Shown here: one piece after another, positions 1 to 64,000 of the stretch
How positions within the stretch are numbered: position 1 is the first letter of the stretch
How the letters are laid out: each line of letters begins with the position of its first letter
DNA from: Alphaproteobacteria bacterium
Lineage (GTDB): Bacteria; Pseudomonadota; Alphaproteobacteria; UBA8366; GCA-2717185
Direction of reading: 5' to 3'
NCBI GenBank assembly: GCA_040905865.1
Contig: JBBDQU010000081.1
Coordinates: 1 to 64,000, forward strand
DNA: 64,000 nt
The notes under the pieces: model-generated
Told to the model about the DNA's origin: nothing
What the model saw: only the letters and a program-made list of their open reading frames with translations
Database searches by the model: none
Program-made: the position numbers and the translations under genes

Positions 1-2156
1 CGGTTGATGATCTTGAAATAGCCGCCGCCGGCGAGCTTCTTGAACTTGACCAGGGCGAAATCCGGCTCGATCCCCGTCGTGTCGCAATCCATGATCAGGC
101 CGATCGTGCCGGTCGGCGCAATGACAGTGGTCTGGGCGTTGCGGAATCCGAATGCCTCGCCCAGCCGCAGGGCTTCGTCCCAGGTGCGCGCCGCGGCGAC
201 CGGCAGGTCCGCCTGCGGGCAGGTGGACGGATCCAGCGGCGCCGGAACGACGCTCAGTTCCTCGTAGCCCTCCGTTTCGCCCCGCGCCGCCCGGCGATGA
301 TTGCGGATAACCCGCAGCATCGGTTCGGCATTGCGTTCGTATTGCGGGAAAGCGCCCAGTTCCCGCGCCATTTCAGCCGACGTGGCATAGGCGACGCCGG
401 TCATCAGCGCCGAAATCGCGCCGCATAACGCGCGGCCGGCATCGCTGTCATAGGCCAGTCCCGCGCCCATCATCAGCCCGCCGATATTGGCGTAGCCGAG
501 GCCCAGGGTCCGGTATTCATAGGAACGCTCCGCGATTTCCTTCGACGGAAACTGCGCCATCAGCACCGCGATTTCGAGCGTCAATGTCCAGAGCCGGACC
601 GCGTGCTCGAACCCGTCGGTATCGAATCGCAGGGCGCTTTTGCCATCGCCCTTTGTACCGCTCTGGAACGCCATGAGATTGAGCGACGCCAGATTGCAGG
701 CCGTATCGTCCAGGAACATGTATTCCGAACACGGATTGGACGCGTTGATGCGGCCCGAGGCGCTGCAGGTGTGCCATTCGTTGATCGTCGTGTCGTATTG
801 CATGCCCGGATCGGCCGAGGACCAGGCCGCATGGGCGATCTGGTCCCACAGGTCGCGCGCGCGCACCGTCTTCGCAACCGAACCGTCCTTGCGGTTGATG
901 AGATCCCATTCACGGTCTTCGTCGACCGCGGCAATGAAGTCATTGGTGACCCGGACCGTATTGTTGGCGTTCTGCCCCGCGACGGTCAGATAGGCTTCCG
1001 AATCCCAGTCCGCATCGTATGTTTCGAATTCAATCGAGGCGTAGCCCTGCCGTGCGAATTGCAGCACGCGCTGGATGTAGTTCTCCGAAATATCCGCCTT
1101 GCGGGCGGCAATGATGGCGGATTTCAGAACCCTGTTCCGCTTCGGGTCGCAGCGCGCCGCATCGTCCAGTTCGCCATGCTGGCAGGCCGCCATGATAGCG
1201 CTGAGATGCTTTTTATTGGTCCGGGAACCGGTCACCAGGGCGGCGACCTTCTGCTCCTCGATCATCTTCCAGTCGATATAGGTTTCGATATCCGGATGGT
1301 CGATATCGACGATCACCATCTTGGCCGCGCGCCGGGTCGTGCCGCCGGATTTGATGGCGCCCGCGGCGCGGTCGCCGATTTTCAGGAAGCTCATCAGCCC
1401 CGAGGATTTGCCGCCGCCGGAAAGCGGTTCGCCGGCCCCGCGGATGCTGGAGAAATTGCTGCCGGTGCCCGACCCGTATTTGAACAGGCGCGCCTCACGC
1501 ACCCAGAGGTCCATGATGCCGCCTTCATTGACCAGGTCGTCGCCGACGGACTGGATGAAGCAGGCATGCGGCTGCGGGTGTTCATAGGCGGATTCGGACC
1601 GGGTCAGTTTCCCTGTCCTGTAGTCGACGTAATGATGGCCCTGCGCCGGGCCATCGATTCCATAGGCCCAGTGCAGCCCCGTATTGAACCATTGCGGCGA
1701 ATTCGGCGCCGCCATCTGCCGCGCCAGCATGTAACGCATTTCATCGTAATAGGTCCTGGCGTCGCTTTCGGTGTCGAAATACCCGCCCTTCCACGCCCAA
1801 TAGGTCCAGGTGCCCGCAAGCCGGTTGAAAACCTGCTTGGCGCTGACCTCCCCGCCGAAACGGGCCTTCGCCGGAAGGCCATCCAGGGCCGCTTCATCGG
1901 GAACGCTGCGCCAGAGCCAGGCGGGGACGTCCGCTTCCTCAACCCGCTTCAGACGGACCGGAACGCCGGCCTTGCGGAAATATTTCTGCGCCAGCACATC
2001 GCAGGCGACCTGACTCCAGCCGGCCGGGACCTCGATACCCTCCTGCCTGAATACGGTTGACCCGTTCGGATTGCGGATTTCGCTGACGGTTTCCCGGAAA
2101 TCGATTCCGGAAAAAGCGGATTGTCCCTCGACTGTAAATCGACGCTCTATACGCAT
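1..2156 (-). CDS. nrdJ: Adenosylcobalamin-dependent (class II) ribonucleotide reductase, 5' part
   Basis: Reduces ribonucleotides to deoxyribonucleotides using coenzyme B12, without oxygen dependence. The frame runs open from an ATG at 2156 off the left edge, giving about 718 N-terminal residues; the alphaproteobacterial family is about 1,200 residues, so the C-terminus lies outside. Seen: an N-terminal part with WFNTGLHWAYG, then SGGTTRRAAKMV, the active-site stretch NPCSEYMFLDDTACNLASLN near residues 474-493, and PTGTIGLIMDCDTTGIEPDF near the cut end. These strings are characteristic of NrdJ. No nrdA/nrdB-type gene is nearby. The upstream gap contains no cobalamin riboswitch that I can recognise. 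Confidence 0.95.
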   Translation of the reverse strand, partial: MRIERRFTVEGQSAFSGIDFRETVSEIRNPNGSTVFRQEGIEVPAGWSQVACDVLAQKYFRKAGVPVRLKRVEEADVPAWLWRSVPDEAALDGLPAKARFGGEVSAKQVFNRLAGTWTYWAWKGGYFDTESDARTYYDEMRYMLARQMAAPNSPQWFNTGLHWAYGIDGPAQGHHYVDYRTGKLTRSESAYEHPQPHACFIQSVGDDLVNEGGIMDLWVREARLFKYGSGTGSNFSSIRGAGEPLSGGGKSSGLMSFLKIGDRAAGAIKSGGTTRRAAKMVIVDIDHPDIETYIDWKMIEEQKVAALVTGSRTNKKHLSAIMAACQHGELDDAARCDPKRNRVLKSAIIAARKADISENYIQRVLQFARQGYASIEFETYDADWDSEAYLTVAGQNANNTVRVTNDFIAAVDEDREWDLINRKDGSVAKTVRARDLWDQIAHAAWSSADPGMQYDTTINEWHTCSASGRINASNPCSEYMFLDDTACNLASLNLMAFQSGTKGDGKSALRFDTDGFEHAVRLWTLTLEIAVLMAQFPSKEIAERSYEYRTLGLGYANIGGLMMGAGLAYDSDAGRALCGAISALMTGVAYATSAEMARELGAFPQYERNAEPMLRVIRNHRRAARGETEGYEELSVVPAPLDPSTCPQADLPVAAARTWDEALRLGEAFGFRNAQTTVIAPTGTIGLIMDCDTTGIEPDFALVKFKKLAGGGYFKIIN

Positions 2157-2532
2157 GGAATACTGACCCCGGCACTGAATTTGTTTTTGTCGACGCTACA
2201 CGGCGGACGATTACCGAAACCCTCGGAAATGACCGCTCCACCATCAGTTCCTGCGAATGCGGTATCACGATGACATCGCACCCCATGATACCACATATAG
2301 GGAACTGTCACCATTTCGCCACAATGCCTTGAGTATTGCAACCAGATTATGCGGTTTCTTCTCTTTTATCATATATATCTTGGGGTCCTGTTTTCGAAAG
2401 AACCGCAAATTAAGGTTAAAATCATGGTGAAAGACGAAATTCCCGGGCGCGCAGTTCGCTGGACAGGCGCGGCCCGCAAGTGCGATATTCCGGCCGCGGC
2501 GACGGCCGCGCAGCAATGGAGCCCCCACCGCT
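2157..2532. other. Divergent intergenic region nrdJ / NDUFA12
   Basis: This 376-bp gap separates two divergent genes and must hold both promoters. Its middle (about 2280-2430) is clearly AT-richer than the flanks, with several TATA-like stretches. A motif CCACATATAGGG at 2291-2302 resembles half of an NrdR box, but I do not see a second box at the usual spacing. Short open frames here do not resemble proteins. Confidence 0.5.
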
Positions 2533-2892
2533 ATGACAACGGCAATTACCCGACTGATTACCTGGTTCAAAGGCGAATCCGTAGGCACCGACCAGTTTGG
2601 AAACCGTTATTTCCAGGAACGGAATGCCGCGGACAGCCGGCGCCGCAAACGCTGGGTCGTCTACAAGGGCACGGATGAGGCAAGCGCCGTTCCGCCGCTA
2701 TGGAGCGCCTGGCTGCACCACACCGTGAAGGAGGTCCCCTCCGAGGCCGAGAATTCCCGATACATCTGGCAGAAACCGCATATCCCGAACATGACCGGTA
2801 CGCCGGATGCCTATCGTCCGGCGGGTCACACGTTGCGCGGCGGCCACCGGGCCAAGGCGACGGGAGATTATGACGCATGGAAACCGGAATAG
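2533..2892 (+). CDS. NDUFA12-like NADH:ubiquinone oxidoreductase accessory subunit
   Basis: A 119-residue soluble protein of the NDUFA12 (17.2 kDa) family, an accessory subunit or assembly factor of respiratory complex I in alphaproteobacteria and mitochondria. Family signatures are visible: GTDQFGNRYFQER near residues 18-30, RWVVYKG, WSAWLHHT around residue 60, and WQKPHIPNMTGTPDAYRP near residues 79-96. Start at ATG 2533; a GGAG sits somewhat far upstream. It precedes mlaD and DUF2155 on the same strand, a neighbourhood common in this class, although the functional connection is unclear. The family assignment is secure; the in vivo role in this organism is inferred. Confidence 0.9.
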   Translation: MTTAITRLITWFKGESVGTDQFGNRYFQERNAADSRRRKRWVVYKGTDEASAVPPLWSAWLHHTVKEVPSEAENSRYIWQKPHIPNMTGTPDAYRPAGHTLRGGHRAKATGDYDAWKPE

Positions 2893-2932
2893 TCCGCATT
2901 TCCGCCGCAATCGTCGATACACTACCGTTACG

Positions 2933-3418
2933 ATGAATCGTGAAACGCTTCATATCCTTGTCGGCGCGGTTCTGATCCTGGCTGCGCCCGTTCTCGGCTA
3001 CCTGTTTTTCAGCGGCGATGCGCGTACGGAGTCGACCGAAGGATACAATCTGACAGCGCGATACAATCAGGTCGACGGCGTTTCAATCGGCACGAACGTC
3101 CTGCTGGCGGGCGTTCCGGTCGGCAAGGTGACGCGCCTGGAATTCGATGCTGAAGAACTGCAGGCGGTGTTGACCTTCACCATACACGAGCATATCCGGC
3201 TGCCGCGGGACACCGCGGCGCTGATTGCCAGCGACGGGATGCTTGGCGGGAAACACATCAAGCTGGACGTCGGCGGCGCGGAAGAGATGCTGGCGCCCGG
3301 CGAGTCGTTCAACTATGTCCAGGATTCAGTCATCGTCGAGGCGCTGCTGGAAAAGGTCATCCTGTGGGCCGAGGAACGGCGGGATAAAGCCAAAGAAGGA
3401 GGCGCCGAAATCAAATGA
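2933..3418 (+). CDS. mlaD: MlaD-family MCE protein (first of tandem pair)
   Basis: Periplasmic lipid-binding MCE-domain protein, 161 residues, of the system that moves phospholipids between outer and inner membranes. It has one N-terminal membrane segment (about residues 8-27) and one MCE domain with GYNLTARYNQVDGVSIGTNV and LGGKHIKLDVGG. The ATG at 2933 is chosen because the membrane helix follows at once and the longer upstream extension is arginine-rich and unlike the family. Its stop overlaps the next mlaD by the four bases ATGA. Most MlaD proteins are single genes in an mlaFEDCB operon; here there is no ATPase or permease alongside. Confidence 0.85.
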   Translation: MNRETLHILVGAVLILAAPVLGYLFFSGDARTESTEGYNLTARYNQVDGVSIGTNVLLAGVPVGKVTRLEFDAEELQAVLTFTIHEHIRLPRDTAALIASDGMLGGKHIKLDVGGAEEMLAPGESFNYVQDSVIVEALLEKVILWAEERRDKAKEGGAEIK

Positions 3419-3864
3419 AGCGCAGTATTATCGAAACGGTGCTGGGCGCGGTCGTTTTGCTGGTGGCCGGCGTTTTCTTTGCGTTTGCCTATAGTTCCGC
3501 CGATATCCGGCCCAATCTCGGTTATACGGTCAGGGCGAATTTCAACGCCATCGACGGGTTGACCGTCGGCAGCGATGTCCGGGTCGGCGGCGTCAAGGTC
3601 GGCGCGGTGACCGCAATGACCGTGGACCAGAGCATTTATCGGGCCGTTGTATCCATGAATATCGAAGACAGGATCAAACTGCCCGACGACACCCTGGTTA
3701 CGATCTCCAGCGACGGATTACTGGGTGGTAAATATGTTCGCCTGGAGCCCGGCAAGAGCACCACGATGGTCGCCGCCGGCGGCGATCTGTCCAGAACCAA
3801 GGACGTGGTCGGCCTTGAGGAACTGCTGGGCAAGGTCATCTTTCTGGTTACCGATGGCGGCTGA
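3415..3864 (+). CDS. mlaD: MlaD-family MCE protein (second of tandem pair)
   Basis: A 149-residue MCE-domain protein with an N-terminal membrane anchor (about residues 8-27) followed by GYTVRANFNAIDGLTVGSDV and the conserved LLGGKYVRLEPG near residues 103-114. It is a diverged paralogue of the gene before it: same layout, same motifs in the same order, moderate identity. The ATGA overlap implies translational coupling, so the two may form mixed hexameric rings; that is inference. The classical outer-membrane-lipid-asymmetry role is known for the family. The gene also overlaps the DUF2155 gene by 11 bp at its 3' end. Confidence 0.87.
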   Translation: MKRSIIETVLGAVVLLVAGVFFAFAYSSADIRPNLGYTVRANFNAIDGLTVGSDVRVGGVKVGAVTAMTVDQSIYRAVVSMNIEDRIKLPDDTLVTISSDGLLGGKYVRLEPGKSTTMVAAGGDLSRTKDVVGLEELLGKVIFLVTDGG

Positions 3865-4261
3865 CCGGCGGTGGCGGCCATGGCCGGCACTGCTGGCGCC
3901 CCTGATTACGGCATCGCCGGCAATTGCTTTTTCGGGCGATCTGGCCGTCCTGCAGGGGCTGGACAAGGTCACCGCGCGCGTATCCACCTTCGAGGCCCCG
4001 CTCGACGTACCCGTGCAGTTCGGCACGCTTTCCATTACCCTGCGCAGTTGCGAGCGGACGCCGCCGGAAGAACCGCCGGAATCGACCGCCTTCCTGGATA
4101 TTTTCGAGGTCCGCAAGGGCGAACAGCCCGTATCGCTGTTCCACGGCTGGATGTTCGCTTCCAGCCCGGCGATTTCGGCGCTGGAGCATCCCGTCTATGA
4201 TGTCTGGGTGCTGGAATGCAAAAAGACCGCGCCGCCGCCGGAACCCGAACCCACGAGATAG
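3854..4261 (+). CDS. DUF2155 domain-containing exported protein
   Basis: A 135-residue alphaproteobacterial protein of unknown function. It starts with a hydrophobic export signal ending near ASPAIA and then carries the DUF2155 core: LDKVTARVSTFEAPL, FGTLSITLRSCERTPPEEPPES, LFHGWMFASSPAISALEHPVYDVWVLEC. The final part is proline/glutamate rich. The ATG at 3854 lies inside the end of the preceding mlaD, so the three genes are almost certainly one transcript. Position after mlaD suggests an envelope role, but this is only context. Confidence 0.85.
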   Translation: MAADRRWRPWPALLAPLITASPAIAFSGDLAVLQGLDKVTARVSTFEAPLDVPVQFGTLSITLRSCERTPPEEPPESTAFLDIFEVRKGEQPVSLFHGWMFASSPAISALEHPVYDVWVLECKKTAPPPEPEPTR

Positions 4262-4264
4262 GCC

Positions 4265-4684
4265 TCATCCCGCCTGGGGGATATAGGTGCCGCGGCCGAT
4301 CGCGATCAGCCTGTGATCCGCGTCATGCACATCGATATCGACCACCGCGATCGTTCTGCCGATGCGCCGCACGCGGGCCGTCGCCGTAAGCTCGGTATGG
4401 CTTGCCGGGCGCAGAAAATCGGTCCGGAAATTGACCGTCGGCACGACATTGCCGATCCGCATCGCCAGCGCATAATCGCCGGCCGTATCGATCAGCGAGG
4501 CGATCACGCCGCCATGATACTGGCCTGAATCCGGCCGGCGCTCGAATTCCGGGCGCATCGGCAGGCGCAGAACGAGCGTATCGTTTCCGGAATCGATCGT
4601 ATCGACCAGGATGCCCATGAAGGCGAGATAGGGAGACGCGTCCAGCATCTTCTGAACGTCGTGCTGACTTAGATAATCGCTCAT
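4265..4684 (-). CDS. PaaI-family hotdog-fold thioesterase
   Basis: A 139-residue hotdog-fold protein, probably an acyl-CoA thioesterase. The family core is visible as HGGVIASLIDTAGDYALAM around residues 57-75, where the HGG and the following acidic residue belong to the PaaI-type active site, followed by VNFRTDFLRPA. The substrate cannot be told. It is convergent with the DUF2155 gene, with only three bases between them. A TATAAT sequence overlaps the start region on the coding strand and a perfect 14-bp inverted repeat lies just upstream, so the start could be further in, or the gene could be tightly controlled. Confidence 0.82.
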   Translation of the reverse strand: MSDYLSQHDVQKMLDASPYLAFMGILVDTIDSGNDTLVLRLPMRPEFERRPDSGQYHGGVIASLIDTAGDYALAMRIGNVVPTVNFRTDFLRPASHTELTATARVRRIGRTIAVVDIDVHDADHRLIAIGRGTYIPQAG

Positions 4685-4694
4685 TATAGCACAT

Positions 4695-4734
4695 CAGGTT
4701 TAAATGGAACCGTAGCCGCCTCCATTTAAACCTG
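4695..4734. repeat. Perfect 14-bp inverted repeat upstream of thioesterase
   Basis: CAGGTTTAAATGGA at 4695-4708 is repeated in inverted orientation at 4721-4734 with a 12-base centre, so arm centres are 26 bp apart. There is no T-run after either arm, which argues against an intrinsic terminator. It lies 11 bp upstream of the thioesterase start and fits a dimeric operator or an RNA stem-loop. Confidence 0.8.
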
Positions 4735-4850
4735 TGAAGGTGCCATGTCTGCAACAAGATAGATCGGACTCACATGACTATTGGATCGTCACAGGCGATT
4801 CGAACCAGCCATGATCTGATCTGGTTTCCGTCTGCTGCTTTGTTTTTCTG

Positions 4851-5292
4851 TCACGCCTGTATAAACGATATGACGGGACCGCAGGTATAGTCAGGTACAA
4901 TCCACAGGGCCGGATACGGATGGTCGGTGTAGGCGACGCCGTTTTCCCGCAACAATCCGCGGGTTGCATCAAGGTCGCGCACGGCAAAACCGACCGTCGC
5001 GACACAGGGAATGCAGGGCGGCGTGACGCCGGGCGTCCATTTCGCCATCGCGGCGGCGTTCATGACGTAGATCGTGCCGCGCGGCAGGGTGAACCGCGCC
5101 ACGCCGGGCATGACTTCCTTCCAATCCAGGTCCAGCAGCCGGCCCAGCTTTTCGCCGGTCGCGGCGACATCGGCGACGCAGAACCCGACCTCCGCCAGCG
5201 CGACCGCGCCATTGGGATGGTCCAGCAGATGCGGCTGCCAGATCGCGCACGGCGACGCCGGCATGGTCAAGGTTGAAAACGGGCTGATTCAA
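4851..5292 (-). pseudogene. VOC/glyoxalase-like family gene with internal deletion
   Basis: Reading from a TTG at 5292 behind a good GGAGAGG site gives NQPVFNLDHAGVAVRDLAA, a typical first beta-strand of a vicinal-oxygen-chelate protein, but this frame then runs into unrelated sequence. One base out of phase, beginning around 5230, comes QPHLLDHPNGAVALAEVGF and a complete C-terminal VOC half ending PVISFIQA at 4851. In the two-module family of roughly 290 residues these pieces are separated by well over 100 residues. The simplest reading is an internal deletion that also shifted the frame. The C-terminal half alone could still be translated from an internal start at 5270. Confidence 0.65.
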
Positions 5293-5317
5293 ATCACCTC
5301 TCCGGGATCCGGCCCGT

Positions 5318-7396
5318 CTAATTGAGGCCTTCCTTTTCGAGCAGGGCGTCCGGGGTCGGCAGCTTGCCGCGAAACGCGATATACGCATCCTCGGGATCCA
5401 TTGACCCGCCCGACGAATAGATAAACTGCTTCAGCTTCGCGGCGGTGGCCGGGTCGAAGGAATCGCCCGCCTCCTGGAAGGCCTGGAACGCGTCGGAGTC
5501 CAGCACGCCGGACCACATATACGAATAATAGCCGGCGGAATATCCATCCCCCGCGAAGACATGCGTGAAATTCGGCGTCGCGTGGCGCATGACGATTTCC
5601 TGCGGCATCTTCAGTTCCGACAGGACGCCGGACTGAAAGGCCATGGGATCGACCCTGGCGGCCTGGTCCGGGTTCAGCGCGTGGAATGCCATATCGACCA
5701 GCGCCGATGAGGTGAACTCCACATTGGCGAAACCCTTGTTGAACTTCCCGGCGGCGCGCAGCTTGTCGAGCAGCGCCTGCGGCATCGCCTCGCCGGTCCG
5801 GTAATGCACCGCGAACTGCTGCAGCACCTCCGGCACGGTCAGCCAGTGTTCGTAAAGCTGCGAGGGCAGTTCGACGAAATCGCGGCTGACCGAGGTTCCG
5901 GCGATGGACGGGTAGGTCACGTCCGACAGCATGCCGTGCAGCGCGTGGCCGAATTCATGGAACAGCGTCTTCGCGTTGTCCATGTCGATCAGGACCGGCT
6001 CGCCGGCCGGCGCCCTGGCGAAATTCATCACGTTGAGGACGATGGGCGTCTGTTCCGCGCCATCCGCGCCCAGCCTGTGCTGGCCCTGCAGCGCGCTCAT
6101 CCAGGCGCCGGAGCGTTTGGACGGCCGCGCGAAATAATCGCCCAGGAATATCGCGATCCGCTTGCCTTGCGCGTTCAGCACCTCGAACACCCGCACGTCG
6201 GGATGGTAGGCGGTCACGCCTTCATGCTTGCGGAAGGTGAGTCCGAACAGCCGCCCGGCGGTATGGAACGCGGCTTCGATCATTTTTTCGAGTTGCAGGT
6301 ACGGCTTGATTTCCGCCTCGTTGAACGCATACCGCGCGGCGCGTACCTTTTCGGAATAGTGCCGCCAGTCCCACGGGGCGACGGCGTGATTATGCCCTTC
6401 CGCCGCGATCAGCTTGGCCAGTTCGGCGGCTTCCTCATGCGCGCGCGTGCAGGCCTTGCCCCAGACCGTTTCCAGCAAGCCGCGGACATTCTCCGGCGTC
6501 TTGGCCATGGTGTCGTCCAGCTTGAAATGGGCGAAACTGCCATAGCCCAGCAGCGCCGCCTTTTCGGCGCGGAGCCTGACCATTTCCGCGACAATCGGGC
6601 GATTGTCGTGTTCGCCGGGATTCTCGCCCCGGGCCACCCAGGCCCGGAACGCGGTTTCGCGCAGGTCGCGCCGTGCCGAAAAAGTCAGGAAGGGCTCGAT
6701 AATCGACCGCGAGAGCGTCACGGCGTGCTTGCCCTTGTGGCCGCGTTCCTCCGCCGCGGCCGCCATGCTGGCAATCAGGAAATCCGGCAGTCCGGCCAGA
6801 TCGTCGGCTTTTTCCAGGATCAGCGCGTATTCGCGTTCATCGGCGAGGACATTCTGCGAAAACGTCGTTCCCAGGGTCGCGAGGCGTTCGTTGATGGCGG
6901 AGAGACGGCTCTGGTCCGCCTCGTTCAATTGCGCGCCGGACCGCACGAACGATTTCCGGGTCAGTTCCAGCACCCTGCGCCCTTCGGCATCAAGGCCCAG
7001 CGCGTCGATATCCCGGTACAGCGTCTCAATGCGTTCGAAAAGCGCGCGGTTCATCGTAATGGCGGAGTAATGGCGCGAGAATTCCGGCGACAGCCTGCGT
7101 TCCAGCGCCTGCAGCGTGTCGTTGGTATTCGCGCCCGACAGGTTCCAGAAAATACCCGACGCCCGGGTCAGCAGTTCGCCGGCGCGCTCCAGCGCGACAA
7201 TCGTGTTCTCGAAAGTCGGGGTATCGGGGTTCCCCGCAATCGCCTCGATCTCCGCCAGATGCGCCGGAAGCGCCGCGGCGAACGCCGCCTCGAAATCCCT
7301 GTCGTCGATCCGCGCGAACTCCGGCAGGCCGAGCGGGCCGCTCCAGGTCGCGATTGCCGGGTTGACGCCAGATACCGCCGCCATATCAGTAGGCAT
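5318..7396 (-). CDS. M3-family zinc metallopeptidase (oligopeptidase A / Dcp-like)
   Basis: A 692-residue cytosolic thimet-type peptidase that degrades short peptides. The zinc-binding motif HEFGHALH lies near residues 480-487, with the family context NAKTLFHEFGHALHGML and, further on, a second glutamate ligand region. The C-terminal region YSAGYYSYMWSGVLDSDAF is characteristic of the M3 family. The ATG at 7396 is preferred over an earlier possible start because of the AAAGGATG site just upstream and because the extra residues are low-complexity. It ends 25 bp before the broken VOC gene on the same strand. Confidence 0.93.
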   Translation of the reverse strand: MPTDMAAVSGVNPAIATWSGPLGLPEFARIDDRDFEAAFAAALPAHLAEIEAIAGNPDTPTFENTIVALERAGELLTRASGIFWNLSGANTNDTLQALERRLSPEFSRHYSAITMNRALFERIETLYRDIDALGLDAEGRRVLELTRKSFVRSGAQLNEADQSRLSAINERLATLGTTFSQNVLADEREYALILEKADDLAGLPDFLIASMAAAAEERGHKGKHAVTLSRSIIEPFLTFSARRDLRETAFRAWVARGENPGEHDNRPIVAEMVRLRAEKAALLGYGSFAHFKLDDTMAKTPENVRGLLETVWGKACTRAHEEAAELAKLIAAEGHNHAVAPWDWRHYSEKVRAARYAFNEAEIKPYLQLEKMIEAAFHTAGRLFGLTFRKHEGVTAYHPDVRVFEVLNAQGKRIAIFLGDYFARPSKRSGAWMSALQGQHRLGADGAEQTPIVLNVMNFARAPAGEPVLIDMDNAKTLFHEFGHALHGMLSDVTYPSIAGTSVSRDFVELPSQLYEHWLTVPEVLQQFAVHYRTGEAMPQALLDKLRAAGKFNKGFANVEFTSSALVDMAFHALNPDQAARVDPMAFQSGVLSELKMPQEIVMRHATPNFTHVFAGDGYSAGYYSYMWSGVLDSDAFQAFQEAGDSFDPATAAKLKQFIYSSGGSMDPEDAYIAFRGKLPTPDALLEKEGLN

Positions 7397-7490
7397 TGAT
7401 CCATCCTTTGAAGAATGTCCGGAATTGCTGCTGGATGTAGTCCGCCGAGGTTGAATTAAAAGCATGCAACCGTAAAGAATTTACATGCGG

Positions 7491-9170
7491 TCAGTTCCGC
7501 CGCTCCAGCAACCCGCGCACGATGACATGGGCCTGGATTTCCGCCGCTCCCTCGAAAATATTCAGGATCCGCGCATCGCAGAGGATCCGGCTCATTTCAT
7601 ATTCCGCGGCATAGCCGTTGCCGCCATGCACCTGAACGCCGTTATCCGCGTTCGACCACGCCACCCGCGCCGCCAGCAGCTTCGCCATGCCCGCCTCGAT
7701 ATCGCAGCGCCGGTCGGAATCCTTCTCCCGCGCCGCGAAATAGGACAGCTGGCGCGCCATCATCGTCTCCACCGCCATCCAGGCGATCTTGCCCGAAACC
7801 CGCGGAAATCCGTAGATCGACCTGCCGAACTGCTGCCGGTCCACGGCATATTCGCGGGCCAGTTCCATGGCCCGCTGGGCGACGCCGACGGCGCGCGCGG
7901 CGGTCTGTATCCGGGCCGATTCGAAGGTGGCCATGAGCTGCTTGAAGCCCTGCCCTTCCTGCCCGCCCAGCAGATGCTTCGCATCCACCTCGAACCCGTC
8001 GAAGCCGATCTCGTATTCCTTCATCCCGCGATAGCCGAGCACCTCTATCTCGCCGCCGGACATGCCCGCCGCCGGGAACGGGTCGTCGACCGTCCCGCGC
8101 GGCTTCGGCGCGATGAACATCGAAAGACCCTTGTAGCCGGGCTCGTTCGCATCGGTGCGCGCCAGCAGGGTCATCATGTCGGTGCGCGCCGCATGGGTGA
8201 TCCACGTCTTGTTGCCATGGATGCGGTAACTGTCGCCGTCGCGGATCGCCCGCGTCTTCAGGCTGCCCAGGTCCGAACCCGTGCCCGGCTCCGTAAACAC
8301 CGCCGTCGGCAGGATTTCGCCGGAGGCCAGTTTCGGCAGCCATTCCGCCTTCTGCGCCTCGGTGCCGCCCAGCCGGATCAGTTCGCAGGCGATTTCCGGC
8401 CTTGTGCCGAGCGACCCGACGCCGATATAGCCGCGCGACAGTTCCTCGGTGACGACGCACATCGCCACCTTGCCCAGGCCATGCCCGCCGAATTCCTCTG
8501 GGACCGTCAGGCCGAACACGCCCATTTCCGACATCCGGTCGATAACGTCCATCGGGATCAGCTGATCCTTGCGGTGCCATTCATGGGCATGGGGAATCAC
8601 CTGCTCATTGGCGAAGCGGCGGAACTGGCCGGCGATCATCTCCAGCGTCTCGTCGCCATAGCCGTAGGCGCCGTATTCGCCATGCTCGATCAGTTCGGCG
8701 ATCCGCATCCGGACCCGGTTCGTGTTTCCCGTTTCCGCGAGCCGGCCCGCCGCCCCGTCGGCCAGCGGCGCGACGTCGGACCGGTCCAGCCCCAGATCGG
8801 CCGGCCGGACGATTTCGCCCTGGCTGATGGCGATACCGGAGGCGAGCTGGTTGATGTATTCGCCGAATCCCGCCTGCAGTATCAGCCGTTCCAGCTCCCC
8901 CAGCGTTCCCTCCCGGTCCAGCCGTTCTGCCCAGCGCAGCAATTCGCGCAGGCCCGTCGCGTAGGTCGCCATCCAGGCAAGCCCGTGCGCGGCGAACTGT
9001 TCCTCGTTCAGGCGCGCGCCGCTGATGCGGTCGTCGACCGAAACACGCCGGCCGACGCCGCGGCGCGCCGTTTCGACGACCGCTTCGACGGCTTCCAGCC
9101 CTTGCGCGCAGATATTCAGCAGGTCATCGGGGATCAGCGGCGCTGAACCGGGTGTGGCGGTATCCGGCAT
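7491..9170 (-). CDS. mcd: Acyl-CoA dehydrogenase, probably (2S)-methylsuccinyl-CoA dehydrogenase
   Basis: A 559-residue flavoprotein of the acyl-CoA dehydrogenase superfamily. It has an N-terminal extension of about 150 residues before the usual fold (PEEFGGHGLG, then FTEPGTGSDLGSLKTRA and the C-terminal GGNGYAAEYEMSRILCDARIL). Ordinary acyl-CoA dehydrogenases are about 380-400 residues; this size and layout match Mcd of the ethylmalonyl-CoA pathway, which oxidises (2S)-methylsuccinyl-CoA to mesaconyl-CoA during C2 assimilation. No other pathway gene (ccr, ecm, meaA) is in the window, so the specific assignment rests on length and motifs. Confidence 0.8.
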   Translation of the reverse strand: MPDTATPGSAPLIPDDLLNICAQGLEAVEAVVETARRGVGRRVSVDDRISGARLNEEQFAAHGLAWMATYATGLRELLRWAERLDREGTLGELERLILQAGFGEYINQLASGIAISQGEIVRPADLGLDRSDVAPLADGAAGRLAETGNTNRVRMRIAELIEHGEYGAYGYGDETLEMIAGQFRRFANEQVIPHAHEWHRKDQLIPMDVIDRMSEMGVFGLTVPEEFGGHGLGKVAMCVVTEELSRGYIGVGSLGTRPEIACELIRLGGTEAQKAEWLPKLASGEILPTAVFTEPGTGSDLGSLKTRAIRDGDSYRIHGNKTWITHAARTDMMTLLARTDANEPGYKGLSMFIAPKPRGTVDDPFPAAGMSGGEIEVLGYRGMKEYEIGFDGFEVDAKHLLGGQEGQGFKQLMATFESARIQTAARAVGVAQRAMELAREYAVDRQQFGRSIYGFPRVSGKIAWMAVETMMARQLSYFAAREKDSDRRCDIEAGMAKLLAARVAWSNADNGVQVHGGNGYAAEYEMSRILCDARILNIFEGAAEIQAHVIVRGLLERRN

Positions 9171-9260
9171 GTCAGGAACTCCAGGGGTCGATTGGTATTT
9201 TCACACTGTATAACAATGCGCCGTCGCGGTGTCTCCCGCCAGCGGTCTTGTTGCCCGCAG

Positions 9261-9998
9261 TCAGCCGGCGCCGCGCCGGTTCAGTTCCGCCTCGACCGCC
9301 GCCAGCTGGGTCCTGATATCGATGGCGCATTCGGCGATGACCTCGAAATCGCGGTCTTCGAAGATGTTCACGTCCGGGTGCGACCGGCGCCTTGCCTGTA
9401 TCGCGGCGTCCCGGGCGGCAATCAGCATGCGGATCTGCGGATCGAACAGCCGGACCATGCCGGAAATCCACAGGTTGACCGGCCAGGACGGCTGCGCGTG
9501 ATCGATGATGAAACGGTCCAGCATCCGGCAGACATCCTCGCCCGCATACCAGACCTCGCCCGTTACCCAGCGGTTCGTCGCGAACAGCCGGATCGGCAGC
9601 CCGGCGCTGTCCATGGAGATCGCCGCCAGATGGCTGAGATTGTCGTCCGGATCGTCCGGCGCCTCATATTCCGGGATCGGCGCGGGCCGGATCCCTTCCG
9701 GCATGCCCTTCGGCCGCATGAAGACATGGAAATGGCCGTGTTCGTTCGCGCGCTCGTCGGCCGGATGCGCGTGGTAGTAATACTGCGAGTGGGAGACGGC
9801 GTCATAGACATCGCCTTCCGGGTAGTGACTCCATTCGTAAAAAATTTCCTCATTCTTGATCAGTTCGCCGACGATATTGTCGTCGGTGACATTCAGGATC
9901 CGGTGGCATTCCAGCACCTGGTCCGCGGCGTCCCGCATATCCCGGAGCCGCTCCAGCGTTTGCGCCAAAAGAAGCTTTTTTATGTCAAACTCAACCAT
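9261..9998 (-). CDS. Conserved hypothetical protein (possibly DUF6969)
   Basis: A soluble protein of about 245 residues, unrelated in sequence to any enzyme I can name. It contains a histidine- and aromatic-rich centre: SQYYYHAHP, EHGHFHVFMRP, and later ATNRWVTGEVWY. The cluster of His residues suggests a metal or ligand site, but this is not proof. I placed the start at ATG 9998; an ATG at 10022 would add eight residues and cannot be excluded. No signal peptide or membrane helix. It stands 90 bp from mcd in the same direction and may be cotranscribed with it. Confidence 0.7.
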   Translation of the reverse strand: MVEFDIKKLLLAQTLERLRDMRDAADQVLECHRILNVTDDNIVGELIKNEEIFYEWSHYPEGDVYDAVSHSQYYYHAHPADERANEHGHFHVFMRPKGMPEGIRPAPIPEYEAPDDPDDNLSHLAAISMDSAGLPIRLFATNRWVTGEVWYAGEDVCRMLDRFIIDHAQPSWPVNLWISGMVRLFDPQIRMLIAARDAAIQARRRSHPDVNIFEDRDFEVIAECAIDIRTQLAAVEAELNRRGAG

Positions 9999-10130
9999 TC
10001 CTCGGATTCCGGTTCCGGACACCCCCGTATCGCCCGTCAGGCGTACCGCGTGGCAGCTACTTCAACGCTCGCAATATGCCAACGCCGATCACCTGATTGA
10101 AGACATCTCGCGCATTCTTGATGGGGGCAC

Positions 10131-10559
10131 TCAGTTTCTCACCACGAGCACGGAGCATTCCGCGTAACGCGAGACACGGGCGGCGTTCGGACCCAGCAGG
10201 AACGTCCCGGCCCGGTGCCGGCTTGCGCCGAGAATAATCAGGTCCGCCTCGACTTCCGCGGCGACCCGCAGCACTTCTTCATACACTGACCCATGGCCGA
10301 CGACATGCTGAACCTTTATTCCCCTGGGAACATGCTCGGCAACGAACTCATGCAGCTTCTGGCGCACGCTTTCGATGACGGTCTTTTCATGTTCCTTCGG
10401 GAAGAACGATCCGACGATGCTCATTCCGAAATCGGGCACCACCGTCATGACCCGAAGGGTCGAACCGAAGGTCCGGGCATATTCCACGGCGGTCGGCAGC
10501 GATTCTTTCCAGGATCGCGGATCCCCAAGGTCAACCGTCAGAAGAATGTTCTTGTACAT
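10131..10559 (-). CDS. Universal stress protein (UspA family)
   Basis: A 142-residue single-domain UspA protein. It starts MYKNILLTVDLG and ends with the ATP-binding signature region LIILGASRHRAGTFLLGPNAARVSRYAECSVLVV, which contains the G-2x-G-9x-G-S/T-like motif in a slightly altered form. It follows the TRAP transporter gene by 29 bp on the same strand, with an AGGGGAAG ribosome site. TRAP operons often carry such a gene; TeaD of the Halomonas ectoine transporter is the studied example and adjusts transporter activity. A similar role here is inferred from position. Confidence 0.9.
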   Translation of the reverse strand: MYKNILLTVDLGDPRSWKESLPTAVEYARTFGSTLRVMTVVPDFGMSIVGSFFPKEHEKTVIESVRQKLHEFVAEHVPRGIKVQHVVGHGSVYEEVLRVAAEVEADLIILGASRHRAGTFLLGPNAARVSRYAECSVLVVRN

Positions 10560-10588
10560 CGTTCTTCCCCTTTTTCCCGGCGGCCGGA

Positions 10589-13396
10589 TCAGGCCATGGC
10601 GCCGCTGGCGGCACGACGCCGTTGCAGCAGGATGACCAGGGCCAGCAGCAACAGCGCCGGAATGAACATCAGGAACCTGGTCGGTTGATCGGCAGGAATC
10701 AGGACCGTCATGATCTTCTGATCGAAATCGAGGCCGGCCTTCTGCGCCGGGCTGTCGTATACGGCATTGTCGATAATCACCGTATCGCCCTCGAAGAGCA
10801 GTTGCAGGCCGAACGCTTCCAGCCGCTCCTCGCCGGTCGCCTCGGACCCCACCGGCATGACCGCCGTAAACGTCATCTTGTCGCCGACATCGTCCAGCCC
10901 CTCGACGATCAGCCGTATTTCGGAACCGGGCGTCGCCGTGCCCATGGCTTCGACGATCGCCGTGGGCGCCGCCGTTTCATAGGGCGGCGAGACGATATCC
11001 ATCCAGAAACCGGGCCTGAACAGGGTAAACGCCACGAGGATCAGCGCCGCGGATTCCCAAATCCGGGAGCGCACAAAGAAGAATCCCTGCGTGCCCGCCG
11101 TAAACAGCAGCATCGCCGCCGTCGCTATGACGAAAACGAACGCCCCTTCCAGATAGGTGACGTCCATCAGCAGCAGGTCGGTGTTGAAGATGAACAGGAA
11201 GGGCAGCAGCGCCGTCCGCAGCGAATAGAAAAACGCCACGAATCCGGTGCGGATCGGATCGCCGCCCGACACCGCCGCGGCCGCGAAGGAGGCGAGGCCG
11301 ACCGGCGGCGTCACATCGGCCATGATGCCGAAGTAGAACACGAACAGATGCACCGCGATCAGCGGCACGATCAGCCCGTTCTGCTGCCCCAGGGTGACGA
11401 TAACCGGCGCCAGCAGCGACGAGACAACGATATAGTTCGCCGTTGTCGGCAGCCCCATGCCCAGGATCAGGCTGAGGACGGCCGTGAAGATCAGGATCAG
11501 CAGGATCTGGCCCTGGGACAGGAACTCGACCAGTTCCGCCATCACCAGCCCGACGCCGGTCTGCGACACCGTCCCCACGATGATGCCGGCCGCCGCCGTG
11601 GCGATGCCGATGCCGATCATGTTGCGGGAACCGGCGATGAGGCCGTCGACCAGTTCGCCGAATCCCTGGCGGAACCGCCCCGAAAGATTTTCCTTGCGGA
11701 AGAACGAGAACAGGCTGCGCTGGGTCAGCAGGATGAAAATCATCAGCGCCACCGCCCAGAATGCCGACAGCGAGGGCGACAGCCGCTCCACCATCAGGCA
11801 CCAGATCAGCAGGCCGACCGGCAGGAGGAAGTGCAGCCCGGCCATGATCGTCGGACCCGGTTCCGGCAGGCTCGTCACCGGCGCGTTCGGGTCGTCCATC
11901 ACGAGGTTCGGATAACGGGCGCAGACCGACACCAGCCAGACATAGACGGCGACGATCAGCGCCCCGACCACCCAGGGCAGCGCGTCGCCGGTGTATTCGC
12001 CGAGCAGCCCGACCAGGAAGAAAATGCCGAAGCTTCCGATGACGCCGTTGCCCAGAACGAACGCGCCCATCGAGAACGTCATCGCCATGCCGCCCGGGCT
12101 GGCGCTGCGCCTGACCGCCGACAGGATAGCCGCCTGCAACCCGACCACGACCAGAACGGCAATGAACCGGTTCAGCGTCGTTTCCAGCATCGACCATGCT
12201 TCCGACAGGTAATACACGCCGCCCGCCAGGATCAGGATGCTGGCGGCGGTAATGCCGAAGGATGTCAGCGCGGTGAACAGCGGCTTTGCCTCGACCGCAC
12301 GCGGCAGGCCCAGCATATCCGTCTTCAGCGCTTCCAGGTGAACGATATAGACCAGCGCGATATAGGAAATGATCGCCGGCAGGAACGCATGCTTCACGAC
12401 CTCGAAGTACGAGATGCCGACATACTCCACCATCAGGAAGGCGGCCGCCCCCATGACCGGCGGCATGATCTGTCCGTTGACCGATGACGCGACTTCGACG
12501 GCGCCCGCTTTTTCGGCGGAAAACCCGACGCGCTTCATCATCGGAATGGTGAATGTGCCGGTCGTGACCACATTGGCGATGGAGGAGCCGGAAATCAGCC
12601 CGGTCATGCCCGATGCGACGACCGCCGCCTTGGCGGGACCGCCGCGCATATGCCCCATCAGTGAAAAGGCGACCTTGATGAAATAGTTGCCGGCGCCGGC
12701 CTTGTCGAGCAGCGCGCCGAACAGGACGAACAGGAAGACGAGGTCGGTGGATACCCCCAGGGCAATCCCGAACACCCCTTCGGTGGACAGCCACTGGTGG
12801 TCGGCGACGGCGCCGAAACTGGCGCCCTTCCAGGCCAGGAAGCCGGGTGCATAGGGGCCGAGGAAGGTATAGAACAGGAAGAAGACGGCGACGACCATGA
12901 GGGGCGGACCGAGCGCCCGGCGCGTTGCTTCCAGCAGCACGAGGATGCCGACGCAGGCGACCGCGATATCGATTGTATTCGGATTGCCCGGCCTGTCGGA
13001 CAACCGCGAACCGGTAATCATCTGGGCCAGCGCCGTATCGGAGGCGAAAATATACAGCGCACAGCAAACGCCCGTGATCCCAAGAATCCAGTCCAGCGCA
13101 GGGATGACGTGACGCGGTGACCGCTTCGTCGCCGGATACGCCATGAAGGCCAGGATCAGCGCGAAGGCAAGGTGGAATGAACGGGCCTCCCGGCTGGGAA
13201 ACACGCCCCAGTTGAAAATATAGGGAAGCGGCGACGCGATCCAGACCTGCCAGACAGCCCACGCAAGCGCCAGCCCGGCCATGAGTTGCACGACAATACG
13301 GTTGTCCGGTATGCGGCCCCCCGTATCCGTCGAAGCGACCAGATCGCTCAGTTCGTCGGAACCCGGTTGCGGGTTGGTCCTGTCCGTATTGCTCAT
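10589..13396 (-). CDS. TRAP transporter permease, fused small and large subunits (DctQM) with C-terminal DUF3394-like domain
   Basis: A 935-residue polytopic inner-membrane protein that couples solute uptake to an ion gradient. The N-terminal quarter corresponds to the four-helix DctQ part, followed by the DctM part with SGSSIANVVTTGTFTIPMMKR near residues 260-280, GLPTTANYIVVSSLLAPV and MADVTPPVGLASFAA. The last ~150 residues after a final helix group resemble DUF3394 and carry a soluble stretch. Fused QM proteins normally pair with TAXI solute receptors, and one is encoded directly upstream. A GGAGGGG site precedes the ATG. Confidence 0.94.
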   Translation of the reverse strand: MSNTDRTNPQPGSDELSDLVASTDTGGRIPDNRIVVQLMAGLALAWAVWQVWIASPLPYIFNWGVFPSREARSFHLAFALILAFMAYPATKRSPRHVIPALDWILGITGVCCALYIFASDTALAQMITGSRLSDRPGNPNTIDIAVACVGILVLLEATRRALGPPLMVVAVFFLFYTFLGPYAPGFLAWKGASFGAVADHQWLSTEGVFGIALGVSTDLVFLFVLFGALLDKAGAGNYFIKVAFSLMGHMRGGPAKAAVVASGMTGLISGSSIANVVTTGTFTIPMMKRVGFSAEKAGAVEVASSVNGQIMPPVMGAAAFLMVEYVGISYFEVVKHAFLPAIISYIALVYIVHLEALKTDMLGLPRAVEAKPLFTALTSFGITAASILILAGGVYYLSEAWSMLETTLNRFIAVLVVVGLQAAILSAVRRSASPGGMAMTFSMGAFVLGNGVIGSFGIFFLVGLLGEYTGDALPWVVGALIVAVYVWLVSVCARYPNLVMDDPNAPVTSLPEPGPTIMAGLHFLLPVGLLIWCLMVERLSPSLSAFWAVALMIFILLTQRSLFSFFRKENLSGRFRQGFGELVDGLIAGSRNMIGIGIATAAAGIIVGTVSQTGVGLVMAELVEFLSQGQILLILIFTAVLSLILGMGLPTTANYIVVSSLLAPVIVTLGQQNGLIVPLIAVHLFVFYFGIMADVTPPVGLASFAAAAVSGGDPIRTGFVAFFYSLRTALLPFLFIFNTDLLLMDVTYLEGAFVFVIATAAMLLFTAGTQGFFFVRSRIWESAALILVAFTLFRPGFWMDIVSPPYETAAPTAIVEAMGTATPGSEIRLIVEGLDDVGDKMTFTAVMPVGSEATGEERLEAFGLQLLFEGDTVIIDNAVYDSPAQKAGLDFDQKIMTVLIPADQPTRFLMFIPALLLLALVILLQRRRAASGAMA

Positions 13397-13469
13397 CGCG
13401 CCCCTCCAGCCAACCTGCCCCCGGTTGCACGGGCCTTGCAGGTTGCGAAACCTCCGCCCTAAAGAGAAA

Positions 13470-13493
13470 GGGCGGGAGATACGCCTCCCGCCC
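13470..13493 (-). terminator. Intercistronic GC-rich hairpin between TAXI receptor and permease genes
   Basis: On the minus strand GGGCGGGAG, a 6-base loop and CTCCCGCCC form a perfect 9-bp stem followed by TTTCTCTTT. It begins 10 bases after the receptor stop codon. This is the layout of a partial terminator or 3'-end stabiliser that raises receptor mRNA over permease mRNA. Confidence 0.75.
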
Positions 13494-13503
13494 GATGGCT
13501 GAT

Positions 13504-14475
13504 CTAATTCATCCAGCCTTTTTCCTTGTAGTATTTCTGCGCGCCGTCATGCAGCGGCGCCGACAGGTTGTTGACGATCATCTTCGAGGGTTCCAGATTC
13601 TCGAACGCCGGGTGCATCTTCTTGAACCGGTCGATATTGTCGAAAACCGCCTTGACGATCTGATAGACGGTATCCGTATCGGTCTTGGTGGAGGATACGA
13701 AGGTTGCGCCGACCCCGAAAGTCGTCACGTCTTCATCCGTACCCTTGTACATCCCGCCCGGGATGGTCGCAAAGGCGTAGTAGGCATTATCTTCGACCAG
13801 CTTGCGGATCACCGGATTGTCAACCGGGACGATTTTCGTGTCGCAGGACGTCGCGGCTTCCTGGATCGAACCGTTCGGATGGCCCACCGTGAAGACCATG
13901 GCGTCGATCTTGTTATCGCAGAGCGCCGCGGACTGTTCGGAAGACTTGAGTTCGGAGGCGAGCGCAAAATCGCTCATCTGCCAGCCCATCTTTTCCATCA
14001 CGACCTCCATCGTGCCGCGCTGGCCCGACCCCGGGTCGCCGACATTCACGCGCTTGCCCTTCAGGTCATCGAACGACTCGATACCGGAATCGGCCCGCGC
14101 CACTACCGTGAACGGCTCCGCATGGACGGAAAACACGGCGCGCAGTTCCTCGAAGGCGCCATCGGGAAACTGCTGGGGCGCCGTGCCGTGATAGGCGTGG
14201 TACTGCCAGTCGGACTGGGCCACGCCCATGTCCAGGTCACCCGCGCGAATACCGTTGATATTCTTGGTCGAACCGCCGGTCGTGTGGGTGCACTTGATGT
14301 CATGGGTCGAAGTGCCGCGATTGACCAGGCGGCAAATCGCGCCCCCGACCTGATAATAAACGCCAGTCTGACCACCGGTCCCGATCGTGATAAATTTTTC
14401 CGCCGCCACGGGCATGGCGGTCAGCGCTGATGCGATAAGTGCCCCGGATGCGAGCAATGTATTTCTGATGAACAT
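13504..14475 (-). CDS. TAXI-family TRAP transporter solute-binding protein
   Basis: A 323-residue periplasmic receptor with an N-terminal signal peptide ending near MPVAAEKF. The mature protein opens with FITIGTGGQTGVYYQVGGAICRLVN, typical of TAXI receptors, and contains GVAQSDWQYHAYHG and GDPGSGQRGTMEVVMEKMGW. The ligand is unknown; some family members bind glutamate or other dicarboxylates. The start ATG 14475 is fixed by an almost perfect anti-SD complement, AAGGAGGTGA, ending two bases upstream; an in-frame GTG six bases earlier lies inside that site. First gene of the receptor-permease-UspA operon. Confidence 0.93.
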   Translation of the reverse strand: MFIRNTLLASGALIASALTAMPVAAEKFITIGTGGQTGVYYQVGGAICRLVNRGTSTHDIKCTHTTGGSTKNINGIRAGDLDMGVAQSDWQYHAYHGTAPQQFPDGAFEELRAVFSVHAEPFTVVARADSGIESFDDLKGKRVNVGDPGSGQRGTMEVVMEKMGWQMSDFALASELKSSEQSAALCDNKIDAMVFTVGHPNGSIQEAATSCDTKIVPVDNPVIRKLVEDNAYYAFATIPGGMYKGTDEDVTTFGVGATFVSSTKTDTDTVYQIVKAVFDNIDRFKKMHPAFENLEPSKMIVNNLSAPLHDGAQKYYKEKGWMN

Positions 14476-14799
14476 TTTCACCTCCTTGATTTTATGACAG
14501 TTTCCGTACTTCCTTGTCCCCAGGTAACAAATGGCCCTCCGACCGTATGCCGGAAAGCATATAATAACCCTTACTGGCGAAATTTGGACTCGTAAAACGG
14601 GCGGCTACCTGATGGGCAGCCGGCGCAATCCAGCGATACCTGTGTATCAGCATCGGAATCCCCGAAACATTCCTGCCAGTTGGTCTGGGATCGCTATCAT
14701 CCCCGGATTACACGCTGTACCGAACCAAGGGTTACAAACAGATAAGTAATACTACGTATCTATACTGTTTGCCACCCGTGCAGCCTGTACAGATCGCCT
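14476..14799. promoter_or_regulatory. Upstream region of the TRAP operon
   Basis: This 324-bp stretch has no credible gene. It should contain the TRAP operon promoter. Around 14735-14769 there is an imperfect dyad, AGATAAGTA-ATAC-TACGTATCT (one mismatch), flanked by AAAC and a CTGTTT a few bases further on, which could be an operator. It is about 260 bp from the receptor start and could instead act at the end of the aminotransferase transcript. Confidence 0.4.
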
Positions 14800-16131
14800 T
14801 TAACCTGTCGTGGCGATTGCCGCATCGATGGCGGAACCGAGACGGTCGACAATATTCAGCACGTCCCGGTAATTCACGATAAAGGGCGGCGCCAGAAGGA
14901 CATGATCGCCGTATTTTCCGTCAATCGTGCCGCCCATCGGATAGCACATCAGCCCGCGCGTCATCGCCTCTTTCTTGACCCGCGCATGAAGTCCCAGCAA
15001 GGGATCGAAGGTCGATTTATCGGTCCGGTCGGCAACGAGTTCCAAACCCATGAACAGGCCGCGTCCGCGAATATCGCCGACATGACGATGATTGCCGAAC
15101 CGGTCATGCAGGGCATCGTTCAGTACCGCCCCCATCGCCCGGACATTGACCAGCAGGTCCTCTTCCTCGATCGCCGTCTGAACCGCCAGCGCAGCCGCAC
15201 AGGCCACCGGATGGCCCATATAGGTATGGCCGTGCTGGAAGAAACCGGATCCGTCGCGGAAGGCGGCATACACCCGGTCCGTAACGATGGTCGCCCCAAT
15301 CGGCTGATAGCCCGCCCCGAGCCCCTTGGCGCAGACCAGGATGTCCGGCGTGACGCCTTCCTGTTCGCAGGCGAATTGGCTCCCCGTCCGGCCCATCCCG
15401 CACATGACCTCATCGAAAATCAGCAGGACGCCATACGCGTCGCAGATTTCCCGGATCCGTTTGAAATAGCCCGGCACCGCAGGCACCGCGCCCATGGTGG
15501 CCCCGACCACCGGCTCGGCGATGAAGCACATCACTGTTTCCGGCCCGAGTTCGAGGATTTTTTCCTCCAGTTCGTTGGCCACCCGCAGCCCGTATGCCGC
15601 CTCGCTTTCGTCGTCGCGGCGATCCCGGTACGCATAGCAGGGCGACAGGTGATGCGTTTCCGTCAGGACCGGTTCAAACATCGTCCGGCGCCACATATTA
15701 CCGCCCGCCGCCAGCGCGCCCAGCGTATTGCCGTGATAGCTCTGCCGCCGCGTTATGATATGCCGGCGGTCCGGCGCGCCGGTTTCGACGAAATACTGCC
15801 GCGCCATCTTGAGAGCCGCCTCGACCCCTTCGGAACCCCCGGATACGAAATAGACCATGTCAAGATCGCCGGGCGCTTTCGCGATCAGCCTGTCCGCGAG
15901 GTCTTCCATCGGCTGGTTGGTGTAGAAGCCGGTATGGGCGAAGGCCAGCCGGTCGACCTGGTCCTTTACCGCCTGAATAACCCTGGGATGGCTGTGCCCG
16001 AGACAGGAAACAGCGGCCCCGCCGCTGGCGTCCAGATAGCGCTTGCCCGTGGAATCGATGACATGAATGCCGTCGCCCTGCACCGCCACCGGTGGAGCCG
16101 CGAGTGTACTGCGGTGGAATACATGCGTCAT
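14800..16131 (-). CDS. Class III (aspartate aminotransferase-superfamily) PLP aminotransferase
   Basis: A 443-residue omega-aminotransferase-type enzyme. Seen: the glycine-rich VSGGSEGVEAALKMARQY, the PLP-contacting LIFDEVMCGMGRTG near residues 230-245, and the Schiff-base lysine in ILVCAKGLGAGYQPIGA. These define class III (acetylornithine/GABA/beta-alanine type) transaminases; the amino donor cannot be read from sequence. The ATG at 16131 is supported by GGGGGAGAGG just upstream. It lies 27 bp behind the MCE lipid-transport operon on the same strand and may be its last gene, an unusual association. Confidence 0.9.
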   Translation of the reverse strand: MTHVFHRSTLAAPPVAVQGDGIHVIDSTGKRYLDASGGAAVSCLGHSHPRVIQAVKDQVDRLAFAHTGFYTNQPMEDLADRLIAKAPGDLDMVYFVSGGSEGVEAALKMARQYFVETGAPDRRHIITRRQSYHGNTLGALAAGGNMWRRTMFEPVLTETHHLSPCYAYRDRRDDESEAAYGLRVANELEEKILELGPETVMCFIAEPVVGATMGAVPAVPGYFKRIREICDAYGVLLIFDEVMCGMGRTGSQFACEQEGVTPDILVCAKGLGAGYQPIGATIVTDRVYAAFRDGSGFFQHGHTYMGHPVACAAALAVQTAIEEEDLLVNVRAMGAVLNDALHDRFGNHRHVGDIRGRGLFMGLELVADRTDKSTFDPLLGLHARVKKEAMTRGLMCYPMGGTIDGKYGDHVLLAPPFIVNYRDVLNIVDRLGSAIDAAIATTG

Positions 16132-16158
16132 GTCGGCCTCTCCCCCTGAATGCCGCAA

Positions 16159-16875
16159 TCAGCGCCGGGTCGGGAACTCGCGCGGCGGCACATAGTGTTC
16201 CTCGCCGTTATTCAGCGTCCACTCGACCAGCCGTTTCATCGACTTGCCCAGCGCTTCGTCGAACGCGCCGATTATGGCGACCATGGAATTGGCTTCCGCC
16301 GCAACGGTATGCTCGAAGGTATCCGACGCCACGATGTCGCGGCGCGGCAGCTGGATCAGCTTCGCGTTGATGCGCACCCGAATGACCGGCGGAACCGTGG
16401 TCCCTTCGGTTTCCGCGGCTTCGCGCGGCAGGGGCGACGGATACTCCGCCTGGAATTCCCGCAGTTCCGTCTTGAGGATATAGTCGGCGCGCAGGCCGAT
16501 CGCCTCGCGCCCGACAGCGACGATACGGTTCGAGTTCTCGAACGATTCCACCAGCAGGGTCTGGACCATTTTCGGCGCCAGGTCGGTCCAGTTCGCATTG
16601 GCGAAATAGCGCATTTCAATGGGGCTGTCGCTCAGCGAGATGCGCGCCGTGTTGATACCGGCCGGCGATGCCGGCACCTCGATCAGCAATTGCCAGTCAA
16701 CCGACGGCATCGATTCCGCGAAGGTGCTTTTCGGCGTCAGGACATACATGCGCGGCGGATCGCCTCTGCCCGGCAGTTCGATGGAACATGCCCCGGCCGC
16801 CGCGGCCAGCGTCAGAACCAGCATGGACCGCAACACCCGCCCGAGAACCGCGCCGCGCAATCGTTTCCGCATCAT
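16159..16875 (-). CDS. ABC-type transport auxiliary lipoprotein (PqiC-like) of MCE system
   Basis: A 238-residue outer-membrane-directed lipoprotein. The N-terminus has a hydrophobic signal with lipobox LAAAAGAC, placing the lipidated cysteine near residue 30. The body matches the PqiC/ABC-type auxiliary family (MYVLTPKSTF, MRYFANANWTDLAPKMVQTLL, ADYILKTELREFQ). Such proteins act with MCE-domain proteins in intermembrane lipid transport. Its start overlaps the end of the mlaD-like gene by four bases (ATGA), so it belongs to that operon. Confidence 0.85.
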   Translation of the reverse strand: MMRKRLRGAVLGRVLRSMLVLTLAAAAGACSIELPGRGDPPRMYVLTPKSTFAESMPSVDWQLLIEVPASPAGINTARISLSDSPIEMRYFANANWTDLAPKMVQTLLVESFENSNRIVAVGREAIGLRADYILKTELREFQAEYPSPLPREAAETEGTTVPPVIRVRINAKLIQLPRRDIVASDTFEHTVAAEANSMVAIIGAFDEALGKSMKRLVEWTLNNGEEHYVPPREFPTRR

Positions 16876-17921
16876 CGTACTCCTACGCCCTGCTGGGAAT
16901 CACCGAACAGAAAGCGCGCCGGATCCCGCTCGAACTGTCCCGTCACCCGCGCCAGCCCGTTGACGAGCACCCTTGCTTCAGCGACGAGCTGCGTAAATTC
17001 GTAAAGTCCGGCACTGGTGAAATTGAGAATCGGCTCGCGGTTCTCACCGATCAGTACCGTCAGTTCCTGCTGCGACTTACCTAGAGCGTCGGCAGCCTGT
17101 TTCAATGCCGCCAGCATTTCACGCGCCTCCGGCCCGATCCCCGTAAACTCACCGGAAAGGCTATCCGACAGCCCGCGGATGGAGCCGATAGCGGTTCTCG
17201 CCTCTCCCAGCGTGCTGGTCGTCTCCGCGGTAAGCGCGTCCAGGGTCGTCTGCACGGTCCCGACCAGCTTTCGCGCATCCACGGCGGTGGCGCGCAGTTC
17301 CCTGATCGCGGTAGCGCCCTCGGTCAGCACCGTCTGGATATCCTGCGACCCTTCCGCGACAGATCCGGTGATCGTCTTGATATTGGCCATGGCGGTGCCG
17401 AAATTTTCCTGGTTTTCGGCGTTCAGTAGTTCGCTCGCGCTGCCGATCAGCGCGATGAACCGGTTGATCAGTTCCGGCGCCGCATCGATCACTTCCTGCA
17501 ATTGCGACGGTTTCGACTGGATTACCGGGTTGCCCTGGCCGGGAACGCGCTTCAGATCGGGGGATTCCTGCGTGCCGCCGGTGATCTGGACGAACGCCAC
17601 GCCGGTAATTCCCTGGAGCTCCAGCGCCGCGACGGCATCCTCCTTGACCGGCGTCTCGTTCGGCACCTCGATGGTGACCTTTACCCGCTCGACATTTTCC
17701 GGATCGATCTTCATATCGGTCACGACGCCGACCGGAACGCCGCGATAGCGGACCGGGTTGCCTACCTTGAGGCCGGTGACCGACCCCTCGAAATACATGT
17801 CGTAATAGGCGAACTCCTCGTCCAGTTCGACGCCGGCGAGCCAAAGCACGGCGCTGACCAAACCGATCAACAGAGCCAGTGTGAACGTCCCGACGATCAG
17901 ATAGCTGGCTTTCGTTTCCAT
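16872..17921 (-). CDS. mlaD: MlaD-family MCE protein, long form
   Basis: A 349-residue membrane-anchored MCE protein. One helix at residues 8-30 is followed by a single MCE domain (GLKVGNPVRYRGVPVGVVTDMKI; ELQGITGVAFVQITGG) and a long alpha-helical tail of about 200 residues rich in Ala, Glu and Thr. This needle-forming type is longer than E. coli MlaD and than the two short copies at 2.9-3.9 kb. It is the substrate-binding component of the mlaE-mlaF-mlaD-lipoprotein operon and probably bridges the periplasm. Confidence 0.92.
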   Translation of the reverse strand: METKASYLIVGTFTLALLIGLVSAVLWLAGVELDEEFAYYDMYFEGSVTGLKVGNPVRYRGVPVGVVTDMKIDPENVERVKVTIEVPNETPVKEDAVAALELQGITGVAFVQITGGTQESPDLKRVPGQGNPVIQSKPSQLQEVIDAAPELINRFIALIGSASELLNAENQENFGTAMANIKTITGSVAEGSQDIQTVLTEGATAIRELRATAVDARKLVGTVQTTLDALTAETTSTLGEARTAIGSIRGLSDSLSGEFTGIGPEAREMLAALKQAADALGKSQQELTVLIGENREPILNFTSAGLYEFTQLVAEARVLVNGLARVTGQFERDPARFLFGDSQQGVGVR

Positions 17922-17924
17922 TCC

Positions 17925-18686
17925 CTACTTCCCGCTACCGTTAAACGCCGCCCGCGCGCGCGGGCCGTGGAAATATTCCTGTATCCAGGGATGCGGGTCC
18001 CGCATGTGTTCCGCCATTGTGCCGAGACGAACGCGTTTGTCCACCAGAACCGCGACCCGGTCGCAGATTGCCGACAGGCTGTCGAGATCGTGCGTCACCA
18101 TGAAAACCGTCAGGCCCAGGCTCTGCTGCAGTTCACGGATCAGGTTGTCGAATGCCGCGGCGCCGATCGGGTCCAGCCCCGCGGTCGGTTCGTCGAGGAA
18201 CAGGATGGCGGGATCGAGCGCCAGCGCCCGGGCGAGCCCCGCGCGCTTCTTCATCCCGCCGGAAAGTTCGGAGGGATATTTCGGCCCCGCATCGCGCGGC
18301 AGGCCGACCATGGCGATCTTCAGCGCGGCCAGCTCTTCCATCAGCTGGCGTGGCAGGCGCAGGTGTTCACGCATCGGCACTGCGATATTCTCCGCCACCG
18401 TCAGGGACGAGAACAGCGCGCCGCTCTGAAACAGCACACCGCAGCGCCGCTGCACCAGGCTCGTCATTTCACGCGTATCCTGGCCCAGCATCTCGATCCT
18501 GCCGGCGCGCGGCCTGTTGAGGCCGACTATCGTCCGCAGCAATACCGATTTTCCCGTCCCCGACCCGCCGACCACCCCCAGCACTTCGCCCCGTATTACG
18601 GACAGATCGAGGTTATCGTGGATCACCGCCGTCCCGAACTGGGTCCGCAAACCGGAAACCGTGATGACCGCATCATCTTCCGCCAT
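17925..18686 (-). CDS. mlaF: MCE-system ABC transporter ATP-binding protein
   Basis: A 253-residue ABC ATPase. Walker A is GGSGTGKSVLLRTI near residues 35-48, the signature motif is LSGGMKKRAGLARALA near 140, and Walker B is ILFLDEPTAGLDP near 160. The sequence between these is of the MlaF/Ttg2A type, which powers the MlaE permease. The gene lies between mlaE (five bases upstream) and mlaD (three bases downstream), which makes the complex assignment firm. A C-terminal tail extends beyond the ATPase core, as in MlaF. Confidence 0.94.
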   Translation of the reverse strand: MAEDDAVITVSGLRTQFGTAVIHDNLDLSVIRGEVLGVVGGSGTGKSVLLRTIVGLNRPRAGRIEMLGQDTREMTSLVQRRCGVLFQSGALFSSLTVAENIAVPMREHLRLPRQLMEELAALKIAMVGLPRDAGPKYPSELSGGMKKRAGLARALALDPAILFLDEPTAGLDPIGAAAFDNLIRELQQSLGLTVFMVTHDLDSLSAICDRVAVLVDKRVRLGTMAEHMRDPHPWIQEYFHGPRARAAFNGSGK

Positions 18687-18691
18687 GGCGG

Positions 18692-19828
18692 CTAGATCCC
18701 CAGCGTTGAAAAGACGATGGAAAACAGGGCGTCGGCGAGGATCACGAGAACGATGGATTCGACAACCGACTGGGTGGTCAGGCGGCCGATGCTTTCGGCG
18801 CTGCCGCTGACCTTGAGCCCCTCGTAGCAGCCAACCATCCCGATCAGGAACGCGAAGACCGGCGCCTTGACCATCCCCACCAGCAGGTTCTTCAGGGTCA
18901 GCGCATCGGCCAGCTGGCGGATGAACTGGGTATAGGTAACGTCCAGCGTCGCCACCGCCATGATCGTCCCGCCGGTCAGCGCCGCCACATTGGCGAAGAA
19001 TGTCAGCAGCGGCAGCGTGATCAGCAGGGCGTTGATACGGGGCAGGACGAGCACTTCAATCGGATTGAGACCGATGGTGCTCATCGCATCGACCTCCTCG
19101 TTGACTTTCATCATGCCGATTTCTGCGGTGAACGCGGATCCGGACCGGCCGGCGATCAGGATCGCGGCGATCAGCACACCGATTTCGCGCAGCACCAGCA
19201 CGGCCAGCCCGTCGGCGGTGAAAATTTCCGCGGCGAAGCGGCGCAGCTGCTCCGCGCTCTGGAAGGCCAGCACGACCCCGATCATGAACAGCAGCATCCC
19301 GACGATGCCCAGAGCGTTGAGCCCCGTCTGCTCCATCTGATTCACCAGCGACACGATGCGCAGCCGGCGCGGCGACTTCAGGCAGCGGCCCAGCGTGATA
19401 ATAACGAGGCCGAAAAAATTCAGCAGTTGCGCCAGTTCGTTCGCCGCGGCGCAGACACTGCGTCCGACCCGGTTGACCAGCATCAACAGGACGTTCGGCC
19501 TGGCCCGTTCGGTTTCCGCATGAAGCGAATCCGCTTTTTCGACCAGATCGACCAGCGCCGCATGGCGCGGGTCCAGCCCGTCGACCTGTACGGATGCGCC
19601 GCCGGCGGCAAGGTCGCGCCGGGTCCGGTACAGCAGCCAGGCGCCGGCGGTATCCAGCGCGTCGATTTCCGACGTATCGATACGGGCGCTGCCGGCGCCG
19701 TTCATCGCCAGGGCGCGAATCTGCCGGTCGAGCGCGCCGACGCCATTGACTGTCCAGTCACCGCCCGCGGACAGGACCAGCCTGTCGTCTTCCGTCGCGC
19801 TCTTTATCCAACCAGCCGAACCGGCCAT
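18692..19828 (-). CDS. mlaE: MlaE-family permease with N-terminal STAS domain
   Basis: A 378-residue protein with a STAS-like domain in about residues 8-95 (GDWTVNGVGALDRQIRAL, IDALDTAGAWLLY) and an MlaE permease domain after it, including MEQTGLNALGIVGMLLFMIG, AGRSGSAFTAEIGMMKVNEEVDAM and GCYEGLKVSGSAESIG. In E. coli the STAS role is a separate protein, MlaB; here it is fused. The start at ATG 19828 is preferred because AGGGGAAGG precedes it. Longer versions reaching 20005 would overlap the divergent apt start and lack a ribosome site. First gene of the MCE operon. Confidence 0.92.
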   Translation of the reverse strand: MAGSAGWIKSATEDDRLVLSAGGDWTVNGVGALDRQIRALAMNGAGSARIDTSEIDALDTAGAWLLYRTRRDLAAGGASVQVDGLDPRHAALVDLVEKADSLHAETERARPNVLLMLVNRVGRSVCAAANELAQLLNFFGLVIITLGRCLKSPRRLRIVSLVNQMEQTGLNALGIVGMLLFMIGVVLAFQSAEQLRRFAAEIFTADGLAVLVLREIGVLIAAILIAGRSGSAFTAEIGMMKVNEEVDAMSTIGLNPIEVLVLPRINALLITLPLLTFFANVAALTGGTIMAVATLDVTYTQFIRQLADALTLKNLLVGMVKAPVFAFLIGMVGCYEGLKVSGSAESIGRLTTQSVVESIVLVILADALFSIVFSTLGI

Positions 19829-20003
19829 GGCCTTCCCCTGGGGCGAATCCGGATCGATGCCCGGTAGCCGCATAACATAAATCCGGAACACCGGCAAAGC
19901 GAAGGAATCGCATCGGGTTACCGGCAGCCTGTTCGGCGGCGCCTGTCCGCTGTCACGCTGAATGTTCATTGCAGGACCACCGCGCCGTCGATAGACTTTC
20001 CGC

Positions 20004-20519
20004 ATGAATTTGAAAAATCATATCCGGTCGGTTCCGGACTTCCCGAAGCCCGGCATCCTTTTTTACGATATTTCGACCATGCTGGCCCATCCGGCGGCCT
20101 GGCAGCATTGTATCGGGGAACTAGCGTCACTGATTGCGCCACAGAAGCCCGACCTGCTGCTGGGTATCGAGTCGCGGGGGTTTCTGACAGCAGCCCCCCT
20201 GGCGCTGGCGCTGGGCTGCGGGTTCGCCATGATTCGCAAGCAGGGCAAGCTCCCCGGATCGACAATCGCCCTCGAATACGATCTCGAATACGGCACCGAT
20301 ACGATCGAAATCCAGGCGGACGCCGTTCAGCCGGGTCAGCGGGTTGCGATTCTCGACGACCTGCTCGCGACCGGGGGCACGATGGCCGCGTCCATCGACC
20401 TTGCCCGCAAGGTCGGCGCCGATGTCCGCGCCACCGCCTGCATCATCGAACTGGGTTTCCTGAACGGCCGCGAAAAGCTCGACGCCCCGTTTTCCGCGCT
20501 GATTACCTACGACGAATAA
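20004..20519 (+). CDS. apt: Adenine phosphoribosyltransferase
   Basis: A 171-residue purine salvage enzyme that makes AMP from adenine and PRPP. The start is [23 protein letters not shown]-like, the family hallmark, and the PRPP-binding loop [13 protein letters not shown] lies near residues 114-126. The length equals that of E. coli Apt. It is divergent from the MCE operon and its last 17 bases overlap the end of the convergent creatininase-family gene. Confidence 0.95.
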
Positions 20520-21309
20520 GCCTGTCCGGATCGGCGCGCAGCATGTCCCGCAGCAGCGCCGCCAGCTCCGCCGCCGCCGCGTTGACCGCCTGTTCGCCCC
20601 GCCCCGCATCCGCCGCCGCGGCATTGCCCACCGCCCCCGACGGGTTCAGGTCCTGCGTCTCCCAGGCGTAGGACGTCGGGCCGAGCGGCGACAGCCGGTC
20701 GAATTCCCGTTCGCAGGCGACCGACGACGAAACGAAATCGGACGCCTTCGCCATATTCACCAGGTCCGGCCGCAAATGCAGCATGACCGAGGTTTCGACC
20801 TCGCCGCCATGGATGCCGTGTTTCAGTTCACCGGCGGCAAACCAGTCGCCGAGCGGCGCGAGATCGTACCAGTTGGCCGTTACCGCCAGCATGTCGTGGC
20901 GGCCCCGCAGGTCGCGCGACACGATCTCCATGACCGGCGGGTTGCCGCCGTGGCTGTTGAAGAACAGCAGCTTGCGGATGCCGGCGCGCGCCACGCCGTC
21001 GCCGATTTCGTTCCATTGCCGGATCAGCGACTCCGCCGGCGCGCTCAGGGTACCGGCAAAGCGAAGGTGTTCCTCGCTCTTGCCGATGACCTGCGGCGGC
21101 AGGACAAGCACCGGATCGTCGGCCGCCAGCAGCGCCAGGGCGGCGTTCAGCACCCCTTCGTTGATGCAGGCGTCGACCGACAGCGGCAGGTGCGGCCCGT
21201 GCTGTTCGACAGCCGCGACCGGCAGGATGGCGACGGCGCGGGCCTTGTCCAGCGCATCGAATGCGTCGGCGCCGAGTTCGGCCCACAGGCGTCCGGAGGA
21301 TTGGCTCAT
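20503..21309 (-). CDS. Creatininase-family amidohydrolase
   Basis: A 268-residue metal-dependent amidohydrolase. The family metal-binding residues are recognisable in [20 protein letters not shown] near residues 28-47, in [13 protein letters not shown] around 116 and in [14 protein letters not shown] near 163. Family members act on creatinine or on formamide groups in riboflavin/F420-type pathways (ArfB, MftE), so the substrate is open. The 3' end overlaps apt by 17 bp in convergent orientation. The C-terminal 40 residues are alanine rich and less conserved. Confidence 0.88.
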
Positions 21310-21336
21310 CGGTTTCGTTCCCGCATTGGCTGCGAC

Positions 21337-22656
21337 TTACCGTTCCCGCAGCGCAGAACCCTGCGCCTTGACGATCGGCTTCAAAAGATAATCCAGCACC
21401 GTCTTTCGGCCCGTCAGGATTTCCGCCGTCGCGGTCATGCCGGGGATGATCGGTTTGTCCGGCCCAAGGTTATCGGTTTCGGTCCGCAACCGGATACGAT
21501 AATAGCTGTCCCCCATTTCGTCCGGTATGGGATCGGCGCTGATATCGGTCAGCACCGCGTCAACGCCGCCGTGCCTGGTGAAATCATAGGCCGATACCTT
21601 CACCACCGCCTTCTGTCCGGGAAAGAGTTGGGCCCGGTCGGCGGGACGGATCCTGGCCTCGATCAGCAGGGTATCCTCCAGCGGCACGATTTCCACAAGG
21701 TTCTGTCCGGGCTGAATGACGCCCCCGATGGTCGTGCTGAACAGCTTGCTGACGGTGCCCCGCACCGGCGACCGCACCTCGGTCCGGGTCACGCGGTCGG
21801 CGCCCGTGGCGATATTCTCCCGCAGCGAGTCGAGTTCCGGCTGAAGCCCGTTCAGTTCGCGCTGCGCTTCCGCCCGAAAATCCGCCCGCCGTTCGTCGAT
21901 GCGCCGCCGCGCCTCGTCCAGCGATGACCGCGTCCGGGGAATTGCCAGCCTGACGCTTTCGGCCTGGGTCGCCAGTTCCTGCACCTTCTGCTGCACGCGA
22001 AGATATTCCAGCTTCGGCGAAATACCCCTGTCGACCAGCGGCTTCAGGATATCCAGTTCCTGCGTCGCCAGTTCGGCGGCCCGGCGGCCCTGTTCCAGCC
22101 TGGCGTTCAGTTCCGCGATTTCCTGCCGCTTCTGCACCACCTGTTCGCGCAGGATCTGTATCTGCTGATCCAGTTGCGCCCTTCTGGCGTCGAAGAGCGC
22201 TCTTTCGTTTTCCGCCGTCACGGGCGCTTCGGCGAGGATTTCCGGCGGAAAGGTGAGTTCGGTTTCGCCGCCTGCTTCGGCGTGCAGCCGTGTCGCCTCG
22301 GCCTGAAGCGACAGGTATCTGGCGCGCATTTCCCGGAGGCTGGCGGCGGCCGCGACATTGTCGATCCGAAGCAGAACCTGCCCCTTCGCCGCGACGGCCC
22401 CCTCCCGCACGTCTATTTCGGCCAGAATACCGCCTTCGAGATTCTGGACGACCTGCACCTGACCGGTCGGAATAACCCGCCCCTCGCCGCGCGTCACCTC
22501 GTCCAGGACCGCGCCATGCGACCACCACAGGAAACTGGCGAAGAACGCCACGACGACAAACAGCAGGATATGGGCGAACGGCCCGGCCCCCTGCCCGCCG
22601 GCGTTGTCCCGCCCCGGATCTCCCCGCCCCAAATCCCAATGTGTCTGTACGGTCAC
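21337..22656 (-). CDS. HlyD-family type I secretion membrane-fusion protein
   Basis: A 439-residue periplasmic adaptor of a type I secretion system. One N-terminal helix (AHILLFVVVAFFASFLWW, near residues 22-39) is followed by a lipoyl half (GRVIPTGQVQVVQNLEGGILAEI), a long coiled coil, the second lipoyl half and the C-terminal beta region (IIPGMTATAEILTGRKTVLDYLLKPI). The start is taken as GTG 22656, one base beyond a TGA-plus-CGCC from the upstream ABC gene, which fits translational coupling; the longer in-frame extension lies within that gene. Confidence 0.92.
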   Translation of the reverse strand: MTVQTHWDLGRGDPGRDNAGGQGAGPFAHILLFVVVAFFASFLWWSHGAVLDEVTRGEGRVIPTGQVQVVQNLEGGILAEIDVREGAVAAKGQVLLRIDNVAAAASLREMRARYLSLQAEATRLHAEAGGETELTFPPEILAEAPVTAENERALFDARRAQLDQQIQILREQVVQKRQEIAELNARLEQGRRAAELATQELDILKPLVDRGISPKLEYLRVQQKVQELATQAESVRLAIPRTRSSLDEARRRIDERRADFRAEAQRELNGLQPELDSLRENIATGADRVTRTEVRSPVRGTVSKLFSTTIGGVIQPGQNLVEIVPLEDTLLIEARIRPADRAQLFPGQKAVVKVSAYDFTRHGGVDAVLTDISADPIPDEMGDSYYRIRLRTETDNLGPDKPIIPGMTATAEILTGRKTVLDYLLKPIVKAQGSALRER

Positions 22657-22660
22657 GGCG

Positions 22661-25024
22661 TCAGCCCCACGCCGTCTGAATCCGGTCGCCCGGGAGGGCA
22701 TCCAGCACATCCTGCTTCGGTCCGTCCGCGACGACCCGCCCGCCATCGACCACGATCAGCCGGTCGACCAGCGATAGCATCGACTCGCGATGCGTCACCA
22801 GCAGCAGGGTCCTGTCGTCGATGATATTCGCCAGACGCGCCCTGAACCGCCCTTCGGATGTGTGGTCCATATTGCTGGTCGGCTCGTCGAACAGCAGGAT
22901 CGGCGGATCGCGCAACAGCGCCCGCGCTATCGCCACGGACTGCCGCTGACCGGCCGAAACGAACTGCCCGCGTTCGCCGACCGGCATGTCGTATCCCGAC
23001 GGATGGCGGCTGGCGAATTCGTCCACCCCGGCGATCCGCGCGGCGCGGCGGATGGTTTCGTCGTCCGTATCGGGCGCCCCGATGGCGATATTGTCCCGGA
23101 TCGACCCGAAGAACAGATACACGTCCTGCGGCACGCTGCCGATACTGCGCCGAAGGTCGGCCGGATCGATCTGCCGGACATCCGTGCCGTCCACCAGCAC
23201 AAGCCCTTCCGAGGGTTCGTACAGCGCCATCGCAAGGCGCTGGATGGTGCTCTTGCCGGAACCGATGCGGCCGATCAGGCCGACCTTTTCCCCCGCCTCT
23301 ATCCTGAAGGAAACATTGTCCAGCGCCGGAATATCCTGGCCCGGATAGCGGAAGGTCACATTGCGGAACTCGATCTCGCCGCGAATGTCGGGCCGCTGGA
23401 CGAAGCTGCGCCCGAACGGCCGCTCCACCGGCGTCCGCATCAGTTGATCCAGCGCCCGCAGGGAGGCCCGCGCCTGATGGTAGTGCGACAGGATACCCGC
23501 GACCTGTCCCAGCAGCGCCATGGCCCGGCCGGCCAGAATTGTCGCGGCGACCAGCGCGCCGACCGACAGCAGGCCTGCATCGATCATATAGACGCCGTAA
23601 ATAATAACCCCGACCGAAACCAGGCTGGCCGCCGCCGTGGAAAAATTCATCGCCAGCGCCGAGATCGTATGCGCCCTGACCGAGGAACGCGCCGTCGTCT
23701 CCACGCAGCTTTCCCAGTTACGCTGCATCCGCCCTTCGGCGCCGGTGCTCTTCACCGTTTCGATTCCGCCGATTGCCTCGACCAGCAGGGCATGGCGCTG
23801 CTGGGCCTCGCGGAAGGATCGCTGCGTGATGCGCCGCAACGGTATCTGCAGCAGAAGGCCGACAATCATGACGACGGGCGCCGCCACCAGCGGGACGATG
23901 GCGAGCGGGCCGCCGACGATATAGACGATAAAAATAAAGAGGAAAATGAACGGCAGGTCGACGATGGCGACCAGCGACGAGGAAGTGAAAAACGCCCGCA
24001 GGGTTTCATATTCCCGCATGCTGCTGGCCAGCGCCCCGGTCGACCCCGGCCGGTCCGCCATTTTCATGCCCAGCACCTGCCGGAACAGCCGCCCGGCGAT
24101 GCGGGTATCCGCCGACCTTCCCGCCGCGTCGACAAAATAGCCGCGCAGCATTTTCAGCACGAAGTCGAATGCGTAGACGATAAGCAGCCCGGTCGCGAGG
24201 ACCCACAGGGTTTCCTCGGCGAAATTGGGCACGACGCGGTCGTATACGTTCATCACGAACAACGGCCCCGCCAGGGCGAAGGCATTGATCAGCAGCGCCG
24301 CGACCACGACCTCGATATAGATGCGCCACGACCCCAGCAGCGTGCCCCAGAACCAGCCCCGGGGATTCGCCACGGCGATTTCATCGGACCGTTCGTCAAA
24401 GCGGAATTCCGGCTGCGCGAAGAGCGTATAGCCGTCATAGGCGGTTTCGAGTTCCTTTACCGGCGCCTTGCGCGCGCCGACCCCCATTTCGGGCAGAATG
24501 ATATGCGCCACCCCGTCATCGGAAATGGCTGTCAGGACGCAGGCCCGCCGATTCCGCAGCAGCAGCACGCAGGGCAGCGCCATCCGGTTCAGCCGGGCCA
24601 GCGGGCGGCGCGCCAGCCGCGCCGAAATGCCGGCCCGCGCCGCCGCCCGCACGAACAGGTCCGGCGTCATCCCCTCCCCCGCCATCGGCAGGCCCGCCGT
24701 CAAGGCCTCCACCGACATCGGCCGGTCCAGCAGCGTCGCCAGGATCGACAGGCAGCCCGACAGCGGATCGTCAACCGCCCCCGGAGTCGGCCTTACCAGC
24801 CATTCCAGGCGCCCGCGCTTCTTGTCGGGTTCCGCCTGTTCGAGAAACTCATCCAGGTCGAAATCGTCATCCCTTGCATTTTCGGCATTCGGGAAATCGC
24901 GCGCACCCCGACCGGCAAACGGGTCAGCCGTGCCGGCGCCGCCGGGCAGCCCCGGCGCGTTGTGGTCATCGGGTCTCGAATCGCCCGTTTCCGGCTCGTC
25001 CTCGGGTCTGTCCTGTAACGCCAT
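22661..25024 (-). CDS. Type I secretion ABC transporter (LapB/LssB-like permease-ATPase)
   Basis: A 787-residue half-transporter. An acidic N-terminal tail of about 80 residues precedes a C39-like peptidase-related domain (DPLSGCLSILATLLDRPMS..., residues ~90-215) that appears to lack the normal Cys-His arrangement, then an exporter-type membrane domain and an ATPase with GRIGSGKSTIQRL (Walker A) and FVSAGQRQSVAIARALL (signature, with AGQ in place of the common GGQ). The degenerate peptidase domain matches adhesin exporters such as LapB. No adhesin, RTX protein or TolC-like gene lies within the window. ATG 25024 follows a GGAG site. Confidence 0.9.
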   Translation of the reverse strand: MALQDRPEDEPETGDSRPDDHNAPGLPGGAGTADPFAGRGARDFPNAENARDDDFDLDEFLEQAEPDKKRGRLEWLVRPTPGAVDDPLSGCLSILATLLDRPMSVEALTAGLPMAGEGMTPDLFVRAAARAGISARLARRPLARLNRMALPCVLLLRNRRACVLTAISDDGVAHIILPEMGVGARKAPVKELETAYDGYTLFAQPEFRFDERSDEIAVANPRGWFWGTLLGSWRIYIEVVVAALLINAFALAGPLFVMNVYDRVVPNFAEETLWVLATGLLIVYAFDFVLKMLRGYFVDAAGRSADTRIAGRLFRQVLGMKMADRPGSTGALASSMREYETLRAFFTSSSLVAIVDLPFIFLFIFIVYIVGGPLAIVPLVAAPVVMIVGLLLQIPLRRITQRSFREAQQRHALLVEAIGGIETVKSTGAEGRMQRNWESCVETTARSSVRAHTISALAMNFSTAAASLVSVGVIIYGVYMIDAGLLSVGALVAATILAGRAMALLGQVAGILSHYHQARASLRALDQLMRTPVERPFGRSFVQRPDIRGEIEFRNVTFRYPGQDIPALDNVSFRIEAGEKVGLIGRIGSGKSTIQRLAMALYEPSEGLVLVDGTDVRQIDPADLRRSIGSVPQDVYLFFGSIRDNIAIGAPDTDDETIRRAARIAGVDEFASRHPSGYDMPVGERGQFVSAGQRQSVAIARALLRDPPILLFDEPTSNMDHTSEGRFRARLANIIDDRTLLLVTHRESMLSLVDRLIVVDGGRVVADGPKQDVLDALPGDRIQTAWG

Positions 25025-25205
25025 CAAATCTCCGGCCCGGCAAATGATTTCGGCATGACTCTGTCCCGACTACTTACAAGGATTCGTTAAAATTTGCGAC
25101 ACCGGCCGCGCCCCATTCGCGACCGGTCGTTTCCGAAAGCGGGTATTTTGCCGTTCCCCCGACCTGTCTATGCTGGGCGGCGAAACGCAGCGGCGGGAGG
25201 ATATT

Positions 25206-26669
25206 GTGCAGGACAACCCATTCGATACCGTCATTCTTGGCGGCACCCTGATCGACGGCGCCGGCGCGCCGCGCCGCGCGGCGGATATCGGCATCGCGAA
25301 CGGCCGGATTGCCGCGCTCGGCGAACCGGGGACTCTCGGCGGCGCGGCGAATACCGTCGATGCGACCGGCCGGATCGTCGCCCCCGGCTTCATCGACGTG
25401 CATACCCATGACGATCATGCGCTGCTGTCGAAACCGGACATGGCCTACAAGGCGAGCCAGGGCGTGGCCACCGTGGTGGCCGGCAATTGCGGCATCAGCC
25501 TCGCCCCGCTGGTCTTCGCGGGCGACCGGCCGCCGCCGCCCCTCGACCTGCTCGGCGACGGCTACCGGTTCCCGAAAATGGCCGACCTGTTCGCCGCGCT
25601 GGACGCGACGCCCCCGGCCCTGAACGCGGCGCTGCTGTGCGGGCACAGCACATTGCGGGTCGGCGCGATGGACAACCTCGACCGCGCCGCGACCGATGCC
25701 GAAATCGATGCGATGCGCGAGAAACTGACCGAGGCGCTGGACGCCGGCGCCATCGGCATGTCGACCGGCCTGTATTACGAACCGGCGCGGGCGGCGCCGA
25801 CCGAGGAGATTATCCGCCTGGCGGAACTGCTGGGCCCGGCCCGCGCGCTGTACACGACCCACCTTCGCGACGAGGGCGCGCATCTGCAGGAATCGATGCG
25901 GGAAGCGTTCACCATCGGCCGCGCCGCCGGGGTCAAGGTGGTGCTGTCGCATCACAAGGCTTCCGGATCGGACAATTTCGGCGCGACGCGGGAATCCCTG
26001 GCGCTGGTGGAGGAAACCCGCAAACATCAGCCGGTCACGCTGGACGTCTACCCCTATGACGCCTCCTCGACGGTGCTGACGGTCGACCGGCTGGCCGCGT
26101 CCAGGCGGGTCATCGTCACCTGGTCGGTCCCGCGGCCGGACATCGCCGGCCGGTTTCTGGACGAAATCGCCGCGGAAATGGGCTGCGGCATCGAGGAGGC
26201 GGCGGCATCGCTGCTGCCGGCCGGCGCGATCTATTTCATGATGGATGAAGAAGACGTGCAGCGGGTGCTGAAATATCCCCACGCCATCGTCGCGTCCGAC
26301 GGGTTGCCGCATGACGTTTTCCCCCATCCGCGACTCTGGGGCACCTTCCCGCGCGTGCTGGGCCATTACAGCCGGGATCTGGGCCTGATGAGTCTGGAGG
26401 ACGCGGTATACCGGATGAGCGGGCTGCCCGCCGCCGAGTTCGGCCTGACCGGTCGCGGCGTCCTGGCGGTCGGCAATCATGCGGATATCACGATCTTCGA
26501 CGCCGACACCGTCATCGACCGGGCCGATTTCCAGCATCCGACGGAACCGGCCGCCGGTATCGAAACAGTCTTTGTGAATGGCCGTCCGGTCTGGCGCAAC
26601 GGCGCCGCGACCGGCGAACGCCCCGGCATGGCGCTGCGGCGGCAGGCGCTGCAGGCCGCCGCGAAATGA
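25206..26669 (+). CDS. N-acyl-D-amino-acid deacylase family amidohydrolase
   Basis: A 487-residue amidohydrolase-superfamily enzyme of the D-aminoacylase type, which removes acyl groups from N-acyl-D-amino acids. Seen: DTVILGGTLIDGAGAPRRAA at the start, metal ligands in GFIDVHTHDDHALL near residues 62-75, GNCGIS, SHHKASGSDNFG and ASDGLPHD for the later metal/acid residues. A GTG at 25206 behind GGGAGG fits best; the longer frame has no site. The true substrate may be a hydantoin-like or other acylated compound. It is followed 35 bp later by tarD. Confidence 0.87.
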   Translation: MQDNPFDTVILGGTLIDGAGAPRRAADIGIANGRIAALGEPGTLGGAANTVDATGRIVAPGFIDVHTHDDHALLSKPDMAYKASQGVATVVAGNCGISLAPLVFAGDRPPPPLDLLGDGYRFPKMADLFAALDATPPALNAALLCGHSTLRVGAMDNLDRAATDAEIDAMREKLTEALDAGAIGMSTGLYYEPARAAPTEEIIRLAELLGPARALYTTHLRDEGAHLQESMREAFTIGRAAGVKVVLSHHKASGSDNFGATRESLALVEETRKHQPVTLDVYPYDASSTVLTVDRLAASRRVIVTWSVPRPDIAGRFLDEIAAEMGCGIEEAAASLLPAGAIYFMMDEEDVQRVLKYPHAIVASDGLPHDVFPHPRLWGTFPRVLGHYSRDLGLMSLEDAVYRMSGLPAAEFGLTGRGVLAVGNHADITIFDADTVIDRADFQHPTEPAAGIETVFVNGRPVWRNGAATGERPGMALRRQALQAAAK

Positions 26670-26704
26670 ATGATGCGAAATAATGAATTAAGCGGGGAAT
26701 TTTC

Positions 26705-27874
26705 ATGAGAATCGTCGATATCCGCGAACGGACCGTGCCGCTCGCTTCCGCGATGCGCAACGCATCCATCGATTTCAGCAAAATGACCACCAGCGTCGCC
26801 GCCGTCGTCACCGATGTGATCCGCGACGGCAGGCCGGTCATCGGCTACGGCTTCGCCTCCAATGGACGCTATGCGCAGGGCGGCGTGCTGCGCGAACGGC
26901 TGATCCCGCGCATCCTCGAAGCGGACCCGGCCGAACTGCTGGACGCCAGCGGCGGCAATTTCGATCCGCAACGCGTATTGGGCGTCATGATGCGCAACGA
27001 AAAGCCGGGCGGTCATGGCGAGCGGGCCTACGCCGCCGCCGTGATCGACATGGCGATGTGGGACGCCGTCGCCAAGATCGAGGAAAAACCGCTGTGGCGG
27101 GTTCTTTCGGACCGCTTCAACGGCGGCGCCGCCGACGAGCGGGTGCTGGTCTATCCCGGCGGCGGCTATTACTACCCCGGCAAGGGGCTGGAGCCGCTGC
27201 AGGATGAAATGCGCGGCTATCTCGACAAGGGCTACCGGGTCGTGAAGATGAAGGTCGCGGGCGCCGACCTCGACACCGACCTGCGCCGCATCGACGCGGT
27301 ACTGGAAATCGTCGGCAAGGGCGAAAACCTGGCGGTCGACGCCAATGGCCGCTTCACCCTGGAAGAAGCCATCGCCTTCGGCAAGGCCGTCGAATCGCTC
27401 GGCCTGTTCTGGATCGAGGAACCGGGCGACCCGCTCGATTTCGCCTTGCACGCGGAACTGTCGCGGCATTATTCCGGCTCGCTGGCGACGGCGGAAAACC
27501 TGTTCTCGCTACAGGATGCGAAAAACCTCGTCCTCTATGGCGGGATGCGCCGGGATATCGACTGGATGCAGTTCGACCCGGCGCTGTGCTACGGGCTGAG
27601 CGAATACCTGCGCATCGACGCAATGCTGACGGACGCCGGATGGAACCGGCGGCGGCAGGTGCCGCATGGCGGCCACCAGCTGGGCCTCAACATGGCCGCC
27701 GGCATGCAACTCGGCGGGTCGGAATCATACCCGCTGGTCTTCCAGCCCTGGGGCGGCTTCGCCGATAATGTCGATATCGTCGACGGCTATGCCCGCCCGC
27801 ATGACACGCCGGGGATCGGCATGGAACTCAAATCCGCCGTCTATCGCGAGTTGCAGGCGATGACGGCGGATTGA
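26705..27874 (+). CDS. tarD: D(-)-tartrate dehydratase (enolase superfamily)
   Basis: A 389-residue enolase-superfamily enzyme that dehydrates D-tartrate to oxaloacetate. The sequence follows the Bradyrhizobium TarD closely along its length: NASIDFSKMTTSVAAVVTDV, GYGFASNGRYAQGG, NEKPGGHGERAYA, GGYYYPGKG, and the catalytic lysine in YRVVKMKVAG near residue 181 and histidine in PHGGHQLGLN near residue 320. Metal ligands are the acidic residues in LAVDANGRF, FWIEEPGDP and ATAENLF. It is downstream of the D-aminoacylase on the same strand. Confidence 0.86.
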   Translation: MRIVDIRERTVPLASAMRNASIDFSKMTTSVAAVVTDVIRDGRPVIGYGFASNGRYAQGGVLRERLIPRILEADPAELLDASGGNFDPQRVLGVMMRNEKPGGHGERAYAAAVIDMAMWDAVAKIEEKPLWRVLSDRFNGGAADERVLVYPGGGYYYPGKGLEPLQDEMRGYLDKGYRVVKMKVAGADLDTDLRRIDAVLEIVGKGENLAVDANGRFTLEEAIAFGKAVESLGLFWIEEPGDPLDFALHAELSRHYSGSLATAENLFSLQDAKNLVLYGGMRRDIDWMQFDPALCYGLSEYLRIDAMLTDAGWNRRRQVPHGGHQLGLNMAAGMQLGGSESYPLVFQPWGGFADNVDIVDGYARPHDTPGIGMELKSAVYRELQAMTAD

Positions 27875-27891
27875 AGGCGATTTCCGGATTG

Positions 27892-29073
27892 CTACCTGCT
27901 TTGCTTCCTGCCGGACAGGTAATCCATCGCGGCGGTGACGCCGCCTGTCTTGTGCGGCACGCCCGCGAGGCCGAGACCCATTTCGACGCCGCATAATGCG
28001 CCCGCCAGCATCAGGTCGTTGAAATCGCCCAGATGCCCGATCCGGAACACCTTGTCGGCAACCTTGCCGAGGCCGCTGCCCAGGGACATGTTGAAATTGT
28101 CCAGCACCACCTTGCGGAAGGAATCGGCGCTGTTGCCATCGGGCATGCGGATCGTGGTGACCGCATTGGAATACTCCGCCGGGACGACCGGCTGCAGTTC
28201 AAGCCCCCAGGCCGCCACCGCGCGCCGGGTCGCTTCACCAAGCCGGGCATGGCGGGCGAAGACGTTGTCCAGCCCTTCTTCATTCAGCATGTCGATGGCT
28301 TCGCGCAGCCCGTACAGCAGGTTGGTGCCCGGCGTGTAGGGGAACATGCCGCCCGCATTCGCCGTCAGCATGTCGTTCCAGTCCCAGTAGGAACGCGGCA
28401 GCCCGCCCGTCGCCTTCGACACCGCCAGCGCCTTTTCGCTGACCGCGTTGAAGCCGAGTCCCGGCGGCAGCATCAGCCCCTTCTGCGACCCGCCGATGGT
28501 GACATCCACGCCCCATTCGTCATGCCGGAAATCGATGGCGCCGAGCGACGACACCGTATCCGCCATCAGCAGCGCCGGATGATTCGCTGCGTCCATCGCC
28601 TTGCGGACCGCTTCGACACTCGACGTTATACCGGTGGCCGTGTCGTTATGGACGACGCAGACCGCCTTGATCCGGTGCTGCTTGTCCTCGACCAGACGCG
28701 CTTCCATGGCGGCCGCATCGATGCCGTGCCGCCAGTCGCCTTCGATATAGATCGGCTCGAGACCGAGCTTTTGCGCCAGGTTGCGCCACAATGTCGCAAA
28801 CTGCCCGGTTTCGTACATCAGCACCTGGTCGCCGGGCGCCATCGTGTTCACCAGCGCCGCTTCCCAGGCGCCCGTACCGGAGCCACTGTAAATGACCACC
28901 TTGCTCTCGGTCTTGAAAATGCTGCGGATATCCTGCAGGACGCCCTTGCCAAGCGCTGCGAATTCCGGACCCCGGTGATCGATGGTCGGGCCGTCGATCG
29001 CCCGGAGAATACGGTCGGGCACGTTCGTCGGCCCCGGAATTTGCAGAAAATGACGTCCACTCTGACGCGACAT
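27892..29073 (-). CDS. sgaA: Serine--glyoxylate aminotransferase (class V)
   Basis: A 393-residue PLP enzyme converting serine and glyoxylate to hydroxypyruvate and glycine, a step of the serine cycle and glyoxylate detoxification. Seen: FLQIPGPTNVPDRILRAIDG at the N-terminus, YSGSGTGAWEAAL, ADTVSSLGAIDFRHDEWGVD, and the PLP lysine in IGGSQKGLMLPPGLGF near residue 200. The ATG at 29073 is the family start. Convergent with tarD (17 bp between stops) and divergent from the FAD/Fe-S dehydrogenase, with a palindromic operator candidate in the shared promoter. Confidence 0.9.
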   Translation of the reverse strand: MSRQSGRHFLQIPGPTNVPDRILRAIDGPTIDHRGPEFAALGKGVLQDIRSIFKTESKVVIYSGSGTGAWEAALVNTMAPGDQVLMYETGQFATLWRNLAQKLGLEPIYIEGDWRHGIDAAAMEARLVEDKQHRIKAVCVVHNDTATGITSSVEAVRKAMDAANHPALLMADTVSSLGAIDFRHDEWGVDVTIGGSQKGLMLPPGLGFNAVSEKALAVSKATGGLPRSYWDWNDMLTANAGGMFPYTPGTNLLYGLREAIDMLNEEGLDNVFARHARLGEATRRAVAAWGLELQPVVPAEYSNAVTTIRMPDGNSADSFRKVVLDNFNMSLGSGLGKVADKVFRIGHLGDFNDLMLAGALCGVEMGLGLAGVPHKTGGVTAAMDYLSGRKQSR

Positions 29074-29098
29074 AGATCGCTCCTTTGCTGGATTTATT

Positions 29099-29124
29099 TG
29101 TATATTGTATACAACTTTGTACAC
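29099..29124. promoter_or_regulatory. Palindromic TTGTATACAA site with flanking half sites (GntR operator candidate)
   Basis: The perfect palindrome TTGTATACAA lies at 29105-29114, in the middle of the 89-bp divergent promoter. A further TTGTATA begins at 29099 and a related TTGTACA follows at 29118. FCD-type GntR regulators bind TNGTNNACNA-like palindromes, and such a regulator is encoded at 32087-32779, cotranscribed with the gene on the right. Confidence 0.65.
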
Positions 29125-29162
29125 TGCCTGCGATCCTGTCCAGACCCTGCGAGGAAAAGCCC

Positions 29163-32090
29163 ATGGCGCCCACCGGAACTGCGTTATCTGCAAACAGGGG
29201 CCGCATCGGCGACAGTGCGCTGGCTGACAAGCTGAAACGCGAAGTCGAGGGTACGGTCCTGTTCGATTCCTTCAGCCGGGGTCGCTACAGCACCGATGCC
29301 TCGCATTACCAGATCGAACCGATAGGCGTCGTCGTACCGAAAAACGACGCGGATATCCACCGTGTAATTCAGATTGCCGACGACGAGGGCCTGCCGGTGC
29401 TGCCGCGCGGCGGCGGCACGTCGCAATGCGGACAGACCATCGGCGAGGCCATCGTCGTCGATGTAAGCCGCCATCTGAACCGGGTTGTGGACTTTGACGC
29501 CGACGCAAGACGGATCGTTGTCGAACCCGGCATGGTGCTGGACCAGTTGAACCGCTTCCTTTCGCCGCACGGGCTGATGTTCCCGGTCGACGTGTCCACC
29601 GCCGCCCAGGCGACCATCGGCGGCATGACCGGCAATAACAGCTGCGGCGCGCGCTCCATCGTGCACGGCACCATGCGCGACAATGTGAACGCCATCGATG
29701 CGATCCTCGCCGACGGCTCGAAAATGCATTTCGGCGAACTGCCCGCCGGCGTGCCGGATTCCGCGCTGGCCCGCGACCTGCTGGCGCTGGGCGCGCGGGA
29801 GAAGGTCGAAATCGCCGCCCGCTTCCCGGACCTGATGCGCCGCGTCGGCGGGTACAATATCGACGCGCTGGTCGCCGAGGGGCGCAATGCGCCCGTAAAC
29901 CTGGCCCATCTGCTGGTCGGGTCGGAAGGCACCCTCGCCTTCTCCACCAAAATCACCCTGGACCTGCGGAAGATTCCGACGCACAAGGTGCTGGGCGTCT
30001 GCCACTTCCCGCGCTTTTACGACGGCATGGCGGCGACCCGGCATATCGTCACGCTGGGCCCCGCCGCGGTGGAACTGGTCGACCGCACGATGATCGAACT
30101 GGCCCGCGACATTCCGATCTTCCGCCGCATCGTCGACCGCTTCGTGCAGGGCGAACCCGACGCCGTGCTGCTGGTCGAATTCGCCGGCGAGGACCGCGAC
30201 GACCTGCTGCGGCGGCTGCGCGACCTGGTCACGCTGATGGCCGACCTGGGCTACCCCGGCGGCGTCGTCGAAGCCATGGACCCCGCCTTCCAGAGGGATA
30301 TCTGGGAGGTGCGCAAATCGGGCCTGAACATCATGATGTCGATGAAGGGCGACGGAAAGCCGATCTCCTTCATCGAGGACTGCGCCGTGCGGCTGGAGGA
30401 CCTGGCCGATTACACCGACCGGCTGACCGCCATCTTCACGAAATACGGCACCACCGGCACCTGGTACGCCCATGCCTCGGTCGGCACGCTGCATGTCCGG
30501 CCCGTGGTGAACCTGAAACAGGAAGCCGGCGCGAAAATGATGCGCGGCATCGCCGAGGAATGCTTCGAGATCGTGCGCGAATACAAGGGCTCCCATTCCG
30601 GCGAGCATGGCGACGGGCTGGTCCGTTCCGAATTCCACGAAGCCATGTTCGGCAAGCGGATGATCGACAACTTCGCCGAGGTGAAACAGCGCTTCGACCC
30701 GCGGGACCGCTTCAATCCGGGCAAGATCGTCAACCCGTCGAAGATGGACGACCGCTCCCTGTTCCGCTTCAAGCCCGGCTACGCGCCGCTGCCGCTGGAA
30801 ACCGCCTTCGACTGGTCCGACTGGGGCGGGCTGAGCGGCGCCGTGGAAATGTGCAACAACAACGGCGCCTGCCGCAAATTCGACGCCGCCGTGATGTGCC
30901 CGTCCTTCCGCGCCACGGGGCAGGAAAAGGACCTGACCCGCGGCCGCGCCAATTCGCTGCGGCTCGCGCTGTCCGGCCAGCTCGGTCCCGATGCGCTGAC
31001 GTCGGAAGACATGCACGACACCATGGCGCTCTGCGTCGGCTGCAAGGGCTGCAAGCGGGAATGCCCGACCGGCGTCGACATGGCCAGGATGAAGAGCGAA
31101 TTCCTGTATCACTATACGAAGAAGCACGGACTCAGCCTGCACGACCGGCTGGTCGCCTACCTGCCCCGCTACGCCCCCTTCGCGGCGAAAATCGGCGGGC
31201 TGCTGAACCTGCGCAACAGGATGCCGGCGCTGGCGAAACTCTCGGAGAAACGGGCCGGGTTCAGCGCCGCCCGGCCCCTCCCCGCCTGGCGGCAGGACAG
31301 TTTCCGGGGCGGGGCGGATGCCGTCGGCCCCGTCGACGGCGCGCCCGTCGTCTTCCTGGCCGACACCTTCAACCGCTGGTTCGAACCGGAAAACGCCCGC
31401 GCCGCCGTGACCGTCCTGATGGCGGCGGGCTACCGGGTCCACCTGCCCGCCCCGCCGCAGGGCACGCGGCCGTTGTGCTGCGGCCGGACCTTCCTCGCCG
31501 CCGGCCTGGTCGATCAGGCGAAGGCAGAACTCGCGCGCACCATGGAAGCGCTCGCCCCGTTCCTGGAGCAGGGCATGCCGGTGATCGGGCTGGAACCGTC
31601 CTGCCTGTTCACCTTCCGCGACGAGGCGCTGGCATTGCTGCCCGGCGCGGCCGCGAACCGGCTTGCCAAATCCGCCCTGCTGTTCGAGGAATTCCTCGCG
31701 CGTGAAAACGACGCCGGGCGCCTGACCCTGTCGCTGGCGCCGACAAGGTTCAGCCGCGCCCTGTTGCACGGGCATTGCCACCAGAAGGCCTTCGCCGCGA
31801 TGGGCGCGGTCGAATCCGTGCTGCGGCTGGTGCCCGAACTCGAGGTGGAAACCGTCGCCTCAAGCTGTTGCGGCATGGCCGGGTCGTTCGGGTACCGGCC
31901 GGAAAACCAGGAAGTTTCCATGCAAATGGCCGAAGCCTCCCTGCTGCCTGCCATCCGCAAGGCGGGGCCGGATACGATCCTCGTCGCCGACGGCACGAGC
32001 TGCCGGCACCAGATCCGCGACGGCGCCGGGCGCGAGGCCGTCCATCTGGCGCGGGTCCTGGAATCCGCGCTGGCGGCGGGGCGCGCATGA
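29163..32090 (+). CDS. FAD-binding and [4Fe-4S] D-2-hydroxyacid dehydrogenase (YdiJ/Dld-like)
   Basis: A 975-residue fusion. The N-terminal half is a GlcD/PCMH-type FAD domain (LPVLPRGGGTSQCGQTIG near residues 78-95; ATIGGMTGNNSCGARSI near 152), followed by the FAD-oxidase C domain. The C-terminal half holds two Fe-S regions (CNNNGACRKFDAAVMCP near 564; CVGCKGCKRECPTG near 624) and two CCG domains with CCGRTF near 773 and SCCGMAG near 901. The layout matches E. coli YdiJ and bacterial D-lactate/D-2-hydroxyglutarate dehydrogenases. ATG 29163 has a GAGGAAAA site. Neighbours suggest glycolate, glycerate or D-lactate as candidate substrates. Confidence 0.88.
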   Translation: MAPTGTALSANRGRIGDSALADKLKREVEGTVLFDSFSRGRYSTDASHYQIEPIGVVVPKNDADIHRVIQIADDEGLPVLPRGGGTSQCGQTIGEAIVVDVSRHLNRVVDFDADARRIVVEPGMVLDQLNRFLSPHGLMFPVDVSTAAQATIGGMTGNNSCGARSIVHGTMRDNVNAIDAILADGSKMHFGELPAGVPDSALARDLLALGAREKVEIAARFPDLMRRVGGYNIDALVAEGRNAPVNLAHLLVGSEGTLAFSTKITLDLRKIPTHKVLGVCHFPRFYDGMAATRHIVTLGPAAVELVDRTMIELARDIPIFRRIVDRFVQGEPDAVLLVEFAGEDRDDLLRRLRDLVTLMADLGYPGGVVEAMDPAFQRDIWEVRKSGLNIMMSMKGDGKPISFIEDCAVRLEDLADYTDRLTAIFTKYGTTGTWYAHASVGTLHVRPVVNLKQEAGAKMMRGIAEECFEIVREYKGSHSGEHGDGLVRSEFHEAMFGKRMIDNFAEVKQRFDPRDRFNPGKIVNPSKMDDRSLFRFKPGYAPLPLETAFDWSDWGGLSGAVEMCNNNGACRKFDAAVMCPSFRATGQEKDLTRGRANSLRLALSGQLGPDALTSEDMHDTMALCVGCKGCKRECPTGVDMARMKSEFLYHYTKKHGLSLHDRLVAYLPRYAPFAAKIGGLLNLRNRMPALAKLSEKRAGFSAARPLPAWRQDSFRGGADAVGPVDGAPVVFLADTFNRWFEPENARAAVTVLMAAGYRVHLPAPPQGTRPLCCGRTFLAAGLVDQAKAELARTMEALAPFLEQGMPVIGLEPSCLFTFRDEALALLPGAAANRLAKSALLFEEFLARENDAGRLTLSLAPTRFSRALLHGHCHQKAFAAMGAVESVLRLVPELEVETVASSCCGMAGSFGYRPENQEVSMQMAEASLLPAIRKAGPDTILVADGTSCRHQIRDGAGREAVHLARVLESALAAGRA

Positions 32091-32779
32091 CCGGCATCGC
32101 CGAACCCATCGCCCGCCATTCGCTGCATGAGGTCGTGACCGACCGGATCCGCGAGATGATCGCCGAGGGCGCCTTCCCGCCCGGCGCGCGGCTGCCCGAG
32201 CGGATCCTGTGCGAGCGGCTCGCCATATCCCGCACGCCGCTGCGCGAGGCGATGAAGGTGCTGGCCACCGAAGGGCTGCTGGAGATCGCGCCGAACCGGG
32301 GCGCGCGGGTCGTCGGGCTGACGGCGGCGGACGTGGACGAGCTGTTCCCGGTCATGGGGGCGCTGGAGGCGCTGGCCGGCGAACTGGCGGCCAGCCGGAT
32401 CACGGAGGCGGAAATCGCCGAAATCCGCGCCCTGCACTGCCGGATGGCGCTGCACCACAGGCGCGGCGAGCTCACGCCCTGGTTCAGGAGCAACCGGGAA
32501 ATCCACGAACGGATCCTCGACGCCGCCCGCAACCCGACCCTGAGCGCCGCCTACCGCAACCTCGCCGGCCGCATTCGCGGCGCGCGCTTCGCCGCCAGAA
32601 TGTCGCCGGCGCGCTGGGCGCAGGCGATGGCGGAGCACGCGGAAATGCTGGCCGCGCTGGAAGACCGCGACGGCCCGCGCCTGTCGGCAATCATGAAGCG
32701 CCACCTGCACAACAAATGCGTCACGGTGAAGGAAGCGCTGGCGGATGCGGCGGGCCGGGACGGCGCGGACAAACGGTAA
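32087..32779 (+). CDS. GntR-family (FCD) transcriptional regulator
   Basis: A 230-residue regulator. The N-terminal winged helix is recognisable in DRIREMIAEGAFPPGARLPE and LAISRTPLREAMKVLATEGL (residues ~20-70), and the C-terminal FCD ligand domain carries the usual metal-binding pattern of Asp/His residues around EIHERIL, AEHAEMLAALEDRD and MKRHL. The ATG overlaps the TGA of the upstream dehydrogenase (ATGA), so the two are one transcript, a typical feedback arrangement. It probably controls the divergent promoter at 29.1 kb; the effector would be a 2-hydroxyacid. Confidence 0.92.
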   Translation: MTGIAEPIARHSLHEVVTDRIREMIAEGAFPPGARLPERILCERLAISRTPLREAMKVLATEGLLEIAPNRGARVVGLTAADVDELFPVMGALEALAGELAASRITEAEIAEIRALHCRMALHHRRGELTPWFRSNREIHERILDAARNPTLSAAYRNLAGRIRGARFAARMSPARWAQAMAEHAEMLAALEDRDGPRLSAIMKRHLHNKCVTVKEALADAAGRDGADKR

Positions 32780-32791
32780 GGCCCCGCCGGC

Positions 32792-34012
32792 CTACCCCGT
32801 GCGGCGGACGGCCGTGTCGGGCCGGGCGAGCAGTTCCGGCTTCAGTTCGGCGCCCAGCCCGGGCCCGGAATCCGCGAAGGCATGGCCGTTTTCGATGCGC
32901 GGCAGGTCCACCAGGATGTCGCGGTAGAAGCCCCGCGTATAGGCGCGCACCGATTCCATGACCAGCGCGTTCGGCGAAGCGAACAGCAGGTGCAGGTTGG
33001 TCCAGAACCCGACCGGCCCGGCGCAGTCATGGAAGGCGACGGGCCGGTCGAAGGCTTCCGCCAGCGCCGCGATCCGCCGCCCCGCCGTCACCCCGCCCAG
33101 CCACACCAGGTCCGAACTCACCACATCCACCGCGCCGCGCTGCAGGGCCTCGCGGCACCAGCGGACGGAGCCGAGGTTTTCCGAGGCGGTGACCCGCGAT
33201 CCGACCGCGTCGCGATAGCGCGCCAGGTCGTCGAAATTCGCCGTGTCGATGGGATCCTCCAGCCAGTACAACCCGAGACCGTCCACCGCCCGGGCGATTT
33301 GCAATGCCGCCGGCAGGTGCCACAGCGAATGCAGTTCCAGCATGATATCCATGCGGCTGCCCACCGCGTCGCGGATCGCGCGCAGCTTCGCCACGCCGGT
33401 TTCCAGCCCCTCCGGCGAAATATGATGGCCGCGCGATTCCGTGGCGTATGCGTCGAACGGCCAGACCTTCATCGCCGTGATGCCGTCCGCCAGCAGCGAT
33501 TCCGCCAGCGCGCCCGGATCCGCGTGCTGCGCCGCCAGGTCGTCCAGCGCGCCCGCGGGCGCCGGCGCGTCGCCCGGCCCGATCTGCGCACTGTTGATAT
33601 CCGCCCGCGCCTGTTTGTTGTAGCCGTCCGAGGCGCAGGTGTTGTAGACGCGCAGCCGGTCATGGCAGGTCCCGCCCAGCAGTTCGTGCAGCGGCACGCC
33701 CAGCGCCTTCGCCTTGATGTCCCACAGCGCCAGGTCCGCCGCGCTGTTGCCGCGATACTCGATCGAGCGCGACGGGTAGCCGAAGAAATGATTGCCGACC
33801 CGGTGGGTCAGCGCGTCCGCGTGGCGCTCCACCTGGCGCGGGTCCCTGCCGATCAGGTAGGGCGCCACGGTCTCGTGCAGGTAGGCGACGACCGCCGCCG
33901 AATTGCGGAACGTCTCCCCCAGCCCGACGATGCCGGCATCCGTGTGCAGATGCAGCCAGACAAGGTTGCTGAATTCGGCAACCTGGATGGTCTCAAGCGC
34001 GGTAATCTTCAT
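32792..34012 (-). CDS. Mandelate racemase / muconate lactonizing-family enolase enzyme
   Basis: A 406-residue enolase-superfamily member, not orthologous to tarD at 26.7 kb. The N-terminal capping domain begins KITALETIQVAEFSNLVWLHL. The barrel has ITAMKVWPFD with the second-strand lysine near residue 190, metal-ligand regions LELHSLW, LYWLEDPI and VTASENLG, and a probable catalytic histidine in VAFHDCAGPVGFW near 320. These are features of sugar-acid dehydratases or racemases; the substrate is unknown. The ATG at 34012 is the natural family start. Convergent with the GntR gene (12 bp apart). Confidence 0.85.
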   Translation of the reverse strand: MKITALETIQVAEFSNLVWLHLHTDAGIVGLGETFRNSAAVVAYLHETVAPYLIGRDPRQVERHADALTHRVGNHFFGYPSRSIEYRGNSAADLALWDIKAKALGVPLHELLGGTCHDRLRVYNTCASDGYNKQARADINSAQIGPGDAPAPAGALDDLAAQHADPGALAESLLADGITAMKVWPFDAYATESRGHHISPEGLETGVAKLRAIRDAVGSRMDIMLELHSLWHLPAALQIARAVDGLGLYWLEDPIDTANFDDLARYRDAVGSRVTASENLGSVRWCREALQRGAVDVVSSDLVWLGGVTAGRRIAALAEAFDRPVAFHDCAGPVGFWTNLHLLFASPNALVMESVRAYTRGFYRDILVDLPRIENGHAFADSGPGLGAELKPELLARPDTAVRRTG

Positions 34013-34113
34013 GACGGTCGGTCCACTCTGTTCCCTGACAACGCCCGGCGGCGCGGCACGGTAGCACGAGGCGCGGGCCGGTTCGACTCCGGCTTGCGTC
34101 AATTGCCGTGCCG

Positions 34114-35148
34114 TCAATCTTCGGCGCGCACGTAATAAATGCTGCGCCCGCCGCCTTCGCGCTGGATCAGCCCCTCATCCAGAAGCTTCTGGAAATCCTG
34201 CTTCCGGGCCGCCAGGGAGCGGTTGGATATCCGGCCGTATTCGCGCTGGCTGATGCTGCCATGCGCATCGATGTAATCGAGCAACCGCCGGTGGTGTTCT
34301 TCCAGCCTGACCGGAGACCCCTGCGGTATGGCGCCGCGAACGCGGCGCAGTTCATCCAGGATACCGTCGGCGAAATATTCCAGCCAGGCCGTAAAATCGA
34401 TGTCCTTCGCAAGCTCGTAATAGTCGCCTTGCAGCCCCACCGTCTGGAAATACCTGCTGACGTTGCGGTTGTAGTAATTCTCAAAGGCGAAAATCTCGAA
34501 GATGTCGAGCCCCCCCAGGCCCAGTATCGCGGTTGTCAGCAACCGCGCCGTCCGTCCGTTGCCATCCATGAAAGGGTGGACAATGACAAACTGGCGATGA
34601 AACAGACCGGCCAGAATGATCGGGTCTGTTTCAGCGTCGTTCCTGGCGACAAACCCGGCCAGTTCCCGGGTCAGTTCGGGCACGTCCCCGTGATCCGGCG
34701 GGATGAAAACCACCGCGTCAGGCCGTCGGGGATCGCGGATAAGGACGGGTTCTTTCCGCAGGGCGCCAATGTGACCCGGATTGGGCAGCAGGCCATCGAC
34801 AACGATGCCCTGTATCCTTTCCATCGTCGGGATATCGAGCCGGAACCGGCCCGATTTTACCGCCGCATGAATTTCCTGGAGCGCCCTGTTGTAATTCAGT
34901 ATCTCGCGCTCCGTATCGCGCATATGGATCGGCGCGGCCTTGAGCAGCCGCTTCACATCCGTCAGCGGCAGCGGATTGCCTTCGATACTGGTCGAGGCAT
35001 GTGTCGCCAGTTCGCGCGCTTCCCGCTCGAGCCGCGCCAGCGTGCGCCTGTTCAGGCCAAGCGCCCTGATTTCGCCAATCGCCTCGCCAATCCGGCGCAT
35101 CGTGACGAGAAGCCTGTTTGTCACGGTATAGTTCGGCTTCCATTCCAT
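34114..35148 (-). CDS. Fic-domain AMP-transferase (class II) with C-terminal winged helix
   Basis: A 344-residue Fic protein that probably transfers AMP to target proteins. The active motif HPFMDGNGRTAR lies at residues 191-202 and is complete. The inhibitory (S/T)xxxE(G/N) motif is STSIEG at 52-57, near the N-terminus, making it class II and self-inhibited. The C-terminal ~60 residues (HHRRLLDYIDAHGSISQREYG...) look like a winged-helix DNA-binding domain. ATG 35148 gives the family start MEWKPNYTVTNRLL. No antitoxin gene is adjacent. It begins the accessory region and has an unusual triple repeat at its start. Confidence 0.92.
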   Translation of the reverse strand: MEWKPNYTVTNRLLVTMRRIGEAIGEIRALGLNRRTLARLEREARELATHASTSIEGNPLPLTDVKRLLKAAPIHMRDTEREILNYNRALQEIHAAVKSGRFRLDIPTMERIQGIVVDGLLPNPGHIGALRKEPVLIRDPRRPDAVVFIPPDHGDVPELTRELAGFVARNDAETDPIILAGLFHRQFVIVHPFMDGNGRTARLLTTAILGLGGLDIFEIFAFENYYNRNVSRYFQTVGLQGDYYELAKDIDFTAWLEYFADGILDELRRVRGAIPQGSPVRLEEHHRRLLDYIDAHGSISQREYGRISNRSLAARKQDFQKLLDEGLIQREGGGRSIYYVRAED

Positions 35149-35179
35149 AGCCGAATAATAGCCGAAAAGTAGCCGAATA
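35147..35179. repeat. Three tandem 11-bp repeats at the fic start
   Basis: ATAGCCGAATA (35147-35157), ATAGCCGAAAA (35158-35168) and GTAGCCGAATA (35169-35179) are contiguous, one helical turn apart, and end on the fic start codon. On the coding strand they read TATTCGGCTAT-like units directly upstream of ATG. They could be an operator array, perhaps for the winged-helix domain of Fic itself, and they replace a normal ribosome site. Confidence 0.75.
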
Positions 35180-35259
35180 CCAAAATCAGGCACATTCCGC
35201 TCAGGACGGAGCGTCATACTCATCCTCGACCCGACGTCGCATATCCAAAACGCAGATCG

Positions 35260-35284
35260 AATTACGGTGCCAGTTTACTAAATA
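35260..35284 (+). repeat. Solo copy of the transposase terminal repeat
   Basis: A perfect 25-bp copy of the terminal sequence containing GGTGCCAGTTTACTAAAT, in direct orientation with the left end of the transposase element. It lies 28 bp before the next copy at 35288 and carries no coding sequence. Confidence 0.9.
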
Positions 35285-35286
35285 CC

Positions 35287-35468
35287 GAATTACGGTGCCA
35301 GTTTACTAAATACACCTTTCGGCTTCGGTCCGCGCTTTTGCGGTTTCAGGGTGCGTCCGGTCTTCGCCTCCAGCGCGGAATTACGGTGCCAGTTTACTAA
35401 ATACACCTTTCGGCTTCGGGCCGCGCTTCTGCGGTTTCAGGGTGCGTCCGGTCTTCGCCTCCAGCGCG
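35287..35468 (+). repeat. 91-bp tandem duplication of the transposase gene 3' end
   Basis: The 91 bp from 35287 to 35377 are repeated at 35378-35468 with two visible substitutions. Each unit starts with the terminal repeat and continues through the last codons of the transposase (GRTLKPQKRGPKPKGVFSKLAP region in reverse). Only the second unit is joined to the full gene, so the first is a duplicated tail. Confidence 0.9.
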
Positions 35469-36114
35469 TCGAGCCAGGCGTCGCTGCCGAGCGGCCGGCC
35501 CGAGGTTTCCGACATGCGCAGGCCGCGCCAGGCGGCCGCGTCGTCCCGGTCCTGGCCGAGAAACCCGGCGAAGCTGCCATAGCGCTCCAGCACCGGCCCG
35601 ACCCTGACCAGCGCATCGTCCCGTTCGGCCAGATGCGCCCTTACGCTGGACCAGGGCCAGTCCTCCGCCCGCGAAACCAGCCGCGCCCGCACCGGGTTGA
35701 GCGACACATAGCGCACCGCCGCCGCCAGATGCGCCTCGTCCATCGCCACCGCGCCGAAGCGCCCCTGCCACAGATGGCCCGTCCAGCGGTTGCGCGCGTT
35801 AATATAGCCGGTGTAGCGCCGGTGCGCGTCGGCGAAGGTGCGCCGCAGCCCGTCCGCGTCCGACGGCGTGACGATGATGTGGACGTGGTTCGGCATCAGG
35901 CAGTAGCACCAGACTTCCGCGCCCGCCTTCGCCGCCGCTTGCGCCACGAGGTCACGGTAGAGCGCGTAGTCGCCATCCTCGAAGAATGTCCGCGCGCGCC
36001 GGTTGCCGCGCTGGGTCACGTGACAAGGTACGCCGGGCAGGACAAGGCGGGGGAGACGGGGCATGCCGGCATCTTTGACATAATTCGGTTGTTTAGTAAA
36101 CTGGCACCGTAATT
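35379..36114 (-). mobile_element. REP-associated transposase unit bounded by 23-bp inverted repeats
   Basis: A 736-bp unit. Its left end (35379-35401) and right end (36092-36114) are perfect 23-bp inverted repeats with GGTGCCAGTTTACTAAA as the core. The transposase gene fills almost all of it, and its stop codon lies inside the left repeat. Additional direct copies of the repeat occur at 35260 and 35288, and a slightly altered one at 36834. RAYT genes are known to be associated with repeated extragenic palindromes, but a unit closed by long inverted repeats is unusual. Confidence 0.8.
35381..36064 (-). CDS. REP-associated tyrosine transposase (Y1/HUH, IS200-like)
   Basis: A 227-residue single-strand DNA transposase of the RAYT group. 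The HUH motif is MPNHVHIIV, with the two metal-binding histidines at residues 60 and 62; a catalytic tyrosine candidate lies in HRRYTGYIN at 84 or 87. WTGHLWQGRFG and AVRYVSLNPVRARLV are typical RAYT strings. The last residues VFSKLAP and the stop are written by the element's terminal repeat. The ATG is at 36064; 27 bp separate it from the inner edge of the right inverted repeat. The gene looks intact. Confidence 0.93.
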   Translation of the reverse strand: MPRLPRLVLPGVPCHVTQRGNRRARTFFEDGDYALYRDLVAQAAAKAGAEVWCYCLMPNHVHIIVTPSDADGLRRTFADAHRRYTGYINARNRWTGHLWQGRFGAVAMDEAHLAAAVRYVSLNPVRARLVSRAEDWPWSSVRAHLAERDDALVRVGPVLERYGSFAGFLGQDRDDAAAWRGLRMSETSGRPLGSDAWLDALEAKTGRTLKPQKRGPKPKGVFSKLAP

Positions 36115-36189
36115 ACGTAATTAAAGCAGTCATCTGTCGAATAATCAACTCAGCTATTACGTAGGACAGTAAAGGGCTAATTTTTATTG

Positions 36190-36738
36190 TTACCCACCTC
36201 GGTTCGCTGCTGAGCCGATCCGGCGATCACTTCTCGAGTCGGACTCAACGTCAGTTTCCGGGCCAGTCACGTGTGTCCCTTGGCCGAGCCGGTAAACGAC
36301 TCTGCCATTCCGATCAAACACTATGATGAGTTGCTCAGCAAATATGTCTCGGCTTGGCGGTTGAGCGAATTCACCAAGCTTGTACGCATATGCACCTTCC
36401 GCTCCGAGACCGCGCATATTTGCATTCGGTAGCTTCTTCTCTAATTCATCAGTCCCGACCACGACGAGATCTGGTGGCCCGAAAAATGAGCGGATTTGGT
36501 CTTCAGTCAGACCATCTTTCGCTGCTGAGAAAGCGTCATTAAGTAACAGTTTTCGTCCGCCATGCTTCAGCCATTTGGAAAATTCATCCCAGTCTTGATT
36601 GTCCGACGACCAACTGGACTGAACGTACCCAATGCGAACATCCTGGACAGCATCAGAAATTAAGAATTTATATGTCCAGAGAATTGCAACGGCGAGTACA
36701 GCGCCGGACATCATTGCTAGCGCAAATTTCCACCACAT
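36190..36738 (-). CDS. Hypothetical membrane-anchored protein, AT-rich
   Basis: About 182 residues from ATG 36738 (a TTG at 36750 is also possible). A single hydrophobic segment near residues 5-25 (ALAMMSGAVLAVAILWTYKFL) is followed by a soluble domain with LTEDQIRSFFGPPDLVVVG and later QLIIVFDRNGRVVYRLG. The pairing of a G-P turn with a final FDxxGxV strand recalls the BamE/SmpA fold, but the similarity is weak. Base composition is clearly more AT-rich than the neighbours. It lies between two copies of the transposase repeat, in opposite orientations, which suggests arrival with that element. Confidence 0.6.
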   Translation of the reverse strand: MWWKFALAMMSGAVLAVAILWTYKFLISDAVQDVRIGYVQSSWSSDNQDWDEFSKWLKHGGRKLLLNDAFSAAKDGLTEDQIRSFFGPPDLVVVGTDELEKKLPNANMRGLGAEGAYAYKLGEFAQPPSRDIFAEQLIIVFDRNGRVVYRLGQGTHVTGPETDVESDSRSDRRIGSAANRGG

Positions 36739-36833
36739 ACAGTGCACCAAACCATTACAAAATTACCCACCTATTACATTCAAGCAATAGGCATATGCAA
36801 CACAATATATGTTATATGTTGGGTGTTAGATAG

Positions 36834-36858
36834 AATTACCGTGCCAGTTTACTAAATA
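36834..36858 (+). repeat. Degenerate solo copy of the transposase terminal repeat with relic tail
   Basis: The 25-bp repeat recurs here with one change (ACCGTGCC for ACGGTGCC). The next ~45 bp (to about 36903) still resemble the 3' end of the transposase gene in reverse, with many substitutions, so this is the remnant of an older insertion rather than a free repeat. The remainder of the 36751-36986 gap holds nothing else that I can identify. Confidence 0.75.
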
Positions 36859-36986
36859 CACTAAATTATTTCGGTTTTGGTCCAAGATTTTAGCAGGGTC
36901 AGGTCTTGTTTTGTGCGCAATACGCCAAATTTTCCGACGCCGTGACGATGGCATTTTTTGTGTTCCAGTCAACCTCCTCACCGAGG

Positions 36987-37238
36987 CTATAGTTCGCCAT
37001 TCTCTTTCATTTCGGTGTGAACGGCACGGCGGATATCTTCCTTGCCGAGCAGGGAAAGTCCACTTTCCTCTGCCTGGATCAGTGCGGCGCGAATGCGCTC
37101 AATCTCCGTGGTCCGCACCTGCTTTTCGCGGATCGCCTCCCGCACGATTTCGCTGTCAGAGGCGTAATGACCGGACGCCAGTTGCGTCTGAATCCATGCT
37201 TCCTGCTGTTCCGTCACCGTTATACTTTTCCGGATCAC
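36987..37238 (-). CDS. parD: ParD-family antitoxin, no toxin gene adjacent
   Basis: An 83-residue ribbon-helix-helix protein. IRKSITVTEQQEAWIQTQLASGHYASDSEIVREAIREKQ covers the DNA-binding part typical of ParD; the C-terminal half would bind the toxin. The start is taken as GTG 37238, which has GAGGGAG seven bases upstream; an ATG at 37280 would add 14 residues not seen in the family. parE normally follows parD directly, but the downstream 80 bp show no ParE-like frame and then run into the relic of the transposase repeat. The toxin has probably been lost. Confidence 0.8.
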   Translation of the reverse strand: MIRKSITVTEQQEAWIQTQLASGHYASDSEIVREAIREKQVRTTEIERIRAALIQAEESGLSLLGKEDIRRAVHTEMKENGEL

Positions 37239-37434
37239 AGAAATGTCTCCCTCAAGAATGTTTCCCGCATGATCATTCAATCATACTTAATCCTACTATT
37301 TTGCACACTTCATCGCAAACACCCTGACGATCGTCGCCGATGCCTTGCTATTTTCCACTAATTATGCTTTAATTCCTTTTTTGATTGTTCGCCTGATACC
37401 GGAATGGCGCTATCCGACGAACGCGGAGCGCCGC

Positions 37435-37650
37435 ATGCCGACAAATGCAAACAAAAGCCAATAAATGCCAATGAATTCGATTGTTTTTTTGCCTCACAGC
37501 CGTAGCAGCACCCGGCGGCCGCGCCTTTCGCCGCATATCGCGGCGGAAGGATGGTCGGTTGCCGCAATGCGCCCCGCTCCCCGGAAGCCCGCGAATGCCC
37601 ATAAAAGCCGACAAATGCCCATAAAAGCCAATCGATGCGCATTTTTTTCG
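37435..37650. repeat. Two diverged copies of an A-rich / T-tract repeat block
   Basis: The blocks at 37435-37490 and 37592-37650 share, in order, GCCGACAAATGC, AAAAGCCAAT, CGAT, a run of seven T and GCC. The second also contains the 13-mer GCCCATAAAAGCC twice, 20 bp apart. They do not read as a protein family on either strand. Confidence 0.6.
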
Positions 37651-37841
37651 CCCCGCCGCGCGCCCGTCTCCCCACCATCCGCGCGGCGGATGTTAAGCGA
37701 TGTTAAGCGATGTATAGCGATACTGACTTTTTCGCCAACCACCCCGCCGCGCGCCCGTCTTCCCGCCATCCGCGCCCCGGATGTTAACCGATGTTAAGCG
37801 ATGTTAAGCGATGTATAGTGATACTGACTTTTTCGCCAACC
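37651..37841. repeat. Tandem duplication containing 10-bp GATGTTAAGC arrays
   Basis: A ~91-bp unit (37651-37741) is repeated at 37742-37841 with ten extra bases. Each unit holds consecutive 10-bp repeats: two GATGTTAAGC plus GATGTATAGC at 37689-37718, and GATGTTAACC, two GATGTTAAGC and GATGTATAGT at 37780-37819, each array followed by GATACTGACTTTTTCGCC. The second array ends about 60 bp before the alpha/beta hydrolase start. Confidence 0.85.
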
Positions 37842-37882
37842 GCGCCGCCGCTGCCGGCGCGCCTCACGCTCGGATAGGACTC

Positions 37883-38752
37883 ATGCCCGGACCCGCCTCC
37901 CATACCTATATCTCGCAACGCCTGCGGCTGCATTATGTCGACTGGGGCAATCCGGACGCGCCGCCGCTGCTGCTGGTGCATGGCGGGCGGGATCATTGCC
38001 GCAACTGGGACTGGGTGGCGGAGGATCTGTGCAAGGACTACCACATCATCGCCCCGGACCTGCGCGGGCACGGCGATTCGCAGTGGATGCTGGGCGGCAG
38101 CTACGCGGTGTCGGACTATGTCTATGACATCGCGCAACTGCTGCACCAGACCGGGCTGACGCCGGTCACCATCGTCGCCCATTCGCTGGGCGGCGTGATC
38201 AGCCTGCGCTATGCGGGGGTCTATCCGGAAAACGTGGTCAAACTTGTCGCCATCGAGGGGCTCGGCTGGCCGCCGAAGGTGGTGGCCGAACGCGCCGCCA
38301 AGTCGCCGCAGGTCCGGATCGCCGAATGGGTCGATACGCTGCGCAAGCTTTCCGCCCGCAGCCCGCGCAAATACGACAGCATCGAGGACGCCTTCAAACG
38401 CATGCAGGAGGAAAACCCGCATCTGTCGCCGGTACAAGCCCGGCACCTGACCGTGCACGGCGTCAGCCAGAACGAGGACGGCACCTATAGCTGGAAATTC
38501 GACAATTACGTGCGCGCCAACCAGCCCTTCGGCATCGGCAAGGAGGATGGCGAGGCGCTGTGGCGGAACATCGCCTGCCCGACCCTGCTGGTGCGCGGGC
38601 TGGACAGCTGGGCCAGCGATCCGGCGGAGGACGGGCGGCTGGCGCATTTCGCGAACGCGCGCTGCGTGGATTTCGAGAATGCCGGGCACTGGGTGCATCA
38701 CGATCAGCTCGACCTGTTCCTGAAGACGGTCCGGGAATTCCTGGCGGAATAG
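37883..38752 (+). CDS. Alpha/beta-fold hydrolase
   Basis: A 289-residue serine hydrolase. Seen: LLLVHGGRDHCRNW (oxyanion region), DLRGHGDS, the nucleophile elbow VAHSLGGVISLRY with Ser near residue 100, and the C-terminal histidine in FENAGHWVHHDQ. It has no signal peptide. Start at ATG 37883, seven bases after AGGA. Substrate unknown; the sequence is closest in style to epoxide hydrolase/haloperoxidase-type members. It lies directly beyond the repeat arrays. Confidence 0.88.
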   Translation: MPGPASHTYISQRLRLHYVDWGNPDAPPLLLVHGGRDHCRNWDWVAEDLCKDYHIIAPDLRGHGDSQWMLGGSYAVSDYVYDIAQLLHQTGLTPVTIVAHSLGGVISLRYAGVYPENVVKLVAIEGLGWPPKVVAERAAKSPQVRIAEWVDTLRKLSARSPRKYDSIEDAFKRMQEENPHLSPVQARHLTVHGVSQNEDGTYSWKFDNYVRANQPFGIGKEDGEALWRNIACPTLLVRGLDSWASDPAEDGRLAHFANARCVDFENAGHWVHHDQLDLFLKTVREFLAE

Positions 38753-38795
38753 GACGGAGCAGGCGGCACCGGGTTCGGGGCGGCGTTCCGGCGGC

Positions 38796-39119
38796 TCAGT
38801 ACAGCCAGCGCCGCCGCATTTCGGTCAGGCGCAGCCCGTTATCGTGCTCCATCGGCAGGAGCGGGAGGCGCTGCTCATCGGAGCGGAACGGCATCGGGCG
38901 GCGCGCGCCGCGCCGTTTTTCCGCCCGGACGCAGAGCAAGACAACCGCGCCGAACAGGGCCAGCGGCAGGGCGACGATCGCGACGGGGGACGGGAACCCC
39001 AGCGCCATGCCCAGCAGGGTGAGGACCAGCAGCAGGGGAATGACCTGGAAGACGAAGGCGACCGCGATGACGCCGATCCACATCGCCGCGTGCAGGATTC
39101 TGGCTGTCCGGGAGTTCAT
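38796..39119 (-). CDS. Hypothetical small membrane protein
   Basis: A 107-residue protein with two hydrophobic segments (about residues 12-40 and 44-64) and a basic, soluble C-terminal tail ending in MRRRWLY. I recognise no family. It lies 81 bp downstream of the MFS gene on the same strand and could be the last gene of that group. Codon use is like its neighbours, which supports it being real. Confidence 0.55.
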   Translation of the reverse strand: MNSRTARILHAAMWIGVIAVAFVFQVIPLLLVLTLLGMALGFPSPVAIVALPLALFGAVVLLCVRAEKRRGARRPMPFRSDEQRLPLLPMEHDNGLRLTEMRRRWLY

Positions 39120-39200
39120 GGGCCTCGTCCGCCGTTGCTCGGAGTATGTCGGCGGTATTGTGCCACGGAATCGAGCCCCCGTGAACCCCGTGGGCGGGCG

Positions 39201-40394
39201 TCACATGCGGCGGTGGATGTAGCCGGACAGGGCGGCCATGGACAGGGTCATGAAGCCGCCCGCCAGGAACACCGCCGGCAGTTCGAAGGCCTGCAGCAGG
39301 AAGCTGTAGACGCCCGGCGGGCCGAACTGCGAGGCGTTGCGGTAGGTCATGAAGACGGTCGTCATTTCGGCCCGCTCGAACGGCCGGACGGCGCGCAGGA
39401 AGGGCACGTTGCCGCCGCCGTCGACCAGACTGGCGCCCAGCGCCGCGCCGACGATCAGGGCCGCGCCGACCCAGGGCAGCCCGGTCGTCGCCGCGATCGC
39501 CATGGTCAGGATGCCGGCGCTGGCATAGCCGAGGATCAGCAGCAGCCGCATCCCGTAGCGCCGCCCGAACCAGCCCCAGAGCGGCACCAGGTACAGCGTG
39601 GCGCTGCCGATGGAAACGATCGCGCCGCCGGTCACCTCGTCGAAGCCGTTGGTGACCGCGTAGATCGGCGCATAGACGAAGAACAGCTGCCACCAGGCGG
39701 AGCGGCCGAAGGCGAGGAACCAGGACAGGCTGAGCCGCGGCTGGGCGAAGAAGCGCGGCAGGTAGCGCAGCGGGTTCGGCGACCGCAACGGACTTCTCAA
39801 GGCGACCGCCGGGTTGTCGGTGAGCTGGAGGTACCAGAAGAAGGCGAGCATCGCCAGCGACGCGACGGCCGAGACGATGAACGCCGCATGGATGCTGGCA
39901 TGGACCGAGAGCCAGACGCCGAGCCAGGGCCCGACCGCCCAGGCGCTGGCCGACAGGAACATGCGGAGCGGCTCGAACCGGTTCATTTCGCGCCGGGCGA
40001 TGTGGTCCATCACATAGAGGTTCATGGTGATGGCGAGGCTGGTCGTGGCGAAGGCCTGCAGGGCGAGGCCGGCCACCAGCGCCGGCGGCGTCTGCAGGGC
40101 GAACAGGACGGTTGAGGCGATCATCGACAGGATGCTGTAAGTCAGCACCGTGCGCCGCCGGATCCGGCGCACCACCCAGGGAACCATCAGGCTGCCCAGC
40201 ACGCCGATCAGCCCGGAGACGAAATACGCGATGCTGACCTCCTGCGCGCCGCCCAGCAGGCGCAGCGCCTGCAGCGGGATCACCGCCAGCAGAACGGTCC
40301 GCGCGAACGCCTCGATGAAGAACAGGGCCGAAAAGACGACCGCGCGCGACAGGCTGGCGCTGCCCAGCCATACGGGCATGTGGATGTCCCGCAT
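39201..40394 (-). CDS. Major facilitator superfamily transporter
   Basis: A 397-residue protein with about 12 predicted membrane helices. A basic loop with VPWVVRRIRRRTVLTYSI between helices 2 and 3 is the usual MFS signature position, and a long cytoplasmic loop separates the two halves near residues 190-215. The substrate cannot be deduced. It starts seven bases beyond the stop of the FAD-dependent oxidoreductase, so the transporter may import that enzyme's substrate. Confidence 0.88.
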   Translation of the reverse strand: MRDIHMPVWLGSASLSRAVVFSALFFIEAFARTVLLAVIPLQALRLLGGAQEVSIAYFVSGLIGVLGSLMVPWVVRRIRRRTVLTYSILSMIASTVLFALQTPPALVAGLALQAFATTSLAITMNLYVMDHIARREMNRFEPLRMFLSASAWAVGPWLGVWLSVHASIHAAFIVSAVASLAMLAFFWYLQLTDNPAVALRSPLRSPNPLRYLPRFFAQPRLSLSWFLAFGRSAWWQLFFVYAPIYAVTNGFDEVTGGAIVSIGSATLYLVPLWGWFGRRYGMRLLLILGYASAGILTMAIAATTGLPWVGAALIVGAALGASLVDGGGNVPFLRAVRPFERAEMTTVFMTYRNASQFGPPGVYSFLLQAFELPAVFLAGGFMTLSMAALSGYIHRRM

Positions 40395-40400
40395 GGCGCC

Positions 40401-41705
40401 CTACCCCAGCACCGAGAAACTGCTGTTCCGGTTGATCTCGCGCCGGCGCGCGTAATGGCCGAGGTCGATATCCCGGCCGATATTGGGCAGGCGGAAGCGC
40501 AGCGGCGCCGCATCGTGGTCATGCCCGTTTTCGCATTCGGCGATCAGATGCGCCATCAGGCGGCCGGCGGTCGGCGCGTTCTTGAACTGGTTGCCGCTGG
40601 TGCCGATGGCCACGTAGAAACCGTCCAGGTCGGTGCGGTCGTAGATCGGGATCCAGTCGTCGGAGACATCGTAGAGCTCCACCGTCCCCCGCGTCGGACC
40701 GGTCACCGGCAGGGTCGGCATGCGCTGCGCGGCGCGATACAGCTGCACCGTGTACTGGTCGGTGAAATTGCGGTCGAAATTGTCCGGATCGACCCAGTCC
40801 AGCGGGTCGCAGGCCGGGTTCTCGCTGCCGATCAGCAGGTGATTGCCGGAATCGGGGCGGGCATAGGCGCCGACATCGCTGTCGGTCAGGATGCAGCCGT
40901 CATGCTCGAAATCGAAGCCGGGCGGCGACGGCACATGCGCCACCTCCTGCCGCAGGGCGCGGGTCCGGATATTCATGCCGTCCTGGACGCCGGCCATCGC
41001 GTTGACCTTGCCCGAATGCGGCCCGGCGACATTGACCACGACCGGCGCATCGATGCGCGCGCCGTCCGCCAGCGTCACGCCGGCGACGCGGCCGCCCTGC
41101 CGGCGTATCGCCACGATATCCGCGTTGAAACGGAACGCAGCACCCCGGGCTTCGGCCGCGCGCTGCACGTTATGCGCCGCAAGCTGCGGATCGTTGACAT
41201 AGCCCGCATCGGGGAAATACACCGCGCCGTCCAGCGCCGGGCCGGTCGGTTCGCCAAAGCCGGCATCGTCCATGCGCTTCGCCGGTGCGAAGCGGCGCAG
41301 GTCGTGGAAGGGCAGTTTCCGCAGGATTTGCGCCCGGTCCCAGTCTTCCCAGGGAATGCCGATTTCATCCATCCGTTCGCACATCGGATGCAGGTAGTCG
41401 TTCGCCTCGGTGCGCAGCACCATGCAGCCGGCATTGCGGAATTCGGCGAGGCCCCGTTCATCCGCGACGCCAAGGTGCGCCGCCCAGTTGCGCCAGATGA
41501 ACACCCCCTCATAGGCCAGCGCGCAGCCGTCGAGGGTCGAATAATGGAAGCGGACGATCGCGCAGGACCCACTGGTGGAGCCGTATCCCGCCGCCGGCAG
41601 GCGGTCGATGTTCAGGGTCCGGAAGCCGCGTTTGGCCAGTTCGAAACCGACGCAGCTGCCGACGATCCCCGCACCGATGACGATAGCATCATAACTGGCA
41701 TCCAT
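40401..41705 (-). CDS. FAD-dependent oxidoreductase (DAO/GlyDH-like)
   Basis: A 434-residue flavoenzyme of the D-amino-acid-oxidase fold. The dinucleotide-binding motif DAIVIGAGIVGSCVGFELAKRG lies at residues 6-27, followed by GYGSTSGSCAIVRFHYST; the C-terminal part carries FYVAIGTSGNQFKNAPTAG. Members oxidise secondary or tertiary amines such as sarcosine or dimethylglycine. ATG 41705 has a GGGGAG site upstream. It is expressed with the MFS gene. Two palindromic elements lie just upstream, in what would be its leader if transcription begins at the GNAT gene. Confidence 0.88.
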   Translation of the reverse strand: MDASYDAIVIGAGIVGSCVGFELAKRGFRTLNIDRLPAAGYGSTSGSCAIVRFHYSTLDGCALAYEGVFIWRNWAAHLGVADERGLAEFRNAGCMVLRTEANDYLHPMCERMDEIGIPWEDWDRAQILRKLPFHDLRRFAPAKRMDDAGFGEPTGPALDGAVYFPDAGYVNDPQLAAHNVQRAAEARGAAFRFNADIVAIRRQGGRVAGVTLADGARIDAPVVVNVAGPHSGKVNAMAGVQDGMNIRTRALRQEVAHVPSPPGFDFEHDGCILTDSDVGAYARPDSGNHLLIGSENPACDPLDWVDPDNFDRNFTDQYTVQLYRAAQRMPTLPVTGPTRGTVELYDVSDDWIPIYDRTDLDGFYVAIGTSGNQFKNAPTAGRLMAHLIAECENGHDHDAAPLRFRLPNIGRDIDLGHYARRREINRNSSFSVLG

Positions 41706-41742
41706 GACCGGTCTCCCCACCGCGAAATTGCCCGCGCCACGA

Positions 41743-41806
41743 TAAAGCAGATCGCCATTAATCTGACGCAATCCTTGCGCCTGATTAAAGGCGTGAATCT
41801 GCTTTA
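41743..41806. repeat. Palindromic element, copy 1
   Basis: A 64-nt nearly self-complementary sequence. TAAAGCAGAT at 41743-41752 pairs with ATCTGCTTTA at 41797-41806; inside it CGCC, TTAATC and CGCAA pair with GGCG, GATTAA and TTGCG, with a three-base TGA bulge on the right arm and a TCC loop. No T-run follows on either side. Confidence 0.85.
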
Positions 41807-41818
41807 CAAAAATAGAAT

Positions 41819-41883
41819 TAAAGCAAATTCACGTGTTAATCGGATTCGCCGCAGGCGATTCCGATTAATCACGATTTGCTTTA
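41819..41883. repeat. Palindromic element, copy 2 (inverted relative to copy 1)
   Basis: A 65-nt palindrome twelve bases after copy 1. TAAAGCAAAT at 41819-41828 pairs with ATTTGCTTTA at 41874-41883; CGTG, TTAATCGGA and TCGCC pair further in, with a TCA bulge on the left arm and a GCA loop. The shared ends, TTAATC block and bulge show it is a diverged inverted copy of element 1. Confidence 0.85.
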
Positions 41884-41922
41884 TCTGCTATCCTCAAGCC
41901 TCGCGCCGGTCAATGGGCAGGC

Positions 41923-42414
41923 TCAGCCGAGCGGCAGCTTCATGCCCGCATGGCTGTTCACGAATCCGAGCGCCTCGTAGAAACGGTGGGCATCGGGACG
42001 GGAGATATCGGTCGTCAGCTGCACCAGTCCCGCGCCGGCGTCGCGAGACCGGGTGATCGCATCCCGCATCAGCAGTTCGCCGATTTTGCGGCCGCGGTAC
42101 CGGCCATCCACGCGCACGCCTTCGATCTGCGCGCGGGTCATGCCGAGACGGCTGAGCCCGGGGATGAGGGTCAGTTGCAGGCAGCCGACGACGGCGCCGC
42201 CGATTTCGGCGACCAGTATGTCGTTGCCCGTTTGCGCCTGCATGGCGTCGAACGCATCGAGATAGGCTTTCGGCAGCGGGTCGGCATACTGCTCGCGCCC
42301 CGCGCCCAGCGGGTCATCCGCCAGCATCCGGACAATCCCCGGGATATCCGCCCGCGTCGCGATGCGAATGGTGACGCCGTCGCGATCCGCCCGATTTTCA
42401 ACCGCGTCGTTCAT
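41923..42414 (-). CDS. GNAT-family N-acetyltransferase
   Basis: A 163-residue acetyltransferase. The acetyl-CoA-binding region reads IEGVRVDGRYRGRKIGELLMRDAI near residues 98-121 (R/Q-x-x-G-x-G/A-type loop), followed by LTTDISRPDAHRFYEALGFVNSHAG, the usual final strands. The acceptor substrate cannot be told. It stands alone, upstream of the palindromic elements and the oxidoreductase. Confidence 0.88.
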   Translation of the reverse strand: MNDAVENRADRDGVTIRIATRADIPGIVRMLADDPLGAGREQYADPLPKAYLDAFDAMQAQTGNDILVAEIGGAVVGCLQLTLIPGLSRLGMTRAQIEGVRVDGRYRGRKIGELLMRDAITRSRDAGAGLVQLTTDISRPDAHRFYEALGFVNSHAGMKLPLG

Positions 42415-42504
42415 GGTCCATTTTCCGTTCTGGCGGATATCGCAAACCGGACGTCCAGCGCCAGGCGCGCCAGGCCGCCGCGCAGGCGGCGACCGGGCCG
42501 CGGA

Positions 42505-43020
42505 TCAGGCTGCGGTTTCGGCGACGACGTAGCGGTCCCGCCTGATCGTCTCGACATTCCGGCCTTCGAGGCGAATCAGCCGCGCCTCGGCATTCCAGGC
42601 GGGAGAGTGCAGCATGCCTTCATTGTAAAGCTTGGCCATGCCCGGCTTCACGCTGTAGCTGCCGGCGAATTCGACCTCGCCGGGCCTGCCGTCCTGCGGC
42701 GCCTTCAGCTTGCGCCAGTCGGTCATTTCGGTGCTGCCGGAGGCCTGGCCGTAAATCGCCCAGGTCGGCCCGTGATCATGCGGCGGGCTGGCGTTGCTCG
42801 CCTTGCGGACATGGGCCAGGATGCAGAACCCGAGCTCCTTGTCCTCATACAGGATCTCGCGACCGGCGCTGAAGTCCGGGCCGACGGTTTCGGCGATGAA
42901 GGCCTTGTCCTTCAGCGCGTCCTCCAGCACCGCCACGACCCTGTCGCGGCCAGCGGGACCGGGGTCGGCCTTCAGCAGTTCGTGACATTTCGCGGCAAAC
43001 GATTCCAGCGTGTGAGCCAT
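42505..43020 (-). CDS. Cupin protein with three-His site (cysteine dioxygenase-like), paralogue A
   Basis: A 171-residue cupin. PPHDHGPTWAIYGQ places two histidines at residues 81 and 83, and GMLHSPAW the third at 138; the arrangement fits a 3-His iron site of the thiol-dioxygenase type. Start at ATG 43020 with GAGGGAGG upstream. The downstream neighbour gene in transcription order is absent; the upstream one is a paralogue that aligns over the full length without internal gaps for the first 155 residues, with about 95 identical residues by eye. Function not known. Confidence 0.8.
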   Translation of the reverse strand: MAHTLESFAAKCHELLKADPGPAGRDRVVAVLEDALKDKAFIAETVGPDFSAGREILYEDKELGFCILAHVRKASNASPPHDHGPTWAIYGQASGSTEMTDWRKLKAPQDGRPGEVEFAGSYSVKPGMAKLYNEGMLHSPAWNAEARLIRLEGRNVETIRRDRYVVAETAA

Positions 43021-43046
43021 CACAGGTTCCTCCCTCGTGAAACAGA

Positions 43047-43565
43047 TCAGGCCGCCGTCTCGACCTCGACATAACGGTCGCGTTTGGGTTCGTGGTCCAT
43101 GTTGCGGCCTTCGATGCGAATCAGGCGCGTCGGCAGTTCGCGACTCGGGGAATGCAGGACACCGACGTCATACAGGCGGGCCATGCCCGGCTTCAGGTCG
43201 TAAACCTCCTGCGCCACGACCGTACCGGGCTTGCCGTCCTTGGGCTCCGACAGTTTTTTCCACAGGGTCATTTCCGTCACGCCGGCGACCTGACCGTATA
43301 TCGCCCAGGTCCTGCCGTGATCGTGCGGCGGGCTGACCGCCTTGTTGCCCCGGACATGGGCAAAAATGCAGAAATCGAGCTCCGGATCCTGGTACAGCAG
43401 CTTGCGCGGCGAGTCCTCGTCGGGGCCGATATTCTCCGCGACAAATTCGGGGTCAACCAGGGCCCGTTCAAGCGCGACACGGACCTTTTCCAGCCCGTCC
43501 GGGCCCGGGTCCGCGGCCAGGATATTATGGCAATCGGTGGAAAACTGCTTCAGGCTGTAACCCAT
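43047..43565 (-). CDS. Cupin protein with three-His site (cysteine dioxygenase-like), paralogue B
   Basis: A 172-residue paralogue of the next gene, 26 bp apart and first in the pair. It keeps H81, H83 (PPHDHGRTWAIYGQ) and H138 (GVLHSPSR), the shared TEMT following the first motif, and the C-terminal RDRYVxVETAA. The pair is therefore a tandem duplication in which both copies keep the metal site. A sigma70-like promoter (TTGACG-18-TATAGA) stands upstream. Confidence 0.8.
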   Translation of the reverse strand: MGYSLKQFSTDCHNILAADPGPDGLEKVRVALERALVDPEFVAENIGPDEDSPRKLLYQDPELDFCIFAHVRGNKAVSPPHDHGRTWAIYGQVAGVTEMTLWKKLSEPKDGKPGTVVAQEVYDLKPGMARLYDVGVLHSPSRELPTRLIRIEGRNMDHEPKRDRYVEVETAA

Positions 43566-43618
43566 TCTCGCGTCTCCTCAGTTTCGAATTCCGAATTTTG
43601 AATGTGTTGGCACTGCGT

Positions 43619-43648
43619 TCTATAACATTGCCTCCTTCTCGCCGTCAA
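43619..43648 (-). promoter_or_regulatory. Sigma70-like promoter for the cupin pair
   Basis: On the minus strand TTGACG (43643-43648) and TATAGA (43619-43624) are separated by 18 bases, about 50 bases upstream of the first cupin start. Both hexamers are close to consensus. Confidence 0.5.
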
Positions 43649-43775
43649 AATCAACCATCCGTGTCGTCGGTCCCGGCCGGCGATGCTGATCGAATTCGCT
43701 TTTGATCCTTGAACTGCCGCACCGGTCTTTCCATGTCAGGCGCTGCGCCGTCTCAACGGGGATACCCAAGCGTTA

Positions 43776-44729
43776 ATGGAAGTTCTGTTTCTTTGTATCG
43801 GACTGGGACTGCTTATCCTGGGCGGTGAACTGGCATTGCGGGGTGCGGTCGGACTTTCGCGTATGATGGGCGTTTCGCCCGCTATCATCGGCCTGACCGT
43901 CATGGGGTTCGGAACCTCCGCGCCCGAACTGGTCGTGACGGTCCGCGCGGCATTGGCAGGCAGCTTCGATATCGCCGTTGGCAACGCCGTTGGCAGCAAT
44001 ATCGCGAATACATTTCTGATCCTTGGCGTCGGCGCATTGATTTGCCCGCTGGCCTGCGATCCAAAGGCCGTTTTCCGCGATACAGGCTTCATGGTGGCTG
44101 TGTCGATCCTGTTATGCGTCCTGGGCTATATCGGCGTCATCGGGCGCTGGGAAGGCGCAGCAATGGTGCTTGCGCTCCTCATCTTTGTCTGCTGGACCTA
44201 CTTCCACGACATCCGCACCCATGACGCCGCGGCCGAACTGCATTCGAAGATGGTCGGTGAAATGCCGCGCTCGCCATCCGGCCTGCCGATCATCGGCGGC
44301 TATCTGATCGCGGGAATTGCGGGGCTCGTCTACGGCGCATCGCTGCTCGTGGATTCAGCCGTCACGCTCGCCGAAGCGGCCGGCGTGCCGCAGTCCATTA
44401 TCGGTCTGACCCTGGTGGCGTTTGGCACATCCCTGCCCGAACTCGGCGCGACAGCGGTCGCCGCCTGGCGGCGACATACGGATATCGCCATTGCCAATGT
44501 GGTCGGCAGCAATATCTTCAATATTCTCGGTGTACTCGGCACGGGCGCGATTTTCCAGCCTTTGATCATCGCACCGGAAATTGCGAATATTGACCAATGG
44601 ATCGTGCTGGTGTCGGCGATAATTCTGGTGCCGATTATTATCACAGGCTGGCGGATCAATCGGATGGAAGGCGTCGTGCTTCTGCTCCTTTATGCCGGTT
44701 ATATCGGCAGCGTGACATTGCGCCTTTGA
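43776..44729 (+). CDS. Calcium/sodium antiporter (CaCA family, YrbG-like)
   Basis: A 317-residue cation exchanger with about ten membrane helices. The two alpha-repeats are clear: GLTVMGFGTSAPELVVTVRAA...GNAVGSNIANTFLILG in the first half and GLTLVAFGTSLPELGATAVAAW...NVVGSNIFNILGVLG in the second, with the ion-binding acidic residue in each PEL. The length matches bacterial YrbG-type antiporters. The neighbouring glycerophosphodiesterase, 46 bp downstream in the same direction, may be cotranscribed. Confidence 0.93.
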   Translation: MEVLFLCIGLGLLILGGELALRGAVGLSRMMGVSPAIIGLTVMGFGTSAPELVVTVRAALAGSFDIAVGNAVGSNIANTFLILGVGALICPLACDPKAVFRDTGFMVAVSILLCVLGYIGVIGRWEGAAMVLALLIFVCWTYFHDIRTHDAAAELHSKMVGEMPRSPSGLPIIGGYLIAGIAGLVYGASLLVDSAVTLAEAAGVPQSIIGLTLVAFGTSLPELGATAVAAWRRHTDIAIANVVGSNIFNILGVLGTGAIFQPLIIAPEIANIDQWIVLVSAIILVPIIITGWRINRMEGVVLLLLYAGYIGSVTLRL

Positions 44730-44775
44730 CTATCGCGCCAACTGACTGTTTGCCGGCCCTCCAGAAGGATAGTGA

Positions 44776-45507
44776 ATGCCAGCCTTCCATTCTTTTCCGC
44801 CTGTCATCGGCCATCGCGGCGCCGCCGGGCATGCGCCGGAAAACACCCTCGCCGGGTTCCGCGCCGCGTCGAATATGGGCGTCAAATGGGTCGAATTCGA
44901 TGTCCACCTGTCACTCGACAATATCCCGGTCCTGCTTCATGACGATACCCTGGAACGGACGACCGACGGGGAAGGATCGGTTGGTAATTTCACCCTTGGG
45001 ACGCTGAAAGGACTGGATGCCGGCAACTGGTTTTCCGACAAGTATGCCGGCGAAAAAATCCCGACCCTTAGCGAAACAATCCGCCTGCTGGCGTCGCTCG
45101 GCATGGGCGCCAATGTTGAAATCAAACCGTCGCCGGGTCGTGAGGCCGCCACAGGCCATGCGGTCGGCCGAATCCTGCGGGAGGAATGGCCCGGCGACCT
45201 GCCGGCGCCGCTCGTTTCCAGCTTCACACCCGATTCACTGGCCGCGATCCGGGAAGTCGCCCCCATGTTTCAGCGGGGCCTTCTGCTGTCCCGTATCGGG
45301 CGCGACTGGGGCAAACAGATGAAGGCGCTGGGTTGTGCCACCCTGCACTGCAATCACCGGAACCTGGACAGGGCAACCGCGCAGGAAATACGCCGGGCCG
45401 GCTATCCGCTGCTGTGCTACACGGTCAATGACAGGGACCGCGCCAAAACGCTGTTCGGCTGGGGGGTCGACGCCGTGATCAGCGACCACCCCGACCGGAT
45501 GCTTTGA
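44776..45507 (+). CDS. ugpQ: Glycerophosphodiester phosphodiesterase
   Basis: A 243-residue GDPD-fold enzyme that splits glycerophosphodiesters to glycerol-3-phosphate and an alcohol. The active-site strand is VIGHRGAAGHAPENTLAGFR at residues 9-28, with the second site EFDVHLSLDNIPVLLHDDTLERTT at 37-60 and later VEIKPS. No signal peptide, so cytosolic like UgpQ. Its end is six bases from the convergent phosphonoacetate hydrolase gene; together they point to use of organic phosphorus. Confidence 0.92.
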   Translation: MPAFHSFPPVIGHRGAAGHAPENTLAGFRAASNMGVKWVEFDVHLSLDNIPVLLHDDTLERTTDGEGSVGNFTLGTLKGLDAGNWFSDKYAGEKIPTLSETIRLLASLGMGANVEIKPSPGREAATGHAVGRILREEWPGDLPAPLVSSFTPDSLAAIREVAPMFQRGLLLSRIGRDWGKQMKALGCATLHCNHRNLDRATAQEIRRAGYPLLCYTVNDRDRAKTLFGWGVDAVISDHPDRML

Positions 45508-45513
45508 AAGCAT

Positions 45514-46767
<1,254 letters not shown>

Positions 46768-47898
46768 TCAGGCCGCCATCGGCCCGCGTTGCCGCACGCC
46801 CATCTCGTCCAGCGTGTCGCGGATCGCCTCCAGGACGCCCCGCATGACCGATTCGTCGAGCCGCCCGATACAGCCGATCCGGAAACTCTCCGCAACCGTC
46901 AGCTTGCCGGGATAAATGACATAGCCGCGCGCCGCCAGGGCATCGTAGAACGCCTGGAACCGGAACGCTGGATCGGCCGGCATGTGGAACGTCACGATAA
47001 TCGGCGCCTGCAAGTCGTCGGGCAGCAGCGTCCGGAACCCCAACCGGCGCATGCCGGCGACAAGGATGTCGCAGTTTCGCCGGTAACGCGCCCCGCGCCC
47101 CGCCACGCCGCCTTCCGCCGTATGTTCCTTCAGGGCCTGATGAAAGGCGGCGATCACGTGCGTCGGCGGCGTGAAACGCCACTGCGCGGTGGATTCCATC
47201 GCTGCCCACTGACCGTGGAGGTCGAGGCTGAGCGAATGCGCATTGCCCTTCGCCGCCGCCAGCACCGACTTTCGGCAGACGACAAAGCCCATGCCCGGCA
47301 CACCTTCGAGGCATTTGTTGGCAGATGCGGCAACGGCGTCGCAGGCTAACTGCCCCATATCGAGCGGCAGCGCGCCGAAGGCGCTCATGGCGTCGACCAG
47401 CAACCGGCGACCCCTGGCGGCCACCACCCCGGCGACGGCTTCAACCGGGTTGAGGATGCCGGACGTCGTTTCGCAATGGACGATGGCGACATGGGAGATA
47501 TCCCCATCGTCCGAAAGCATCGCGTCTATTACCGCCGGGTCGGGCGGCGTGTCTTCGGCTGTTTCGTAAAGTGTATGAGCGCGGCCCAGATATTCGCAGA
47601 TCGTCGCCATGCGATGCCCGTAGGCGCCGTTCACGACCAGCAGCAACTTTCCGTCACGCGGCAGGAAGGTCGCCAGCATCGCCTCCACCGCAAAGGTGCC
47701 GCTGCCCTGCACCGGGACGCAGGTCAATTCGTCCCCGCCCCCGGCGATTGCCGCAACCCGGTCCCGGACCTCGCGGTTGAGCCGGAGAAAGGCCGCATCC
47801 CGCGATCCCCAGTCGCGCAGCATGGCCTGTTTGGTTTCACGCGAGGTTGTCAGCGGCCCCGGCGTCAGCAGATAGGGTTCCGGCGTTTCGTTCGTCAT
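46768..47898 (-). CDS. phnW: 2-aminoethylphosphonate--pyruvate transaminase
   Basis: A 376-residue class V PLP transaminase that converts 2-aminoethylphosphonate to phosphonoacetaldehyde. Seen: LLTPGPLTTSRETKQAMLRDWGSRD at the start, VPVQGSGTFAVEAML, DAMSAFGALPLDM and the PLP lysine in SANKCLEGVPGMGFV near residue 193; the C-terminal GYVIYPGKLTVAESFRIGCIG is diagnostic. Expressed with phnA. A strong hairpin separates it from the upstream dehydrogenase. Confidence 0.94.
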   Translation of the reverse strand: MTNETPEPYLLTPGPLTTSRETKQAMLRDWGSRDAAFLRLNREVRDRVAAIAGGGDELTCVPVQGSGTFAVEAMLATFLPRDGKLLLVVNGAYGHRMATICEYLGRAHTLYETAEDTPPDPAVIDAMLSDDGDISHVAIVHCETTSGILNPVEAVAGVVAARGRRLLVDAMSAFGALPLDMGQLACDAVAASANKCLEGVPGMGFVVCRKSVLAAAKGNAHSLSLDLHGQWAAMESTAQWRFTPPTHVIAAFHQALKEHTAEGGVAGRGARYRRNCDILVAGMRRLGFRTLLPDDLQAPIIVTFHMPADPAFRFQAFYDALAARGYVIYPGKLTVAESFRIGCIGRLDESVMRGVLEAIRDTLDEMGVRQRGPMAA

Positions 47899-47919
47899 CG
47901 GGCCTTACTCAAGTTGATA

Positions 47920-47956
47920 CGACGCCGTCCGACTGTGTTTCAGCCGGACGGCGTCG
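47920..47956 (-). terminator. Strong GC-rich hairpin between dehydrogenase and phnW
   Basis: CGACGCCGTCCG (47920-47931) and CGGACGGCGTCG (47945-47956) form a perfect 12-bp stem, extended by CTG/CAG inside. It lies just after the dehydrogenase stop. Only a weak U-tract follows, so it may act as a partial terminator or an mRNA 3'-end protector rather than a full stop. Confidence 0.6.
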
Positions 47957-47965
47957 CGCGGAAGG

Positions 47966-48892
47966 TCAGTCCTTGTCCATGATCTCCTTGATCTTCGCTT
48001 CCGTGATGCTGATTTCAACGCCCGCCCGCTCCGTCTGCAACAGCATGGCGCATCGCGAATCGCGGCCTTCCCAGCCGCGGTTCATCGCTTCGGTCATTTC
48101 CATCAGCGTCATATTGGCAAGGCGCATCGGCACTTCATATTCCCGGCCGACCTCGCAGGCCAGGTTGACGTCCTTGCGGGCCAGTTTCAGCGCAAAATCG
48201 GGCGGGTCGAAGCGGCCGGGCAGGAACTGGCGGGCCATCGTGTCGAAGACCCGGCGCCGGCCGAGCGCGCCCTTGCGCAACGCGGTCCAGAGCCCTTCGG
48301 GATCGACACCGGCCTTGACGCCCATCGAGAATGTTTCCGCCAGCGCCGTCTGCAGGATATAGCCGCTGCAGTTATGGACCAGCTTCGCCACCGCGCCCGC
48401 CCCGATCGGACCGACATAAAAGGGGGCGTCGCTCATCGAATGCAGGACCTGCACATTCGCGTCGTAGACCGCCTTGTCGCCGCCGACCCAGATCGCCATC
48501 TTGCCCGACTTCGCGCCATCGGGACCGCCGCTGACAGGGGCGTCGAGCACATGCGCGCCCTTCCGGGCGAATTCCGCATGAATCCGGCGGATCGTCGTCG
48601 GCGAATTGGTGCTGAGGTCGAAATAGACCTTGCCCGCGGAAATGCCTTCCAGCAATCCGCCCTCGCCAAGCGTCACGGCTTCGACTTCCGGCGGCCCGGG
48701 CAGCGACGAGAAAACCACATCGCTCTGTTCCGCGACCTGCCTGGGAGAATCGGCCCATGTCGCGCCGAGTTCCACATGCGGCGCGGCGGAATTGCGGTTG
48801 ATATCGAAGACGGTCAGCGAATGCTGCCCCTTGATAGCGTTCAGGGCGATACTGGACCCCATGGTCCCCAGCCCGATAAACCCGACCTTCAT
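47966..48892 (-). CDS. NAD(P)-dependent beta-hydroxyacid dehydrogenase (3-hydroxyisobutyrate dehydrogenase family)
   Basis: A 308-residue two-domain reductase. The Rossmann motif is VGFIGLGTMGSSIALN at residues 3-18, the substrate-binding DAPVSGGPDGAKSGKMAIW lies near residue 115, and the catalytic lysine in GAVAKLVHNCSGYI near 170. The family includes tartronate semialdehyde reductase and 3-hydroxyisobutyrate dehydrogenase, so substrate is open. ATG 48892 has AGGAG seven bases ahead. Same direction as phnW-phnA but separated from them by a hairpin. Confidence 0.88.
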   Translation of the reverse strand: MKVGFIGLGTMGSSIALNAIKGQHSLTVFDINRNSAAPHVELGATWADSPRQVAEQSDVVFSSLPGPPEVEAVTLGEGGLLEGISAGKVYFDLSTNSPTTIRRIHAEFARKGAHVLDAPVSGGPDGAKSGKMAIWVGGDKAVYDANVQVLHSMSDAPFYVGPIGAGAVAKLVHNCSGYILQTALAETFSMGVKAGVDPEGLWTALRKGALGRRRVFDTMARQFLPGRFDPPDFALKLARKDVNLACEVGREYEVPMRLANMTLMEMTEAMNRGWEGRDSRCAMLLQTERAGVEISITEAKIKEIMDKD

Positions 48893-49000
48893 TATATGCT
48901 CCTGTCTTTTATTTTTGATCTGTCCTGACGACGTCGCGGCGAAGCATGGCACGGGAATCCCCAAAAGGGAATTCGCACCGTCGAAACGGTCACGCCGCCG

Positions 49001-49336
49001 TCATATCTCTTCGCCATCGAACCAGCGGCGGCCTTCGCGATCCTCGATCTCGACCACCCAGAGGTCCGGATCGTTGCGAACCTGCCGTTCGATATAGCTG
49101 TCGGCATCGGCTTCCGCGACCAGGTCGCCGTTCAAGGCCGCCAGCCAGCCCAGTTTCCCGGAAATGTCCCGCGCCTGGATCAGCACCTTGCACCCGTCGC
49201 CCAGCGTATTGATCTTGAGCAGCACCATGCCCCGTTCGTTATCGCCGTGCCGGATGACAAAGGCGGGCACCGCCTCGATCGCGCAGCGCCGCAGATGCGC
49301 GTGAACCCAGTGTTCCGTCTTGATTCTTGGCTCCAT
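49001..49336 (-). CDS. DUF1491 family protein
   Basis: A 111-residue small protein conserved in alphaproteobacteria, function unknown. The family strings are WVHAHLRRCAIEAVPAFVIRHGD, GMVLLKINTLGDGCKVLIQARD and ADSYIERQVRNDPDLWVVEIEDREGRRW, the last near residues 75-105. Start at ATG 49336, 19 bp downstream of the xerC stop on the same strand, so cotranscription is likely. Confidence 0.85.
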   Translation of the reverse strand: MEPRIKTEHWVHAHLRRCAIEAVPAFVIRHGDNERGMVLLKINTLGDGCKVLIQARDISGKLGWLAALNGDLVAEADADSYIERQVRNDPDLWVVEIEDREGRRWFDGEEI

Positions 49337-49355
49337 ACCCACCAGCCCGTCCCGG

Positions 49356-50270
49356 TCAGCCGGCGCGCGGATGCGCCGCGCGATATTCCGCCAGCAGGGT
49401 CGAATCCGCGACTTCGGTGTAGCGCTGGGTCGAGGACAGCGAGGCGTGACCGAGCAGTTCCTGGATCGAGCGCAGGTCGCCGCCGGCAGCCAGAAGATGC
49501 GTGGCGAAGGAATGGCGCAGCGCATGCGGCGTCGCGGTCTCCGGCAGGCCGAGCCAGCCGCGCGCGGCGCGCATGGTCCGTTGCGCAACAGCGGGGTTCA
49601 GGCGTCCGCCACGGACGCCGCGGATCAACGGGCTTTCCGGCGCCAGGTCATGGGGGCATGCTGCGATGTAGGCCTGCACCGCCTCGCGAACGGCCGGCAG
49701 GACCGGCACCATGCGCTGCTTGCCGCCCTTGCCCGTGACCAGCAGGGTCGCGCCCGTCGGCGCCTCGGCCCGGCTCAGCGAGAGCGCTTCGGATATGCGC
49801 AGCCCGCAGCCATACAGCAATGTAAACAAGGCGACGTCACGCAGGCCGACCCAGGATTCAGTCGCCAGATCGCCGACCCGCTGCACGGTTTCCAGCGCGT
49901 CCTCGACCCGCAGCGGCTTCGGCACCTGATGCGGCAGCTTGGGCGACCGGACGGACCGGATGGCGTGATTGGTCAGCCGGTCATTGCGTTCGCACCATCG
50001 GAAGAAACCCCGCACAACGGACATCGCCCGCGCCGTTGATGTGCGGCTCAGACCGCTGGCGGCCCGGCGCGCCAGCCAGGCGCGGAAGTCGGCCGGACGC
50101 AGGTCGCGAAGGTCATCCAGGCCGGGAAGCACGCCGAGATGCCCGGCGAGGAACCTGAAAAACGCATCAAGGTCGTTTTCATAGGCCTTCTGGGTATGCG
50201 GCGATACGCGTCTTTCATGGGCCAGCCAGCCCCGCCACGCCGCCGTCACGGCGGCGAGATCCGGCGCCAT
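49356..50270 (-). CDS. xerC: Tyrosine recombinase XerC
   Basis: A 304-residue site-specific recombinase that resolves chromosome dimers at dif. All catalytic residues are present: R158 (YGCGLRISEA), Lys in GKGGKQRMVP near 181-184, H249 and R252 (PHALRHSFATHLL), H275 (LLGHASLSS) and the nucleophile Y284 (TQRYTEV). The N-terminal SAM-like core-binding domain starts WLAHERRVSPHTQKAYENDL. It precedes DUF1491 and follows DUF484, a grouping also seen as dapF-DUF484-xerC in gammaproteobacteria. Confidence 0.94.
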   Translation of the reverse strand: MAPDLAAVTAAWRGWLAHERRVSPHTQKAYENDLDAFFRFLAGHLGVLPGLDDLRDLRPADFRAWLARRAASGLSRTSTARAMSVVRGFFRWCERNDRLTNHAIRSVRSPKLPHQVPKPLRVEDALETVQRVGDLATESWVGLRDVALFTLLYGCGLRISEALSLSRAEAPTGATLLVTGKGGKQRMVPVLPAVREAVQAYIAACPHDLAPESPLIRGVRGGRLNPAVAQRTMRAARGWLGLPETATPHALRHSFATHLLAAGGDLRSIQELLGHASLSSTQRYTEVADSTLLAEYRAAHPRAG

Positions 50271-50296
50271 GCGGATGATGGTATTTTCCGCCGCGC

Positions 50297-51007
50297 TCAG
50301 AAGGGCACCCCGAGCCAGATTCGGATACTGCGCTCGACGACCCGGCCCAGGAACTGGAGCAGTTCCGTGCCCTGTTCGGCGTGGAACTTGCCGGGACGCC
50401 GCGCGCCGAACGCAACCAGCGCCGGCGGCGTCGACTCGGCGATATCGAGCCGGATAAAGGCGGCGGACTGAACCAGCGACGCACCGCCGCCGAAGATTTC
50501 CGGGTCACCGGTCGTATCCGCATGCAGCAGGACCTTGCGGTTCTCGCCAACCGTCGCCTCAACGGTACCGGGCGACAGGACGCGCAGGCCGGGTGTCTTC
50601 ACCGGGACGGCCGCATCGGCTTCGGTCTCGACGCAAAGCGTGACGATGTCGAGATCGAGCGTCACGGCGAAATCGGTCGTGATAATCTGGATCGCCTGTT
50701 CGAAGGATTTCGCAGCAAGAATCGCCAGGACACATTCATGCACCCGCGCCTGCGTGCTGAGATTGGCGCGGGTGGTCAGAACGATGTCGTCCTGCCGCGC
50801 CTTCAGCCGCGTCACTTCGCTGCGCAACTGCCCGATCATCGCCGTCTGCATGTCGAAAATGCCGTCGCCGAGTTCGCGATCCGGCGCCGCCAGCAGTCGC
50901 AATACGTCGGGGTTACGGGCCAGAAAGTCAGGGTTATCCCGGAGATAGGCCGTGACGCGAGCGTCGCTCAGCCCGTCGCCTTTCGATTTGGTGGATTTCT
51001 GCGTCAT
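50297..51007 (-). CDS. DUF484 family protein
   Basis: A 236-residue soluble protein with a GAF-like fold. The N-terminal VTAYLRDNPDFLARNPDVLRLLAAP and the coiled stretch MIGQLRSEVTRLKARQDDIV are standard for DUF484; the C-terminal part ends GRVVERSIRIWLGVPF. The molecular role is unknown. Its linkage to xerC (26 bp) is conserved across proteobacteria. Confidence 0.88.
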   Translation of the reverse strand: MTQKSTKSKGDGLSDARVTAYLRDNPDFLARNPDVLRLLAAPDRELGDGIFDMQTAMIGQLRSEVTRLKARQDDIVLTTRANLSTQARVHECVLAILAAKSFEQAIQIITTDFAVTLDLDIVTLCVETEADAAVPVKTPGLRVLSPGTVEATVGENRKVLLHADTTGDPEIFGGGASLVQSAAFIRLDIAESTPPALVAFGARRPGKFHAEQGTELLQFLGRVVERSIRIWLGVPF

Positions 51008-51037
51008 GCTGGCTGCGTCATCTTGAATGAATCCGTG

Positions 51038-51694
51038 TCAGAGGATCGATTGCCCGGTCTTTTCCCAATCGGCGAGAAATGCCGCAAGCCCCTTGTCCGT
51101 CAGCGGATGATTGAACAGGGACCACAATACGGCGGGCGGAAGTGTCGCGACATGCGCGCCGATCTTGGCGGCGTCGACGATATGCATCGGCGAACGGACG
51201 GACGCGACCAGCACCTCCGTCGTGAAATCCGGATAATTGTCGTAAATCCGGCAGATATCGTCGATCAGCCCCATGCCGTCCGTGGCCAGATCGTCCAGCC
51301 GCCCGACGAAAGGGGAAATGAAGGTCGCGCCCGCCTTTGCCGCAAGGATCGCCTGGTTTGCCGAAAAGCACAGGGTCACATTCACCATCGTGCCGCTTTC
51401 GGAGAGCACCTTGCAGGTTTTGAGGCCATCGCGTGTCAAGGGAACCTTTACCGCGATGTTTTCGGCGATTCCCGCCAGCTTGCGGCCTTCCGCCAGCATC
51501 GTCTCAAAATCCGTCGCCGCCACTTCGGCGCTGACAGGCCCCTTGACGACCTCACAGATTTCCGCGACGACATCCAGGAAATTCCGGCCGGTCTTCGCGA
51601 TCAGCGAAGGGTTCGTCGTCACGCCGTCCAGCAGCCCCGTATCCGCCAGTTCACGGATCTCGTCGATATTGGCGGTATCTACAAAAAATTTCAT
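51038..51694 (-). CDS. fsa: Fructose-6-phosphate aldolase / transaldolase-like protein
   Basis: A 218-residue small transaldolase-family protein. [32 protein letters not shown] and the Schiff-base lysine in [14 protein letters not shown] (near residue 86) are clear, and [29 protein letters not shown] completes the barrel signature. The family includes both F6P aldolases and true transaldolases of this length; sequence alone does not separate them. Divergent from priA with 132 bp between starts. Confidence 0.9.
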
Positions 51695-51826
51695 ACTTCA
51701 TCTCCGGCGAATGGCGCGATTGCAACGACACCGTCGGGGTGCGCTGGAATCGTTCTGTATCACAAATCGGTCTTTCTGTCCGATGCGCTGGACAACTCCG
51801 GACCGCTATTGTGTTAAAGAAATACG

Positions 51827-54040
51827 ATGGCGAATCCCCAACCGACTTCCGACCTGATATCCCCCACGGCAAAGCCAAGGGTCAAGGTACTTTTACCATT
51901 ACCCCTGGCGGATGCCTATGATTACGGCGTACCGGAACAACTCTCGCTCGTTCCGGGGGATTTCGTCGAAGTGCCGCTCGGCGCGCGCCGCGCCATCGGC
52001 GTTGTCTGGAGCATTGTCGAAGAGGGCGCGGATCCCGCCATCTCGGAAAGCCGCCTTAAGGATGTCGCAAGGCGCCTGAACGCCCCCCCGATGCCAGCGG
52101 AGAACCGGCGCCTCGTCGACTGGGTCGCCGGCTATACGGTCGCGCCGCGCGGCGCCGTATTGCGCATGGCAATGAGCGTCCCGGAGGCGCTGGAACCACC
52201 GAAGCCGCGAATCGCCTTTATCGCGGCGCCGAAACCGCCGGTTTTCCGCATGACCCCGGCGCGGCAACGGGTCCTGTCCCTCCTCGGAACGGGGCCGCCG
52301 CGCAGCAGCGCCGATATCGTCCATGAAACCGGAGTTAGCCCCGGCGTCGTCACCGGACTGCACAAGGCCGGGGCGATCGTACCGGTGCCATTGTCCGCGA
52401 CAGCGGCCGAGCGGGCTCCGGATCCGGAAACACCTGGCCCGGCGCTGTCGCCCGCCCAGGCGGGCGCGGTATCGGCGCTGCGCGAATCGGGCAACGTATT
52501 TTCGGTGACCCTGCTGGACGGCGTGACCGGGTCCGGCAAGACGGAAGTCTATTTCGAGGCAATTGCCGACACGCTTCGGCAGGGAAAACAGGCGCTGGTG
52601 CTGCTGCCGGAAATCGCCCTCGGCGCGCAATGGCTTGCGCGGTTCGAAACCCGATTCGGCGCCCCGCCCACCGGCTGGCATTCCGACCTGACCCAGGCAA
52701 GGCGCCGGGAAACCTGGCGCGCCGTAGCCAATGGGCAGGCGCAGGTTGTCGTCGGCGCCCGTTCGGCGCTGTTTCTGCCCTTCACCAATCTAGGGCTGAT
52801 CATCGTCGATGAGGAACATGAACCGGCGTTCAAGCAGGAAGACGGCGTCTGTTATCACGCACGCGACATGGCGGTCGTCCGGGCGCAGATCGGTGGCATC
52901 CCGATTATCCTGGCGTCGGCAACACCGTCGCTTGAAACTGTCACGAATGTTGAGGCCGGCCGCTACCGTCGGCTTCATCTTCCCGATCGGCATGGCGGCG
53001 CAAGACTTCCCGCCATATCTCTTGTCGATCTGCGGCGCGACCCGCCGGAACGCCAGAGCTGGATTTCGCAGCCCCTGCGCCGCGCCCTTGCGGAAAACCT
53101 CGCCGCCGGGGAGCAGGCGCTTCTGTTTCTGAACCGCCGCGGCTATGCGCCGCTGACCCTGTGCCGAAAATGCGGCCACCGGCTGGAATGCCCGAACTGC
53201 ACCGCGTGGCTGGTGGAGCACCGGTTTTCGGGACGCCTGCAATGCCACCATTGCGGTTTCTCCGGCCCCCGGCCCGGGGAATGCAGCGATTGCGGCGCGG
53301 CGGACAGCTTTGTCGCCTGCGGCCCCGGAGTGGAAAGGCTTGCCGAGGAAGTCATGCATTTCCTGCCGGACGCGCGATTCATTGTCGTGACGAGCGATTC
53401 GATCCATCGCCCGTCCGACGCCGACGCGTTCGTCCGACAGGTGATGGACCATGAAGTGGATATCGTCATAGGCACGCAGATTGTCGCCAAGGGGCATCAT
53501 TTTCCGAAGCTGACGCTGGTCGGGGTCGTTGACGCGGATCTCGGTCTTGCCGGCGGCGACCTGCGCGCCGCCGAACGGACATACCAGATGCTGCACCAGG
53601 TCGCCGGCCGGGCCGGGCGGGCTGAATTGGCCGGGCATGTGCTGCTGCAGACCTATAATCCGGAAAGCCCGGTTCTGCAGGCGCTCGCCGCCGGTGACCG
53701 GGATGGATTTCTGGCGGCGGAAGCCGATATGCGCGAAACCGGCGGCTGGCCGCCGTTCGGCCGGCTTGCGGCGCTGATCGTTTCAGGCCGCGACGCCGGG
53801 TTGGTGGAGCGCGTCGCCCGCGACCTCGCCCGTACGGCGCCAGGCGGGAACGGGATTCGCATGCTGGGTCCGGCCCCTGCCCCCATGGCGCTGCTGCGTG
53901 GACGGCATCGCTGGCGACTGCTGCTGAAAGCGGCCAGAAACGTGCCGGTTCAGGACCGGTTGCGCCACTGGTTGAAACAGATCAAAGCGCCGAACGCGGT
54001 GCGTATCCAGGTCGACGTGGATCCTTACAGCTTCATGTAA
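51827..54040 (+). CDS. priA: Primosomal replication restart helicase PriA
   Basis: A 737-residue 3'-to-5' DNA helicase that restarts stalled forks. The N-terminal DNA-binding part starts [19 protein letters not shown]; Walker A is [15 protein letters not shown] near residues 231-245, the DEEH box is [14 protein letters not shown] near 325, and two zinc sites lie in [18 protein letters not shown] and [20 protein letters not shown] (about 445-490). The length is normal. It reads toward the ATP synthase operon, as in many alphaproteobacteria. Confidence 0.95.
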
Positions 54041-54224
54041 TCGCTTTCCGGCCCGTTCATTTCGCAAGCGCGGCAAAATGGCACTGGTGGATCGCTTGAA
54101 AGCCCATGGGGCATATGGTACACACCGCTCGATTTCGCGCGGGGGCAGCTTCGCGGGGACGCGACCTGTTTAACTTCTTGCGGCATTTTTGCCCGATTTT
54201 CCCGGAATTTCAGGGGGTTTACAT

Positions 54225-54782
54225 TTGGCTTCAATGACGCCTGTCTCCGAGATCGCCAGCCGGTACGCTGCCGCGCTGTTTGATTTGGCGGATGATCAGG
54301 GATTGCTGGACACAGTTGCCGGCGATCTGGCGCGGCTCACAGCCGCCGTGGAAGAAAGTACGGACCTGCAGCGCGTCCTGCGCAGCCCCGTCCTGGATCG
54401 CAACGATCAGGGCAAGGCAATTGCGGCGATCCTTGAAAAGATGGAAGTTTCCGATCTGACGCGTAAATTCGTCGGCCTGATCGCAAAGAACCGCCGATTG
54501 TTTGCGCTGACCGAGATGATAGAAGGTTTTCTGGCGGAACTGGCGCGCCGCCGCGGTGAAATCTCCGCGGAGGTCACTGCTGCAAGACCGTTGAGCGACG
54601 CGCAGGTCAGCGCATTGCAGGAAACCCTGCAGAAATCGCTTGGCGGCAAGGTAACGGTTGCGCCGCAGGTCGATCCGGGTTTGATTGGCGGCCTGATCGT
54701 CAGGGTCGGCAGTCAGATGATAGATACGTCGCTGCGCACGCAGCTGAACAAATTGCAACTTGCGATGAAGGGTACGAGCTGA
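54225..54782 (+). CDS. atpH: ATP synthase F1 subunit delta
   Basis: A 185-residue stalk subunit linking F1 to the membrane sector. The N-terminal [19 protein letters not shown] and C-terminal [30 protein letters not shown] are diagnostic. I chose the TTG at 54225 as start: an AGGGGG lies seven bases upstream of it, whereas the in-frame ATG at 54234 would be 16 bases away; the family also usually begins Met-Ala. First gene of the F1 operon; the F0 genes are elsewhere. Confidence 0.9.
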
Positions 54783-56311
54783 TGGATATCCGCGCGGCCG
54801 AAATTTCCTCAATCATCAAGGATCAGATCGCCGGATTCGGCGTCGAGGCAGATGTCGCCGAAGTCGGCCAGGTCATCTCCGTCGGCGACGGGGTGGCCCG
54901 GGTCTACGGCCTTGACAACGTCCAGGCCGGTGAGATGGTCGAGTTTCCCGGTGGCATCAGCGGCATGGCGCTGAACCTGGAAACCGACAATGTCGGCGTC
55001 GTTATTTTCGGCAGTGACCGGGATATCGGTGAAGGCGACATCGTCAAACGGACCGGCTCCATCGTCGACGTTCCCGCGGGCAAGGGTCTGCTCGGGCGCG
55101 TTGTCGACGGTCTCGGCAACCCGATTGACGGCAAGGGACCGATCGTTTCCGAAGAACGCCGCCGCGTCGAGGTCAAGGCCCCCGGCATCATCCCGCGCAA
55201 ATCGGTGCACGAACCCGTGCAGACCGGCCTGAAGGCGCTGGATGCGCTGGTGCCCGTCGGTCGGGGACAACGTGAACTGATCATCGGCGACCGCCAGACC
55301 GGCAAGACCGCCGTGGCAATCGATACCATCATCAACCAGAAAACGATCAACGCCGGCGACGACGAATCGAAGAAGCTGTATTGCGTCTATGTCGCAATCG
55401 GCCAGAAACGTTCGACCGTCGCCCAGGTTGTCAAGATTCTCGAAGAAAAAGGCGCGCTGGAATACACCATCGTCGTCGCCGCCACGGCGTCCGACCCGGC
55501 GCCGCTTCAGTTCCTGGCGCCCTATACGGGCTGCGCCATGGGCGAATACTTCCGGGACAATGGCATGCATGCCGTCATCATCTATGACGATCTGTCGAAA
55601 CAGGCTGTCGCCTATCGCCAGATGTCGCTGCTGCTGCGCCGCCCGCCGGGCCGTGAAGCCTATCCCGGCGACGTCTTCTATCTGCATTCGCGTCTGCTGG
55701 AGCGCGCGGCGAAGCTGAACGAGGACCACGGCCTTGGTTCGCTGACCGCACTGCCGGTCATTGAGACCCAGGCCAGTGACGTGTCGGCCTATATCCCGAC
55801 CAACGTGATTTCGATTACCGACGGCCAGATCTTCCTGGAAACGGAACTCTTCTATAAAGGCGTCCGTCCGGCGATCAACGTCGGCCTGTCGGTGTCCCGC
55901 GTCGGCTCTTCCGCCCAGATCAAGGCAATGAAGCAGGTCGCCGGTTCGATCAAGCTCGAGCTCGCCCAGTATCGTGAAATGGAAGCCTTCTCACAGTTCG
56001 CGTCGGATCTCGATCCGGTCACCCAGCGCCTGCTGGCGCGCGGTGCGCGACTGACCGAACTGCTGAAACAGGCCCAGTACAGCCCGCTGGCGGTCGAGGA
56101 ACAGGTTGTTTCGATTTTCGCGGGCGTGAACGGCTTCCTCGACACGCTGGCTGTCAGCGCCATCAACCGGTACGAGACCGCCCTGCTGGAACATTTCCAC
56201 ACCGATCATGTGGACGTCCTGACGGCAATCCGAACCGAAGGCGAAATCAGCGATGACACGCGACAGAAGCTGACGGACATAATCGGCGCATTCACCAAAG
56301 GGTTCGTCTAG
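54782..56311 (+). CDS. atpA: ATP synthase F1 subunit alpha
   Basis: The 509-residue alpha subunit, forming with beta the catalytic hexamer. The P-loop-like [15 protein letters not shown] lies near residues 169-183, and the alpha/beta signature [14 protein letters not shown] near 362. The start codon overlaps the atpH stop by one base (TGATG). Length is standard. Confidence 0.97.
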
Positions 56312-56358
56312 GCCCCGACGGGAAGACGGCAGTAAAGGCGTAGGGGACTCGGGCCGCG

Positions 56359-58709
<2,351 letters not shown>

Positions 58710-58738
58710 GGCTTGACTGGTAAACGGAGCGGAACGTA

Positions 58739-59152
58739 ATGGCCGATACCCTGGAACTGGAACTCGTCTCGCCCGAGAAACTGCTGATGACGCAGGCCGT
58801 TGAAATGGTCGTCATCCCGGGCGAAGAAGGTGATTTTGGCGTTCTTCCGGGACACGCGCCGATGATTTCGACCATCCGGCCCGGTACGCTGGCCGTTTTC
58901 GATGGCGGCAGTGTCGCGCAGCGTTATTTCCTTGCCGGCGGATTCGCCGAGGTCACGACCGAACGCTGCACGATTCTGGCGGAAGGCGCCATCCGCCTGG
59001 AAGATATTAATCGCGCCGCGCTGGAACAGGAATTGCGCGACCTGCGGGAAAATGCGGGATCCGCCGATAGTGAGACAGCCGCCGTTTCGCTGCAGATTGC
59101 AGAGGCAAAACTGCAGGCGCTGGATTCCCCGACCTATTCAGGGGCCCATTAA
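58739..59152 (+). CDS. atpC: ATP synthase F1 subunit epsilon
   Basis: A 137-residue regulatory subunit of the rotor. The N-terminal beta barrel (LELELVSPEKLLMTQAVEMVVIPGEEGDFGVLPGHAPMIS) is clear and a short two-helix C-terminal part follows. Last gene of the F1 operon. A 6-bp stem ACGGAC/GTCCGT lies just beyond the stop, in the 17-bp gap to the convergent gene; it has no T-run and is a weak terminator candidate. Confidence 0.95.
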   Translation: MADTLELELVSPEKLLMTQAVEMVVIPGEEGDFGVLPGHAPMISTIRPGTLAVFDGGSVAQRYFLAGGFAEVTTERCTILAEGAIRLEDINRAALEQELRDLRENAGSADSETAAVSLQIAEAKLQALDSPTYSGAH

Positions 59153-59169
59153 CACGGACACCTCGTCCG

Positions 59170-59973
59170 TCAGGCTATCATGTTCAGCAGCTCGCCGGGA
59201 TTGGTAAGCCCGACATTTGTCTTGAGTTCCCCGCTTCCCGCCAGTCCGGAACCCAGAGGAATACCGGCCCCGCCGACAGGTCGTCGAAACCGTTCCTGTG
59301 GATCGAAAACCGGATCCGTCCGCCCGATGCTGTTTTCAGACCGTTCAATGGCTGACACGCGCTCGCGTTGACTTTCCTGTTCTTCACGGCGTTCCTCGGC
59401 CAGTTCCTGCTTCGCCTTGACGATAGCGGCATCCGCCTGCGACGCCACGCGCCTGTCCTGACCGGACGGATTGGCCGGCGCCAGCGCTGCCCGCTTCACC
59501 TGTTCCATTTTCCGGATGGTTGCCTGCGGATTGCCGGCTACGGGGCTTACATCGATCGACACCTCGCCGCCCACGGCATACTGCTTGCCATCGGGACCGG
59601 TGACAAAAGTAAAGGATGGCGGCCCGGCAATCGCTCCGCCGGCTGTCGCATGGGCGCGTTCGTGTTCGCGCACCAAGCGGTCCCGTTGCTTCAGTCGTTC
59701 GATCTTGCGTCGATCCGCCTCGGTCAGGCCCTGTTCATCCTCCGCCGATGCGCCGGCCTGTTCATCTGCGGCATCTTCGGCGGCGGCCTCCTCCTGGATT
59801 TCAGGGACGGATTGCGGCGCCAGGCGCGAAACGGGCGGCCCCGGCTGGAACGCCGCAACGGCACGGGACGCGACCTGCGCTTCGGCTTCCGGTGGCGCCA
59901 GATATTTCCCGCCTGCCGCGCCGCGGAGCGGTGCGGTTTGAGGGATCGCGATTGCGTTGGTTACTGACAGCAC
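59170..59973 (-). CDS. Putative metalloprotease (SprA-related / CJM1_0395 family)
   Basis: A 267-residue protein with a long low-complexity N-terminal region (alanine, glutamate, proline rich) and a conserved core near residues 95-180. The core has LVREHERAHATAGGAIAGPPSFTFVTGPDGKQYAVGGEVSIDVSPVAGNP; HERAH is an HExxH-like zinc motif with the E-x-x-H spacing altered to H-E-R-A-H. Such proteins are annotated as putative metalloproteases, but activity is not established. No signal peptide is evident. Convergent with atpC. Confidence 0.78.
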   Translation of the reverse strand: MLSVTNAIAIPQTAPLRGAAGGKYLAPPEAEAQVASRAVAAFQPGPPVSRLAPQSVPEIQEEAAAEDAADEQAGASAEDEQGLTEADRRKIERLKQRDRLVREHERAHATAGGAIAGPPSFTFVTGPDGKQYAVGGEVSIDVSPVAGNPQATIRKMEQVKRAALAPANPSGQDRRVASQADAAIVKAKQELAEERREEQESQRERVSAIERSENSIGRTDPVFDPQERFRRPVGGAGIPLGSGLAGSGELKTNVGLTNPGELLNMIA

Positions 59974-60123
59974 GGCAAATCCTGCGCCCGGCGTTTCCCA
60001 TTCTCAAACGCATTGACGAAACACAACCTGAAATTCGTCAGATTCCCGCCATTCCGCATCACCCGTTTGGGGAGCAATCAAGGACAGGATTCCGCAAAAT
60101 TGTATGAAAATAATAATAAACAG

Positions 60124-60627
60124 TCAATTAACAGCACGACCACGGATTGCCTGACTTTCTGTAAGGGGCTTAAATTCACGAACTACTTCACGGTAAACCT
60201 GCCGTTTGAACGGGATAATCAGTTCGCAAACCTTGCCGATCGGCACCCAGCGCCAGTCGCTGAATTCCGGCACATGCCGGTCCAGGCAGATATCCTCATC
60301 TTCGCCGGTAAAGCGCATGGCGTACCAGCGCTGCGACTGTCCCCGGTACCGTCCGCCCCAGATACGGTGCGAAATATCGAGGGGCAGGTCATAGGAAATC
60401 CAGCGGGGAATTTCGCCGATGATTTCCACCCTGTCGGTGCCGGTTTCCTCTTCCAATTCCCGCAAGGCGGCAATTTCCGGCGACTCCCCGTTTTCGATGC
60501 CCCCCTGCGGCATCTGCCAATCCTGCCGGTCCGTATTGATCCGGTCGCCGACAAAAACCAGCCCATCCGCGTTCAGCATCATGATGCCAACGCATTTCCG
60601 ATAGGGTCGTGGATCACCATCGGTCAT
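60124..60627 (-). CDS. rppH: RNA pyrophosphohydrolase (Nudix)
   Basis: A 167-residue Nudix enzyme that removes pyrophosphate from mRNA 5' ends to start decay. The Nudix box GGIENGESPEIAALRELEEETG occupies residues 42-63 exactly, preceded by RINTDRQDWQMPQ and followed by WISYDLP and GQSQRWYAMRF, all RppH-specific. It follows the polysaccharide deacetylase gene by ten bases, the usual order in this class. The downstream region is T-rich but has no hairpin. Confidence 0.94.
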   Translation of the reverse strand: MTDGDPRPYRKCVGIMMLNADGLVFVGDRINTDRQDWQMPQGGIENGESPEIAALRELEEETGTDRVEIIGEIPRWISYDLPLDISHRIWGGRYRGQSQRWYAMRFTGEDEDICLDRHVPEFSDWRWVPIGKVCELIIPFKRQVYREVVREFKPLTESQAIRGRAVN

Positions 60628-60637
60628 TGCGGCCCCG

Positions 60638-61864
60638 TCATTTCAGTTTTTGGCGATTGACCACCGCCGAGATCGGCGCCAGGGCCAGTCCCATCTCGTT
60701 GAGCCCGCCGATCCAGCGTTTCAGGATTCGCAGCGAAACGGGATAAGGATGCGCGATGACGACGGCGGCGCCTTGCGACCTGGCAATCCGCTCGACCACC
60801 GATAATTGTTGTTCAATACTGGCCCGGCTGGCGACGGCGTCCACCGTTGTATTGCTGACCGCAAGAGGCAGTTTCAGGCCTGGCGCAATCGACGTAATGG
60901 TGCTGACAGTCCGGTCCACCGTATCGACGAACAGCAGCCCCCTGCTCACAAGCTCGCGGAGCACCGGCTGCAGCGCAACCGCACTTCCGGAAAAGCGGTC
61001 ACCCTGGACATTCGTCACGCCGACATATCCCGTCATCCGGCTCAGTATCCAGTCGAGCCGGCGTTTGTTTTCGTCCGGTCGCAAGCCGGTCATCAGGCCG
61101 AACGGTCCCGGGTCATTCCGTGGATATCCCAGCGGCTCCATCGGAATATTGAGAAGCACTTCATGCCCGGCTCCGCGCGCCGCGTCGATCCATTCGTTCA
61201 GCTTGTTCGAAAACGGCTCGAAGGCCAGCGTGACTTCGCCAGGCAATTCCTGGACGGCGCTTTCCGTGGCATTGAAGGACACCCCCAGACCGACGATGAC
61301 AACGGCGACACGCGGGCGCTTTTCCAGTGCGTTGAACGGTCGGGAATAGACGCGCCAGGGCTGGCGGCCATCCTTACCGATAACCGGCAGCATCCCGATG
61401 TCGGTTTTCTCAACCAGTTGCGGATCCGGATGCGGATGCAGGACCGTCGGCGCGGCGCTGGCGGACTCCGGAATTTGCGGCGTGCGGTTCCTTGAACTGC
61501 TTTTTGCCCCTGCCGAATCGTGAGCGGCGTCTCGTTCCGGCGGTTCGTCGTTGGCCAATCGTGACGATGACAGCATGCGGACATTTACCTGCGGCCGGGC
61601 AGCCCGCATTTCATCGGTCACGGCATCCGACGAAAATTCCAGCCAAAGAATGATACCCAGCAAAGTGACTACCGTAAGCCCTGCAACGGCAAGAAGCGTG
61701 TAGAGGGGCAGCCGTTTCTGGAATTCGCTCGGTTTCAGATAGTCGTCGACATCGGAAAAATCGTCCGATTGCGCAGAATCGGACGAATCAGCCCCCTTTC
61801 GCTTCCAGGGAAGCGGAAGGGGGAATTTCGGCAGTGACGGCAGCTTGCGTGAAAGACTGACCAG
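60638..61864 (-). CDS. Divergent polysaccharide deacetylase family protein
   Basis: A protein of about 408 residues. After an acidic cytosolic stretch (DDFSDVDDYLKPSEFQKR) comes one membrane helix (LPLYTLLAVAGLTVVTLLGIILWLEF) and a periplasmic deacetylase-like domain with VIVGLGVSFNATESAVQELPGEVTLAFEPF and LNIPMEPLGYPRNDPGPFGLMTGL. The open frame between the upstream stop (61877) and the helix has no ATG, GTG or TTG; the first TTG (61663) would cut the helix in half. The best candidate is CTG 61864, 8-10 bases after GAGGTAGAG. The ten-base gap to rppH and 19 bp from ctpA indicate one operon. Confidence 0.8.
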   Translation of the reverse strand: MVSLSRKLPSLPKFPLPLPWKRKGADSSDSAQSDDFSDVDDYLKPSEFQKRLPLYTLLAVAGLTVVTLLGIILWLEFSSDAVTDEMRAARPQVNVRMLSSSRLANDEPPERDAAHDSAGAKSSSRNRTPQIPESASAAPTVLHPHPDPQLVEKTDIGMLPVIGKDGRQPWRVYSRPFNALEKRPRVAVVIVGLGVSFNATESAVQELPGEVTLAFEPFSNKLNEWIDAARGAGHEVLLNIPMEPLGYPRNDPGPFGLMTGLRPDENKRRLDWILSRMTGYVGVTNVQGDRFSGSAVALQPVLRELVSRGLLFVDTVDRTVSTITSIAPGLKLPLAVSNTTVDAVASRASIEQQLSVVERIARSQGAAVVIAHPYPVSLRILKRWIGGLNEMGLALAPISAVVNRQKLK

Positions 61865-61883
61865 AGCGTCTCTACCTCAACGG

Positions 61884-63191
61884 TTAATTGGCGGCTTGCT
61901 CACGGTAAAGCGCGATTCCCTGTAACAGGTCAATCGCCCTGACCAGTTGGTAATCGAAGGGCTTTTCGACCGCGTCCGATTCAGTTGCTTCTACTGTACC
62001 CTCCGGGGTTTGGCTTCCTTCATTCTCATTCCGCAATGACCCCAGCAAATCCCTCTCCGAGCGGCCGGGTCGATTATTGACCAGGGGTTCGAGCTTCGAT
62101 GGCGTCACTTCGATATCCGGTTCAATGCCAAGGGCCTGAATGGACCGGCCCGACGGCGTATAGTACCGCTGCGTCGTGAGCTTCATCGCGCCGCTGCCGC
62201 TAAGCGGAATAATCGTCTGCACCGACCCCTTCCCGAAACTCTTGGTTCCCAGGACGATCGCCCGCTTGTGATCCTGCAGAGCGCCCGCGACGATTTCCGA
62301 CGCGGATGCGGACCCGCCATTGATCAGCACGACAATCGGCAGCCCCTTGGCGAGATCACCCGGCCGGGCGTGAAACCGCTGGCTGTTTTCCTCGACACGC
62401 CCGCGCGTGGAAACAATTTCGCCCCGGTCCAGAAAATCGTCGGAAACGGCGACTGCCTGATCCAGCAATCCTCCCGGATTGTTTCGCAGGTCAAGAATAT
62501 ATCCGCGAATATTGCCTTCGCCGATTTCCTCGTTCAGTTCGGCCAATGCTTCCTGCACGCCCGTATCGGTCTGCTGGCTGAAAGTGGTCACGCGGATGTA
62601 GCCGATATTGCCTTCCGCGCGGTACCGAACCGATTTGATGCGGATATTGTCGCGCGTGATCGTGACATCGAAGGGCTCGGTATCCTTGCGCAGGATCATC
62701 AGCTTGATTTCCGTCCCGACCCGCCCCCGCATTTTCTCAACGGCCTCGCTCAGATTAAGGCCCTGAACCGTCACGCCGTCGATTTGCGAAATAAGGTCTC
62801 CCGGTTCAAGCCCGGCCTTGTGCGCCGGCGTATCGTCGATCGGCGAGACGACCTTGACGTAGCCGTCCTCCATCGTCACTTCGATCCCCAGACCGCCGAA
62901 TTCTCCCTTGGTCTGCACCTGCATGTCGCTGAAGGTCTTCTTGTCGAGGTAGCTGGAATGGGGATCCAGACTCTGCAACATGCCCTGGATCGCCGCCTCG
63001 ACCAGTTCCTTGTCGGAAACCTCTTCGACATACGATGCCCGGACACGTTCGAACACGTCACCGAACTGTTCCAGTAACCGGTAAATTTCCGTCTTGTCTG
63101 TTTTTTCCGGCGCAGCGGCAAATGCCGGTGCGGACATAAAATAAGCCACGACCCCGACAGCAAGGATCGTTTTGCCAAATATCGCTTTCAT
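61884..63191 (-). CDS. ctpA: S41-family C-terminal processing peptidase
   Basis: A 435-residue periplasmic serine protease. A signal peptide ends near APAFAA (residue 26). A PDZ domain covers about residues 95-170 (GGLGIEVTMEDG...SPIDDTPAHKAGLEPGDLISQIDG), and the catalytic domain has YILDLRNNPGGLL, the nucleophile region GGSASASEIV (292-301) and the general-base lysine in KSFGKGSVQT (K321). Probable role in processing cell-wall enzymes. Its ATG overlaps the envC-like stop (ATGA). Confidence 0.95.
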   Translation of the reverse strand: MKAIFGKTILAVGVVAYFMSAPAFAAAPEKTDKTEIYRLLEQFGDVFERVRASYVEEVSDKELVEAAIQGMLQSLDPHSSYLDKKTFSDMQVQTKGEFGGLGIEVTMEDGYVKVVSPIDDTPAHKAGLEPGDLISQIDGVTVQGLNLSEAVEKMRGRVGTEIKLMILRKDTEPFDVTITRDNIRIKSVRYRAEGNIGYIRVTTFSQQTDTGVQEALAELNEEIGEGNIRGYILDLRNNPGGLLDQAVAVSDDFLDRGEIVSTRGRVEENSQRFHARPGDLAKGLPIVVLINGGSASASEIVAGALQDHKRAIVLGTKSFGKGSVQTIIPLSGSGAMKLTTQRYYTPSGRSIQALGIEPDIEVTPSKLEPLVNNRPGRSERDLLGSLRNENEGSQTPEGTVEATESDAVEKPFDYQLVRAIDLLQGIALYREQAAN

Positions 63192-64000
63192 CCACGCACC
63201 TTTTGATTACCAGCCGCTAGCCACGGCGATGGGTTGATCGGTTGACCGTTCCGGCGAAGTTCCAAATATAGTGTTGGCTGGCCATCATTTCGAGGGCCCA
63301 TTGCACCAATAGGCTCACCGGCCAGGACCCATTGGCCGGCATTCGTATCGATCCTTCCCAATCCGGCCAGCAATGTATGATATCCGCCCCGATGCTCGAT
63401 AATGAGGATTTGCCCGTAATTGCGAAACGGGCCGGCGAAGACAATCTTTCCGTCGAAAGGCGCCACAACCTGCCCCAAAGGCCGCGCCTCCAGCCGGACA
63501 CCCCGCGCCGTATTCCCGAAATCGAGCGATTCGCCATATCGGCCCACAATCTGCCCCGCAATTGGCAGCGTCACAGGCCCGTTTTCGGGGAAATCCCGCA
63601 GGCCGACAGGCGGTTCGGTCGCATTTCTGCCGGCCTCGGGCGGTAATGCCGCTTCCTGCGGCTCCGGCGGCGGCGGGCGCAATGCGGGGCGGGGCGGGCG
63701 CGGCGCGTTTGCAGGAGTCTGCAGGCGCGCCATCAGGTCCTTTATGTCGCCGGCCTTTGCCGCAAGGGCGCGCATCTTTTCCGCATTCTCCCGGTAAGCC
63801 GCATCCGTATCCCGGCGCAATGCATTCTTGCGGTCCAGCAGCCGGCGCAATCTCGCGCGCTCATTGTCAAGCGAATCGCCGGCCCTGCGCAGGCTCAGTA
63901 ACTTTCCCGCGATGTCGCGTTTCACCATGACCAGCCCTTCAATCTCCCTGGACAGGTCTTCGACACGTTCGCCCATGCGCGGCACCGCAATCCGCAACAA
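63188..64000 (-). CDS. EnvC-like murein hydrolase activator (M23 domain), 3' part
   Basis: The C-terminal 270 residues of a periplasmic coiled-coil/LytM protein; the N-terminus lies beyond the right edge. A coiled coil (LSREIEGLVMVKRDIAGKLLSLRR...) is followed by a proline-rich linker and a degenerate M23 domain (GVRLEARPLGQVVAPFDGKIVFAGPFRNYGQILIIEHRGGYHTLLAGLG). Several zinc-ligand positions of active LytM enzymes are replaced, which is normal for EnvC-type activators. Its order with ctpA is conserved. Confidence 0.9.
   Translation of the reverse strand: MLRIAVPRMGERVEDLSREIEGLVMVKRDIAGKLLSLRRAGDSLDNERARLRRLLDRKNALRRDTDAAYRENAEKMRALAAKAGDIKDLMARLQTPANAPRPPRPALRPPPPEPQEAALPPEAGRNATEPPVGLRDFPENGPVTLPIAGQIVGRYGESLDFGNTARGVRLEARPLGQVVAPFDGKIVFAGPFRNYGQILIIEHRGGYHTLLAGLGRIDTNAGQWVLAGEPIGAMGPRNDGQPTLYLELRRNGQPINPSPWLAAGNQKVRG

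Follow-up and report, generated by a model that had tools for sequence, protein, structure and literature searches.

Truncated tandem copies anchored at the tips of TIRtron ends, and their probable origin by nicking, templated extension and rejoining

TIRtrons have been described as units in which a Y1 transposase gene lies between long terminal inverted repeats (TIRs) unrelated to GTAG REPs. According to the part of that description available to us, the gene may overlap the repeat with its 3′ end, TIRs also occur single or clustered, and the TIR motif GGGGWSAS is present in the majority of published cases (PMC3733652). Among the transposases themselves, the TnpA-Y1 subclass 2.1 is characterized, in the accessible sections of its classification, by NHVH, by Y[IV]xLNP, by a length of ~238 aa and by a C-terminal HTH-like domain, and a table in the same source equates it with Bertels group 1 (PMC6006769). 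As regards chemistry, cleavage by TnpA-REP and HuH enzymes leaves a 3′-OH and a 5′-phosphotyrosine, and the 3′-OH can prime synthesis or attack the link, as stated in the portion of the source at hand (PMC8266576). By which route RAYT-like enzymes disperse repeats, and if they act to this day, is an open question in the field. The parts of the TIRYT/RAYT literature that we examined contained no report of cleavage by any TIRYT enzyme. Judging from literature listings, nothing on point was found on end duplication with Y1 or HuH transposases, and a text search for the end sequences returned only unrelated papers. Tandem duplications that start 1–2 nt outside the tip of an end and run inward over a variable distance seem not to have been described.

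Here, we analysed a TIRtron located in a window of 64,000 nucleotides, that is, the whole stretch of DNA under study, which belongs to an alphaproteobacterial assembly of 4.37 Mb in 85 contigs. The original prediction, made from the sequence alone, had placed the transposase gene in a 736-bp unit closed by perfect 23-bp ends, with the stop codon of the gene inside the left end, and this was recovered base for base (Table 1). It had also pointed to an end copy standing alone at 35260. The 23-mer is indeed present there (35260–35282), and it extends to a clean 28-bp tandem duplication, in which CG precedes the end stretch and CG is found again after its 26 nt. The 91-bp tandem copy of the gene tail held as well, being 98% identical to 35378–35468 with two substitutions, and so did the decayed end at 36834, a one-mismatch copy with a short tail, which is the remnant of an older element. 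All three tandem copies of the window (91, 28, and 8 bp) were clean tandem duplications, with inward runs of 90, 26, and 7 nt, and the duplicated units began 1–2 nt outside the AATT tip (G, CG, and T, respectively).

Table 1. Features of the TIRtron unit and of the end copies around it, in window coordinates
Feature	Position	Strand	Size	Remarks
TIRtron unit	35379–36114		736 bp	between perfect 23-bp terminal inverted repeats
Y1 HuH transposase gene, TIRYT kind	35381–36064	minus	684 bp, 227 aa	HuH NHVH, Tyr YVSLNP
Left terminal inverted repeat	35379–35401	plus		3′ end of gene; contains TAA stop
Right terminal inverted repeat	36092–36114	minus		5′ end, upstream of gene; perfect relative to left
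Tandem partial end copy	35287–35377	plus		G outside tip plus 90 nt of end/gene tail
Tandem partial end copy ("solo" repeat)	35258–35285	plus		CG plus 26 nt of end
Tandem partial end copy, right end	36115–36122	minus	8-bp unit	AATTACG plus T
Decayed end, older element	36834–36861	plus		28 nt from tip match left end, one mismatch

The window protein was matched by Pfam Y1_Tnp with an E-value of 3.4e-9, and NCBIfam REP_Tyr_transpos scored 72 bits, under its cut-off of 80. In an alignment of 28 sequences, PF01797 (Y1_Tnp) was found in all 28, and H60, H62, Y119, N123, and P124 were invariant, within the HuH motif N59-H60-x-H62 and the tyrosine motif Y119..N123-P124. The protein shares NHVH, YxxLNP, a near length, and a lack of REP hairpins with subclass 2.1 as defined in the sections available; the C-terminal HTH of the subclass was not detected by Pfam in the analysed proteins (PMC6006769). 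No HTH family was matched at E ≤1 in the 28 aligned proteins, save for a weak winged-helix match in one. Incidentally, we noticed that the C-termini in this alignment (A1) carry a conserved KRGPKPK or RGRP tail, which resembles an AT-hook, and that the ends to which such a tail might bind are AT-rich.

The unit is a TIRtron with a Y1 HuH transposase of the TIRYT kind, a family already known (Di Nocera 2013). With the published TIRtrons, in the part of the description we had, it has in common a gene between long non-GTAG TIRs and a repeat running over the 3′ end of the gene; its end, GGTGCCAG, differs from the published GGGGWSAS at two positions, and that part of the source makes no mention of truncated end copies anchored at the tip and arranged in tandem (PMC3733652). 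TIRs were also present at many homologues. The end motifs of relatives (GGTGACAG, GGGGACAC, GGGGTCAG, and GGGGACAG) spanned the range from the window motif to the published one, and longer ends of relatives, such as AATTACGGTGACAG, AATTCCGGGGACAC, and AAATGGGGTCAGAG, bridged the two. The protein motifs and the absence of REPs fit subclass 2.1 of Quentin 2018, and the TIRs fit the TIRYT/TIRtron class of Di Nocera 2013.

The E. coli REPtron/RAYT system (TnpA-REP) has the same HuH plus single-tyrosine chemistry, a cut beside the repeat, and local repeats near the gene, but its REPs are GTAG-tagged hairpins in the part of the source at hand, whereas the window ends neither fold nor have GTAG (PMC8266576). 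Window ends folded no better than shuffles, the end alone did no better in 9 of 10 cases, and inspection of the window end by eye revealed no GTAG. A REP/REPtron reading was rejected, as the ends do not fold and flanking GTAG-tagged palindromic REPs were not encountered. The initial likening of the locus to RAYT genes beside repeated palindromes was, therefore, not quite right, the ends being TIRs without hairpins, and TIRYT/TIRtron is the better name. IS200/IS605 elements have a transposase of the same Y1 family (PF01797) as the window gene, but they carry subterminal hairpins rather than TIRs, and direct repeats were absent at 20 of 21 of the flanks that we inspected. Membership in IS200/IS605 was also rejected: the window protein has YVSLNP in place of Y---Q, and its ends contain no hairpin. 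Some TIRYT families did show palindromic ends (L133, L145, L155, L177, L180, and L182; e.g., GGGGACAGTTACTGGTAACTGTCCCC), which may form a link between TIRs and the hairpins of REPs.

Reading of the flanks of homologues revealed that many of their ends were preceded by a staircase of their own truncated copies, in the same orientation. At 29 of 86 ends, a tip-anchored copy of at least 8 nt lay no more than 75 nt beyond the end, as compared with 7 of 1306 far windows; the tip was set by a GGTGAC-like motif, independently of the copies, and the innermost motif was taken as the end, so that the position "outside" is partly built in. No array was seen at 57 of the 86 ends, and reverse-complement copies were seen at 1 of 86. 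The Fisher values assume that windows are independent and should be taken as indicative. These counts derive from 90 motif-called ends, from which false calls (L128 D, L136 D, and two of L140 D) were dropped by hand; the upstream end of L047 was shifted by hand to its inner copy, and near-duplicate elements (L122/L126, L055/L057, L154/L158, and two copies in L153) were retained. Within the first 60 nt of the end, 67 matches were counted irrespective of the part matched; 49 of them started at tip position 0 or 1, and the inner (3′) stops ranged from 8 to 32. Successive copies had the same base immediately outside the tip in 47 of 52 cases, against ~30% in random pairs. This indicated a fixed starting point for the duplicated unit, located outside the tip. 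Most single-copy arrays (16/19) were clean tandem duplications, and the join of these 16 exhibited no microhomology in 10, 1 nt in 3, and 2 nt in 3. Filler was present at a few junctions (gaps >4 nt in 4 of 52).

The same pattern was observed in two further sets. In Gammaproteobacteria, with a different query, copies were found at 12 of 36 ends versus 4 of 571 far windows, and 20 of 24 matches started at 0 or 1; in this set the start limit was 0–2 rather than 0–1 (none of the matches began at 2), the flank was long enough at 36 of 37 ends, and a few false-looking called ends were retained. In a third set, alphaproteobacterial and collected with a Skermanella protein as query, arrays were read by eye at 4 of 12 loci, one of them with six copies. 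Overall, direct repeats were present at 37 of 118 TIRYT sides (17/57 and 20/61), as compared with 1 of 21 IS200 sides, the latter being a small control that comprised 11 genes recognised among 27 loci (L218–L244).

A comparison between two species was informative as to where the copies arise. On plasmids pSR-1 of Skermanella rosea and pSM-2 of S. mucosa, the element is found at the same site, with flanks 91–96% identical. An old outer copy is common to both species. The copies closest to the element are not the same in number or length, and in each species they match the tip that it has at present. Since the arrays differ at a shared site, copying must have happened at the resident element in this pair, the only same-site pair with arrays that was found. 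A same-site comparison in another genus (nine genomes) yielded a single other carrier, with the element at a different site.

What can be read directly from these genomes is a fixed start, a variable stop, clean tandem units, and no required microhomology, together with the recurrence of arrays in several bacterial groups and a change at a fixed site. The best explanation, and in our view a probable one, is a nick made at the tip by the TIRtron transposase, followed by templated extension into the end and rejoining. The Y1 HuH transposase would recognise the TIR and nick the strand outside the AATT tip, at a distance of one to a few nt, leaving a 3′-OH on the flank and a 5′-phosphotyrosine on the end. 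Sometimes, the 3′-OH would be extended by a polymerase that takes the end, in some cases together with the gene tail, as its template over a variable distance, and the extended strand would then be rejoined to the 5′ end. Each cycle would add a tandem copy with its start at the nick and no set stopping point, and repeated cycles could build staircases of truncated copies, including the 28-, 91-, and 8-bp units of the window. Three points of this scheme are inferred, namely the role of the element's own transposase as the breaker, the single-strand nature of the break, and the strand polarity. A similar product would be expected if a double-strand break were followed by end joining.

The main rival is replication slippage without a transposase, wherein repeats pair in single-stranded DNA and the polymerase stalls at the base of the stem and restarts, yielding tandem copies from that base. 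Such a stem base also predicts a fixed start near the tip, and some arrays have equal short units (7, 7, and 7 in L117), as slippage is expected to produce. Still, we consider slippage unlikely: 10 of the 16 clean duplications are without microhomology, the end alone rarely folds better than shuffles, as seen above, and the 21 IS200 flanks showed no excess of repeats even though IS200 ends form hairpins.

Another possibility was nested insertion, that is, elements re-inserting into their own old ends, with the outer part of the split end staying behind as a truncated copy. The 5′ anchoring of the copies is what such an outer remnant would look like, and old solo ends do exist. Yet, in none of 21 tests was the inner remainder of a split end present beyond the element, the base outside the tip is common to copies, and at the site shared by the two Skermanella species the array has changed next to an element that remained in place, so that we find this scenario hardly credible. 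It is scarcely better for an ordinary active insertion sequence whose extra copies would be the debris of whole-unit moves and deletion, an idea that we regard as very unlikely. Two-ended units, miniature derivatives, and the occurrence of the same element at different sites are in keeping with it, but debris should show random cuts on both sides whereas the matches mostly begin at the tip, relatives are hardly ever met on plasmids, and the search for a clean empty site was without success. Templated local copying, one of the two origins that the original prediction had put forward, emerged strengthened by the recurrence of truncated tip-anchored copies in relatives, by their differences at a shared site, and by the lack of split-end remainders.

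Copying by nick, extension, and rejoining might have a wider bearing. We propose tentatively, and with slightly less than even confidence, that TIRYT transposases are in-place end copiers: a tip nick would prime short repair synthesis and rejoining, the binding site being amplified outward with the enzyme unmoved, and REP-like repeats could have been seeded across genomes by this very step if the extended strand attacked another site. If the arrays are enzyme footprints, they map the cut site one to a few nt outside the tip, they reveal action in place, and they make activity readable from genome sequence alone.

We evaluated how far the end is distributed. With up to 3 mismatches, the 23-mer occurred six times in its own assembly, five of these in the window, as compared with no match for the reversed 23-mer in the same 4.37 Mb, which indicated that the repeats are not due to chance. 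Chance origin was rejected on this basis, the reversed control giving one match in 385 genomes of the class. Elsewhere in the same genome, decayed 5′-end relics were seen on contigs C51 (twice), C61, and C48, and contig C9 carries a 69% homologue. Near position 95768 of C51 (L026), a 5′ end in reverse orientation lies directly against a forward fragment of the gene start, which gives the impression of a head-to-head meeting of two 5′ ends. The end is not confined to the window either: exact matches to the 23-mer came from 15 stretches, which belong to 13 other genomes, mostly Sphingomonadales, plus a Nitrosomonas and a Thiohalocapsa. In one of these, a Novosphingobium bin, there is a perfect two-ended unit along with its own separate tail relic; two of the stretches hold miniature derivatives of 153 and 101 bp, and others hold solo ends. 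In a class-wide sample, the end with up to 2 mismatches was present in 5 of 385 genomes, own genome included.

The other origin put forward at the outset, movement of the whole unit, is plausible over evolutionary time, though weakly supported. In its favor, elements 96% identical lie in unrelated flanks of two species, with the match beginning at the tip, and the stretches with the exact 23-mer include the perfect two-ended unit and the two miniature derivatives mentioned above. In a Pseudomonas aeruginosa record there are three transposase copies; the end sequence is the same in all and has CAT in front of it, two of the copies have a common downstream flank, and the two copies tested have 32-bp perfect repeats. 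On the other side, relatives of the gene were found in 7 of 72,556 plasmid records, a plasmid search with a 33-mer end gave one weak match, and a single query, the Pseudomonas element, found no relative among 50,697 phage records and no match in E. coli genomes. Within the genus, no clean empty site was found for the window unit. In the same-genus genome G001, the left block is kept to 34090, with ~100 bp matching 35110–35213, and most of the Fic gene is absent; the right block is located on a different contig, together with an old end relic of a similar kind. Setting past moves in relatives against the rarity on plasmids, the phage result, and the empty-site search, the units appear to have moved formerly, and the window copy may have done so.

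The relic of G001 (C135:987) and that of the window both lie upstream of the same hydrolase gene, at ~0.6 kb and ~1 kb, respectively. At 987–1050 of that contig (L172), the old end relic is succeeded by a further partial end, AATTGCGGCGCCAGT, and it is preceded by a gene fragment that, by eye, we named IS110-like. In the window, the unit has a Fic gene on one side and a gene for a ParD-like antitoxin on the other (34114–35223 and 36987–37280), and TIRYT genes on four plasmids likewise adjoin genes of the MazEF, Doc, or HipA type. Further along, at 37430–37830, short dispersed repeats form a mosaic of AATGCCAATAAA-like and GATGTTAAGCGATGTATAG-like units, pieces of which also match other contigs of the same genome and genomes of the same genus.
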